DNA from: Weissella paramesenteroides ATCC 33313
GTDB taxonomy: Bacteria; Bacillota; Bacilli; Lactobacillales; Lactobacillaceae
NCBI RefSeq assembly: GCF_000160575.1
Contig: NZ_GG697129.1
Location: 188,960-230,571, forward strand
Reading direction: 5' to 3'
DNA length: 41,612 nt
Within the stretch, counting starts at the first letter, position 1, and every line of letters begins with the position of its first letter. The position numbers and the translations under genes were made by a program. Below the pieces are notes generated by a model. That model made no database searches. It saw nothing but the letters and a program-made list of their open reading frames with translations, and was not told where the DNA came from. Shown here in pieces: positions 1-41,612 of this stretch.

Positions 1-81
1 TATCACAATCCTTTGGAGTTTTTTTAAAATTATTAGTAAATAAAAACTTCAGTTCATTTATGCTTACATCATGAAATATTT

Positions 82-420
82 TTATCTAGATAATGTTTTT
101 TCTATTTCTTGCTTGTCTAGGTCACTAACATATTTTTCTGAGCTGAACAGAGCTTGTAATTCGTTTTTATACTGTAATCGCGCCCTTGCAGCTGCAAAAC
201 CATTGAGTTGTTGCACTCTTTGGTACTTCGTAACATTTTCAACTACTTTCTTATGAGTACGATTTTGTAAAATATTATCAATTTCATTCTGGATAATCAC
301 ATTATCAGTAGATTTCCGAATAAGTTTTAAATCAGTATCTGAAATCGTATTATCTTTTATTGCTTTACTCAACCCATATTCTTGTAATAACATAAATCGC
401 AACTTTTCGTCTAACGTCAT
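82..420 (-). CDS. Hypothetical protein, 112 aa
   Basis: I do not recognise this protein. The ATG at 420 is preferred because an AGGAG ribosome-binding sequence lies about 7 bases upstream. The reading frame stays open to 528, but that extension would run through a nested inverted repeat and encodes a low-complexity hydrophobic stretch, so it is probably leader. The predicted protein is highly charged and mostly helical, with no membrane segment or cysteine motif. Its middle is rich in Asn, Asp and Ile and its C-terminal half in Arg, Lys, Gln and Glu (for example GFAAARARLQYKNELQ). It stands alone, with its own leader, downstream of a small membrane protein gene and the dpt operon. Size and charge would suit a small regulator or plasmid/phage accessory protein, but nothing in the sequence proves this. 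Confidence 0.55.
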   Translation of the reverse strand: MTLDEKLRFMLLQEYGLSKAIKDNTISDTDLKLIRKSTDNVIIQNEIDNILQNRTHKKVVENVTKYQRVQQLNGFAAARARLQYKNELQALFSSEKYVSDLDKQEIEKTLSR

Positions 421-436
421 AAAACGCTCCTGTTTA

Positions 437-506
437 ACGTCACTTGGACTTAATTTTGACAAATTAAAAACCGTGCTCAAATATACGAACACGGTTAAAG
501 TGACGT
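437..506. repeat. Nested pair of inverted repeats in the leader of the 82-420 gene
   Basis: An outer perfect 9-bp inverted repeat (ACGTCACTT at 437-445, AAGTGACGT at 498-506) encloses an inner perfect 7-bp repeat (AACCGTG at 469-475, CACGGTT at 490-496). On the minus strand the inner hairpin is followed by TTTTTAA, so in RNA it could act as a weak terminator upstream of the 82-420 gene. Alternatively the repeats are operator sites. Both arms of both repeats are exact. Confidence 0.6.
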
Positions 507-705
507 ATATCCGTTTACAGTGAAGCACCTTACCATTGGGCAGGTTGCTACTAGGTCATTGTGTGTAACCACTCGCTAGTTCTTGATATAGCTCAGAATT
601 AAATTGTTATTTTCATTATATTAACGATTAGCTAATTTATCAAGAAAAAAGTAAAGTCCTTATGTTCGTTTATTGGAACTTTAAATATGGCTTTATATTC
701 CTTGA
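507..705. other. Intergenic DNA, no gene recognised
   Basis: No convincing reading frame was found here. The stretch 521-600 is noticeably more GC-rich than its surroundings and contains partly complementary segments (GGTT at 542-545 and AACC at 568-571). It could encode a small RNA or be a remnant of a replication or mobile element, but there is no recognisable family signature. Confidence 0.3.
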
Positions 706-774
706 TTAGTCATCTTTAGTATCATCATGAGAAATCATATCTGCAGATATGAAAGATTCAATATCATCTTTCAT
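706..774 (-). CDS. Possible 22-aa acidic peptide ORF
   Basis: A short frame from ATG 774 encodes an acidic peptide (MKDDIESFISADMISHDDTK...) ending at TAA 706. It lies just after the stop of the membrane protein gene 796-1053 and resembles that protein's own tail (DDDIKTYIAA against DDIESFISAD). No strong ribosome-binding site precedes it. It is more likely a duplicated or frame-broken remnant of the upstream C-terminus than a real gene. Confidence 0.2.
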   Translation of the reverse strand: MKDDIESFISADMISHDDTKDD

Positions 775-795
775 TCTTTCATCATGTGTTACTAT

Positions 796-1053
796 TTACG
801 CAGCTATGTATGTTTTAATATCATCATCGTTATCACTTGTATTGGACATATTTTCTTCCACAACCTTATGAGCTAATTTTATAAGAATATATCCCAAAAA
901 TAAACAGTGAAGAATATCATTCGCATGGTTAAAGGAAAAAGACCATGTAAAAACATCTTCAACTAATTCCCACAAACCAAGCCCTATTAATATATAACCA
1001 GTTATTAGAAATATGGGAAGAAAGTCATCTAAAAAATTGTATATTCCCTTCAT
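796..1053 (-). CDS. Small two-segment membrane protein, unknown function
   Basis: This 85-residue protein is not recognised. An AAGGAGA ribosome-binding sequence sits about 5 bases before ATG 1053, supporting the start. Two hydrophobic stretches are visible, roughly residues 11-35 (containing PIFLITGYILIGLGLW) and 47-62 (containing LHCLFLGYILIKLA), joined by a short loop. An acidic, Asn/Asp-rich tail of about 18 residues is probably cytoplasmic. The gene is between the dpt operon (same strand, 530 bases upstream) and the 82-420 gene. Small membrane proteins often accompany defence islands, but no functional link can be shown from the sequence. Confidence 0.6.
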   Translation of the reverse strand: MKGIYNFLDDFLPIFLITGYILIGLGLWELVEDVFTWSFSFNHANDILHCLFLGYILIKLAHKVVEENMSNTSDNDDDIKTYIAA

Positions 1054-1452
1054 ATGGTCTCCTTATTTGATTATATGTAATTACTTAATTTCCCGCGTTA
1101 TAATGTTATAATCGATTAAATTATAACTCCCTTCTTCCTAAATTACACACATTACTGCTTTACTAGTCTGTCACCAATAACGCTTCAAATAATTTTTTTG
1201 AACTGAATTAAAAAAATTTGAATAAAATTTAGTCAATGAATAGGTCATAAAAATTTCCGAAATTTACTTATTGCTTTAATAAGAAATATAGTTATTGATG
1301 ATAGATCTCAACTTGCCATGTCTTTTATAGTCATCATAAAATGTCATAAGGGCATGCGGATAATTTTCATCAAAAATATTAAACTTGGTTTTTCTTAATT
1401 ACATTTTATTCTTAGCTTTGGTTATAAATTAATATTGATGTAAAGATGAAAC
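1054..1452. other. AT-rich intergenic DNA with promoter-like boxes
   Basis: No gene is seen. The 8-bp inverted repeat GTTATAAT (1097-1104) / ATTATAAC (1120-1127) provides several TATAAT-like hexamers on both strands, about 50-70 bases before the membrane protein gene. They could be its promoter, although no good -35 box could be paired with them. The rest (1128-1452) is featureless AT-rich sequence. Confidence 0.35.
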
Positions 1453-1504
1453 GTAAAAAGCCCATGTGTATGACATAAAAATCAAACTCATAGGCTACTT
1501 TTAC
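1453..1504 (-). terminator. Probable terminator of the dpt operon
   Basis: Imperfect inverted repeat: GTAAAAAGCCCATG (1453-1466) pairs with CATAGGCTACTTTTAC (1489-1504) apart from a small bulge and one mismatch. Read on the minus strand the stem ends in GGGCTTTTTAC, giving a short U-run. It lies about 80 bases after the dptH stop. The stem is long but imperfect, so efficiency is uncertain. Confidence 0.45.
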
Positions 1505-1585
1505 TCAGAATATATTTATTTATCTGTTTTACTATTGTTCACTTTATTTTATACAAAAACATTTAATAAATATATCTAATTAATC

Positions 1586-4500
1586 TTAATCGGATCTATC
1601 TTCAAATGAAGTAATACTAATTGGTTGAAACTGTATATTTGATAACTTCCCATTTTCTAATAAATTCGGTCCAACATCAATTGCCTCACCCTTTTTTAAT
1701 CCTTTAAGAAGCGATTCAACTTCAGCACGTTGCTTATCATCAGATGTTAAGCTTCTGGCTAAGTTGTGTACTTGAACCTCAGGAGGTAGAAAATGGATTG
1801 ACTCTGCTGGGTTATATATTGCTTTTTGCCCATCACCCTTAATTGAATCAATCTGTTGTGTAGCAAAAATTCCTGACCATCCAAATTTACGTCCCTCTTG
1901 TAGTATTTTAACAGTAGGTGCATTTGATCCGAAATTTAAGTTTTGCACTTCATCTAGTACAATTGGAATTGGCCTATTCTTAGCATTTTCTCCTCTACTT
2001 TGGGAATAACCCCACAAATCCCACAGCATAAATTCAATAAGAATTTTTTGTATATTGGGCTGAAATCCTTTTAGTTGAAAAATGTGTATAGTACCTGTGT
2101 TTGATAGCATACTATCCCAGCTAAATTGGTCTTTATATGAAAAAGGATCACGATCTAGCAAAGATGATATTCGACCAATAAGTTTATCATGTGGTGTATC
2201 ATCGTCTACCAATCTTCCCTTTAATTTAGTAAATGTCAATCTGTCCCCAAAAGTTTGATAGCCTTCTTTAAGAGCCACAGCTAACTCATTTTTTTGTTGT
2301 GGACCCAAATTAAATACAAAATCAATTACCTGTGTAACCCTATCAACCATATCTTGAGTGTCTTCTGGAAACTTCAAACCACCTCCAAAATCAATTTCTC
2401 TTAGTTTAAATGGATTTATTGGTAATTTTTCTTTAAAAATAATTTTTTGATCAATCTTACTGCCAAGTGATTTCAATAACATTGGTTCCAATTGATTTGG
2501 TAAAAATCCATCAGTATAATCTACAACGATAGCATCAATATTTTTTACTGATAAACTATGCAATAATGTCTGTATAAAATATGTCTTTCCTTGTCCAGAT
2601 TTACCAGTTATTAATAAATGTCTGTTGGCCAATTCTCGATGGCCATATTCCCAATAAAATTGTTGGTTTGTAGTTGTTCCCTTCCCAAGTAAAAGACGAA
2701 CATTTTCAAAATTATTCTTGTGTTGAACTTCATTATTATCAAAATATTGTTCATTTATTGAAATCGAATCTGATACAGATGGCACAGATTCAATACTCTT
2801 TTCTATTTTATGAATATCATTTGTTTTTTTAGGAATTCTATTAAACATGTTTGATAATAATTTAGATTTTGGAAAATCAAATTTATCTGTCTGTATCCAG
2901 TCAGTTAATTGTCCAATATTTCCATCAACAAAATGATAAGCATCTTCCTCTGGAACTTTTATCAAGGTTATATCTCTGCTATCATCAATCATAATACTTC
3001 GATTTGTTATATGACTAGTAAATTCAAATATAAATCCTTTGTGATAAAATTTTTGTATATCAAATGACACAGTATATTGTCCCATAGATAACTCATCTAA
3101 TATTTTATCCATAGAATTCCTGAAAACTGTAGGTATAGCAATCAGTTCACTACCAATAAGCTTTTGCATATTAGTTACTAAAATCGACTTAAAGAAATTT
3201 CTATAGAACATCCGTGAAAAGTAATCATCATTTTGATCTGATAAATATTCTTCAAGAATTTTAGCAGTGTGCTTTAATTGACCGATAGCTTTATCTGTAA
3301 CTTTATTATCATTATTACCAACTTTGACCTCTACCGGTACAAAGTGTAACTTCAATTCTCCATCAAATTTATCAATTCCAATAAACAATAAATCATCACT
3401 AGTAACACCTTTTTGAGACAGATTTTTAGAACTAAACATTCCTTCGGATTGTTTTAATCCAACCATCGTTGAAACACGTAAAATTTCTTCTAACGATATT
3501 GGAATCCAAAGAATATCCGGTGCATACAAAATTCCCATTGTTTCCTTAAACGCAGAAATTAAACTTAATTTTTCCCTAATTACTGTTGTATTATGTGATT
3601 TCCAACCTTCAGACGCCAACCTTAGTAGCCATTCTCCATTCAAAACATTAAATGACTTAATAATATTTTCTGTATCAACATCATTTATATCAGCCACATT
3701 CTTAATCAACTTATTTTCTAACACAGTTTTATACTGTTCAATATTAGCGGTTACCGTAATAGCTTCGTACTGTGAATTTGTATTTTGATCCATATAATGA
3801 ATAACAAAAAAATTATTTTCTTCACTAGAAGAGAAAAAATAATTCAAATCTACATCTGGATTTAAAATTGTTACCCAATCACTATTATTCAAAAATTGCG
3901 GAATTGTATTATGATCTAATCTACGAACATTATTCGTTAACATTTTATTTTTCAGATAATCATTTATATCATCATTTGCTGCTAGTATAAAACTATTCCA
4001 TTGGATTGCAAAATCAATCAATTCATTATTACCAGCATTACCACTTTCACCAACACCAAAACCACTTGTAAAAAAATCATCACTATCAGCTGTAAATTGT
4101 AACGAGTTAACCAGACCATCAAGTGCATAATTTTTAGGAAGACTCATTATTGATTTTTGTGCTGAATTATTAGATTGCGTAAATTGATAAAATGTTACAT
4201 GATAATATACATCTGAATTAATTTCAGTATAAATATTAATTTCTTCATGCAACATATTTAAAATTTCATAATCCTCAAATTCAATATTAGAATTTTTTCT
4301 ATATTCATTAACCAGCAAGTCATTTAAATGATCTAAACTAGTCACCTCATAAAACTGTTTAAATAATGAATTAATTGTAATACCAATATCTTTAAAATAT
4401 ATGTTTACTCCCGTCATTTTAGTAATATCAGAATTAGGAGTAATTTTATTTAGCATAAAATGAATGATAGCATCAAATAGATTTCGTTCATCCACAATAT

Positions 4501-6829
4501 TAATAACAGCGACGTTCAAAGACAATTGATCATTTATACCAAACAAAAACTCATATTGCTGTTCATAATTTAGTAATCTCTGTTGTATAACTTTAGAAGT
4601 CATATCTGTCAGCATTCGTTTCTTTTGTTCTTGATAATTTAACCATCCTGGTCTTTCTGAAGAATAGTGTGCCTGTAGCAGGTGCCCATCACGTTTAATA
4701 TACGGTACCAAATTTTCGGCATTGAGATGTTTCAACATAAATTTTGAAGGAACTTGTGATTTTTCGAGTGTTTTTGCAAGCTGAACTTGATATTGCAATA
4801 ACATAGGGTTTAATGGTGAAACATCAATCTGACCATTCTCTAATTCAACAATCCCAATATTTCTAATGTTTTTCAATTCAATATCAGAAATTTTTTGTTC
4901 ATCAACTAAACTATGGAATGCCTTTTTAATTGTTTCCAAAACTTCGTTCACTATTAAAATATATTCATCACTTAAAATAGCTAAACTTGGTAAAGTTTTT
5001 TGATTTTGGTAATATTCAAATAATCTATTATATGCATTTTCAACCTCTTTGGGTATATGTAACTCAATTGCATCATATTTATCAACGTCTAACTTACCAT
5101 AAACTGACTTCTTTAAAATCATCTCTTGTTCAAGATTAAGATAAGTCTGGTAAGTATTCATAACGTTTCTGATTACACTACCAAATAAAATTTTCCCATC
5201 ACTATAAATCAATTCTTCTTCAGAATTTAATCGCTCATATTCAATATCAATTGGTTTGGCTGGAACGGGTTTGTCCATTCCTCGGAAAATTATTGGAAGT
5301 TTATCATTACCAATTCTAACAGGAATAATTGGATCAACATCATCTTCCAGTACCAAATTATCTAAATTCAGAATACAATTTTCGAGATTTCTATTTTCTA
5401 AATCAGCTAATTGGGTTACATCTAATATCTCATTACTATAGTATCCCAATTGTTTCTCAGGATTATCTGTAGATATTCCCAGTCCATATTGACTTTTTTC
5501 CCCATTATGCTGTTTAAAAACTAATATTTCAAAATCAGGCTTGAGTTTTTTTATTTTGTTTAATTCAAAGGGCAGAATCATAAATTTAAGTTTAAAAGTT
5601 AATGATGGAATATTCTTATGACGATATGTTATGAGTCCTCCATATGTTTTAGTGTCATCAAAATGGTTTAAAAAAATTCTAATTTTTTTACCTGAAGTTT
5701 CAACCTTAAAATCATCGGTCGTTATCCTTTTTTCACCTAAACCACTAAAGACATACGTATTTGTTTCAACTATTCCGGATTTTTGGACATTATTATCAAA
5801 ATAAAAATCAAAAGCAAACGTATGACTAGATATTTGACTCTGAGGACGACCTACTGAAGAAAATAATATATTCATCTTGCGTCGTTGTGTTGCAGATTCT
5901 CCACTTTTTCTAATCCATTTATCTGTTATATCGTTTGCAAAGTTGTCATAATCCAATTCTAATTTGACTTTTTTATTTTTTTCAAATGCATCAGAAGCAC
6001 TTAATACTTCTTTGAAAGGGACATTTCTCCATTCATCAGCTGTAGATAATGTATTTATTAAAGAATTATCAGCAATTAGAAAATTTCCTAAACGGTCAGG
6101 TGTATCAATCGCCTCCTGCGCTTTAGAAATCTTACTAAATAATTCTTTATTTTGGTTAATTCGTGTCTTTATGATATCGGAATTATCTGTATTATAACTA
6201 AATGAACCTAATTGAGAATCTTCAAACAAGTGCATGTCAGAATACTGATTTGAACTTATCTTAACATCTTCTATGATAGAAAAAATAGTGTCAAAATCTT
6301 TCAAGGCCGTTGTATTAACACCTTGATCCATATTCTTCAAAAAATCTTTTATTATTTGCTTTTCAAAAATTTGTAAATTTGACTTTTGTACTTCCTTGTT
6401 AATATCTTTTTTTATTTCGTTAATATCAAAAGGACCATTTTTCTGTCCAACATCATAAGCTCCTCCAAGAATTGAATCTAAAGGATCTGTAACAATGAAA
6501 AATATAGCTGTATTTTTAAATTCCCCTAATTGTGCACTAATACGGTTACGTAAAGTGACCAAAAAATCATTAGTCACCTCAGATGAAGCACTAATAATTA
6601 ATAGCTTTACATCTTCAATTTTAAGTGCATGCGTAGAGAATTTTAGTGTAGGAGAATTAAATTCAAAACCATCACTTATTTCATCCGGCTTGAACGCATT
6701 ATATAAATTATCCACTTCAACTTGATCATCAAGTAGTGTAAAAAAACGATCACCTGATTGTATATTATTATTAGATTTAACCCATTTATTAAATCTTGTT
6801 ATTAAAAAATTATAGTATTGATTTAACAT
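1586..6829 (-). CDS. dptH: DNA phosphorothioation-dependent restriction protein DptH (DndH)
   Basis: This very large protein (1747 aa) matches the size and architecture of DptH/DndH, the largest subunit of the DndFGH restriction complex that damages DNA lacking phosphorothioate marks. The C-terminal ~350 residues form a HerA/FtsK-like ATPase: Walker A GKSGQGKT at residues 1409-1416, then a hydrophobic Walker B strand IPIVLDEVQN and the downstream GIFATQQ sensor-like segment. Before it, around residues 1155-1170, is GID...VPVEVKVG, with E1167-V-K1169 resembling a PD-(D/E)xK nuclease core. The first ~1100 residues have no motif I recognise. ATG 6829 is preferred (GGGG about 8 bases upstream); GTG 6844 and ATG 6838 are in frame. 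The start lies inside the end of dptG, which indicates translational coupling. Composition is strongly AT-rich. Assignment rests on architecture and operon, not alignment. Confidence 0.85.
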   Translation of the reverse strand: MLNQYYNFLITRFNKWVKSNNNIQSGDRFFTLLDDQVEVDNLYNAFKPDEISDGFEFNSPTLKFSTHALKIEDVKLLIISASSEVTNDFLVTLRNRISAQLGEFKNTAIFFIVTDPLDSILGGAYDVGQKNGPFDINEIKKDINKEVQKSNLQIFEKQIIKDFLKNMDQGVNTTALKDFDTIFSIIEDVKISSNQYSDMHLFEDSQLGSFSYNTDNSDIIKTRINQNKELFSKISKAQEAIDTPDRLGNFLIADNSLINTLSTADEWRNVPFKEVLSASDAFEKNKKVKLELDYDNFANDITDKWIRKSGESATQRRKMNILFSSVGRPQSQISSHTFAFDFYFDNNVQKSGIVETNTYVFSGLGEKRITTDDFKVETSGKKIRIFLNHFDDTKTYGGLITYRHKNIPSLTFKLKFMILPFELNKIKKLKPDFEILVFKQHNGEKSQYGLGISTDNPEKQLGYYSNEILDVTQLADLENRNLENCILNLDNLVLEDDVDPIIPVRIGNDKLPIIFRGMDKPVPAKPIDIEYERLNSEEELIYSDGKILFGSVIRNVMNTYQTYLNLEQEMILKKSVYGKLDVDKYDAIELHIPKEVENAYNRLFEYYQNQKTLPSLAILSDEYILIVNEVLETIKKAFHSLVDEQKISDIELKNIRNIGIVELENGQIDVSPLNPMLLQYQVQLAKTLEKSQVPSKFMLKHLNAENLVPYIKRDGHLLQAHYSSERPGWLNYQEQKKRMLTDMTSKVIQQRLLNYEQQYEFLFGINDQLSLNVAVINIVDERNLFDAIIHFMLNKITPNSDITKMTGVNIYFKDIGITINSLFKQFYEVTSLDHLNDLLVNEYRKNSNIEFEDYEILNMLHEEINIYTEINSDVYYHVTFYQFTQSNNSAQKSIMSLPKNYALDGLVNSLQFTADSDDFFTSGFGVGESGNAGNNELIDFAIQWNSFILAANDDINDYLKNKMLTNNVRRLDHNTIPQFLNNSDWVTILNPDVDLNYFFSSSEENNFFVIHYMDQNTNSQYEAITVTANIEQYKTVLENKLIKNVADINDVDTENIIKSFNVLNGEWLLRLASEGWKSHNTTVIREKLSLISAFKETMGILYAPDILWIPISLEEILRVSTMVGLKQSEGMFSSKNLSQKGVTSDDLLFIGIDKFDGELKLHFVPVEVKVGNNDNKVTDKAIGQLKHTAKILEEYLSDQNDDYFSRMFYRNFFKSILVTNMQKLIGSELIAIPTVFRNSMDKILDELSMGQYTVSFDIQKFYHKGFIFEFTSHITNRSIMIDDSRDITLIKVPEEDAYHFVDGNIGQLTDWIQTDKFDFPKSKLLSNMFNRIPKKTNDIHKIEKSIESVPSVSDSISINEQYFDNNEVQHKNNFENVRLLLGKGTTTNQQFYWEYGHRELANRHLLITGKSGQGKTYFIQTLLHSLSVKNIDAIVVDYTDGFLPNQLEPMLLKSLGSKIDQKIIFKEKLPINPFKLREIDFGGGLKFPEDTQDMVDRVTQVIDFVFNLGPQQKNELAVALKEGYQTFGDRLTFTKLKGRLVDDDTPHDKLIGRISSLLDRDPFSYKDQFSWDSMLSNTGTIHIFQLKGFQPNIQKILIEFMLWDLWGYSQSRGENAKNRPIPIVLDEVQNLNFGSNAPTVKILQEGRKFGWSGIFATQQIDSIKGDGQKAIYNPAESIHFLPPEVQVHNLARSLTSDDKQRAEVESLLKGLKKGEAIDVGPNLLENGKLSNIQFQPISITSFEDRSD

Positions 6830-8201
6830 ACTGTGCATCCCCACTATCGCTCATCTTTTCCAATAGATTTACTTCTTCATAAAATTTAACAATTTCATTT
6901 TTACTAGTTTTATCAAAAAATAAGCCATGATGTTCAAATCCTTCAAAAACACGTCTAAGTAACAAATGTTCATTATTACCTACTACAATTGCTGTAAATA
7001 ATAAAATGATTTCTTGTGATGCATTTAATACGTTTCCCAAACTCCCTCTGGATTTTAAATAGTTCAACTGTTTTATTTCATCATATGACTTACGATATCT
7101 TTTTTGAGTTTCAAGCGATTCATCCATCTTTAACCACTCTTTTAATTCATTAATTTCTTTAACCAATTCATTTTGAATATCAGTTTCAACGGAAATGTTG
7201 TTTTTTATATAATCATGGCTAATTGTTTGCGAATATATGCCTTTAAAACTTTGTAAATTTTGTAACAAAGTAAGCAATTCTTTGCTATCCAATGATAGCA
7301 ATTCAGCAAGCTTTTTTTCACTTGAGTAGGTTTCGGGATTATTAATAATAAAATTTCCCGATAAAACATTCAAGTAATGCATAATATCAATATCAACCAA
7401 AATATCTGCTGATAATTCTTTTACTTCATGATAGCCATCAGTTACCGCATATCTCGAACGCGATACTTGTTCTTTTTCGTACGCAAAGTAGTAACGCTTA
7501 TTATTTTCATTTCTATCTAAAATAGAACTTCCTGTATATACAATATAAATTAAGTAATAGAAACTAAATAGCTTATTAATATTTAAAGATATAAAATCAA
7601 AATTTCCGCTCTCCATGAGTATATGAAAATCCTCAGTAAATAATGATTTATAATAATTTGCATTTATTAGTGTAAATTTTTCTTTATTTGTATCTTGAAT
7701 TTCTAAAGCCGGCAAAGAATCTTTCAATACTTGCGAGTATAAGTTATTCGCATTTTGACCAGATAGGTAATTTAACCAATCTTTGTTATTCTCTAAGTCT
7801 AGTAATTGGACAAGTAGATTAGCAACTTGAATTTTCCCTTTTTTATCTTTAGAATCCGAAATAGATATATAGGGTATTAATTGTGATCGCTTTGTATTTT
7901 TAAATGCAGTTTGAAAAATCTCAAGTAGCTGATTATCGCTTATATTATCAGGAACCTCTACTGTTTTACGTAAGTTTTCAATAAATTTTTGATTTAAATC
8001 TGATAATTCAGGCTTATTCCCTTTAGATATTCTCGCAATAATACCTGTAACCTCTAAAAATTCCTCTTCGAATTTATATCTTTCTGGTTCTCGTGTAAAA
8101 AAAGGTAATAAAGTATATCCAAATTTATGCATATATTTTATATATTGTTTTTCCGGATTTAGTTTCAAAAAATCAATTAAGTCTTTAACTGCGCTATTCA
8201 T
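6810..8201 (-). CDS. dptG: DNA phosphorothioation-dependent restriction protein DptG (DndG)
   Basis: The 463-residue product occupies the middle position of the dptFGH operon and has the size expected for DptG, a required partner of DptF and DptH without an assigned activity. No ATP-binding or catalytic motif is visible. The protein is mainly helical and charged. A probable coiled-coil lies near residues 330-375 (containing NELVKEINELKEWLK). A hydrophobic patch near residues 210-225 (SFYYLIYIVYTGSS) is too polar to be a clear membrane span. The ATG at 8201 follows the dptF stop by 8 bases, and its ribosome-binding sequence (AGGAG) lies in the last codons of dptF at longer than usual spacing. 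The 3' end overlaps the dptH start. Identification depends largely on its two neighbours. Confidence 0.8.
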   Translation of the reverse strand: MNSAVKDLIDFLKLNPEKQYIKYMHKFGYTLLPFFTREPERYKFEEEFLEVTGIIARISKGNKPELSDLNQKFIENLRKTVEVPDNISDNQLLEIFQTAFKNTKRSQLIPYISISDSKDKKGKIQVANLLVQLLDLENNKDWLNYLSGQNANNLYSQVLKDSLPALEIQDTNKEKFTLINANYYKSLFTEDFHILMESGNFDFISLNINKLFSFYYLIYIVYTGSSILDRNENNKRYYFAYEKEQVSRSRYAVTDGYHEVKELSADILVDIDIMHYLNVLSGNFIINNPETYSSEKKLAELLSLDSKELLTLLQNLQSFKGIYSQTISHDYIKNNISVETDIQNELVKEINELKEWLKMDESLETQKRYRKSYDEIKQLNYLKSRGSLGNVLNASQEIILLFTAIVVGNNEHLLLRRVFEGFEHHGLFFDKTSKNEIVKFYEEVNLLEKMSDSGDAQYVKSIL

Positions 8202-8209
8202 AGTTAGTA

Positions 8210-10147
8210 CTATTCTCCTAATTCACGTAAAATAATCTTATCGTACACTTTTTTTAATTCATATTCCTTATTTAAATTAGGGTTATATAATATGTTAGTT
8301 CGTTCACCTTTTGTTGATCTAGTAATCGAATTAACAAATTCTTCGAACTTCACTACCATTTGGATATCCTCTCTTTTTAAGATATACCCTTTAACAACTT
8401 TTCTAAGTAAAGCATATGTTTTATAGTCAATTTCAATTTGTTGTATCTCGTTTTTTGCAGTGGCATTTTGATTTTCAACAGTTACAACAACACTAAAATT
8501 TTTAACTTCCCATGAAATAGGCTCTAATTCTAATTCAACTGCAATTGCAGTTGAATTTTTTGCTCGCATCGTGACAACATATCTCTCTTTAGAAATTCTC
8601 CCATTCCATAGATTTACACTTTCATTAATTAACTTAAATAAATCCAGACTACTTCCCGTATTATTTACATCCTGTAATATTTCTATAAAGTCTTGAAATT
8701 CAGGATTATTTAATACAGAATTTTGTGCATTAATTAAAAATTTTACTCTGAACATTGTATTCACTAACAATTTAAAATATTTTAAATTGTCTTCCTTATT
8801 TCGAAATTTATCAAACATAGGTTCAAATCTTTTATAATCATCTCTAAAGGTTTCTTTAATAAAATTAAATACATCGTTTGAATGAAACAATTTCACGCTC
8901 AGTTTATCAACTTCTCTGTTTTGATTATTAGTCGGATCCATAAGACTAATAGTTTTTAGTAAAGCTGATGTTTCAGAATTATCAAAAACTAAGAATGGCA
9001 AGTACGAATCATAGTTAATCTTTTCTTTATTAGAAATTAAAATATCATATATAAAATTCATTAGTGTGCGAGCTGAAATTATTTCTTTATATTCAATTTG
9101 AGCTCTAATTAAAAGATAAATAATGCTGTTCTTTATATTAGAATCTAGTAGTAATTTATAATTAGCATGAAAAGCTTGCGTATGGTGATTTTTTTTATCT
9201 TGTAAATATGCTTGATAGAACGGGTTTTCCTCTTTCATTGAGAATACTTTATCAAACATTGCCAAAAAAAATTGAGATTCTACTTTATTATCATTAACTT
9301 CAAACATCTCTTGATTAAAAAATGAAACATTACTAAAAACTGGATGCGTATATGGTTGAACTTCACCATTGCTTATTCCTGATTTTTTTAAATAATTAAC
9401 CAACTCATTAAAGTTATCATTCTGCTCGAGTTTATATAATAAATTAGTAATAACCCCTAAATTTATTGCAATAATCAAACGTTTTTGTCCACGTTGAATA
9501 TTGTGATCATTATACATCTCTAATTTGTTAATAAGTGTTTCAATAGCAGTATGATTGGGACTATCACTTTCAGTTGCATCATTAATTAACTCTATTTGTC
9601 GATCATTAAACTCATTCGCATACTTTTCTTTCATATATGCCAACAAATGTGACTTACCATCTCCAACATTTCCAACTAGAAAAACTATCCCTTTTGTTTT
9701 TTCTAATAGTTTCTGGATTTGGAGTTCTAATTCAGCTTGAATTGGTCTTTCGACATGCATATATTTTTTTAACTCACTAAAATACTCAGAATCTACTACT
9801 GCTTCTTTTGACCGCATAGATAATGTTTCCAACAAAGGGCCTAGTGCTGTTTTCTCTACATCTCCTGCAGCATTTCCATTCTCAATATCTAAAATTAAGG
9901 AGGCTAACTTTCTTCGCTTTTCCTCAATTTTCTCTTTTGATAGTTCTACTTCTTCATGTTCTAAAATATATGTGACCCCAACAATTTCATCAAAAATAAA
10001 ATCTGTAATTTTTTTATTTTTTCTCAGGCTCCAAGCAGCATCCCACAGATTATCGGCTGAAAACTGAACTGTTTTAAATTTTTTTGGTCCAACAATTGCT
10101 TCATATAACCTTGATGCTTGTCTTTCATATTCTGAATAATTACACAT
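8210..10147 (-). CDS. dptF: DNA phosphorothioation-dependent restriction protein DptF (DndF), P-loop ATPase
   Basis: First gene of the dpt operon, 645 aa, with a strong GAGGAGAG ribosome-binding site before ATG 10147. From about residue 108 it resembles DptF: a SKEAVV segment, then KYMHVERPI, then Walker A GNVGDGKS at residues 159-166 followed by HLLAYMKEKY. A hydrophobic strand RLIIAINLG (about 214-222) may carry later P-loop features. In the characterised system DndF is an ATPase that acts with DndG and DndH in restriction of unmodified DNA. The N-terminal ~105 residues (containing FSADNLWDAAWSLRKNKKI) precede the usual DptF-like start and may be an added domain. A promoter with 17-bp spacing lies just upstream. 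No dndBCDE modification gene lies beside it. Confidence 0.85.
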   Translation of the reverse strand: MCNYSEYERQASRLYEAIVGPKKFKTVQFSADNLWDAAWSLRKNKKITDFIFDEIVGVTYILEHEEVELSKEKIEEKRRKLASLILDIENGNAAGDVEKTALGPLLETLSMRSKEAVVDSEYFSELKKYMHVERPIQAELELQIQKLLEKTKGIVFLVGNVGDGKSHLLAYMKEKYANEFNDRQIELINDATESDSPNHTAIETLINKLEMYNDHNIQRGQKRLIIAINLGVITNLLYKLEQNDNFNELVNYLKKSGISNGEVQPYTHPVFSNVSFFNQEMFEVNDNKVESQFFLAMFDKVFSMKEENPFYQAYLQDKKNHHTQAFHANYKLLLDSNIKNSIIYLLIRAQIEYKEIISARTLMNFIYDILISNKEKINYDSYLPFLVFDNSETSALLKTISLMDPTNNQNREVDKLSVKLFHSNDVFNFIKETFRDDYKRFEPMFDKFRNKEDNLKYFKLLVNTMFRVKFLINAQNSVLNNPEFQDFIEILQDVNNTGSSLDLFKLINESVNLWNGRISKERYVVTMRAKNSTAIAVELELEPISWEVKNFSVVVTVENQNATAKNEIQQIEIDYKTYALLRKVVKGYILKREDIQMVVKFEEFVNSITRSTKGERTNILYNPNLNKEYELKKVYDKIILRELGE

Positions 10148-10179
10148 AAACTCTCCTCAACAATAAATTATTAATTAAC

Positions 10180-10208
10180 ATTATGATACTAATGTTTTTT
10201 CCCCTCAA
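10180..10208 (-). promoter_or_regulatory. Predicted promoter of the dptFGH operon
   Basis: On the minus strand, TTGAGG (10208-10203) and CATAAT (10185-10180) are separated by exactly 17 bases. Transcription would begin near 10173, giving a leader of about 25 bases to dptF. Both boxes are one or two changes from consensus, consistent with moderate expression. No operator-like palindrome overlaps it. Confidence 0.5.
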
Positions 10209-10470
10209 TGATTTTTTAATTTAGTTTATTTTTTATAACTCCCCACTCAAATAAAAAGGCATTAACACATCAAGTCTTGGTGAATTAAAATGTTGAAATT
10301 CCCAATACCAATATAATTACCTAAAAATAAAGTAATATTGTTAAATACTTTTTTGTTTTACGAACTATCTCTCCTTTTTTTATATTACGTAAATCATACT
10401 ATTATAATAATATCAAAAATTAGTATAGTAAAATATAGCTAATTACTGAATTAACTTTAAAATCAACCAA
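10209..10470. other. AT-rich spacer between the dpt operon and the ribosomal operon
   Basis: About 260 bases with no gene, direct repeat or integrase-type attachment site that I can recognise. It is as AT-rich as the dpt genes, so the composition change to normal chromosomal sequence occurs at the rpsI terminator (about 10474). The junction of the accessory region is most likely here. Confidence 0.35.
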
Positions 10471-10473
10471 AAA

Positions 10474-10504
10474 ACTCCCAAGTCGGCAAAACCAACTTGG
10501 GAGT
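10474..10504 (-). terminator. Intrinsic terminator of rplM-rpsI
   Basis: A perfect 10-bp stem (ACTCCCAAGT at 10474-10483 and ACTTGGGAGT at 10495-10504) with an 11-base loop is followed on the minus strand by TTTTTTGG. It lies about 50 bases after the rpsI stop and ends the ribosomal operon before the accessory region. Confidence 0.9.
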
Positions 10505-10554
10505 CATTTTTGTATTCGGATCTTTGACAATCCAACAAAGTGTAATAGTAAATA

Positions 10555-10947
10555 TTAACGCTTTGAGAATTGTGAAGCCTTACGAGCTTTCTTAAGACCT
10601 GGCTTCTTACGTTCCTTCTTACGAGGGTCACGAGTAAGTAGACCAGCCTTCTTCAATGAAGCGCGGAAGTCAGGATCAACAGTCAATAGGGCACGGGCGA
10701 TACCGTGACGGATTGCACCAGCTTGACCTGAGAAACCACCACCATCAACGTTAACCAAAACATCGTAGTTTCCTAGAGTTTCAGTAACGTTAAATGGTTG
10801 CACCATAACCTCACGCAAGTTAGCGAAAGGAATGTATTGTTCTGCTGAACGACCATTGATCGTGATAGCACCGTTACCAGGTACCAAACGTACACGGGCA
10901 ACAGAGTTCTTACGACGGCCAGTTCCAGAGTATTGTACTTGAGCCAT
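10555..10947 (-). CDS. rpsI: 30S ribosomal protein S9
   Basis: The 130-residue product is full length for bacterial S9 (uS9). It begins with the conserved [16 protein letters not shown] segment and ends with the basic tail [12 protein letters not shown], whose last Arg reaches the P-site tRNA in the ribosome. The Gly-rich [19 protein letters not shown] segment in the middle is typical of the family. It is the second gene of the rplM-rpsI operon, starting 25 bases after rplM, with its own AGGAG site, and is followed by a strong terminator. Expression is likely coordinated with rplM through the L13 leader upstream. Confidence 0.98.
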
Positions 10948-10972
10948 GATTAAACTATTCTCCTTTCGTTAA

Positions 10973-11416
10973 TTAAATAAGGTTGGTGATATCCAACACT
11001 TCAGGGTTTTGAGCTGCGTGTGTGTGCTCTGAACCAGCAAACACGTGTAGCTTCAAAGCTTGTTGGTGACCAAGAGTACCCTTTGGCAACATACCTTGAA
11101 CTGAAAGTTCGATCAAACGTTGTGGGTTCTTCTCGCGCAAGTCACCTGCTTGACGCATCTTCAAACCACCTGGGTGGTTTGAGTGGTGGTAATAGATCTT
11201 GTCAGTGGCCTTCTTACCAGTCAAAGCAACCTTACCAGCGTTGATAACGATAACGTTATCACCAGTGTCGATGTTTGGTGTGTAAGTTGGCTTGTTCTTA
11301 CCACGTAAGATTGATGCTACGACAGTTGACAAACGTCCCAATGCAATATCAGTTGCATCAACGACGTACCACTTGCGATCGATCTCACCTGGCTTTGCCA
11401 TATAAGTTGTACGCAT
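10973..11416 (-). CDS. rplM: 50S ribosomal protein L13
   Basis: The 147-residue product matches L13 (uL13), an early-assembly protein of the large subunit. Recognisable family segments are [16 protein letters not shown] near the N-terminus, GDNVIVINA, and [10 protein letters not shown] followed by LKLHVFAG near the C-terminus. GGAGG lies about 9 bases before ATG 11416; the internal ATG at residue 6 is possible but poorly spaced. It is first in the rplM-rpsI operon, as usual in Firmicutes, and an L13-leader-like RNA structure lies directly upstream, which suggests autoregulation by L13. Confidence 0.98.
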
Positions 11417-11475
11417 GGAAAATTTCCTCCAGTTTTCTGTTTGTTTACTTTACCAATAATTAAAAAGTCGTACCA

Positions 11476-11554
11476 GGACATTCCCATTTGTGGTTGGTAA
11501 ACAATACCGATTTCTATCTTATCCTGTTTTACAGGAATAGTCAATGAAATGTCC
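11476..11554 (-). ncRNA. Ribosomal protein L13 leader RNA
   Basis: Upstream of rplM the minus-strand transcript can form a closing stem between GGACATT (11554-11548) and AATGTCC (11482-11476). Inside it is the small hairpin TCCTG-TAAAA-CAGGA (about 11522-11536). Position, size and layout fit the L13 leader found before rplM in many Firmicutes, through which L13 is thought to control its own synthesis. The assignment is by eye, without a covariance search. Confidence 0.6.
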
Positions 11555-11573
11555 TTGACAACTTGATGTTTTT

Positions 11574-12323
11574 TTAATATTTAACATCCATTAAATATAA
11601 TCCTTGGGCTGGGGCCGTAAATTGCGCTTGTTGTCGGTCTTTTACTTCGAATAAACGCTTGATATCATCTACCGGACGCACCCCATTGCCAATCTCTAAC
11701 AAGACGCCGACCATGATACGAATTTGGTTATATAAAAAGCCATTTCCTGAGAATTCAAACCAAATTTCTTCTTCCTCAGGTTTAACCCACATTTTTGCAG
11801 AATAAACCGTGCGCACCGTTGTTTTTTGTTGATAACCAGAAGCCACAAAGCTTAACCAATCATGTTCACCAACATAATCACCGATGGCTTGCTGCATCAA
11901 TTCCGGATTTAAACGGCGATGCCAATGACCCGTATAATTACGCTTAAATGGATCAATATACTCACTCGTTGAAAAGCGATAAAAATAGGTTTTATTATGA
12001 GCATTAAACTGGGCATGGAAGTCATCACTGACCTTCTCAACTTTTTTAATACCAATATCGTAAGGTAGCATCGTTGATAGCCCCTTTCGAACGGCGTCAG
12101 CTGGAATATCAAATGGCAAATCAAAATGTGCCACCTGTCCCTTGGCGTGTACGCGAGCATCCGTCCGACCGGACCCTTGCACACGAATATGCTCGGCTGG
12201 ATTCTTAGCCATTTTATTGACCACTAACTCCATCTCTGCCTGCACAGTTCGCTTATTAGGTTGTACTTGCCAACCAAAAAAATCAGTCCCATCATAAGCA
12301 ATGGTTGCTTTATAACGTGGCAT
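11574..12323 (-). CDS. truA: tRNA pseudouridine(38-40) synthase TruA
   Basis: TruA converts uridines 38-40 in the anticodon arm of many tRNAs to pseudouridine. The 249-residue length is standard. The N-terminal YDGTDFFGWQ segment and the catalytic segment GSGRTDARVHAKGQ are present, with the nucleophilic Asp at residue 55. The C-terminal half contains FSGNGFLYNQIRIMVG, also conserved in the family. It follows ecfT with a 14-base gap, the usual ecfA1-ecfA2-ecfT-truA order in lactobacilli and relatives, and probably shares their transcript. A good ribosome-binding site (GAAAGGA) lies before ATG 12323. Confidence 0.97.
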   Translation of the reverse strand: MPRYKATIAYDGTDFFGWQVQPNKRTVQAEMELVVNKMAKNPAEHIRVQGSGRTDARVHAKGQVAHFDLPFDIPADAVRKGLSTMLPYDIGIKKVEKVSDDFHAQFNAHNKTYFYRFSTSEYIDPFKRNYTGHWHRRLNPELMQQAIGDYVGEHDWLSFVASGYQQKTTVRTVYSAKMWVKPEEEEIWFEFSGNGFLYNQIRIMVGVLLEIGNGVRPVDDIKRLFEVKDRQQAQFTAPAQGLYLMDVKY

Positions 12324-12337
12324 GTTTTAAATCCTTT

Positions 12338-13141
12338 CTACATCATCCACCGCGTTGCAATCAAAGCAATCGTGAAGATAACAAATCCAATCATGGCAAC
12401 AGTATCTTGGGTATGCCAAGTTAAGATACGATACTTTGTTCGATGGTCACCACCACGATAACCACGTGCTTCCATCGCATCCCCCAACTCAATAGCCCGC
12501 TTAATGGCGTTCACAAATAACGGAATCAACAAAGGCACAAATGATTTGATACGTGCCATCAGACTGCCCTCATTAAACCGCACACCACGTGCCCGTTGTG
12601 CATTCATAATACTCTGCGCCTCATCCATTAACGTTGGAACAAAACGTAACGCAATCGATAACATCAAAGCTAGTTCAGAAACCGGTAAGCCTACTTTCTT
12701 GAACGGCTTCAATAAACTTTCCATCCCATCAGCAACGGCTAATGGCTGCGTCGTTAATGTCAAAATCGTTGAAAACATGATAATCAACATGAAACGCACG
12801 AACACGACAATACTATTGATCACACCATCAGTTGTGATTGTAATAAATGCCCAGTGCACCAAGATATCCCCAGTCTGAACAAAGAACAGTTGGAGTAATG
12901 TCGTAATGAACATCAATAAGACAAGTGGACGTAAACCACGTAGGAAGACACCAATGCCTAGTCCCGTCATCATAATTGCCAGCAAGGTAAAGGCCGCTGC
13001 TAATGCATAACCAATGACATTGTTCGCAAAGAAAACAACAAAGATAAATGCAATACTTAGTACCAATTTAGTACGAGCATCTAGCCGATGGATCCATGAG
13101 TCACCTGGCATATAGCGACCAATAATCATATTACTGAACAT
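12338..13141 (-). CDS. ecfT: ECF transporter transmembrane component EcfT
   Basis: EcfT is the membrane scaffold of the group II energy-coupling factor transporter. It links the two ATPases to interchangeable substrate-binding S components for vitamins and other micronutrients. The 267-residue protein has several membrane segments: two or three within residues 25-80, then others around 85-135 and at the C-terminal end. The cytoplasmic coupling motif is present as AMEARGYRGG (about residues 225-234), together with an upstream Ala-Arg-Gly motif (NAQRARGVRF). The start overlaps the end of ecfA2 by 11 bases. No S component is encoded nearby, as expected for a shared module. Confidence 0.95.
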   Translation of the reverse strand: MFSNMIIGRYMPGDSWIHRLDARTKLVLSIAFIFVVFFANNVIGYALAAAFTLLAIMMTGLGIGVFLRGLRPLVLLMFITTLLQLFFVQTGDILVHWAFITITTDGVINSIVVFVRFMLIIMFSTILTLTTQPLAVADGMESLLKPFKKVGLPVSELALMLSIALRFVPTLMDEAQSIMNAQRARGVRFNEGSLMARIKSFVPLLIPLFVNAIKRAIELGDAMEARGYRGGDHRTKYRILTWHTQDTVAMIGFVIFTIALIATRWMM

Positions 13142-14006
13142 GATCCACCTCCCCGTTTAATCGGGCAGCTAATTGATCAGCCAATTGATCGATGTCTAAC
13201 ACATCATGTAATTGCACACCTTTTTCTGCCAAGGCATCCGCAAACTGTTTGGCTGCAGGTACATCCAGTTGCTTTTCATGTAACCAATTTTCATCCGCAA
13301 AAATCGTAGCCGGTGATCCTGATTTAACAACCGTCCCATGTTCAAAGACCACCACATGATCAGCATATTGGGCAACATATTCCATTTGATGCGTAATCAG
13401 CACCACCGTAATTTGTCGTTCTTTTTGTAAATCAGTAAACAAAGTCATTAATTCACGTTGCCCTTGTGGGTCCAGACCTGCTGTTGGTTCATCTAAAATC
13501 AATAAATCTGGTTCCATGGCAATAACACCCGCAATTGCCACGCGACGCATCTGACCACCTGATAATTCAAATGGTGATCGTTCATACAAATCGGCCGAAA
13601 TACCGACTTTTTCTAAGGCAACTTCAGCAGCTGCCCGGGCTACTTTATCTGATGCGCCAAAATTTTTAGGTCCAAACATCACATCTTTAATGACTGTTTG
13701 TTCAAACAATTGTGCTTCTGGAAACTGAAAGACTAAACCAATATGTGCACGCAATTCATTGAGTTCTTTTAATTTTGTCTCAGCAGTCACAATTTGATTA
13801 CCCATCGTGACTTTACCAGTTGTTGGCAAAACTAATCCATCAAGGTGTTGCACCATCGTTGATTTACCAGAACCTGTATGACCAATCACAGCTGTAAATT
13901 TACCATCTGGAATTTCAAATGAAACATCATGCAGACCTGATGTCGCAAACGGTGTATTCGGTTGGTAGGTAAAACCTACTTGGTCGAAATTGATTGCCAT
14001 AACCAC
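13131..14006 (-). CDS. ecfA2: ECF transporter ATP-binding protein EcfA2
   Basis: Second ATPase of the ECF module (291 aa). Walker A is GHTGSGKST, the ABC signature LSGGQMRR, and Walker B LLILDEPTAGLDPQG, followed by the switch His in VLITHQME. The Q-loop is FQFPEAQLFE. GTG 14006 is chosen because GGAAGG lies 9 bases upstream; the nearby ATG at 14000 is the other possibility. The start lies inside the 3' end of ecfA1 (about 30 bases overlap), suggesting translational coupling and equal production of the two ATPases, which work as a heterodimer. Confidence 0.95.
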   Translation of the reverse strand: MVMAINFDQVGFTYQPNTPFATSGLHDVSFEIPDGKFTAVIGHTGSGKSTMVQHLDGLVLPTTGKVTMGNQIVTAETKLKELNELRAHIGLVFQFPEAQLFEQTVIKDVMFGPKNFGASDKVARAAAEVALEKVGISADLYERSPFELSGGQMRRVAIAGVIAMEPDLLILDEPTAGLDPQGQRELMTLFTDLQKERQITVVLITHQMEYVAQYADHVVVFEHGTVVKSGSPATIFADENWLHEKQLDVPAAKQFADALAEKGVQLHDVLDIDQLADQLAARLNGEVDHVQ

Positions 14007-14818
14007 GTTACCAGCCCTTCCGTTGTCAAATATTCATTAGGGACGCTAATTCCCCGTACCCGTAATTGTTCCTTTAACTGCTCAGCGAATGGTACTGCCA
14101 GTCCAAAACGCCGTAATTGATCCGCATTTGCAAAGATTTCTTCTGGTACACCTGTTTCCATAAGTTCACCATCATTGATAACCATGACACGGTCAGCACT
14201 TGCTGCTTCATCAATATCATGAGTAATCGAAATAACTGTTAAGTCATCCCCCATACGTGCTTTCAATTCATGAACTAGCGCAATCATCTCACGACGCCCT
14301 GTTGGATCTAACATAGCCGTTGCTTCATCTAAAATTAAAATCTTCGGTTGTAAGGCCAATACTGATGCAATTGCCACACGTTGCTTTTGCCCACCTGACA
14401 AACGAGCTGGCTCACGATCAGCAAATGGTGCCATCTGCACTTCGGCTAAGGCAGCATCCACCCGTTTAATCATTTCATCACGTGGCACACCACGATTTTC
14501 CATACCGAATGCGACATCATCCGCTACCGTAGCACCCACAAACTGATTATCAGGATTTTGAAAAACCATCCCAACCATGTCACGAATCGTCCACATATTT
14601 TCTTCAGTGGCAACAACATCGTTCACTTTAATTTCACCTTCAGTCGGTGCTAGTAAGTAATTTAATAATTTTGCAAAAGTTGATTTACCGGATCCATTAT
14701 GGCCGATAATCGCAACCCACTCACCTTTATTGATTGTTAATGATAAATCACGTAAGGCAGGTACGTCACTATTTGGATATGCGTAAGTCACATGCGACAA
14801 CGATATAATTGGCGTCAT
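13976..14818 (-). CDS. ecfA1: ECF transporter ATP-binding protein EcfA1
   Basis: First ATPase of the ECF module (280 aa). It has Walker A GHNGSGKST, Q-loop FQNPDNQFVG, signature LSGGQKQR and Walker B ILILDEATAMLDPTG with switch His in ISITHDID. The FQNPDNQ segment is typical of EcfA1/CbiO-type subunits. AAAGGAGG lies 10 bases upstream of ATG 14818. The gene leads the ecfA1-ecfA2-ecfT-truA cluster and is divergent from the TrmH-family gene at 14999. It would energise uptake by any S component present in the genome. Confidence 0.95.
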   Translation of the reverse strand: MTPIISLSHVTYAYPNSDVPALRDLSLTINKGEWVAIIGHNGSGKSTFAKLLNYLLAPTEGEIKVNDVVATEENMWTIRDMVGMVFQNPDNQFVGATVADDVAFGMENRGVPRDEMIKRVDAALAEVQMAPFADREPARLSGGQKQRVAIASVLALQPKILILDEATAMLDPTGRREMIALVHELKARMGDDLTVISITHDIDEAASADRVMVINDGELMETGVPEEIFANADQLRRFGLAVPFAEQLKEQLRVRGISVPNEYLTTEGLVTWLWQSISTK

Positions 14819-14852
14819 GTCCGCGCCTCCTTTTTATTTTCTCATACCTCTA

Positions 14853-14861
14853 ATCATAACA
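14853..14861 (-). promoter_or_regulatory. Possible extended -10 promoter of ecfA1
   Basis: Minus-strand TGTTATGAT (14861-14853) is an extended -10 element with no good -35 partner. It lies about 35 bases before ATG 14818. Confidence 0.3.
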
Positions 14862-14924
14862 AATTACTAGTCAATATGCTTTGAAATGTTCAATTTCATC
14901 TTATTTTATCAGCCCTAACCAAGT

Positions 14925-14953
14925 TTGACACGTTACACGCCCCCCGATAGAAT
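14925..14953 (+). promoter_or_regulatory. Promoter of the TrmH-family gene
   Basis: TTGACA (14925-14930) and TAGAAT (14948-14953) are separated by exactly 17 bases. Transcription would start near 14960, giving a leader of about 39 bases with AAGGAG before the ATG. The unusually C-rich spacer (CGCCCCCCGA) stands out. Confidence 0.75.
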
Positions 14954-14998
14954 TAAACTATTCATTCTGGTCGATGGGCTAGTTAATAAGGAGCAACT

Positions 14999-15604
14999 AT
15001 GTCAGATATTGATTTAACACGTTCAGCTGATTATCGTAACGTGACTGATTTTTATAAAGGTAAAACTGATGATGAGATTCGAGCATCATTAGATATGCAT
15101 CGTGGTAAAATGATTTCCATTATGCAAAATCTTAGCCATGATTTTAACAAGGCGTCTGCCGTTCGTAACAGCAATGCCTTTGGTATGCGCAAGTTAATTT
15201 TTTTGAATCCCGAAAATCCAGCGATTCCTGAGGCAACTGAAGGTATCAAAAAATGGGATCGACGTGGCTCATTAGGTACGCAAAACTACGAACACATTGA
15301 ACATCACCGCATTATTGATTATCCAGCCATTTTTGAGCACCTTCATCAAGAAGGTTACACAATTTACGCCGTGGATAATACCCCTGGTTATGACCCACAG
15401 TCGCTGTATGATATGCACTTTCCGGCTAAATCGGCCTTTCTATTTGGTGAAGAAAAGCTCGGTTTGGCTGACGATCTGATCAATGCAGCTGATGCAATGG
15501 TATATATTCCACAATATGGCAGCGTGCGCTCGATCAATGTCGGCGTTGCTCATGGTGTTATTGCTGCATTCTATGCATCACAACACCAACCAAAATTATC
15601 ATAA
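14999..15604 (+). CDS. TrmH (SpoU) family RNA 2'-O-methyltransferase
   Basis: The 201-residue product belongs to the SPOUT superfamily of knotted SAM-dependent RNA ribose methyltransferases. The three family motifs are present: an N-terminal HDFNKASAVRNSNAFG segment with the catalytic-type Arg/Asn, FLFGEEKLGL in place of the usual G-N-E-G-x-G, and IPQYGSVRSINVGVAHG near the C-terminus. There is no extra RNA-binding domain, so it is a minimal enzyme. The target (tRNA or rRNA) cannot be decided from sequence. AAGGAG is 7 bases before ATG 14999. It is a single-gene unit with its own promoter and a strong terminator, opposite to its neighbours. Confidence 0.88.
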   Translation: MSDIDLTRSADYRNVTDFYKGKTDDEIRASLDMHRGKMISIMQNLSHDFNKASAVRNSNAFGMRKLIFLNPENPAIPEATEGIKKWDRRGSLGTQNYEHIEHHRIIDYPAIFEHLHQEGYTIYAVDNTPGYDPQSLYDMHFPAKSAFLFGEEKLGLADDLINAADAMVYIPQYGSVRSINVGVAHGVIAAFYASQHQPKLS

Positions 15605-15610
15605 AAAAAA

Positions 15611-15642
15611 TTACTGGTGACTTTATTAAAAGTCACCAGTAA
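15611..15642. terminator. Bidirectional terminator
   Basis: A perfect 14-bp stem (TTACTGGTGACTTT / AAAGTCACCAGTAA) with a 4-base loop lies between the convergent TrmH-family gene and ndh. Runs of A on the left and T on the right let it serve both strands. Confidence 0.92.
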
Positions 15643-15659
15643 TTTTTGTTTTTAACAGA

Positions 15660-17339
15660 TTACTTGTGCATGTCGTTATAGTGTGACTTTGCTTTACCAT
15701 ACCATGATGCACCTAGTGAACGCTCTAGGAATGGTGTTACCCAGTAATCCAATCCGATTGTACGTCCAGCACCGTTCATCAAGGCAAGTGAGGCAAATGG
15801 AATTAACAAGGCAGCCACAGTCACACCGGTACCAGCAAAGACCATTACCAAACCAAAGATGAAACCAACAAATGCGGCAATTGATGTTAGGAAACCAAAG
15901 ACAAGCAACCAACCAACGATTGTTGCAATCATACCAGCACCACCACCAAGGGTTGCACCTAATGAGATCCAAGTAATTCCCATAACAATACGCAAAGGCA
16001 CTGACCACAAAACGTTGCCGACACGTGACGTCCAACCGAAGAATGGGTTACGCCCATTTGGTGTACGGAAGAATTCATCCAATGTGTATTGGAACATGTG
16101 GTAACCACTTGAGATTTGCATGAAGAAGTAGAAGTTGATAATGTGCTTGAACATGTTAGCGATAAAGCCAGTTACCGACCAACCATCCTTACCAATCTTC
16201 ATATTACCAATTTGTTGTACAACACCAACCGTGTAATGTGAACCGATTGAAACGGCATATCCTTGGTAGTGACCCTTAAATTCATGACGTTCACCAGTTT
16301 GACCAGTTACATCGTAAACAACGTTTGGTACAACAGTGTTAGCAGCTGACTCACCACCTTCAACAGTTTGTGGTGTCCAACCAGCACGTGGATTATTAGG
16401 ATCTGCAAGTGCAGGTTCTTGATAAGCGGCCACGTCACCCGCAACATAGATGTCTTCTTCACCCAAAGCACGTGAGTACTCGTCGGCTAGGAAACGGCCA
16501 CCAGGGCCTTGTTGTAAGCCCCACTTAGCACCTTGTGGCTTAGCCTTAACACCGGCTGTCCAAACCAAAGTCTCAGTTGGCACCTCTGTACCATCCTTCA
16601 ATAGTGCAGCGTGCTCCTTAACCTCAACAACACCAGCTGACTTACGCAACTTGATGCCGTGGTTGATCATGTATTGCTCACCCTTGCCGGCTAGCTTACG
16701 ATCTGACAACATATTCAAAATTGTTGGCACAGCTTCGATAACTTCCAACTTGATTTCTGATTCATCCAAGTTGTTTGCACGAGCTAATTCACGACGTTGT
16801 TCAATCAATTCACCAGCTAATTCAACACCAGTAAATCCTGATCCGACAACAGCAATCGTCAACTTTGCCTCACGTAATGCTGGATCGGTTTCCATCGCTC
16901 CTTCGCGGATAACTTCTTCGATGTGTGCACGTAATTTAACAGCTTCTTCAAATGACCATAGCGTGTACCCATACTCTTCAACACCAGGCGTACCAAATGT
17001 ATTTGTCGTACCACCAGTTGCAATAACCAATTTCTCATAAGTGAATTCACCTTCTGATGTCTTGATTACCTTTGCTGACTTGTCGATGTCCTCAACGTTA
17101 GCCGTCACGATTTTTACATTTGATTGGTGCTTAAATAATGTTCCCAAATCAAATTGCACGTGCTTTGGCTCGACACGCTTCGTTGCAACTTCATGTAACT
17201 CTGTCATGTAAGTCATAAATGAGTGACGATCAATCAATACGATTTGATAGTCGGTGTTTTTCAGTCTTTTAGCCAATTTACGCGCAGTGAATACACCGGA
17301 AAAGCCGGCCCCTACTACAACGATGTTTTTGCTAGCCAT
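15660..17339 (-). CDS. ndh: Type II NADH dehydrogenase with C-terminal DoxX-like membrane domain
   Basis: The protein (559 aa) oxidises NADH and passes electrons to quinone or another acceptor without pumping protons. The FAD site is VVVGAGFSGVFTARKLA at the N-terminus, the NADH site VVGSGFTGVELAGEL is near residue 165, and the second FAD motif is IYVAGDVAAY near 300. Ordinary NDH-2 enzymes are about 400 residues. Here about 160 more follow, with three or four hydrophobic segments and the segment MNGAGRTIGLDYWVTP, resembling DoxX-type proteins, so this looks like a fusion with a built-in membrane anchor. ATG 17339 is chosen because GAGGAGA lies 6 bases upstream; a TTG 15 bases earlier overlaps that site. 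The upstream region has three TTGTGA boxes. Confidence 0.9.
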   Translation of the reverse strand: MASKNIVVVGAGFSGVFTARKLAKRLKNTDYQIVLIDRHSFMTYMTELHEVATKRVEPKHVQFDLGTLFKHQSNVKIVTANVEDIDKSAKVIKTSEGEFTYEKLVIATGGTTNTFGTPGVEEYGYTLWSFEEAVKLRAHIEEVIREGAMETDPALREAKLTIAVVGSGFTGVELAGELIEQRRELARANNLDESEIKLEVIEAVPTILNMLSDRKLAGKGEQYMINHGIKLRKSAGVVEVKEHAALLKDGTEVPTETLVWTAGVKAKPQGAKWGLQQGPGGRFLADEYSRALGEEDIYVAGDVAAYQEPALADPNNPRAGWTPQTVEGGESAANTVVPNVVYDVTGQTGERHEFKGHYQGYAVSIGSHYTVGVVQQIGNMKIGKDGWSVTGFIANMFKHIINFYFFMQISSGYHMFQYTLDEFFRTPNGRNPFFGWTSRVGNVLWSVPLRIVMGITWISLGATLGGGAGMIATIVGWLLVFGFLTSIAAFVGFIFGLVMVFAGTGVTVAALLIPFASLALMNGAGRTIGLDYWVTPFLERSLGASWYGKAKSHYNDMHK

Positions 17340-17465
17340 ATTAAATCTCCTCAATAAAAATTCCTACAAAACCAATAAATTAATAAGTCCAATGATACAT
17401 TGTATCGTTGAATACTCGCTTTGTAAACCTAGTTACCCAGAATGTTAACCGGATAGCTAATTTTC

Positions 17466-17518
17466 TCACAATTCCATTATAACAATTTTTATGGAAAACA
17501 ATCACAAATTTGTCACAA
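17466..17518 (-). promoter_or_regulatory. ndh promoter region with three TTGTGA boxes
   Basis: A minus-strand -10 box TATAAT (17481-17476) lies about 140 bases upstream of ndh, without a clear -35. Around it are three copies of TTGTGA (17518-17513, 17507-17502 and 17471-17466), the first two 11 bases apart. TTGTGA is the half-site of the redox repressor Rex, but here the copies are direct, not inverted. A palindrome ACAAATTTGT (17504-17513) joins the first two. Confidence 0.4.
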
Positions 17519-17550
17519 ATATCGTACAGTTATTCAAGTAAACAAAAAAC

Positions 17551-17581
17551 GCATTAACTAGTTTAAAAACCTAATTAATGC
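17551..17581 (-). terminator. Terminator of the manganese transporter operon
   Basis: Minus-strand stem GCATTAATTAG / CTAGTTAATGC (11 bp including one G-U pair) with a 9-base loop, followed by GTTTTTTG. It starts 18 bases after the binding-protein gene stop. Confidence 0.8.
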
Positions 17582-17598
17582 ATCTATTACTTATTGAT

Positions 17599-18543
17599 TT
17601 ATTTTGCTAACATACCGTCATGAATTTTGTCGATATTCCACTTAACCATGTCGTAGTATGTGTCACCTTGCGTACCCTTCTTAGCCAATGAATCCGTATA
17701 AATTTTTGAATAAATTGGCAACTTTGTTTCCTTTGATACTTGCTTCATCGACTTGGGTGAAACTGAACTTTCAACAAACAATGACTTAACGTCTGACTGA
17801 TCAATCTTAGCTAGTACTTGTTTCATCTGTTCAGGTGTACCTTGCGCTTCAGTGTTGATTTCCCAGATAAATGCCGGTGTAATCCCGTATGCTTTTGAAA
17901 AGTATTTAAAGGCACCTTCCGATGTCACTAATAAACGTTGCTTTTCTGGGATATCTGCAAACTTACTTTGCGCTTCTTTATGCAATTTTGCTAACTTTTC
18001 AACATATGCATCTGTCCGCTTTTGATATGCTTTTGCGTGCTTCGGATCCTTATCTTGTAGCACGCCGCTAATCATATTGACATACTTTATCCCATTGTTA
18101 AGATCTAGCCAAGCATGCGGATCAGTTTCATTTTCCTTGCCAGATTCAGTCAAATACATTGGTTTTACATGTTTTGAAGCGGCAAATACTTCTTTATCAT
18201 CACGCTTATTAGCTGTCTTTGTTAACTTACTGAACCAGCCACTTCCCCCCGTTTCCAGATTCAAACCATTGTGGAATAGTACATCTGCTTCGGTTGCTGC
18301 CGCAATGTCATCAGTTGTTGGATCATATTCGTGCGGGTCCGTGCCACGTTTGACAATACTGTAAACTTGGACATGCTTACCACCAACTTGTTCAACCATA
18401 TCTTCTAAAATAGAATTTGTTGTCACGACCCGCAACTTCTCGCTTGTCGTTGATTTTTGTTCACCACGACCATTGACGAAGAAGAAAATACCACCACCGA
18501 CAACTAGTAAAGTAATGACAACAATACTAAGCTTTTTTAACAT
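17599..18543 (-). CDS. mtsA: Metal ABC transporter substrate-binding protein, Mn-type (PsaA/MtsA-like)
   Basis: Extracellular metal-binding protein of the cluster A-I/ZnuA-like family (314 aa). The four expected metal ligands are visible: His in DPHEYDP (about residue 72), His in DPHAWLD (about 143), Glu in TSEGAF (about 209) and Asp in IYTDSLAKKG (about 284). The Glu ligand and the lack of a His-rich loop favour manganese (or iron) over zinc. The N-terminus has a hydrophobic segment (about residues 6-23) but no lipobox cysteine; no Cys occurs in the first 60 residues, so the protein may stay anchored by an uncleaved signal segment. The start overlaps the permease gene by 17 bases; it is the last gene of the operon. 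Confidence 0.9.
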   Translation of the reverse strand: MLKKLSIVVITLLVVGGGIFFFVNGRGEQKSTTSEKLRVVTTNSILEDMVEQVGGKHVQVYSIVKRGTDPHEYDPTTDDIAAATEADVLFHNGLNLETGGSGWFSKLTKTANKRDDKEVFAASKHVKPMYLTESGKENETDPHAWLDLNNGIKYVNMISGVLQDKDPKHAKAYQKRTDAYVEKLAKLHKEAQSKFADIPEKQRLLVTSEGAFKYFSKAYGITPAFIWEINTEAQGTPEQMKQVLAKIDQSDVKSLFVESSVSPKSMKQVSKETKLPIYSKIYTDSLAKKGTQGDTYYDMVKWNIDKIHDGMLAK

Positions 18544-19387
18544 TTTTAACTCCTAACTTGGCAAGAATACCTTGCTTTGGGGCAACAACAAATGAAACCA
18601 AAAAGATAATGGCTGCGACTAACACGATTGCTGGACCAGATGCCCAATTCATCGTGTATGACAGATATAATCCAATGATTGAAGCTAAGGCACCGACACC
18701 AGAAGAGACAAATAACATGTGTACTAAGCGGTTTGTCCATAAGAACGCCGTAGCTGCGGGCGTAATTAACATTGCAACAATTAAAATGATACCAACCGTT
18801 TGCAAAGCTGAAACAGTTACTAATGTCAGAATAATCATTAAACCATAATGAATAATGCTCGTATTCAAACCATATGACTTTGCAAACACTTCATCAAATG
18901 AGGTGATTTGCAATTCTTTAAATAAGACGAAAATAAAAATGATAACAATCGCCAAAACAATAAATGTTGATAATAGATCTGAATCAGAAACCGCTAAAAC
19001 ATTTCCGAATAGGATATGATGCAAGTTTGTTGATGATTCTGCCATTGAAATTAGAATAAATCCTAATGCAAAAAATGCTGAAAAAACAATACCAATAGCT
19101 GTGTCATTTTTTAACTTACTATTTGAGGCAACAAAACCAATCAATAATGCTGCAATAACACCAAACGTTGTTGCACCAATCATCAGGTTGACACCCAACA
19201 TGTAAGCAACGGCCACTCCAGGTAAGACAGAATGTGAAATCGCATCACCCATTAATGACATACCACGTAAAATAATAAAACTACCAATGATTCCTGACAT
19301 AATACCAACCATAATGGCCGCCATCAGCGCACTTTGTAGGAAGTTATAATGTCCTAATGCATGCAAAAATTCAATAATACTTTTCAT
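18527..19387 (-). CDS. mtsB: Metal ABC transporter permease, Mn-type (ABC-3 family)
   Basis: Integral membrane subunit (286 aa) of the manganese-type transporter. Seven to eight hydrophobic segments are evident. The early segment SLMGDAISHSVLPGVAVAYMLG is a hallmark of the ABC-3 (ZnuB/MntB/PsaC) family. ATG 19387 is chosen because it directly follows the ATPase stop with GCAGGTG upstream; the longer frame to 19423 lies inside the ATPase gene. It sits between the ATPase and the binding protein, with overlapping or abutting ends throughout, so the three are one translationally linked operon. Confidence 0.94.
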   Translation of the reverse strand: MKSIIEFLHALGHYNFLQSALMAAIMVGIMSGIIGSFIILRGMSLMGDAISHSVLPGVAVAYMLGVNLMIGATTFGVIAALLIGFVASNSKLKNDTAIGIVFSAFFALGFILISMAESSTNLHHILFGNVLAVSDSDLLSTFIVLAIVIIFIFVLFKELQITSFDEVFAKSYGLNTSIIHYGLMIILTLVTVSALQTVGIILIVAMLITPAATAFLWTNRLVHMLFVSSGVGALASIIGLYLSYTMNWASGPAIVLVAAIIFLVSFVVAPKQGILAKLGVKNVKKA

Positions 19388-19388
19388 A

Positions 19389-20123
19389 TTAAGCACCTGC
19401 AATCTTATTGAAGAGCACGGCACTTAAATCAGCAGAAAACGCACGCGTCATATTCTCCTGAGTGTATACCGTTGAGACGGGACCATGAGCAATCACACCA
19501 TGATTCATAATCAGTAACTCATCAAAGTAGGCAGCCACTTTGTTTAAATCGTGATGCACAACGATAATTGTTTTACCTGCATTACGCCAGCCACGTAAAA
19601 CATTCATAATTTCTTCTTCAGATTTCATATCAATACCGACAAATGGTTCGTCGAGAATCACAACATCAGCTTGTTGAACGATTGCCCGTGCAACAAAGAC
19701 GCGCTGTAATTGGCCACCTGATAATTCACCAATTTGACGATTTTTAAATTCGACTAGATTGACTTGTTTTAAAGCATCAATTGCCAGTTCCCTTTCTTTT
19801 CGACCAGGGCTTTTGAATAATCCTAACTTGCCATACGTGCCAGTTAAAACCACCTCAAAAACACTGATAGGAAATGTCAAATCAAGTGCCGCACGTTGTT
19901 CAACGTAAGCAATTTTTTGACGCACCCGGTTAATGGGTGTCCCACTTAAAGTAGCATTACCAGAACGACGGACTAATCCCAAAGCACCCTTGATTAAGGT
20001 TGACTTACCAGCACCATTCGGTCCAATTATCCCTGTAATTTTCCCTGATGCAAAATTAACGGATAAATCTGTGAATACTGGTACATTGCTGTAAGCGACA
20101 GTTAAGTCGTTGATTTGCAGCAT
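19389..20123 (-). CDS. mtsC: Metal ABC transporter ATP-binding protein, Mn-type
   Basis: ATPase subunit (244 aa) of the manganese-type importer. It shows Walker A GPNGAGKST, signature LSGGQLQR, Walker B VVILDEPFVGIDMKSE (the DEPFVG form is typical of metal-type ABC-3 ATPases) and the switch His in IVVHHDLN. ATG 20123 has GGGAGA about 8 bases upstream; a longer frame to 20156 lacks a site. First gene of the ATPase-permease-binding protein operon. The upstream region contains an AT palindrome and a repeated element that could bind a metalloregulator. Confidence 0.95.
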   Translation of the reverse strand: MLQINDLTVAYSNVPVFTDLSVNFASGKITGIIGPNGAGKSTLIKGALGLVRRSGNATLSGTPINRVRQKIAYVEQRAALDLTFPISVFEVVLTGTYGKLGLFKSPGRKERELAIDALKQVNLVEFKNRQIGELSGGQLQRVFVARAIVQQADVVILDEPFVGIDMKSEEEIMNVLRGWRNAGKTIIVVHHDLNKVAAYFDELLIMNHGVIAHGPVSTVYTQENMTRAFSADLSAVLFNKIAGA

Positions 20124-20162
20124 AAATATATCTCCCAATTCATAAAATATTTTCATTGTTTT

Positions 20163-20236
20163 AAAAATATATTTTTCTTAAAACAACTTATTCATCATAA
20201 TAAATTTCATAAAACTAATCAATATATTTTCTTAAA
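20163..20236 (-). promoter_or_regulatory. Candidate metalloregulator sites upstream of the Mn transporter
   Basis: There is a perfect 14-bp palindrome A5-TATA-T5 at 20163-20176. The element AATATATTTTTCTTAAA (20166-20182) recurs almost exactly as AATATATTTTCTTAAA at 20221-20236. Position 40-110 bases before the operon suits an MntR/SloR-type operator, but the sequence does not match a consensus I am sure of and the region is AT-rich throughout. Confidence 0.3.
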
Positions 20237-20283
20237 TGAAAAATAACCGTAAAGACATCTCAACTTTGTAAATTTTGTTGCAC

Positions 20284-20322
20284 AAAAAAGAGCCGATTTA
20301 ACCATTTAAAATTGGTAAATCG
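20284..20322 (-). terminator. Terminator of the serine hydrolase gene
   Basis: Minus-strand CGATTTACCA and TGGTTAAATCG form a stem with one bulged base (20322-20313 with 20304-20294), followed by GCTCTTTTTTG. It lies about 60 bases after the gene's stop. Confidence 0.75.
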
Positions 20323-20382
20323 ACGTCTTATGAAATCAAATATTAAAAGTAACGAAGCCTTATTTTAACAACAACACTGTTC

Positions 20383-21273
20383 TTATTTTGCTAATTCACG
20401 ATAGGTTTGTTTTGATAACTTCTCGATTAAATTAATCCCATCTTCTTCTGTATCACTACCATTTGTCAAGACAGCAATGACATAATCCGCTTGCTTGTTT
20501 TTAATGTGCCCAATACTATTAACGATCCATCCATCATCATCTGGTAACCAACCATTTTTTAAGGCCATCTTCGCATCAGATGGTACACCAGCAGTAATTC
20601 CCCAACGTTGACTAGGTTCTACCTGACTCATCAACTTCTGCGCGAACTGTTGCGAATCTGATGACAAAATATTACTTCGATAGAAAATATTACGTAACAA
20701 AATTACTTGGTCAGGGGCGGTTGTTGTTGAGCTACCCCAGGCCGCAACATCCATTTTAGAATCATTCATTGATAAGGCATTAAATAAATCATCAGGCGCA
20801 GCATACCCACCCATTTGATATAACAAATTTGTCGTCGCGTCATTGTCACTATCTTCAATCATGGCTGTGGCTAATGTTTGCTGATCGTCTGTCAATGTCT
20901 CATTAGCAACCTCGTGCTGACTTAATAGATTCGCCAAAACAGACACCTTCACAACACTTGCTGTCGGAAAGGTTTCTTGATTGCTATCACGCAATGTTAT
21001 CAATTGCTTATGTTTTTGATCATAAACAGCTATATCGACGTTAACTTTTTCTCCCTTTAATGATTTTTGCCATGAATGTGTGAGATTTTTTTTATAATCA
21101 ATTTTTTTCATCTTAGGTGTAATGGTTCTCATAATTTCTTTATGATGTGGCCACACGATAGCAATAATACCAACGGTAAAAATTGCTGCAATGGCCAGTG
21201 ATAACCACTTCATCTTTTTCTTTTTAGGGTTTTCTTCACGCGAGCGTAACCCTCTCATGTTTTTATTATTCAT
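20383..21273 (-). CDS. Class A beta-lactamase-fold serine hydrolase, membrane-anchored
   Basis: The 296-residue protein has an N-terminal membrane segment (about residues 23-42) preceded by a basic stretch (NPKKKKMKW), and an extracellular serine hydrolase domain. The three active-site motifs of the penicillin-recognising fold are visible: S-x-x-K as SVVK (about residue 106), S-D-N in IEDSDNDAT (about 142), and K-N-G in LKNGWLPD (about 241) where K-T-G is usual. A Glu-166-type omega-loop residue is not evident. Such proteins are common in lactic acid bacteria and usually do not give beta-lactam resistance; a cell-wall role is more likely. No clear ribosome-binding site precedes ATG 21273 or the ATG at residue 6. 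It is a single-gene unit. Confidence 0.85.
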   Translation of the reverse strand: MNNKNMRGLRSREENPKKKKMKWLSLAIAAIFTVGIIAIVWPHHKEIMRTITPKMKKIDYKKNLTHSWQKSLKGEKVNVDIAVYDQKHKQLITLRDSNQETFPTASVVKVSVLANLLSQHEVANETLTDDQQTLATAMIEDSDNDATTNLLYQMGGYAAPDDLFNALSMNDSKMDVAAWGSSTTTAPDQVILLRNIFYRSNILSSDSQQFAQKLMSQVEPSQRWGITAGVPSDAKMALKNGWLPDDDGWIVNSIGHIKNKQADYVIAVLTNGSDTEEDGINLIEKLSKQTYRELAK

Positions 21274-21392
21274 ATCTAATAGTATACGACAACATTCAGT
21301 AAACGGTGTTAACCAATTGTGTCATAGATATGTCAAAATCATTTGCTATTAGTAACGTCACATCATTTTCAAATCAAACTTACTTACAATAC

Positions 21393-21428
21393 AAAAAAAG
21401 CTACTTGCTTACACAAGTAGCTTTTTTT
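21393..21428 (-). terminator. Terminator of rplJ-rplL
   Basis: Perfect 8-bp stem GCTACTTG / CAAGTAGC with a 6-base loop, extended by seven A-T pairs, so it could function in both directions. It lies about 30 bases after the rplL stop. Confidence 0.95.
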
Positions 21429-21458
21429 AGTCATTTCTGACTGCTCAACCGAATAAAA

Positions 21459-21824
21459 TTACTTTACAGTAACTGCGGCACCAGCTTCTTCAAGCTTTGC
21501 CTTCAATTCGTTAGCGTCGTCTTCTGAAAGACCTTCCTTGATGATTGAAGGTGCATCGTCAACAAGACCCTTAGCGTCCTTCAAGCCCAAACCAGTTGCT
21601 TCACGAACTGCCTTGATAACCTTAACCTTAGCAGTACCTGCTGAAGTCAACTCAACGTCGAATTCAGTCTTAGCAGCGGCGTCACCACCAGCTGCACCAG
21701 CAGCTGCAACAGGGGCAGCAGCTGAAACACCAAATTCTTCTTCGATAGCTGAAACCAAGTCAGCCAAGTCCATGATCGTAGCTTCCTTCAATGAAGCGAT
21801 GATTGAATCCTTATCAAATGCCAT
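21459..21824 (-). CDS. rplL: 50S ribosomal protein L7/L12
   Basis: The 121-residue product is L7/L12 (bL12), present as multiple dimers in the ribosomal stalk that recruits translation GTPases. The N-terminal helical region for dimerisation and L10 binding, the Ala-rich hinge ([14 protein letters not shown]), and the C-terminal factor-binding domain ([25 protein letters not shown]) are all present. ATG 21824 is supported by GGAGA 9 bases upstream; a longer frame to 21860 lies in the gap after rplJ. It follows rplJ and is followed by a strong terminator. Confidence 0.98.
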
Positions 21825-21912
21825 GATAAATAATCTCCTCTTAATATTTGCTTTTTGCAATTTTAATTTTGGGCAATGCCCGATAGTTTAAGCTGCGAAT
21901 CTAAGCGATTGC

Positions 21913-22416
21913 TTAGGCTTCAGCTTCTCCCTTTGCGTCTGATACAGCTTTAACTGCATAGGCAAAGTTGCGAACAGGTGCTTGCAATGTTGACAACAAC
22001 ATTGATAGCAAACCGTCGCGGTCTGGCAATGAAGCGTACTTATTGATTTCGTCAATAGATACGATATTACCATCGATGTATCCACCCTTGATTTCCAAGG
22101 CATCGATATCATCAGCATACTTCTTCAAAACACGGGCAGGTGCGATTGCATCGTCGGCTGAAAAGGCAACAGCTGAAGGACCAGCAAATAGGTCGTTCAA
22201 CTCTGACAAATCAGCAGCTTCAGCGGCGCGAGTCAAGACTTTGTTCTTGATAACACGTAGCTCAACACCTTCTCCACGTAATTCAGCACGCAACTTGTTT
22301 GATTCCTCAACAGTCAAGCCACGAACGTCAGCAACAACGGCAGACGTTGCGTTCTTGAACTTGTCAGCAACTTCGGCAACTTGTTGTGCTTTAACAGCAA
22401 TGGTTGCTTCACTCAT
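21913..22416 (-). CDS. rplJ: 50S ribosomal protein L10
   Basis: L10 (uL10) is the base of the ribosomal stalk; its C-terminal helix binds L7/L12 dimers. The 167-residue protein has the conserved [20 protein letters not shown] and [12 protein letters not shown] segments. The C-terminus ([17 protein letters not shown]) is the expected L12-binding region. AGGAGG lies 11 bases before ATG 22416. The gene is preceded by an L10 leader with a terminator-like hairpin, so L10(L12)4 binding to its own mRNA probably controls rplJL. Confidence 0.98.
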
Positions 22417-22439
22417 GGTATAATGTTCCTCCTGTTTAG

Positions 22440-22573
22440 ATTTTGATTCTTACCAAAAGACCCCCAGTACATACTGCACCGGGGGTCAAAAGTCGCTTTC
22501 GCGTTTTTTCACTTCCTCGGCGGGATATTGAGTCTTGCGACACCTGCGTCTTAGGTAGAATCGATTTATTACT
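22440..22573 (-). ncRNA. Ribosomal protein L10 leader RNA with attenuator hairpin
   Basis: The transcript from the promoter at 22580-22608 carries a leader of about 155 bases before rplJ. It contains the element ACCTAAGACGCAGGTGTC (around 22557-22540), resembling the L10-binding motif of Firmicutes L10 leaders. A GC-rich hairpin follows, GACCCCCGGTGC / GTACTGGGGGTC (22487-22459, 12 bp with G-U pairs), ending in TTTTGG. Binding of L10 probably shifts the balance toward this terminator. Identified by eye from position and motifs. Confidence 0.75.
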
Positions 22574-22579
22574 TCAACT

Positions 22580-22608
22580 ACTTTAACAGGTAGTCGAGGA
22601 AGTGTCAA
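22580..22608 (-). promoter_or_regulatory. rplJL promoter
   Basis: Consensus -35 TTGACA (22608-22603) and -10 TAAAGT (22585-22580) with exact 17-base spacing. Transcription would begin near 22573. The spacer carries one arm of a 10-bp inverted repeat whose other arm lies in the leader. Confidence 0.85.
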
Positions 22609-22642
22609 CAGATGCTTCGACTATTTTTTAGAATAATCTAAA

Positions 22643-23332
22643 TTATAGTGAAGAAATGTCGATGTTCACAGCAGGACCAAATGTTGAAGCGATTGATACG
22701 TGTTGTACGTATGTTCCCTTAACAGCGGCTGGACGTGAACGCAAGATAACAGCAGCCAATGACTTGATGTTTCCTGCAAGCTTGTCAGCATCGAATGATA
22801 CCTTACCAACTGGTACAGCAACGTTTCCGTCACGATCAGTACGGTAAGTAACCTTACCTGACTTAGCTTCTGAAACAGCCTTAGCAACGTCAAACGTAAC
22901 AGTACCAGTCTTAGGGTTAGGCATCAACCCCTTAGGTCCCAAGACACGTCCAACACGTCCAACTTGTGCCATCATATCTGGTGTTGCGATTGCAACATCA
23001 AAGTCTAACCATCCACCTTGGATACGTTGTACCAAGTCAGCGGCTCCGACAACATCAGCACCAGCTTCTTCAGCTTCTTTAGCCTTATCACCTTGTGCAA
23101 AGACCACAACAGTTTGGTCCTTACCAGTACCGTTAGGCAAAACAACGGCACCACGCAATTGTTGATCAGCTTGACGCGTATCAACGTTTAAGTTAAATGC
23201 AATTTCAACAGTTGCATCAAACTTGGCAAAGTCAATATCCTTTACCAATGCAGCAGCTTCCTCAACAGTGTACAACTTGACACTGTCAACTTTTTCAGCA
23301 GCTGCTAAATAATTCTTACCATACTTAGCCAT
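22643..23332 (-). CDS. rplA: 50S ribosomal protein L1
   Basis: L1 (uL1) forms the mobile L1 stalk that guides deacylated tRNA out of the E site. The 229-residue product has normal length, with [21 protein letters not shown] near the N-terminus, [18 protein letters not shown] in the middle, and a C-terminal [14 protein letters not shown] 23332 is supported by AAGGAGG about 10 bases upstream; the extended frame to 23353 covers that site. It follows rplK with a gap of about 95 bases. In many bacteria L1 represses its own operon. Confidence 0.98.
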
Positions 23333-23428
23333 GGTAGCTATTCCTCCTTGCAAACGCGGTCAAACGGTCATTGACCTCCCGCTTGATCTTGCTTAGTTTC
23401 CTATGCGATCCGTACGTTACTTGTTTAA

Positions 23429-23854
23429 TTAGCCTTCAACAGTGAAGCCCATTGAACGAGCAGTACCTTCAATCATGCGAACAGCTGCATCTACGTCAGC
23501 TGCGTTTAGATCTTGCATCTTAGTTTCTGCAATTTCACGAACTTGTGCTGCAGTAACTGTAGCGACCTTCTTCGTGTTAGGCTCACCAGAACCCTTTTCA
23601 ACACCAGCGGCCTTCTTCAAAAGAACAGCTGCTGGAGGAGTCTTGGTAACGAACTCGAATGAACGATCTTCATATACAGTAATAACTACAGGGATTAGCA
23701 AACCGCCTTGGTCGGCAGTGCGAGCATTAAACTCCTTTGCGAATCCCATGATGTTAACACCAGCTTGACCCAAAGCAGGTCCAACTGGAGGTGCAGGTGT
23801 AGCCTTACCGGCTGGAATCTGCAACTTAACAATACTTGAAACTTTCTTAGCCAC
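23429..23854 (-). CDS. rplK: 50S ribosomal protein L11
   Basis: L11 (uL11) builds the GTPase-associated centre with 23S rRNA. Starting at GTG 23854, the product has 141 residues, the standard length; AAGGAGG lies 8 bases upstream. Conserved segments are [25 protein letters not shown] (the Pro-rich thiostrepton/micrococcin-binding region) and the C-terminal IEGTARSMG. The apparent frame continues to 23959, but that part crosses the ribosome-binding site and leader. It is first in the rplK-rplA unit, after the nusG terminator. Confidence 0.98.
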
Positions 23855-23941
23855 GATTGTTTCCTCCTTCGTGTTTGTGGTGTAAATGGCGCGTTTCGAT
23901 TTACGCCTCCCACATATGTGCCTAATAACAACACATACTAA

Positions 23942-23947
23942 ATTATA
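23942..23947 (-). promoter_or_regulatory. Possible -10 box for rplKA
   Basis: Minus-strand TATAAT (23947-23942) lies about 90 bases before rplK, directly after the nusG terminator. A convincing -35 was not found because the terminator stem occupies that position. Confidence 0.4.
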
Positions 23948-23954
23948 ATAACAA

Positions 23955-23983
23955 AACACTCAGCTTATAGCAAGCTAAGTGTT
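23955..23983 (-). terminator. Terminator after nusG
   Basis: A 12-bp stem (AACACTTAGCTT / AAGCTGAGTGTT with one G-U pair) and a 5-base loop, followed on the minus strand by TTGTTATT. It lies about 15 bases after nusG. The U-run is interrupted, so read-through to rplKA is possible. Confidence 0.65.
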
Positions 23984-23997
23984 CAAGTTTTTTATAT

Positions 23998-24552
23998 TTA
24001 TTTAACTGGCTTAATGTCGTTAAATGAAATTTGGGTTGGTGTATCACGACCAAACATGTTGATCAAGATCGTTACTTCTTGATGTTCATCATCAATGGCT
24101 GTAATTTCACCTTCTTGACCCGCAAAACTACCTGAAACAACATCAACTGAATCACCAACGACAACATCCAAGTGTTCAACTTTACGTTCAACTAAGTTCA
24201 TTCGTGCCAACATATCATCAACTTCTTCTGGTAGCAAAGGCACTGGCTTTGAACCACCACCGTGAGAACCTAAGAAACCAGTCACACCTGGTGTATTACG
24301 AACAACGTACCAAGCTTCGTCAGTCATGATCATTTCAACCAAAGCATATCCTGGGAAATCATTTTCTTTAACAATCTTTGTCTCGCCGTCTTTTTCAACT
24401 TCAACTTCTTGTTCTGGCACCAACACACGGAAAATATAATCCGTCATACCCATTGTTTCAATACGTGATTCCAAATTTGACTTCACACGATTTTCGTATC
24501 CTGCATATGTGTGCAAAACATACCATTGCTTATCGAACGACTCAGTTGCCAT
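23998..24552 (-). CDS. nusG: Transcription termination/antitermination factor NusG
   Basis: NusG binds RNA polymerase and links it to the ribosome or Rho. The 184-residue protein has the N-terminal NGN domain, starting QWYVLHTYAGYENRV and with NDFPGYALVEM near residue 70. The C-terminal KOW domain is VVGDSVDVVSGSFAGQEGEI (about 128-147). GAGGAGG lies 7 bases before ATG 24552. It follows secE and precedes rplKA, as in most bacteria. A hairpin terminator lies in its leader, and a promoter overlaps the end of secE. Confidence 0.98.
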   Translation of the reverse strand: MATESFDKQWYVLHTYAGYENRVKSNLESRIETMGMTDYIFRVLVPEQEVEVEKDGETKIVKENDFPGYALVEMIMTDEAWYVVRNTPGVTGFLGSHGGGSKPVPLLPEEVDDMLARMNLVERKVEHLDVVVGDSVDVVSGSFAGQEGEITAIDDEHQEVTILINMFGRDTPTQISFNDIKPVK

Positions 24553-24594
24553 GATTGCCTCCTCAGACTAATTGACATAAATTTTTGTAAATTA

Positions 24595-24619
24595 AAAACC
24601 CTCCAAAGTTGAGGGTTTT
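24595..24619 (-). terminator. Terminator between secE and nusG
   Basis: Perfect 9-bp stem AAAACCCTC / GAGGGTTTT with a 7-base loop and a following U on the minus strand. It ends rpmG-secE transcripts, but because a promoter candidate lies upstream (24640-24668) and no other is seen after it, it may also act as an attenuator for nusG. Confidence 0.85.
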
Positions 24620-24639
24620 ATCTGCTAATTGATAGCTAT

Positions 24640-24668
24640 AGTATAGCGCATTTTGTTTACTTAGACAA
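24640..24668 (-). promoter_or_regulatory. Promoter candidate for nusG within the end of secE
   Basis: TTGTCT (24668-24663, inside the last secE codons) and TATACT (24645-24640) are separated by 17 bases. Transcription would start near 24633, just upstream of the terminator at 24595-24619. Confidence 0.6.
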
Positions 24669-24827
24669 CCAAGTAATTCCTTGTTCAAATACCCAGTCAG
24701 CGCCCCCAAAGATAAGCGCAAAGGCTAATCCGGTAAACACAACAATCGTTGTATTATGGACATTCTCACTAAAGGTTGGCCAAGTAACTGTATGCATTTC
24801 TTTAATAACACTTGATATAAACTTCAT
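24657..24827 (-). CDS. secE: Preprotein translocase subunit SecE
   Basis: SecE clamps SecY in the Sec translocon. Read directly from the DNA, ATG 24827 gives a 56-residue protein. It has an amphipathic start (FISSVIKEMHTVTWPT) including the W-P motif common to Firmicutes SecE, and one membrane segment (IVVFTGLAFALIFGGADWVF). This is the normal size for the single-span form. AGAGG lies 8 bases upstream. It is between rpmG and nusG, the expected order. Confidence 0.95.
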   Translation of the reverse strand: MKFISSVIKEMHTVTWPTFSENVHNTTIVVFTGLAFALIFGGADWVFEQGITWLSK

Positions 24828-24850
24828 CTGTAAACCTCTGTTCGATGCTC

Positions 24851-25000
24851 TTACATTGTTTCTCGATGCAACGTGTGATTACCACAATACTTGCAAAACT
24901 TCTTTACCTCTAAACGTTCAACACGAGTAGGCTTTTTAACAACCATGTAATTTCGTGAACCACAAACACTACATGCTAAAGCGACTTTTTTCACTGCCAT
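24851..25000 (-). CDS. rpmG: 50S ribosomal protein L33
   Basis: Read directly from the DNA, ATG 25000 gives a 49-residue protein with two zinc-binding pairs, CSVCG and CKYCG, which marks it as the zinc-containing (C+) form of L33 (bL33). The segment [15 protein letters not shown] is typical. It starts about 70 bases after the sigma factor gene and precedes secE by 23 bases. C+ forms are often replaced by zinc-free paralogues under zinc starvation; none is seen in this window. Confidence 0.95.
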
Positions 25001-25068
25001 TTGGCGCCACCGCTCTTCCTAATTTCTATTTTCGTACCATAAAGTGTAACACTTTTATTAGTAAACAG

Positions 25069-25620
25069 CTAGTTGTTTTTCATTTCTAGCTGATAGAGAT
25101 GGTGCCATTTACGCCGAATGCCATAACACCATGACCGCGAGCGCTGAATACGTTGTGCTGCTTCTGCCATCCCGTAACCTTGCACCAGCCAAAAGACTAG
25201 TTCACGTTCTTTACCGGGAAGTGTCGCATACCATTCCAAAACAAACGACATCAAATATTGTTGATGACTCTCAAAGCGTTCGCAAGCGGTCTCTGTTTCA
25301 TAAGGGACAATCGTTTCTTGTAAAACAGGAACTTGAAAATCCAGTACACGGTATTCATTACGCCAAAGTTGCACAACATGGGTTTGTAAAGCTTGCTTGT
25401 AGTAGAGCGTCAGTGCTGCCCAGGTCCGATTACGTAATAATCGTAAGGTCTTATGCAGGACGACCCGACATTCATGCTGCCAATCAATTGGCTGCGATCG
25501 GACACGTTGTTGTTGATAGGTCTTCCAAATTAGTCCCTCAAATTCATTGAGAATGGCTTGAAATGCTATCTCATCCCCAGATTGGGCAGGCAAAATTAAA
25601 TTCACTCGTTTGTCACGCAC
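25069..25620 (-). CDS. SigH/ComX-like sigma-70 family factor
   Basis: The product (183 aa) sits where Bacillus and lactobacilli carry sigH, between rlmB and rpmG. The N-terminal half (PAQSGDEIAFQAILNEFEGLIWKTY) resembles sigma region 2. The C-terminal segment GYGMAEAAQRIQRSRSWCYGIRRKWHHL looks like a region 4 helix-turn-helix. In lactic acid bacteria such a divergent factor is often ComX/SigH, which can switch on late competence genes. GTG 25620 is chosen because GGAAAGGG lies 8 bases upstream; the frame runs on to 25713 without a site. The protein is Trp- and Tyr-rich and diverged, so the exact role remains inference. Transcription of comX-type genes is usually tightly controlled; no specific signal was recognised. 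Confidence 0.75.
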   Translation of the reverse strand: MRDKRVNLILPAQSGDEIAFQAILNEFEGLIWKTYQQQRVRSQPIDWQHECRVVLHKTLRLLRNRTWAALTLYYKQALQTHVVQLWRNEYRVLDFQVPVLQETIVPYETETACERFESHQQYLMSFVLEWYATLPGKERELVFWLVQGYGMAEAAQRIQRSRSWCYGIRRKWHHLYQLEMKNN

Positions 25621-25740
25621 AGTATTCACCCTTTCCTTACTAATGTAAGAAAAGCATACTGTAAATCCTGGCAAAACGTCACACTTATGCTGCACAAAAT
25701 AACTAGCACCCACGTAACTATGTTGTCAGAGCATATTTTC

Positions 25741-26547
25741 TTATGCTAATGGATGACGACTATTATAGCCTTGATAAATAAGTAGGCTGGCTGCCACTGA
25801 AGCATTCAAACTTTGGACATGGCCAATCATTGGGATGGTCAATGTTTCATCAACAGACTTTTTCAATAATGGTGAAATACCCTTACCTTCATTGCCAATA
25901 ATTAATGCCGTTGCTCCTGTGGCATCCCAACGTCGATAATCGTTACCATTCATATCAGTACCAAATACCCAAACACCACGTTCTTTTAGTTGTTCAACTG
26001 TTTGCACCAGATTTGTCACCCGCGCAACGGGTACATGTTCAATCGCACCCGTTGAAGTTTTAGCAACAACTGACGTTAACTGCACTGCTCGGCGCTTTGG
26101 AATAATAATACCGTGAACACCTGCAGCATCAGCCGTTCGCATGATTGAACCAAGATTATGTGGATCTTCAATTGAATCTAGCACTAAGAAAAATGGTGCT
26201 TCATCTTTTTCAGCTGCTTTAGCAAACAAATCATCAATCGTTACATATGCATAGGCTGCAATTGATAACACAACCCCCTGATGATTTTCACCATTCGTTA
26301 ATTCATCAAGTTTTGCCTTCGGTGCATCTTGCATGACCAAACCACGTTTTTTAGCTAAGCTCGCCAATTCATTACGTGCTTTATCAGCCAAGCCGGTCTG
26401 TAACCAGACTTTATTGATTTCTGTTTGACCTTTTAATGCCTCAACAGCTGCATGATGTCCGTAGACAAATTCCGCTTGATTTTCACCTTGTGGTTCATGT
26501 TGTTGTCGCTTGCCACCGGCTTGTTTTTTATTATTTCGTTGTCCCAT
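25741..26547 (-). CDS. rlmB: 23S rRNA (guanosine(2251)-2'-O)-methyltransferase RlmB
   Basis: A SPOUT-family enzyme (268 aa) that 2'-O-methylates G2251 in the 23S rRNA P loop. There is a basic, Gln-rich N-terminal tail, then FVYGHHAAVEAL, the start of the SpoU substrate-binding domain. The catalytic domain has EDPHNLGSIMRTADAAG, LIIGNEGKGISPL and IPMIGHVQSLNASVAASLL, the three motifs of the family. ATG 26547 is preferred over GTG 26565. It overlaps the end of mrnC by 17 bases, the mrnC-rlmB pairing of Bacillus. The gene for the small RNase Rae1 (yacP), usually next in Bacillus, is absent here. Confidence 0.96.
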   Translation of the reverse strand: MGQRNNKKQAGGKRQQHEPQGENQAEFVYGHHAAVEALKGQTEINKVWLQTGLADKARNELASLAKKRGLVMQDAPKAKLDELTNGENHQGVVLSIAAYAYVTIDDLFAKAAEKDEAPFFLVLDSIEDPHNLGSIMRTADAAGVHGIIIPKRRAVQLTSVVAKTSTGAIEHVPVARVTNLVQTVEQLKERGVWVFGTDMNGNDYRRWDATGATALIIGNEGKGISPLLKKSVDETLTIPMIGHVQSLNASVAASLLIYQGYNSRHPLA

Positions 26548-26956
26548 GATTAACTGTTTGCCCACTTTCCACTTGTTTATAAATCCATGAAATTAGCTCT
26601 TCTAAGCGTTCTGTCTGATTACTAGCACCTAAATAACCAATGACTGCTTCGAAACCAGTTGAAATTCGGTAGGTAACAACATCTGTGTTCTTAGCCTTGG
26701 TATGTGAATTAGCATTACGTCCGCGTTTAAAATATTTTTGTTCCGTTTCGGTATAAATTCCTTCTGCTTCGATTAACGCATATAATGCTGCATGTGCCTT
26801 AGCTGAGACATACTTCTTTGATTCACGTTGTAATTTAGCTGGCTTGGTAATACCTTTTGCTAGTAGGTGTTGTCGAATGTAAACTTCATAGACAGCATCC
26901 CCATAATAAGCTAAATCCAGCCCATTTAATTGTTCATAATTTATCTTCTCGTTCAT
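26531..26956 (-). CDS. mrnC: Mini-ribonuclease 3 (Mini-III)
   Basis: Mini-III is an RNase III catalytic domain without the RNA-binding domain; it trims the ends of 23S rRNA precursors. The 141-residue length is normal. The metal-binding region GLDLAYYGDAVYEVYIR is present near the N-terminus, together with FKRGRNANSHTKAKN and the C-terminal GFEAVIGYLG containing the second acidic site. ATG 26956 has AGGA about 5 bases upstream; an in-frame ATG at 26968 has none. It lies 52 bases downstream of pyrE without a clear terminator between, so read-through from the pyr operon is possible. Confidence 0.96.
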   Translation of the reverse strand: MNEKINYEQLNGLDLAYYGDAVYEVYIRQHLLAKGITKPAKLQRESKKYVSAKAHAALYALIEAEGIYTETEQKYFKRGRNANSHTKAKNTDVVTYRISTGFEAVIGYLGASNQTERLEELISWIYKQVESGQTVNHGTTK

Positions 26957-27008
26957 GTTTCCTATCATACCATTTTATGCATAAAAATGGACATAAACTC
27001 GTTGATGA

Positions 27009-27629
27009 CTATTCAAGGGTCCTGTGCCAGTCAGCAATCATCGTTAACTCTTCAGCAGTGATTTTACCAGTTTGTTGGGCAACCTGAATTAAGCTAGAAA
27101 AATTAGTGAGTGATGAAAAATGCGTGGCTGCTTGAGCAAAGTTCATCGTGGCTGCGGGTAATTCATAAGAGAAAATAGCCGCAACTCCCAGCACTTCACC
27201 ACCAGCAGCTTGTGTCGCCTTCACAGCGCCCAAAACAGAACCCCCCGTCGAGATTAAATCATCAATTAGGACAACTTTTTGTCCGGCGGCCAGCAAACCT
27301 TCAATTTGCTTTCCAGTGCCGTGGTCCTTGGGCTTTGATCGGACATAGATCATTGGTAACTCTAATTTTTCAGCAACCCATGCTGCATGGGGGATCCCAG
27401 CAGTCGCAACACCGCCAATCACTGCGACATCTGGGTATTGTTCTTTAATTAAAGCAGCAAGACCATCAATAATAATGCGGCGAGCATCTGGGAAAGAAAT
27501 CGTCTTGCGATTATCTGTATAAATTGGACTTTTAATACCTGATGCCCATGTAAATGGATCATTTGGTTGTAATTTGATTGCAGCAATATCTAATAAAGAC
27601 TTAGCAACCGCTGTTTGATAATCTACCAT
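27009..27629 (-). CDS. pyrE: Orotate phosphoribosyltransferase
   Basis: PyrE joins orotate to PRPP to give orotidine 5'-monophosphate, the fifth step of UMP synthesis. The 206-residue protein has the PRPP-binding motif VVLIDDLISTGGS (about residues 117-129), the segment SGIKSPIYTDNRK and the flexible-loop region YVRSKPKDHGTGKQIEG. It is the last gene of the pyr operon, starting 3 bases after pyrF. The start at ATG 27629 has AAGAGGTG upstream. Neighbouring PyrF uses its product. Confidence 0.97.
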   Translation of the reverse strand: MVDYQTAVAKSLLDIAAIKLQPNDPFTWASGIKSPIYTDNRKTISFPDARRIIIDGLAALIKEQYPDVAVIGGVATAGIPHAAWVAEKLELPMIYVRSKPKDHGTGKQIEGLLAAGQKVVLIDDLISTGGSVLGAVKATQAAGGEVLGVAAIFSYELPAATMNFAQAATHFSSLTNFSSLIQVAQQTGKITAEELTMIADWHRTLE

Positions 27630-27632
27630 TTT

Positions 27633-28340
27633 TCACCTCTTATGAAATTCTGTCACTACTTGTTCGTAGGTCACAACTGGATCCAGTGCCTGAGTGATTG
27701 ATCGTCCAACAACAATGCCATTCGCACCTCGTTGTTGTGCTTGGACGGGTGTCATGACGCGACTTTGATCACCTTGTTCATCGCCTAATAGGCGGATACC
27801 TGGTGTAATCGATAAAAATGACTCACTGGTTGCACCATGAATTGCTTGTGACTCATATGCTGATGAAATCACACCAGCCAGTCCTGATTTTTGAGCCAGT
27901 TGTGCCAGATGAATAACCGAATCATTCAACGACACTGCCAGTTGTTGCGTGGCTTGTAATTCGTCTTCAGTGAATGAAGTTAGTTGCGTAATTGCTAATA
28001 ATTTTGGTCCTTTAGTCTGCGTCAATGTTGCTTCTTTAGCTGCAGTCATCATGCGAATACCACCAGCAGCATGCAATGTTAAATAATCCACCCCGAGTCG
28101 TGTGATATTCTTCGTTGCCTGGCCAACTGTGTGTGGAATATCATATAATTTCAAATCAAGAAATACTGTGTAACCACGTTCCTTCAAAGCGGTGACAAAT
28201 GCTGGCCCTTCACGATAAAACAATTCCATGCCGACTTTCACTGCTAGTTGTTGATTTTTTGGAAATCGGTCTAGAAAACGCCATGCTACTGACGCTTCAG
28301 GAAAATCTAAGGCAATAAAAACTGGATTTAGGGTACTCAT
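27633..28340 (-). CDS. pyrF: Orotidine 5'-phosphate decarboxylase
   Basis: PyrF decarboxylates OMP to UMP, the last step of the pathway. The 235-residue protein carries the catalytic Asp-Lys-x-x-Asp pattern in LDLKLYDIPHTV (about residues 60-71) and the C-terminal phosphate-binding segment GIVVGRSITQA. The start overlaps the pyrD stop in an ATGA arrangement, and AAGGAG lies in the last codons of pyrD, so translation is coupled. Typical length for the short bacterial form. Confidence 0.97.
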   Translation of the reverse strand: MSTLNPVFIALDFPEASVAWRFLDRFPKNQQLAVKVGMELFYREGPAFVTALKERGYTVFLDLKLYDIPHTVGQATKNITRLGVDYLTLHAAGGIRMMTAAKEATLTQTKGPKLLAITQLTSFTEDELQATQQLAVSLNDSVIHLAQLAQKSGLAGVISSAYESQAIHGATSESFLSITPGIRLLGDEQGDQSRVMTPVQAQQRGANGIVVGRSITQALDPVVTYEQVVTEFHKR

Positions 28341-29308
28341 GATTGCTCCTTTTTAATAGTCTGCCAGTCATGTTCATTCTCTGGTAATGCACGTAATGCA
28401 TTAGTGACATCACTTACCTTATCAAAATGATATTTATCTAATGCTGCCGGCAAAGCATCGATCAACTTAGGCAGGCATAACTTATCAATGCTATTCATGA
28501 CCCCGACCTGGACAGCTGATGCGCCTGCCATCATTAATTCAAGGGCATCGTCAATCGATGACACCCCACCAACACCGATAATCGGAATATGAACAGCTGA
28601 TGCGGCTTCCCAAATTAATTCTACTGCCAATGGATGCAGCGCTTCACCGGATAAGCCACCCTTACCGCGATATAAACGTGCGGAACGGCTTTGCAAATCT
28701 AAGCTCATACCGACGAGCGTATTAACCATCGTCAAGCCATCAGCGCCTGCATTTTCTGCAGTAACCGCTAATGGTTTAATATCTGTAACATTTGGTGACA
28801 ATTTGGCATAAATGGCCTTTGTAGTCACTGCACGTACGGCACTCACAACTGAATGAATCCCTGACTCCGTAACCCCAAAAGCACACCCACCTTCATCAAC
28901 ATTGGGACATGATAAATTCAATTCAATCGCATTAATTGCTGGTAATTTGTCGATAATTTTAGCCAATTGCACAAACTCATCAACTGTTGCACCTGAAATT
29001 GATAACATCTTCGGTAGGTCGGGTAATTTTGCTGCTAATTCTGGTAAAAAATCTGCTTTTACGGCTGCAATACCTGGATTAGCCAATCCAACTGAGTTTA
29101 AAATACCTGCTTTTGTGTTTACGATCCAAGGTTGTGGGTTCCCTGTGCGTGGTGCTAAAGTGGTGGTTTTTAACACTAAAGCACCTAACTTATTGAGGTC
29201 AAAGTCATCCATATGGTCAAGACCATAATAGAAGGCCCCCGACGATGGCATAAAGGGATTCTTAAGCTTTAGGCCTGGTAAAGAAACTGCGTAGCGTTCA
29301 TCATTCAT
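28337..29308 (-). CDS. pyrD: Dihydroorotate dehydrogenase, class 1 (1B-like)
   Basis: PyrD oxidises dihydroorotate to orotate using FMN. The 323-residue protein has NLSCPNV, containing the catalytic Cys of class 1 enzymes, followed by GGCAFG in the style of class 1B. The C-terminal FMN-phosphate segments IIGVGGVSSIDDALE and GASAVQVGV are present. Class 1B enzymes normally act with PyrK, an Fe-S/FAD subunit giving NAD+ as acceptor, but no pyrK lies in this operon, as in some other lactobacilli. Either pyrK is elsewhere or another electron acceptor is used. It follows carB by 25 bases and overlaps pyrF by 4. Confidence 0.95.
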   Translation of the reverse strand: MNDERYAVSLPGLKLKNPFMPSSGAFYYGLDHMDDFDLNKLGALVLKTTTLAPRTGNPQPWIVNTKAGILNSVGLANPGIAAVKADFLPELAAKLPDLPKMLSISGATVDEFVQLAKIIDKLPAINAIELNLSCPNVDEGGCAFGVTESGIHSVVSAVRAVTTKAIYAKLSPNVTDIKPLAVTAENAGADGLTMVNTLVGMSLDLQSRSARLYRGKGGLSGEALHPLAVELIWEAASAVHIPIIGVGGVSSIDDALELMMAGASAVQVGVMNSIDKLCLPKLIDALPAALDKYHFDKVSDVTNALRALPENEHDWQTIKKEQS

Positions 29309-29333
29309 GTGCTAATTCTCCTTTATTATCGTG

Positions 29334-32300
29334 TTATGCCGGGGTAATCGTAAATGCTTGCGATTCAAGCACACTTAATAGCGCCTTCACTGTATCAAAG
29401 GCTGTAAATAGAGGCACCGCATTTTCAATAGCTGCATTACGAATCAAACGGCTATCGTTAACAGTTGCCACATCTTGGTGCGTTGAATTAATCACTAACT
29501 GTAAATCACCTTGGCTTAGTGCAGTCACCGCATTATGATTCGTTTCACTGATTTTATCGAGAACCTGCACATGTAATCCGTGCTGCATCAGATACTCACC
29601 TGTCCCGGCTGTTGCAAATAATTGGAATCCCAGTTCATTAAAACGTTGGGCCAAGGTCAGCGCTTCAGCCTTGTCTTCATCAGCAATGGTGAACAAGACA
29701 TTCCCTTCATGTGGTATTTTAATGTTTGAAGCCACAAAGGCTTTGTAAAGCGCCTTCTCAAAAGTCCTGTCTGACCCCATGACTTCACCGGTTGACTTCA
29801 TTTCAGGACCTAGTAAGGAATCAACCGCTGGTAACTTCGTAAATGAGAAAATAGGTGACTTCACATGAACCATCGTCGATTCGGGAACTAGGCCAGTTGT
29901 GAATCCCATATCAGCTAACTTTTCACCTAACATGACCCGTGTCGCTAGCTGTGCCAACTTCAAATGGGTAACTTTTGAAATGAATGGTACAGTTCTTGAA
30001 GCTCGTGGATTAACCTCAATCACATAGGCAGTATCTTCATGAATGACAAACTGAACATTCATCAAGCCAATCGTATCCAAACTCTTAGCCAAAGCGATTG
30101 AAGCCGTAATAATTTCCTGTTTGACCTTATCAGACAACGTTTGCGTTGGATAAACCGACATTGAGTCACCAGAATGGACACCAGCTCGTTCAATGTGTTC
30201 CATAATTCCTGGTATCACAACCGTCTCGCCATCAGATAACACATCAACTTCCGCTTCAGAACCGACCAAGTACGAGTCGATCAAGACGGGATGATCATGT
30301 GAAACTTGCACAGCACGACCCATATAATCTTGTAACTCCACCTCATTATTAACAATTTCCATTGCACGGCCACCGAGCACATATGAAGGGCGTACCAAAA
30401 CTGGATAGCCAACTGTTTCTGCAGCATGTAGCGCTTCGGCAATCGTCGTCGCTGTTTTACCCATTGGTTGTGCCAAAGCTAACTGTTTAATCACTTGATC
30501 AAATTCTTCACGATCTTCTGCGCGATTTAGATTTGCCACACTAGTACCCAAGATATTTACACCAGCATCAACAAGTGGCTCAGCTAAGTTAATGGCCGTT
30601 TGGCCACCGAATTGCACAACAACACCCAATGGTTGTTCTAAATGCACTACATTCAAGACGTCCTCTAGTGTTAATGGCTCAAAATACAACTTATCAGAGA
30701 CCGAAAAGTCTGTTGAGACCGTTTCTGGATTTGAATTCATAATAATCGCTTCATACCCAGCTGCCTGAATGGCTTTCACCGCATGCACTGTTGCATAGTC
30801 GAATTCAACACCTTGACCAATCCGAATCGGACCTGAACCAAGAACCAGCACACTTTGCTTATCAGTCATGACCGATTCATTCTCTGTCTCATACGTTGCA
30901 TAATAATAAGGTGTTTGTGAAGAAAATTCTGCCGCTACCGTATCAACCATTTTATAGACCGGCTGAATAGCAGCATCTACCCGGAATGATGCCACTTCTG
31001 CGGCTGACCACTGCCAGATGTCAGCAATTGTCTGATCAGCAAAACCATTTTGTTTTGCTTGTTGCAAGACTTGTTCATCACCAACATGCGCTACCAAGTT
31101 TTCTTCGATTTCGATAAGATGCAGGACCTTATCTAAGAAGAAATAGTCAATCGCTGTGCGCTGATGGATTTCATCTACCGAAATGCCACGGCGTAATAAT
31201 TCACCAATCATAAACAAACGATCATCGCGTGCCGGCATTAAATCGGCAAGTAGTTTTTCAGTTGAAATTTCTGGAAAATTGACATCCCGTAAACTGATTG
31301 CCCCAATCTCTAATGAGCGCACTGCCTTATTCATTGCCTCTTCAATATTGCGCCCAATTGCCATCACCTCGCCAGTAGCCTTCATTTGCGTACCCAAGTG
31401 ACGATCAGCGGTTGCAAATTTATCAAATGGCCAACGTGGAATTTTAACAACAACATAGTCTAAAGCTGGTTCAAAAGCTGCCTTGGTCGTTCCAGTGACC
31501 GGATTGATAATTTCATCCAATGTTAAACCAACTGCAATTTTAGCTGCCATCTTAGCAATGGGATAACCCGTTGCTTTTGATGCCAATGCTGAAGAGCGTG
31601 AAACACGTGGATTAACTTCAATAATGTCGTAGTTAAATGAATTTGGATCCAAGGCCATTTGAATATTGACCCCACCTTCAATTTTCAATGCCCGAATAAT
31701 CTTTAATGCTGCATCTCGCATCATTTGTAATTCACGGTCGGACAATGTTTGTACTGGCGCCACCACAATTGAATCCCCTGTATGGATACCAACTGGATCA
31801 AAATTTTCCATTGAAGCAACAATCAAGGCATTATCAGCTGCATCTCGCATCACTTCAAATTCAATTTCTTTATAGCCCGCAATTGACTGCTCAATAAGTA
31901 CTTGTGTCACTGGTGATAATTCCAACCCATTTGCCGCAATTGTCTGTAATTCAGCTTCATTATTTGCAATCCCACCACCAGTACCACCTAATGTGTACGC
32001 TGGTCGAACAATAACTGGATAACCATTTGTTTCAGCGAATGATAAGGCTTGTGCAACTGTGACAGCAATCATTGATTCAGGGACCGGTTCATTTAAGCGG
32101 GTCATTAAGTTTTTAAATGCTTCGCGATCTTCTGCTTCTTCAATTGCTGATAATTTTGTACCAAGCAAGATAATGCCTAATTCATCCAAAATCCCTGTTT
32201 CAGCTAGTTGCTTAGCCATATTCAGACCAGTTTGACCACCAAGCGTTGGCAAAATCGCATCAGGTCGTTCTTTACGTAAAATTCGTGATAAAAATTCTAC

Positions 32301-32510
32301 TGATAATGGTTCAATATAAACTTCATCGGCAATTTCACTGTCAGTCATGATCGTGGCTGGATTTGAATTTACCAAAACGACTTCATAACCCTCTTCTTTG
32401 AGCGACATCGCCGCTTGCGTACCTGAATAATCAAATTCGGCAGCTTGACCAATAATAATCGGACCTGAGCCAATCACCAAAATTTTGTGAATATCTGTAC
32501 GTTTAGGCAT
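29334..32510 (-). CDS. carB: Carbamoyl-phosphate synthase large subunit
   Basis: CarB makes carbamoyl phosphate from bicarbonate, ATP and ammonia supplied by CarA. The 1058-residue product has the duplicated ATP-grasp architecture. Each half begins with a nucleotide-binding segment ([23 protein letters not shown] and [21 protein letters not shown]). Each has a Gly-rich loop ([11 protein letters not shown] and [11 protein letters not shown]). The C-terminal ~140 residues form the MGS-like allosteric domain, where UMP or other effectors bind. ATG 32510 is chosen because AAGGAC lies upstream and it overlaps carA by 8 bases; a TTG 30 bases earlier also opens the frame. It serves both pyrimidine and arginine pathways. 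Confidence 0.98.
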
Positions 32511-33588
32511 GTTGTTTTTGTCCTTTCTTCGTTGCGACAATCATTGCGAGGAAGTCATCAAATAAATATTCTGCATCATGCGGACCAGGGGCGGCATCCG
32601 GATGAAATTGTACGGAAAATGCTGGTCGATTCTTCAAACGGAGTCCTTCAACCGTGTGGTCATTAATTTCCTCATGGGTAATTTCTAGATTTGTACCAAT
32701 AATTGATTCAGCAGCAACTGCGTAGCCATGGTTTTGCGATGTGAAATCAATTTGATCTTTCACCAAATTTCTCACTGCGTGATTGAAGCCACGATGACCA
32801 AACTTTAGTTTATAGGTTTCGGCACCATTCGCTAACGCAAATAATTGGTGGCCTAAACAAATACCCATTAGAGGCAATTTCGCTTCTAACTCACGAATAA
32901 CCGGTAAAATGTGTGCGACTGATTCAGGATTTCCCGGTCCATTTGAAAGCAGCACCCCATCAGGATCCATATCCAAAATCGTCTGTGCTGCAACATCAGC
33001 AGGAAATACCATCACATTAACGCCACGTTTTGCTAATGAACGGAGAATTGAATTTTTCAATCCAAAGTCAATCAGAGCAATTGATAATCCTTCGGTTGGA
33101 TTCACATAGGTCGTCTTTGTTGTCATTTTGGCAACTTCATTCGTGATTGGTTGAATATCTTGCAAGTTTGCTACGGTCTCATCAGTTATTTCATCAACAA
33201 TTGCTGCCTTCATGACGCCATGCTCACGAATTTCCTTGGTCAAGGCTCGTGTATCGACACCAGTAATACCTGGTAAATCCATCTTTTCAGCCCATTCCGC
33301 GATGGACATTTGTTGTCGCCAATTTGATGGTCGCCGTGCAATTTCATGAGCCACAATTGCTGTTGCGGTGGGCTTTAGTGATTCATAATCATCACGATTG
33401 ATGCCATAGTTACCAATTAGCGGATAAGTAAATGTCAATATTTGACCAAAATAAGAAATATCAGTCAATGATTCTTGATAACCGGTCATACCGGTATTAA
33501 AAACAATTTCGCCTGCAACAACTTTTGCTGAGCCAAAACCTTCTCCGATATAAACTGACCCATTTTCTAAAACAAGATAACGTTCCAT
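32503..33588 (-). CDS. carA: Carbamoyl-phosphate synthase small subunit
   Basis: CarA is the glutaminase subunit that passes ammonia through a tunnel to CarB. The 361-residue protein has the N-terminal CPSase domain ([14 protein letters not shown] and NTGMTGYQE) and a class I glutamine amidotransferase domain. Its nucleophile is the Cys in [10 protein letters not shown] (about residue 243). The catalytic His and Glu region is [14 protein letters not shown] near residue 328. GGAGG lies 5-6 bases before ATG 33588. The stop overlaps the carB start, coupling subunit production. Confidence 0.98.
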
Positions 33589-33597
33589 GTTTTCCTC

Positions 33598-34875
33598 CTA
33601 TGCCTCATAAGCAATCTGACCGTCAACGACCGTTAATAAGGTTTGTCCATAAATCGTTGCGCCGATAAATGGTGTGTTAACACCTTTTGATGCAAATTCA
33701 TCTGCTGTAACTGTATGTTCGTGATCAATATCGAATAATGCCATATCTGCTGGTGCGCCAATGGTTAATTCACGATTGCCTGGTAGATTGAATGCCTGAC
33801 TTGGTTGAATAATCATCCAGTTCAATAACTGTTCCACAGTGGCAATCCCTGATTTTACAAAATGCGTGTACATCAATTGAAAACTCGTTTCAATACCAGT
33901 AATCCCGAAAGCAGCGCCAATAAATGAACCTTGCTTTTCTTCGTGACTATGTGGTGCATGATCAGTGGCCACCATGTCAATCGTGCCATCCAATAAGCCA
34001 GCAATGACTGCTGCGCGATCAGCTGGTGTCCGCAGTGGCGGATTCATTTTAAAGTAGGCATTATCACCCGTAATATGGGTTTCATCGAGTAATAGATGGT
34101 GTGGTGAGACTTCAGCAGTAACATGCACCCCCTGTGATTTCGCAAAACGCACTAAGTTAACTGATTCTTTCGTTGAAATATGTGCGACATGGTAGTGTAC
34201 CCCAGTTGCTTTCGCGATAACTAAATCTCGTGCCAGTTGCGATGATTCAGCCAATGGGTCAATACCAGGTAACCCTAATTCTCGTGAACGTGTACCCAAA
34301 TTCATCACACCACCATTCACAAGTGATTCGTCTTCCACATGCGCGACTAATGGCCGATGAACCTTGGCAGCTGCTTGCATTGCCGTCAACATCGTTGCAG
34401 CCGTTTGAACCCCTTTACCATCATTTGTAAAGGCAATGGCACCATCTGCCGCCAAAGCAGCCATATCACTCACATCTTCAGCTATTAATCCTTCTGAAAT
34501 GGCGGCATATTGATAAATATGGACCCGCCCATTTGCTTCATTATTAGCTTTGATTTGCTGAAACGCCGCCTGTGTTGCCGGTACCGGATTAAGATTTGGC
34601 ATTGCAAGTACGGTCGTAAAACCGCCACGAGCTGCTGCCAGTGAACCTGTTGCGACCGTTTCTTTATAGGCAAAGCCCGGTTCACGGAAATGCACGTGAA
34701 CATCGACCAATCCTGGTGTTAGCAAGGCGCCATGCGCATCGATTGTACGTGTAGCAGGTGTTGTTACTTTATCAGCAATTTCAACAATTTTTCCGTCATT
34801 GATCAATACATCCTGCATCTTTAACTCATTATCATGAATCAAGTGGCGGGCATTTTTAATTAATAATTGTCCCAT
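33598..34875 (-). CDS. pyrC: Dihydroorotase (class I)
   Basis: PyrC cyclises carbamoyl aspartate to dihydroorotate. The 425-residue length is typical of the Bacillus-type class I enzyme. The zinc-binding D-V-H-V-H in LVDVHVHFREPG (about residues 58-69) is present, with further ligand His residues in HVEDES and YHVAHIST. The catalytic Asp lies in MVATDHAPHS (about residue 305). The start at ATG 34875 comes 1 base after the pyrB stop, with GGAGG in the pyrB end, so the two are coupled. Second gene of the operon. Confidence 0.97.
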   Translation of the reverse strand: MGQLLIKNARHLIHDNELKMQDVLINDGKIVEIADKVTTPATRTIDAHGALLTPGLVDVHVHFREPGFAYKETVATGSLAAARGGFTTVLAMPNLNPVPATQAAFQQIKANNEANGRVHIYQYAAISEGLIAEDVSDMAALAADGAIAFTNDGKGVQTAATMLTAMQAAAKVHRPLVAHVEDESLVNGGVMNLGTRSRELGLPGIDPLAESSQLARDLVIAKATGVHYHVAHISTKESVNLVRFAKSQGVHVTAEVSPHHLLLDETHITGDNAYFKMNPPLRTPADRAAVIAGLLDGTIDMVATDHAPHSHEEKQGSFIGAAFGITGIETSFQLMYTHFVKSGIATVEQLLNWMIIQPSQAFNLPGNRELTIGAPADMALFDIDHEHTVTADEFASKGVNTPFIGATIYGQTLLTVVDGQIAYEA

Positions 34876-34876
34876 C

Positions 34877-35779
34877 TTATTGTTCCTCCATTAATGCGCT
34901 CAAGATGGCCATCCTTGCATAAACACCATTTGCCATTTGGGTGAAAATTCTTGATTTATCAGCTTCAACCAGATCATCAGCAATTTCGACATCCCGATTA
35001 ACTGGCGCTGGATGCATAATAATCGCGTCATCTTTTAGCTGATTATACCGTTCATGTGTTAATCCATACTGTTGGTGATAATCAGCCACTGCAAATGTTT
35101 GATTCTCAGTCATTGCTAAGCGTTCATGCTGTACACGTAGTAACATCAGGACATCAATCTCGTTCAAATCATCATCCAATGATTGATAGGTACCATATTG
35201 ATCAAAATCAGCTGGATACCAAGCTGTTGGTCCAGCAAAACTAACCGTAGCACCTAAACGATTGAGAATTTCTGCATTTGAACGAGCCACTCGTGAATGG
35301 GACAAATCTCCCACGATACGTACTTTTAAACCCTCAAAGTAGCCAAACTGTTCATAAATGGTTATCAGATCCAACAAGCTTTGTGATGGATGTTGCCCAT
35401 TGCCATCCCCAGCATTAACTAACTTTGGCATCAAGGGTGACTGTTCCGCTATCAATGGAACGTACCAGTCATTGATATTGTGACGTAGCACAACCACATC
35501 CACGCCGATGGCGCCGAGTGTCTTCAACGTATCGCTTAAAGTCTCCCCTTTTTGTGTAGAACTTGTCTGTGGATTGACGATAATCTGAGACCAACCTAAC
35601 TGGCTCTCAGCCATTTGAAAGCTACTAGCAGTTCGTGTTGAGTTTTCGAAAAACAAATTGGCAACATGCTGCTTTGTCTGCGGAACAATCTTTTCCGCCG
35701 TCTTATAAGCTAAACTTGTTGCAATTAGCGATGTTATTTCTGACGTTGATAAATCATTCAAATTCACAAAATTCTGCAT
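34877..35779 (-). CDS. pyrB: Aspartate carbamoyltransferase catalytic subunit
   Basis: PyrB condenses carbamoyl phosphate with aspartate, the committed step of pyrimidine synthesis. The 300-residue protein has the carbamoyl-phosphate loop FENSTRTASSFQMAE (about residues 44-58), the GDGNGQHPSQSLLDL segment, and HPAPVNRD near the C-terminus. No regulatory pyrI follows, as is normal for Gram-positives. AAGGAG lies 6 bases before ATG 35779. It is first in the pyrBC-carAB-pyrDFE operon and lies behind a PyrR-type attenuator. Confidence 0.98.
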   Translation of the reverse strand: MQNFVNLNDLSTSEITSLIATSLAYKTAEKIVPQTKQHVANLFFENSTRTASSFQMAESQLGWSQIIVNPQTSSTQKGETLSDTLKTLGAIGVDVVVLRHNINDWYVPLIAEQSPLMPKLVNAGDGNGQHPSQSLLDLITIYEQFGYFEGLKVRIVGDLSHSRVARSNAEILNRLGATVSFAGPTAWYPADFDQYGTYQSLDDDLNEIDVLMLLRVQHERLAMTENQTFAVADYHQQYGLTHERYNQLKDDAIIMHPAPVNRDVEIADDLVEADKSRIFTQMANGVYARMAILSALMEEQ

Positions 35780-35801
35780 GTTATCTCCTTATTGATGACA
35801 C

Positions 35802-35837
35802 AAAAAAAGCCTTACGAATCCAGTGATTCCTAAGGCT
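35802..35837 (-). terminator. pyr operon attenuator terminator
   Basis: Minus-strand stem AGCCTTAGGAATC / GATTCGTAAGGCT (13 bp with one internal G-G mismatch) and ACTG loop, followed by seven U. It lies between the promoter and pyrB. Its loop and 5' side contain TCACTGGA, exactly complementary to TCCAGTGA in the upstream PyrR-binding element, giving an alternative antiterminator. Confidence 0.92.
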
Positions 35838-35899
35838 TGCTCATTCAATCGTTGATGCAGTTATCCCATGCTAGGTTCCCCACTCATCAATTAACGTCA

Positions 35900-35931
35900 C
35901 CTTTATTAGCCTCACTGGACTACAATTAAAA
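35900..35931 (-). promoter_or_regulatory. PyrR-binding RNA element
   Basis: The minus-strand leader contains AGTCCAGTGAGGCT (35921-35908) followed by AATAAAGGTGAC. This fits the conserved PyrR-binding loop (AGUCCnGUGAGGCU...AAGG) of Firmicutes pyr leaders. PyrR with UMP would stabilise this anti-antiterminator and favour termination. pyrR itself is not in the window. Confidence 0.85.
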
Positions 35932-35950
35932 GGTATTTATGATTGGGTTT

Positions 35951-35979
35951 AATATAGCACGCTTGTACCATTTAGTAAA
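35951..35979 (-). promoter_or_regulatory. pyr operon promoter
   Basis: TTTACT (35979-35974) and TATATT (35956-35951) are separated by 17 bases. Transcription would start near 35944, just upstream of the PyrR element. Confidence 0.7.
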
Positions 35980-35994
35980 CAGTTTAACGGATTT

Positions 35995-36026
35995 TAAAAA
36001 TCAGTTAAAACGTTTAATGAACTGAT
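35995..36026 (-). terminator. Probable terminator after kdsD
   Basis: Minus-strand ATCAGTT / AACTGAT (7-bp stem, 13-base loop that contains the palindrome AAACGTTT), followed by TTTTTAAAA. It lies about 40 bases after the kdsD stop and just before the pyr promoter. Confidence 0.5.
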
Positions 36027-36064
36027 ATCAACGCATAAAATATTTTTAAAAAAATTTGTTTGAT

Positions 36065-37021
36065 TTATTCATCAAGTACATCATGAATCGTAATGATTCC
36101 AACAACCTCGCCGTCATCTTCAACAACTAAGTTAGAGATATTGTGTGAGGCCATTTTCTTCCACGCAACACTATTACGTTTATCAACATCGATACTAATG
36201 AATCCCTTGGTCATGTAATCAGCTGCTGTTGATTTTTTAACCATGGATACCTGCAACATCTTCTTACGAATGTCACCATCAGTCACAATACCAACAGCTT
36301 TGCCATCTTCATCCTTTACCAAAGTCATACCAACACCGAAATCACTGATTCGATAAATGACATCATTGATTGGTGTATTGATATTGACATATGGGATTTT
36401 GGTATGCATCACATTCTTAACCGTTTGCAACAACAATTTTCCAATTGAACCACCTGGATGATACAATGCAAAATCGTCACGCGTAAATTCTTTTTCTTTT
36501 TGCACGGCAATCAATAAAGCATCGCCAACAACCAATGTTGCTGTCGTTGAACTTGTTGGCGCTAGTTTGGTGGTGTCTGCTTCAACCGCAACGTCAACAA
36601 TTAATGGATATGTTGAATTTTGCGCTAATGTGGAATCAGATGCCCCTGTTAAGGCAACGGTCTTGAGATCATCCCCAAAAATTTGCTTGAGAGCAAAAAA
36701 AGTTTGAATGACTTCTTGTGTCTCACCACTATTAGAGACAAAAAAAACCAGATCATCTGCTGATACTCGGCCTAAATCTCCATGAAAAGCATTACCAGCA
36801 TCGATAAAGAAACTAGAAACCCCAATAGATGAAAATGAAGCTGCAATCTTCTCAGCAATAATTCCTGATTTACCAATTGCAATAAAAATTAAACGTCCAG
36901 TTGTGTCTAGAATTTCTTCCACGACCTGGTCAAAACTCTCATCTAGTTCATCACGTACTTTTTCTAAGGCCGTAATTTCAGTATTGAAAGTTTCTTTCGC
37001 ATCATTATAGTAAGTCTTCAT
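36065..37021 (-). CDS. kdsD: Arabinose-5-phosphate isomerase, KdsD/KpsF/GutQ family
   Basis: This enzyme interconverts ribulose 5-phosphate and arabinose 5-phosphate, the first step toward Kdo. The 318-residue protein has the family layout. An N-terminal SIS domain (AIGKSGIIAEKIAASFSSIG, FVSNSGETQEVI, and LAPTSSTTATLVVGDALL with the active-site His in FALYHPGGSIGK) is followed by two CBS domains (about residues 200-318). Length matches E. coli KdsD, KpsF and GutQ (320-328). ATG 37021 has AAGGCGG about 9 bases upstream; ATG 37027 and 37045 are alternatives. It overlaps the kdsA end, so the two act together. GutQ-type enzymes can instead serve sugar alcohol use, but the kdsA partner argues for Kdo synthesis. 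Confidence 0.9.
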   Translation of the reverse strand: MKTYYNDAKETFNTEITALEKVRDELDESFDQVVEEILDTTGRLIFIAIGKSGIIAEKIAASFSSIGVSSFFIDAGNAFHGDLGRVSADDLVFFVSNSGETQEVIQTFFALKQIFGDDLKTVALTGASDSTLAQNSTYPLIVDVAVEADTTKLAPTSSTTATLVVGDALLIAVQKEKEFTRDDFALYHPGGSIGKLLLQTVKNVMHTKIPYVNINTPINDVIYRISDFGVGMTLVKDEDGKAVGIVTDGDIRKKMLQVSMVKKSTAADYMTKGFISIDVDKRNSVAWKKMASHNISNLVVEDDGEVVGIITIHDVLDE

Positions 37022-37856
37022 CTGCATACACCGCCTTGTTTTCAAGATTTTGATGGAACAATCGATTAGCTTCTTCTAAAATAGGGCGTGCCTTTGATAG
37101 ATATAGCTGACTGTCCTGATCTGAAATAGCCTTTGGTGGATTTGGATGAACTTCGGCAAAGATACCATCAATTCCAATTGATAACGCTGCCCGCATCAAT
37201 GGGAAAACATAGTCACGATTACCACCAGAGTGATTACCGTAGCCACTTGGAATCTGGACTGAATGTGTTGCATCAAAGATAATTGGATATTCTGTTTGAC
37301 GCATCTGAATGAGGCTAGTCATATCAACAACTAACTGATGATAACCAAACATCGTACCTCGTTCAGTCACAAGAATATGCTTATTTTGAGAAGCAACCTT
37401 ATCCACAGCACTTTGAATATCTTCTGGTGCCATGAATTGTGCCTTTTTAATATTAACAACGCGACCGGTCTTAGCAGCAGCTAGTAACAAGTCTGTTTGA
37501 CGACTTAGGAACGCTGGAATCTGCAAAACATCTGCTACCTCAGCAACTGGTGCACACTGATATGATTCATGCACATCAGTCACGATTGGTACATTATAAT
37601 TTTCCTTAATTTTACGTAAAACTTCGAGGCCCGCCTCCATACCGGCACCTCGATCTGATGAAATGGAACTTCGATTTGCCTTATCAAACGATGACTTAAA
37701 GACATAATTAATTCCTAACTCATCAGTTATCTTTTTTAGCTCCTCGACAACCTCGGCACAAGTCTCATAAGATTCTATGGCACAGGGTCCTGCTAGTAAA
37801 GTTAAACGATCGTCCTTAAAGCCGTACTCATGAAATACATCACTAATCTTTGGCAT
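37005..37856 (-). CDS. kdsA: 3-deoxy-8-phosphooctulonate (Kdo-8-P) synthase
   Basis: KdsA condenses arabinose 5-phosphate with PEP to form Kdo-8-phosphate. The 283-residue protein carries KdsA hallmarks rather than DAHP-synthase ones: FKSSFDKANRSS (about residues 53-64), LQIPAFLSRQTDLL, NIKKAQFMAPED, and DATHSVQIPSG. Cys in LLAGPCAIES (residue 25), the His of DATHSVQ, the Glu of FAEVHP and the Asp of AISDQDSQ fit the four ligands of the metal-dependent class. GGGGG lies about 9 bases before ATG 37856. It precedes kdsD with overlap and has its own promoter. Kdo is a hallmark of Gram-negative LPS, so its use here is unclear; kdsB, kdsC and a Kdo transferase are not in the window. Confidence 0.93.
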   Translation of the reverse strand: MPKISDVFHEYGFKDDRLTLLAGPCAIESYETCAEVVEELKKITDELGINYVFKSSFDKANRSSISSDRGAGMEAGLEVLRKIKENYNVPIVTDVHESYQCAPVAEVADVLQIPAFLSRQTDLLLAAAKTGRVVNIKKAQFMAPEDIQSAVDKVASQNKHILVTERGTMFGYHQLVVDMTSLIQMRQTEYPIIFDATHSVQIPSGYGNHSGGNRDYVFPLMRAALSIGIDGIFAEVHPNPPKAISDQDSQLYLSKARPILEEANRLFHQNLENKAVYADEDLL

Positions 37857-37922
37857 AAATATTTCCCCCGTTCTAAACTAGTACATCTAAAAAGTAATAT
37901 TAAAGATTATTAATTTTTTAAT

Positions 37923-37951
37923 ATTATATGCTTTTTGCAATTACTTTTCAA
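37923..37951 (-). promoter_or_regulatory. Promoter of kdsA-kdsD
   Basis: TTGAAA (37951-37946) and consensus TATAAT (37928-37923) with exactly 17 bases between. Transcription would begin near 37916, about 60 bases before kdsA. Confidence 0.8.
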
Positions 37952-37983
37952 CTTTTAACTCTTATAGTCAGGTTTTTATTGCA

Positions 37984-38027
37984 GAAAAAAATCGGCTAAT
38001 TCCTTATTTATCAAGGGATTGACCGAT
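37984..38027 (-). terminator. Terminator of luxS
   Basis: Minus-strand ATCGGTCAATCCCTT / AAGGAATTAGCCGAT (15-bp stem with two mismatches, 7-base loop), followed by TTTTTTTCTGC. It is 34 bases after the luxS stop. Confidence 0.92.
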
Positions 38028-38060
38028 TATAAATTTAATGACAAAAACTGCCACTTTTTA

Positions 38061-38540
38061 TTAAGCTTGGACCACATGACGGACATATGGGTCATCTGAG
38101 AAGCCTTGCTCAAGGATAATTTTTGACCATTCTTTTGCTGAGTGGAGACTGTGATCTTTGTAATTACCACATTCCTTAGCAACTGTTGCTGGCACATCAT
38201 CCCAAGTGATATCATCACGGATTTTACGTAAGACGCGTGTGAATGTTTCAGCAACTTGAGTTGGTGTGTAATCTACCCAACTGATAATGTGAAACCCTGT
38301 ACGACAACCAAATGGAGAGATATCAATAATACCATCTAATTCATCACGTACTAAGCTGGCAAATAAGTGCTCTAATGTGTGCACCCCAGCCGTTTCAATT
38401 GCGGTCTCATTTGGCTGTGTCAAACGCAAGTCATAATTGACAATTTGTCCCCCATTTGGTCCTTGTTGCGTTTCAATTTTGCGCACGTAAGGTGCCTTTA
38501 CCTTTGTATGATCCAATGTAAAACTTTCAACTTCTGCCAT
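38061..38540 (-). CDS. luxS: S-ribosylhomocysteine lyase (AI-2 synthase)
   Basis: LuxS cleaves S-ribosylhomocysteine to homocysteine and DPD, the precursor of autoinducer-2, recycling the methyl-cycle by-product. The 159-residue protein has [13 protein letters not shown], the metal-binding HxxEH in [12 protein letters not shown] (about residues 53-64), and the catalytic Cys in FGCRTGFH (about 83). A third metal ligand is the Cys of [14 protein letters not shown] lies 9-10 bases before ATG 38540; the frame runs on to 38615 across the T-box terminator and is discarded. It lies behind a T-box, so its control follows tRNA charging. Confidence 0.97.
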
Positions 38541-38603
38541 GTTTAAATCCCTCCTAAATGAATCTTTCTTTTCCCCACATTCGTCATTATAACAACAAAC
38601 AAA

Positions 38604-38847
38604 AACGTCCCGCAATCATCTCTGATTACGGGACGTTACCACGTGTTACCACCCGAGTTTGATAAGACAAGCTTACCCTCTAAACGTTATAACGAGCGAC
38701 CCCGAATGGCACTAGCAATCATGTTCGTGTCATTATGACTCCAAGACCATCTTCTAGCGAAATCGTTACTAGTTTCCACCACCCACTAGCTCTCTACAAA
38801 CGATCAAACACTATACTCATCTCTTCTATGTCGATACGCCTATGCTA
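38604..38847 (-). ncRNA. T-box riboswitch upstream of luxS
   Basis: The minus-strand leader of about 240 bases has the T-box motif TCGGGTGGTAACACG (38656-38642). It also has a distal stem I with AGAGAG...GGTGGTGGAAACTAG (about 38797-38769). The terminator is a perfect-looking 15-bp stem (38604-38618 with 38623-38637, one G-U pair) followed by TTTTTG. The candidate specifier loop GAAGATGGTC contains ATG (38750-38748), pointing to methionine, which suits luxS because it regenerates homocysteine. Uncharged tRNA would favour read-through. The specifier was assigned by eye; GAT or GAA is possible. Confidence 0.88.
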
Positions 38848-38870
38848 AATCTTCCGTCACGTGGTGTCAA
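38842..38870 (-). promoter_or_regulatory. Promoter of the T-box/luxS transcript
   Basis: Consensus TTGACA (38870-38865) and TAGCAT (38847-38842), spacing 17 bases, about 45 bases after the cysS stop. Confidence 0.7.
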
Positions 38871-38916
38871 CAGAAAAATGAAAATTTTTTCATTTTATAA
38901 TTTTTGTAGCTATCAA

Positions 38917-40332
38917 TCACTTACGATGCCAACGCGTACCTTGTGGTGTATCTTCCAGAATAATTCCTTGTTCAGCCAATGAATCTCTGATTTCATCAGA
39001 ACGCGCAAAATTCTTGTTGGTACGTGCATCGTTACGTTCTTGAATAAGTGCCTCAATATCATCATCTAGCAATTCATCATCTGATAAACCATCAACCCCA
39101 AAAATACTCATCAGCACAGTAATTTTGTCCAATATAAAGTTTACCGTATCCTGGTAAACCACCTCGGTTGCAGCATATTGATTAGCTAAATCAACAAGTT
39201 CATAGATTGCCGTTAAGGCATTGGGTGCATTAAAGTCATCATCCATCGCTGTATTAAACTGCACAACTAATTCACTTGCTTTATCGTCGATCAAGGACTC
39301 ATCACCAGCAACCGCATCCGTCAAACGGAATGCTAAATTACGATATCCCGTACGAATACGATCTAAATTATGGGCAGCTTGTGTCATATTACTTTCTGAA
39401 TAGGCAATTGAGCGACGATATTGAGTCGTTGCCATAAAGAAACGTAAGACCATTGGATCATCAATTTGCTGTAATAAATCATGAACCGTTACGAAATTAC
39501 CCAAAGACTTAGACATCTTTTCATTTTCGTCACCCACAGTAACAAAGCCATTATGAAGCCACTCATTGACAAATTTTTCACCTGTATGAACTTCACTTTG
39601 CGCAATTTCATTCGTGTGATGTGGAAATGCCAAATCGATACCACCACCATGAATATCAAAATGATTACCTAAATATTTTGTCGACATCACTGAGCATTCA
39701 ATGTGCCAACCTGGGCGACCTTTGCCCCATGGTGACTCCCAAGCAATCGCGCCATCACCGTTCTCGCCCTTCCAAACCGCAAAATCCATTGGATCCTCTT
39801 TGCGCTCTAGTTCTTCATCATTCAAGCGACCAGCGGCATTAGATGTCATTTCTGCCAAATCTTGATGTGCCAGTGCACCATAATTGTGGAATTTCTTTGC
39901 ACGATAATAGACATCCCCAGCAGATTCATAAGCATATCCTTTATCAATCAAATCAGCTACGAAATCGATAATTTGGGCAATATGCTCGGTCGCTCGTGGG
40001 CGAACCGTTGCCGGCTTAATATTTAAAGCTGCTGTATCCTCATTGAAAGCAGCAATATATTTATCAGCTAATTCCGGTACGGTAATTCCTTGTTCAGCTG
40101 CTGCCTTAATCATTTTGTCATCAACATCCGTGAAGTTTGAAACGTAGTTTACTGTGTAACCACGATATTCAAAATAACGGCGAATTGTATCAAACGCAAT
40201 GGCAGAACGCGCATTCCCAATATGAATATAGTTATAGACAGTTGGTCCACAGACGTACATATTGATTGTGTCATCATGTATTGGGTGGAATGGTTCCTTT
40301 GCCAACGTCATTGTATTGAACATTTTAATCAT
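38917..40332 (-). CDS. cysS: Cysteinyl-tRNA synthetase
   Basis: CysS attaches cysteine to tRNA-Cys. The 471-residue protein has the class I HIGH signature as [10 protein letters not shown] (about residue 36) and KMSKS as [11 protein letters not shown] (about 266-276). Zinc ligands are likely the Cys of YVCGPTVYN, the Cys in WHIECSVMS and the His/Glu of [12 protein letters not shown]. The C-terminal anticodon-binding region ends in [14 protein letters not shown]. The start ATG 40332 has GAGAGGG about 8 bases upstream; the ATG 9 bases later is also possible. In Bacillus it is next to mrnC; here the luxS, kds and pyr blocks lie between. Confidence 0.97.
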
Positions 40333-40387
40333 ATTCGCGTCCCTCTCTCTTAAAAAATGTCATTTTTATAGCGCCTAAATCAATCTT

Positions 40388-40425
40388 TCGTCTACTCTCT
40401 AGGCTTACACAAATATTTTACCATA
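40388..40425 (-). promoter_or_regulatory. Possible cysS leader and extended -10 promoter
   Basis: Minus-strand TGGTAAAAT (about 40425-40417) is an extended -10 element upstream of a leader of some 80 bases. The leader includes a short weak stem GCCTA / TAGGC. No T-box is seen here, unlike at luxS. Confidence 0.3.
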
Positions 40426-40578
40426 AATTTCATAACTTCTAGAATGACTATTAGACAGGCATTAACAAGAAAATTCCTTTGTCATCTTCATTTCTCTTAC
40501 TTGGATAGAACTAATATAAAAGTTACAATTGACCTTGAAACAATGTCATGCACTTCTAGTCTAGGGGGATTATTCAAC

Positions 40579-41595
40579 ATGTATCAAGCAAACGAAAATC
40601 GATACAACAACATGGTTTACAATCGTGTTGGTAAAAGCGGTCTCAAACTTTCAGCATTTGGTTTAGGGCTATGGCACAATTTTGGCAGTGTCGATCCACT
40701 TGAAAATCAACAAGCAATTATTCATCAAGCATTCGATTTAGGCATTACTTACTTTGACTTGGCTAATAACTATGGCCCAGTGCCTGGTAGTGCTGAAAAG
40801 AATTTTGGAGAAATCATGGCTCATGATATGCATGCCTATCGTGATGAATTGGTGATTGCTAGTAAAGCTGGTTACGAAATGTGGGATGGCCCTTATGGCA
40901 ATTGGGGATCAAAAAAGAGTATCATTGCCAGCGCTGATCAAAGTTTGCGGCGACTACAATTGGACTATGTTGATATTTTCTACTCACATCGTCCAGATCC
41001 TGAGACACCAGTTGAAGAGACTGCATTAGCGCTTGATCAACTCGTTCGTTCAGGCAAAGCATTATACATCGGTATCTCTAATTATTCTGGCGAACAAACC
41101 AAGGCAATTATTGATGTCTTTAACGAATTAAAGACACCATTTATTATCCATCAGCCTCGCTATAATATGTTCAATCGACAAATCGAGACTGATTTATTAC
41201 CTGTTTTACGTGAAGCTGGTAAAGCGGCGGCAGTATTTAGTCCCCTTTCACAAGGATTATTGACAGATAAATACCTACATGGTGTGCCAGAAAATTCGCG
41301 GGCTGCCAAGTCAACAAGTCCTTTCCTCCATCCACAACAGGTTGAAGCCACAATCAAGACAGTGCAACAATTAAATGAAGTTGCGCAAGCACGTCAACAA
41401 ACACTTGCTGAAATGGCGCTTGCTTGGAATCTACGTGAACCAGAAATTGCTAGTGTCATTATTGGTGCCAGTCGACCAGAACAATTGGTCGATAATGTTA
41501 AAGCCCTTGATAACCTTACTTTTAGTGATGAAGAATTAGCAAAAATCGACGATATTTTAAGTCAACAACCATTGGTTGACTGGAAAGCACATTAA
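40579..41595 (+). CDS. Aldo/keto reductase, YghZ-like (L-glyceraldehyde-3-phosphate reductase family)
   Basis: The 338-residue protein is an NADPH-dependent aldo/keto reductase of the AKR14/YghZ type. It has the (beta/alpha)8 barrel features: GLGLWHNFG near the start, the catalytic Asp and Tyr in FDLANNYGPVPGSAE, Lys in VIASKAGYEMWDGPYGNWGSKK, and His in DIFYSHRPDPETP. The C-terminal cofactor segment is VIIGASRPEQLVDNV. The GPYG-x-WGS(K/R)K insertion is characteristic of this subgroup, which detoxifies methylglyoxal or reduces L-glyceraldehyde 3-phosphate. ATG 40579 has AGGGGGA about 9 bases upstream; the frame opens 135 bases earlier at 40444, but that part is not conserved-looking and has no site. 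It is divergent from cysS. Confidence 0.9.
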   Translation: MYQANENRYNNMVYNRVGKSGLKLSAFGLGLWHNFGSVDPLENQQAIIHQAFDLGITYFDLANNYGPVPGSAEKNFGEIMAHDMHAYRDELVIASKAGYEMWDGPYGNWGSKKSIIASADQSLRRLQLDYVDIFYSHRPDPETPVEETALALDQLVRSGKALYIGISNYSGEQTKAIIDVFNELKTPFIIHQPRYNMFNRQIETDLLPVLREAGKAAAVFSPLSQGLLTDKYLHGVPENSRAAKSTSPFLHPQQVEATIKTVQQLNEVAQARQQTLAEMALAWNLREPEIASVIIGASRPEQLVDNVKALDNLTFSDEELAKIDDILSQQPLVDWKAH

Positions 41596-41612
41596 ACACA
41601 AAAAGCGGCTGA

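Follow-up and report, generated by a model that had tools for sequence, protein, structure and literature searches.

A DptFGH operon without known phosphorothioate modification genes in Weissella paramesenteroides, a putative member of an old solitary lineage

DndFGH systems that stand alone have already been proposed (Rakesh, Aravind and Krishnan 2024, PMC10853773). As portrayed in parts of that article, their genes run F-G-H and occur without DndABCDE, a P-loop protein carries Asn in Walker B, and H combines an REase with HerA/FtsK, all of which is also seen at the locus described here. Its sections 12, 19-22 and 25 describe no experimental work on solitary systems, and 'Lactobac', 'Staphylococcus', 'Sau3AI' and 'MutH' are not found in its main text. 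In Salmonella, loss of dndBCDE while dndFGH is present leads to SOS (passages of PMC8569181 and PMC10853773). For coupled DndFGH, a passage of PMC10470545 states that the authors' data support exclusive sensing of phosphorothioate (PT) tags, a view that they themselves qualify. As a passage of PMC8569181 sets out, an earlier survey admitted dndFGH only where it stood no more than 30 ORFs from dndCD or dndBCDE, so that solitary systems could not be counted.

The locus lies in a window of 41,612 nucleotides, the whole stretch of DNA analysed, from W. paramesenteroides ATCC 33313 (contig NZ_GG697129.1, positions 188,960 to 230,571). According to the ORF list, three full-length frames in the order F-G-H occupy 1586-10147 of its minus strand: dptF (8210..10147, 645 aa, P-loop NTPase subunit), dptG (6810..8201, 463 aa, predicted DNA-binding subunit) and dptH (1586..6844, 1752 aa, predicted nuclease plus HerA/FtsK translocase). 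F and G are spaced by 8 bp, while G and H share 35 bp. Each subunit is recognised by family profiles for DptFGH/DndFGH, both from PADLOC (DndF 5.1e-111, DndG 5e-54, DndH 1.9e-301) and from NCBIfam, where DptF (TIGR03238, 220.8 bits, cut-off 50) and DptG (TIGR03236, 142.8 bits, cut-off 20) pass their cut-offs. DptH scores 492.3 bits (E 3e-147) against TIGR03237, below the equivalog cut-off of 620.65, and so falls outside the PT-dependent DptH as NCBI defines it. The same cut-off is missed by four of four other solitary proteins tested (476-540 bits) and passed by the single coupled protein tested (1304 bits). These matches bear out the first-pass annotation, which had read the three coupled genes as DptF, DptG and DptH at these positions; it had named placement in another family as grounds for refutation, and no other family fits better, though DptH stays below the NCBI cut-off.

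Key residues are kept in DptF and DptH. DptF has G159-H167 (Walker A, GNVGDGKSH), D190 and N229, which are conserved across solitary and coupled rows and agree with DndF features given in part of PMC10853773. No solved relative of DptF was found by sequence, and the window's protein is without the N-terminal Zn-ribbon-like motif present in 5 of 72 other DptF rows. DptG matches the solved DndG structure 7exx by sequence as well as through its AlphaFold2 model (pLDDT 87; Foldseek E 5e-12, TM 0.63/0.66); a triple-wHTH reading of DndG is put forward in part of PMC10853773. The C-terminus of DptH matches 7es4, residues 1404-1607 correspond to Pfam DUF87/HerA, and the Walker A/B residues K1420, D1631 and E1632 are kept. 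The protein also has D1150, D1151, E1172, K1174 and Q1189, in an order that we read as PD-(D/E)XK-like. In the alignment these five residues, which lay outside the patterns used to find DptH loci, are retained in 39 of 39 solitary DptH rows. A model of DptH 660-1345 (pLDDT 83), tested for a TRD, an inactive methyltransferase or an REase module, has a methyltransferase as its top PDB match at E 0.04, below significance, so the putative nuclease fold is read from motif and alignment.

No modification module was found for these genes. Reading by eye of the ORFs in the 20 kb left of the window (L002) revealed no dnd gene, and genome-wide profile searches gave no match to DndC or to PAPS_reduct (PF01507). 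The DndD profile matched over only its first 109 positions (21 bits), in a 1187-aa frame that is probably SMC-like. As the genome-wide search covered DndC, DndD and PF01507, an unknown PT enzyme would escape it. By DndC, PF01507 and the left 20 kb, FGH thus stands in its genome without a modification module, with a gap of 273 N beside the locus, and falls outside the PT-based DndABCDE-FGH systems, for which DndC would be expected at least somewhere in the genome. The first-pass annotation was therefore right that a linked dndBCDE is absent; it had said that such genes just left of position 1 would count against it, and beyond the gap that lies there no dnd gene was seen in the left 20 kb. Its suggestion that dndBCDE is elsewhere in the genome was rejected on the same searches, the DndD match being partial.

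The operon sits at a variable site. As described earlier, rpsI (10555..10947, minus strand) lies upstream and forms the conserved border, and two small minus-strand ORFs lie downstream of dptH: one of 85 aa (796..1053) has no family match, and one of 148 aa (82..528) has nothing over curated cut-offs, its weak PADLOC DrmC match reaching 14.5 bits (E 0.007). In tblastn across the relatives' loci fetched to that point, both matched only themselves. Between rpsI and dptF, a candidate intrinsic terminator hairpin (10473..10505, minus strand; 15-pair stem and T run) was found by consensus scan only, with 4 such hairpins found against 3.2 expected in shuffles. Positions 1..10465 belong to a low-GC island that is missing from a close relative (G236) and extends about 0.3 kb left of the window, gap included; blastn against G236 stops at about 10466 and restarts at about C12:188646. 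The GC content of FGH is 28.8%, against 37-41% in the surroundings. The run of 273 N (C12:188687-188959, true length uncertain) lies directly left of position 1, with an identical 22-mer on both sides, a sign that the run may be a scaffolding artefact. The two island-boundary stretches searched hold no direct repeat above 10 bp. Within the genus, rpsI was matched in 28 of 28 genomes; the genes after it differ among the 20 sites fetched, with some groups sharing them, and FGH was seen at none of the 20. Relatives carry other defence genes at the same site. FGH probably reached this defence hotspot after rpsI by horizontal transfer.

A comparison of related genomes, as the first-pass annotation had proposed, places this locus in a wider pattern. 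Among 397 Lactobacillaceae genomes, DptF exceeded its cut-off in 10 and DndC in none, so that all nine other DptF-positive genomes of the family sample are also without DndC. Two of the 10 (G012, G050) have lost DptG, the E-x-K motif and the HerA Walker A, and two more (G108, G165) are cut by contig ends. DndC over cut-off is missing in 41 of 44 genomes whose DptH locus is locally uncoupled; the 44, of unstated completeness, include several MAGs, and among them are L060, L106, L107, L109, L112, L120, L128 and L129; the uncoupled loci whose genomes do have DndC are L060, L107 and L120. The same search detected DndC in three coupled genomes (L057, L071, L103). NCBI names DptF and DptG 'DNA phosphorothioation-dependent', yet neither the window's genome nor these nine family genomes and 41 uncoupled relatives have DndC over cut-off. 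Neighbours clustered within 5 kb gave no family common to most solitary loci, and a conserved linked partner was accordingly rejected.

The DptH phylogeny suggests that the solitary state is old. In a FastTree phylogeny of 81 rows, 39 solitary and 35 coupled rows require three state changes, against a shuffled mean of about 27, and a careful 40-row tree under a mixture model likewise requires three. Here coupled means a DndC-like ORF above 200 bits to the Priestia or Aliivibrio protein within a fetched stretch of up to 25 kb, with L071 assigned by hand after the genome-wide DndC search and the plasmid row L045 scored solitary from its 29 kb alone; it forms a near-identical trio with L081 and L082. 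The tree leaves out L106, L107, L109, L112 and L120, which have no full DptH, and includes outside the solitary and coupled counts L094, L095 and L108 (weak DndC-like neighbour), L060 (DndC elsewhere), L128, L129 and L049. The loci were located with two HerA-domain peptide patterns, which include Walker A, and the best 80 of 131 were taken, so the sample leans towards that HerA type and conservation of HerA residues is partly built in. The window's FastTree group comprises 16 rows, all solitary. Recent loss of the modification half was rejected, since the tree requires just three changes, and any loss would be old. Judged from these alignments, the window's FGH belongs to an old solitary lineage, which suggests that tag-free FGH may be an old, stable version of the system and not a broken one. 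The sense of a lone oddity conveyed by the first reading thus gives way, since solitary relatives surround the window's DptH in the tree and decoupled DndFGH was described in 2024 (in part of PMC10853773). Some residues do distinguish the solitary rows from the coupled ones, but they are scattered and their pattern is confounded with phylogeny, for which reason we claim no PT-sensing site. A scan of viral contigs with the window's single DptH found no relative.

Taken together, gene identity, full-length frames, kept catalytic residues, the lack of a known PT-making enzyme, the island character and a solitary state stable over a deep group point to a functional solitary DptFGH anti-invader complex working without PT, to which we assign a probability of roughly 0.7. 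In such a complex, DptF would bind nucleotide and DptG DNA, while DptH, in which a predicted PD-(D/E)XK-type nuclease is fused to a HerA/FtsK translocase, would travel on DNA and nick it. FGH would be expressed and active against incoming phage or mobile DNA, and self DNA would be spared since firing would need an infection cue and not the absence of a PT mark. Candidate cues include a free DNA end, translocating or packaging DNA, and a phage nucleotide or protein. The first-pass idea that some other signal may be recognised gains support. The premise that unmodified host DNA should be attacked derives from Salmonella (SOS; passages of PMC8569181 and PMC10853773) and need not hold for the window's lineage.

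The operon could instead be a leftover from a PT restriction-modification system that has lost its modification half, and be silent, inactivated or expressed only under certain conditions. We regard this as unlikely: the foreign-looking island of 28.8% GC and the solitary FGH would suit a remnant, but the three frames are full-length, key catalytic residues are kept, any loss would be old, given the 16 uniformly solitary rows of its FastTree group, and the decayed relatives G012 and G050 show by contrast what has gone there. The full-length frames and kept catalytic residues also disfavour the 'inactive' option of the first-pass annotation. Less probable still is a dndBCDE that is present but missed through an assembly gap, a lost plasmid or an unrecognised PT-forming enzyme. 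The gap adjoining the locus and the draft state of the assembly (13 contigs) leave room for it, but a 99.95% complete genome without DndC or PAPS-reductase match, the absence of DndC from the other DptF-positive family genomes and the 22-mer shared by both gap sides all speak against it.

Another DNA mark might protect self, with a methyltransferase replacing PT in solitary lineages. A Sau3AI-like C5 methyltransferase recurs as the candidate, and we take it to be probably GATC-specific. C5 methyltransferases (PF00145) occur in 22 of 39 solitary genomes against 7 of 33 in the coupled set (Fisher p 0.004; L060 counted with the coupled set, L125 left out), although the state changes only about three times on the tree and these counts are not independent. 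The Sau3AI-like type (more than 300 bits to the L055 enzyme) occurs in at least 15 of 39 solitary and 0 of 33 coupled genomes, a lower bound from the part of the C5 methyltransferase places fetched, obtained with one seed and a threshold picked after the scores were seen (next lower about 104), in a comparison mixing blastp matches beside fetched places with PF02976 in 31 of 398 class genomes. It lies within 5 kb of FGH in 7 of 36 loci, and other methyltransferase candidates, counted partly by regular expressions, do so in 4 of 36: two C5 types (L066, L093) and two N4/N6-like motif matches (L089, L100). One locus (L074) reads R-F-G-H-M on a single strand. Such proximity may, however, reflect defence-island clustering, and GATC adenine methylation left coupled DndFGH unimpaired (in a part of PMC10470545). 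The Sau3AI-like type is also missing in 12 of 15 searched genomes of the window's tree group, and the window's genome has no PF00145 or PF02976 match, so this type cannot explain the window, and C5 methylation as its self mark was rejected. As a general account we consider it improbable, to much the same degree as a remnant. Still, solitary genomes are enriched in Sau3AI-like restriction-modification genes, sometimes adjoining FGH, a lead that may be new.

A composite of these ideas is speculative and rather unlikely: solitary DptFGH might form an ancient PT-free branch in which the window's lineage has no dedicated DNA mark and is cue-fired, while sister lineages pair with Sau3AI-like C5 methylation as an alternative mark. 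If true, DptFGH would be a general translocase-nuclease engine to which lineages have fitted one discrimination module or another (PT, m5C, none). What would trigger PT-free cutting can be tested in this small Gram-positive genome, which has full-length FGH but no known PT enzyme.

Three loci frame the comparison with known systems. PT-coupled DndABCDE-FGH of Bacillota, exemplified by Priestia megaterium pBMG4 (NZ_CP048887.1), shares the F-G-H order and the same catalytic residues with the window. However, dndB-E and an aminotransferase V (DndA-like) gene stand divergent from its FGH, and its DptH (29% identical) scores 1304 bits to TIGR03237 against the window's 492 and lies in a separate tree group. 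Levilactobacillus brevis plasmid pBRV563 (NZ_CP113120.1) belongs to the same solitary group as the window, with no annotated dnd gene in the 29 kb fetched. Unlike the window's locus it is plasmid-borne, its DptH being 34% identical and its DptF 812 aa by annotated span against 645 aa. The Periweissella ghanensis locus (L055, the same as G138/L031) falls in the same four-row group as the window (support 99/98), and its DptH is 40% identical; there, in contrast to the window, a Sau3AI-like REase and a C5 methyltransferase flank FGH.

Three coupled genes, dptF, dptG and dptH, lie on the minus strand at window positions 1586-10147 and encode proteins of 645, 463 and 1752 amino acids; F is separated from G by 8 bp, and the last 35 bp of G are shared with H. 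Profile searches assign the products to DptF, DptG and DptH. The operon recognised here by the first-pass annotation is real and was correctly read. DptH scores 492 bits, under the NCBI equivalog cut-off of 620.65. Among solved structures, 7es4 is closest in sequence to the DptH C-terminus and 7exx to DptG; DptF has no solved relative by sequence. An AlphaFold2 model of DptG (pLDDT 87) also matches 7exx (E 5e-12). DptH carries D1150, D1151, an E-x-K motif at 1172-1174 and Q1189, an order suggestive of a PD-(D/E)XK nuclease; C-terminal to these residues lies a HerA/FtsK domain that has both Walker motifs, A and B.

The same annotation reported no linked phosphorothioate (PT) modification operon and raised the possibility that dndBCDE lies elsewhere. 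The lack of linked modification genes was borne out, and neither DndC nor the PAPS_reduct domain PF01507 has a match anywhere in the genome (1.98 Mb, 13 contigs, 99.95% complete). SspD carries PF01507, as does DndC. ORFs from the 20 kb preceding position 1 were inspected by eye and belong mostly to metabolism and transport. A 273-N gap (C12:188687-188959, on the window's contig) directly adjoins position 1 and is not closed; the identical 22-mer flanking it on both sides suggests a scaffolding artefact.

Of 131 loci in a DptH alignment scan of genome_contigs, the top 80 were named, and gene maps divide these into those with dnd modification genes beside FGH (coupled) and those with none (solitary). 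DndC over the cut-off was missing from 41 of 44 locally uncoupled genomes and present in those of L060, L107 and L120. In four comparison genomes, the same search detected it in three (L057, L071, L103), with L094 reaching only 27.7 bits. On a FastTree phylogeny of 81 DptH rows, the 39 solitary and 35 coupled rows require three state changes, compared with a shuffled mean of ~27. The solitary groups comprise 16 rows from Lactobacillales and Staphylococcus, including the window, 8 from Exiguobacterium and kin, and 15 from Bacillaceae and Methanobrevibacter. A 40-row tree, inferred with care under a mixture model, likewise requires three changes, and solitary rows form a single group in 0/200 of its bootstrap trees. 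That tree does not resolve the window's group from the outgroup, which has long branches, but it places no other coupled row within the group. Without a known root, gain of PT coupling cannot be distinguished from its loss.

D1150, D1151, E1172, K1174 and Q1189 are retained in all 39 solitary and all 35 coupled rows, as are HerA residues K1420, D1631 and E1632, the HerA domain being where the search patterns lie. Variation among solitary rows affects S1149 (one row), T1421 (three) and Q1634 (one). An old and stable solitary state is well supported, and retention of the putative nuclease across such distances without PT argues for a PT-independent function. In an uncultured Methanobrevibacter locus (L100), three tandem DptG-like genes lie between DptF and DptH.

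Within the family, DptF exceeds the cut-off in 10/397 genomes (14 at E 0.001), with no match in other sampled genomes of the window's genus. DndC exceeds it in 0/397, its two weak matches at E 0.001 falling in genomes other than the DptF ones. In a phylum sample, DptF exceeds the cut-off in 3/398 genomes, including the window's own. Two of the ten DptF-positive family genomes contain PF01507: G108, in a 270-aa frame that we take to be CysH-like, and G282, marginally (22.5 bits); neither has DndC at E 0.001. The loci of G108 and G165 are truncated by contig ends. Another two, G012 and G050 of one genus, form a degenerate pair without DptG (L033:12334-19485 and L035:579-7598). Their DptH no longer has the E-x-K of the nuclease or the Walker A of HerA, while their DptF retains a Walker A; this two-gene relative is seemingly a catalytically dead descendant. 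It was possibly inherited vertically, since several neighbour genes are alike by eye. Five Lactobacillaceae loci (L054, L082, L085, L114, L022/L023) have an N-terminal Zn-ribbon-like CxxC...CxxC in DptF, which is absent from the window's DptF.

Compared with the close relative G236, homology ends 89 bp past rpsI and resumes beyond two small ORFs; the island therefore consists of FGH and these ORFs. FGH has a GC content of 28.8%, against 37-41% around it, and a terminator-like hairpin follows rpsI. Across the genus, gene content at this site varies (window 10465; L199-L218) and includes several defence-type genes. Profile annotation of the site in five relatives identified a Schlafen-type helicase with HNH (G236), a KAP NTPase (G252), a C5-MTase with NgoFVII-like and GmrSD proteins (G329), a STAND-like NTPase (G055) and an integrase (G161), and we read the site as a defence hotspot. 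Regulatory elements elsewhere in the window are ordinary: a T-box leader (38626-38837), an L10 leader (22446-22573) and a PyrR binding site (35800-35937).

The first-pass annotation also raised recognition of another signal. C5 methyltransferases are commoner in solitary than in coupled genomes (22/39 vs 7/33), and a Sau3AI-like type, defined as over 300 bits to the Periweissella ghanensis enzyme, occurs in at least 15/39 vs 0/33. A Sau3AI-like REase lies near its methyltransferase or near FGH in at least 13/39 solitary genomes, compared with PF02976 in 31/398 genomes of a class sample; the single such protein tested has two stretches of MutH domain. The methyltransferase lies within 5 kb of FGH in 7/36 loci, and other methyltransferase candidates do so in 4/36. 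REase and/or methyltransferase adjoin solitary FGH at L031:9297-12171 (P. ghanensis), L056:15618-18310, L067:3234-6041, L074:4866-16928 (single-strand order R-F-G-H-M), L083:3002-6088, L088:15829-18523 and L110:16700-18307. Fisher tests give p ~2e-5, but shared ancestry makes the genomes non-independent and the state changed only rarely, so this enrichment is a lead only. Neither PF00145 nor PF02976 occurs in the window's genome, and excerpts of one paper report no Sau3AI-dndFGH link.

In earlier literature, DptFGH genomes were described as a strict subset of PT genomes (PMC3226654), and one survey required dndFGH near dndCD/dndBCDE, noting that dndBCDE deletion in Salmonella leads to SOS (PMC8569181). 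One coupled DndFGH is reported to be unimpaired by GATC adenine methylation (PMC10470545). A further study reports DndFGH from 1798 taxa and the full set of eight Dnd genes from just 316, and its authors already proposed standalone DndFGH (PMC10853773). The window's FGH belongs to this standalone kind, and is less strange than it first appeared.
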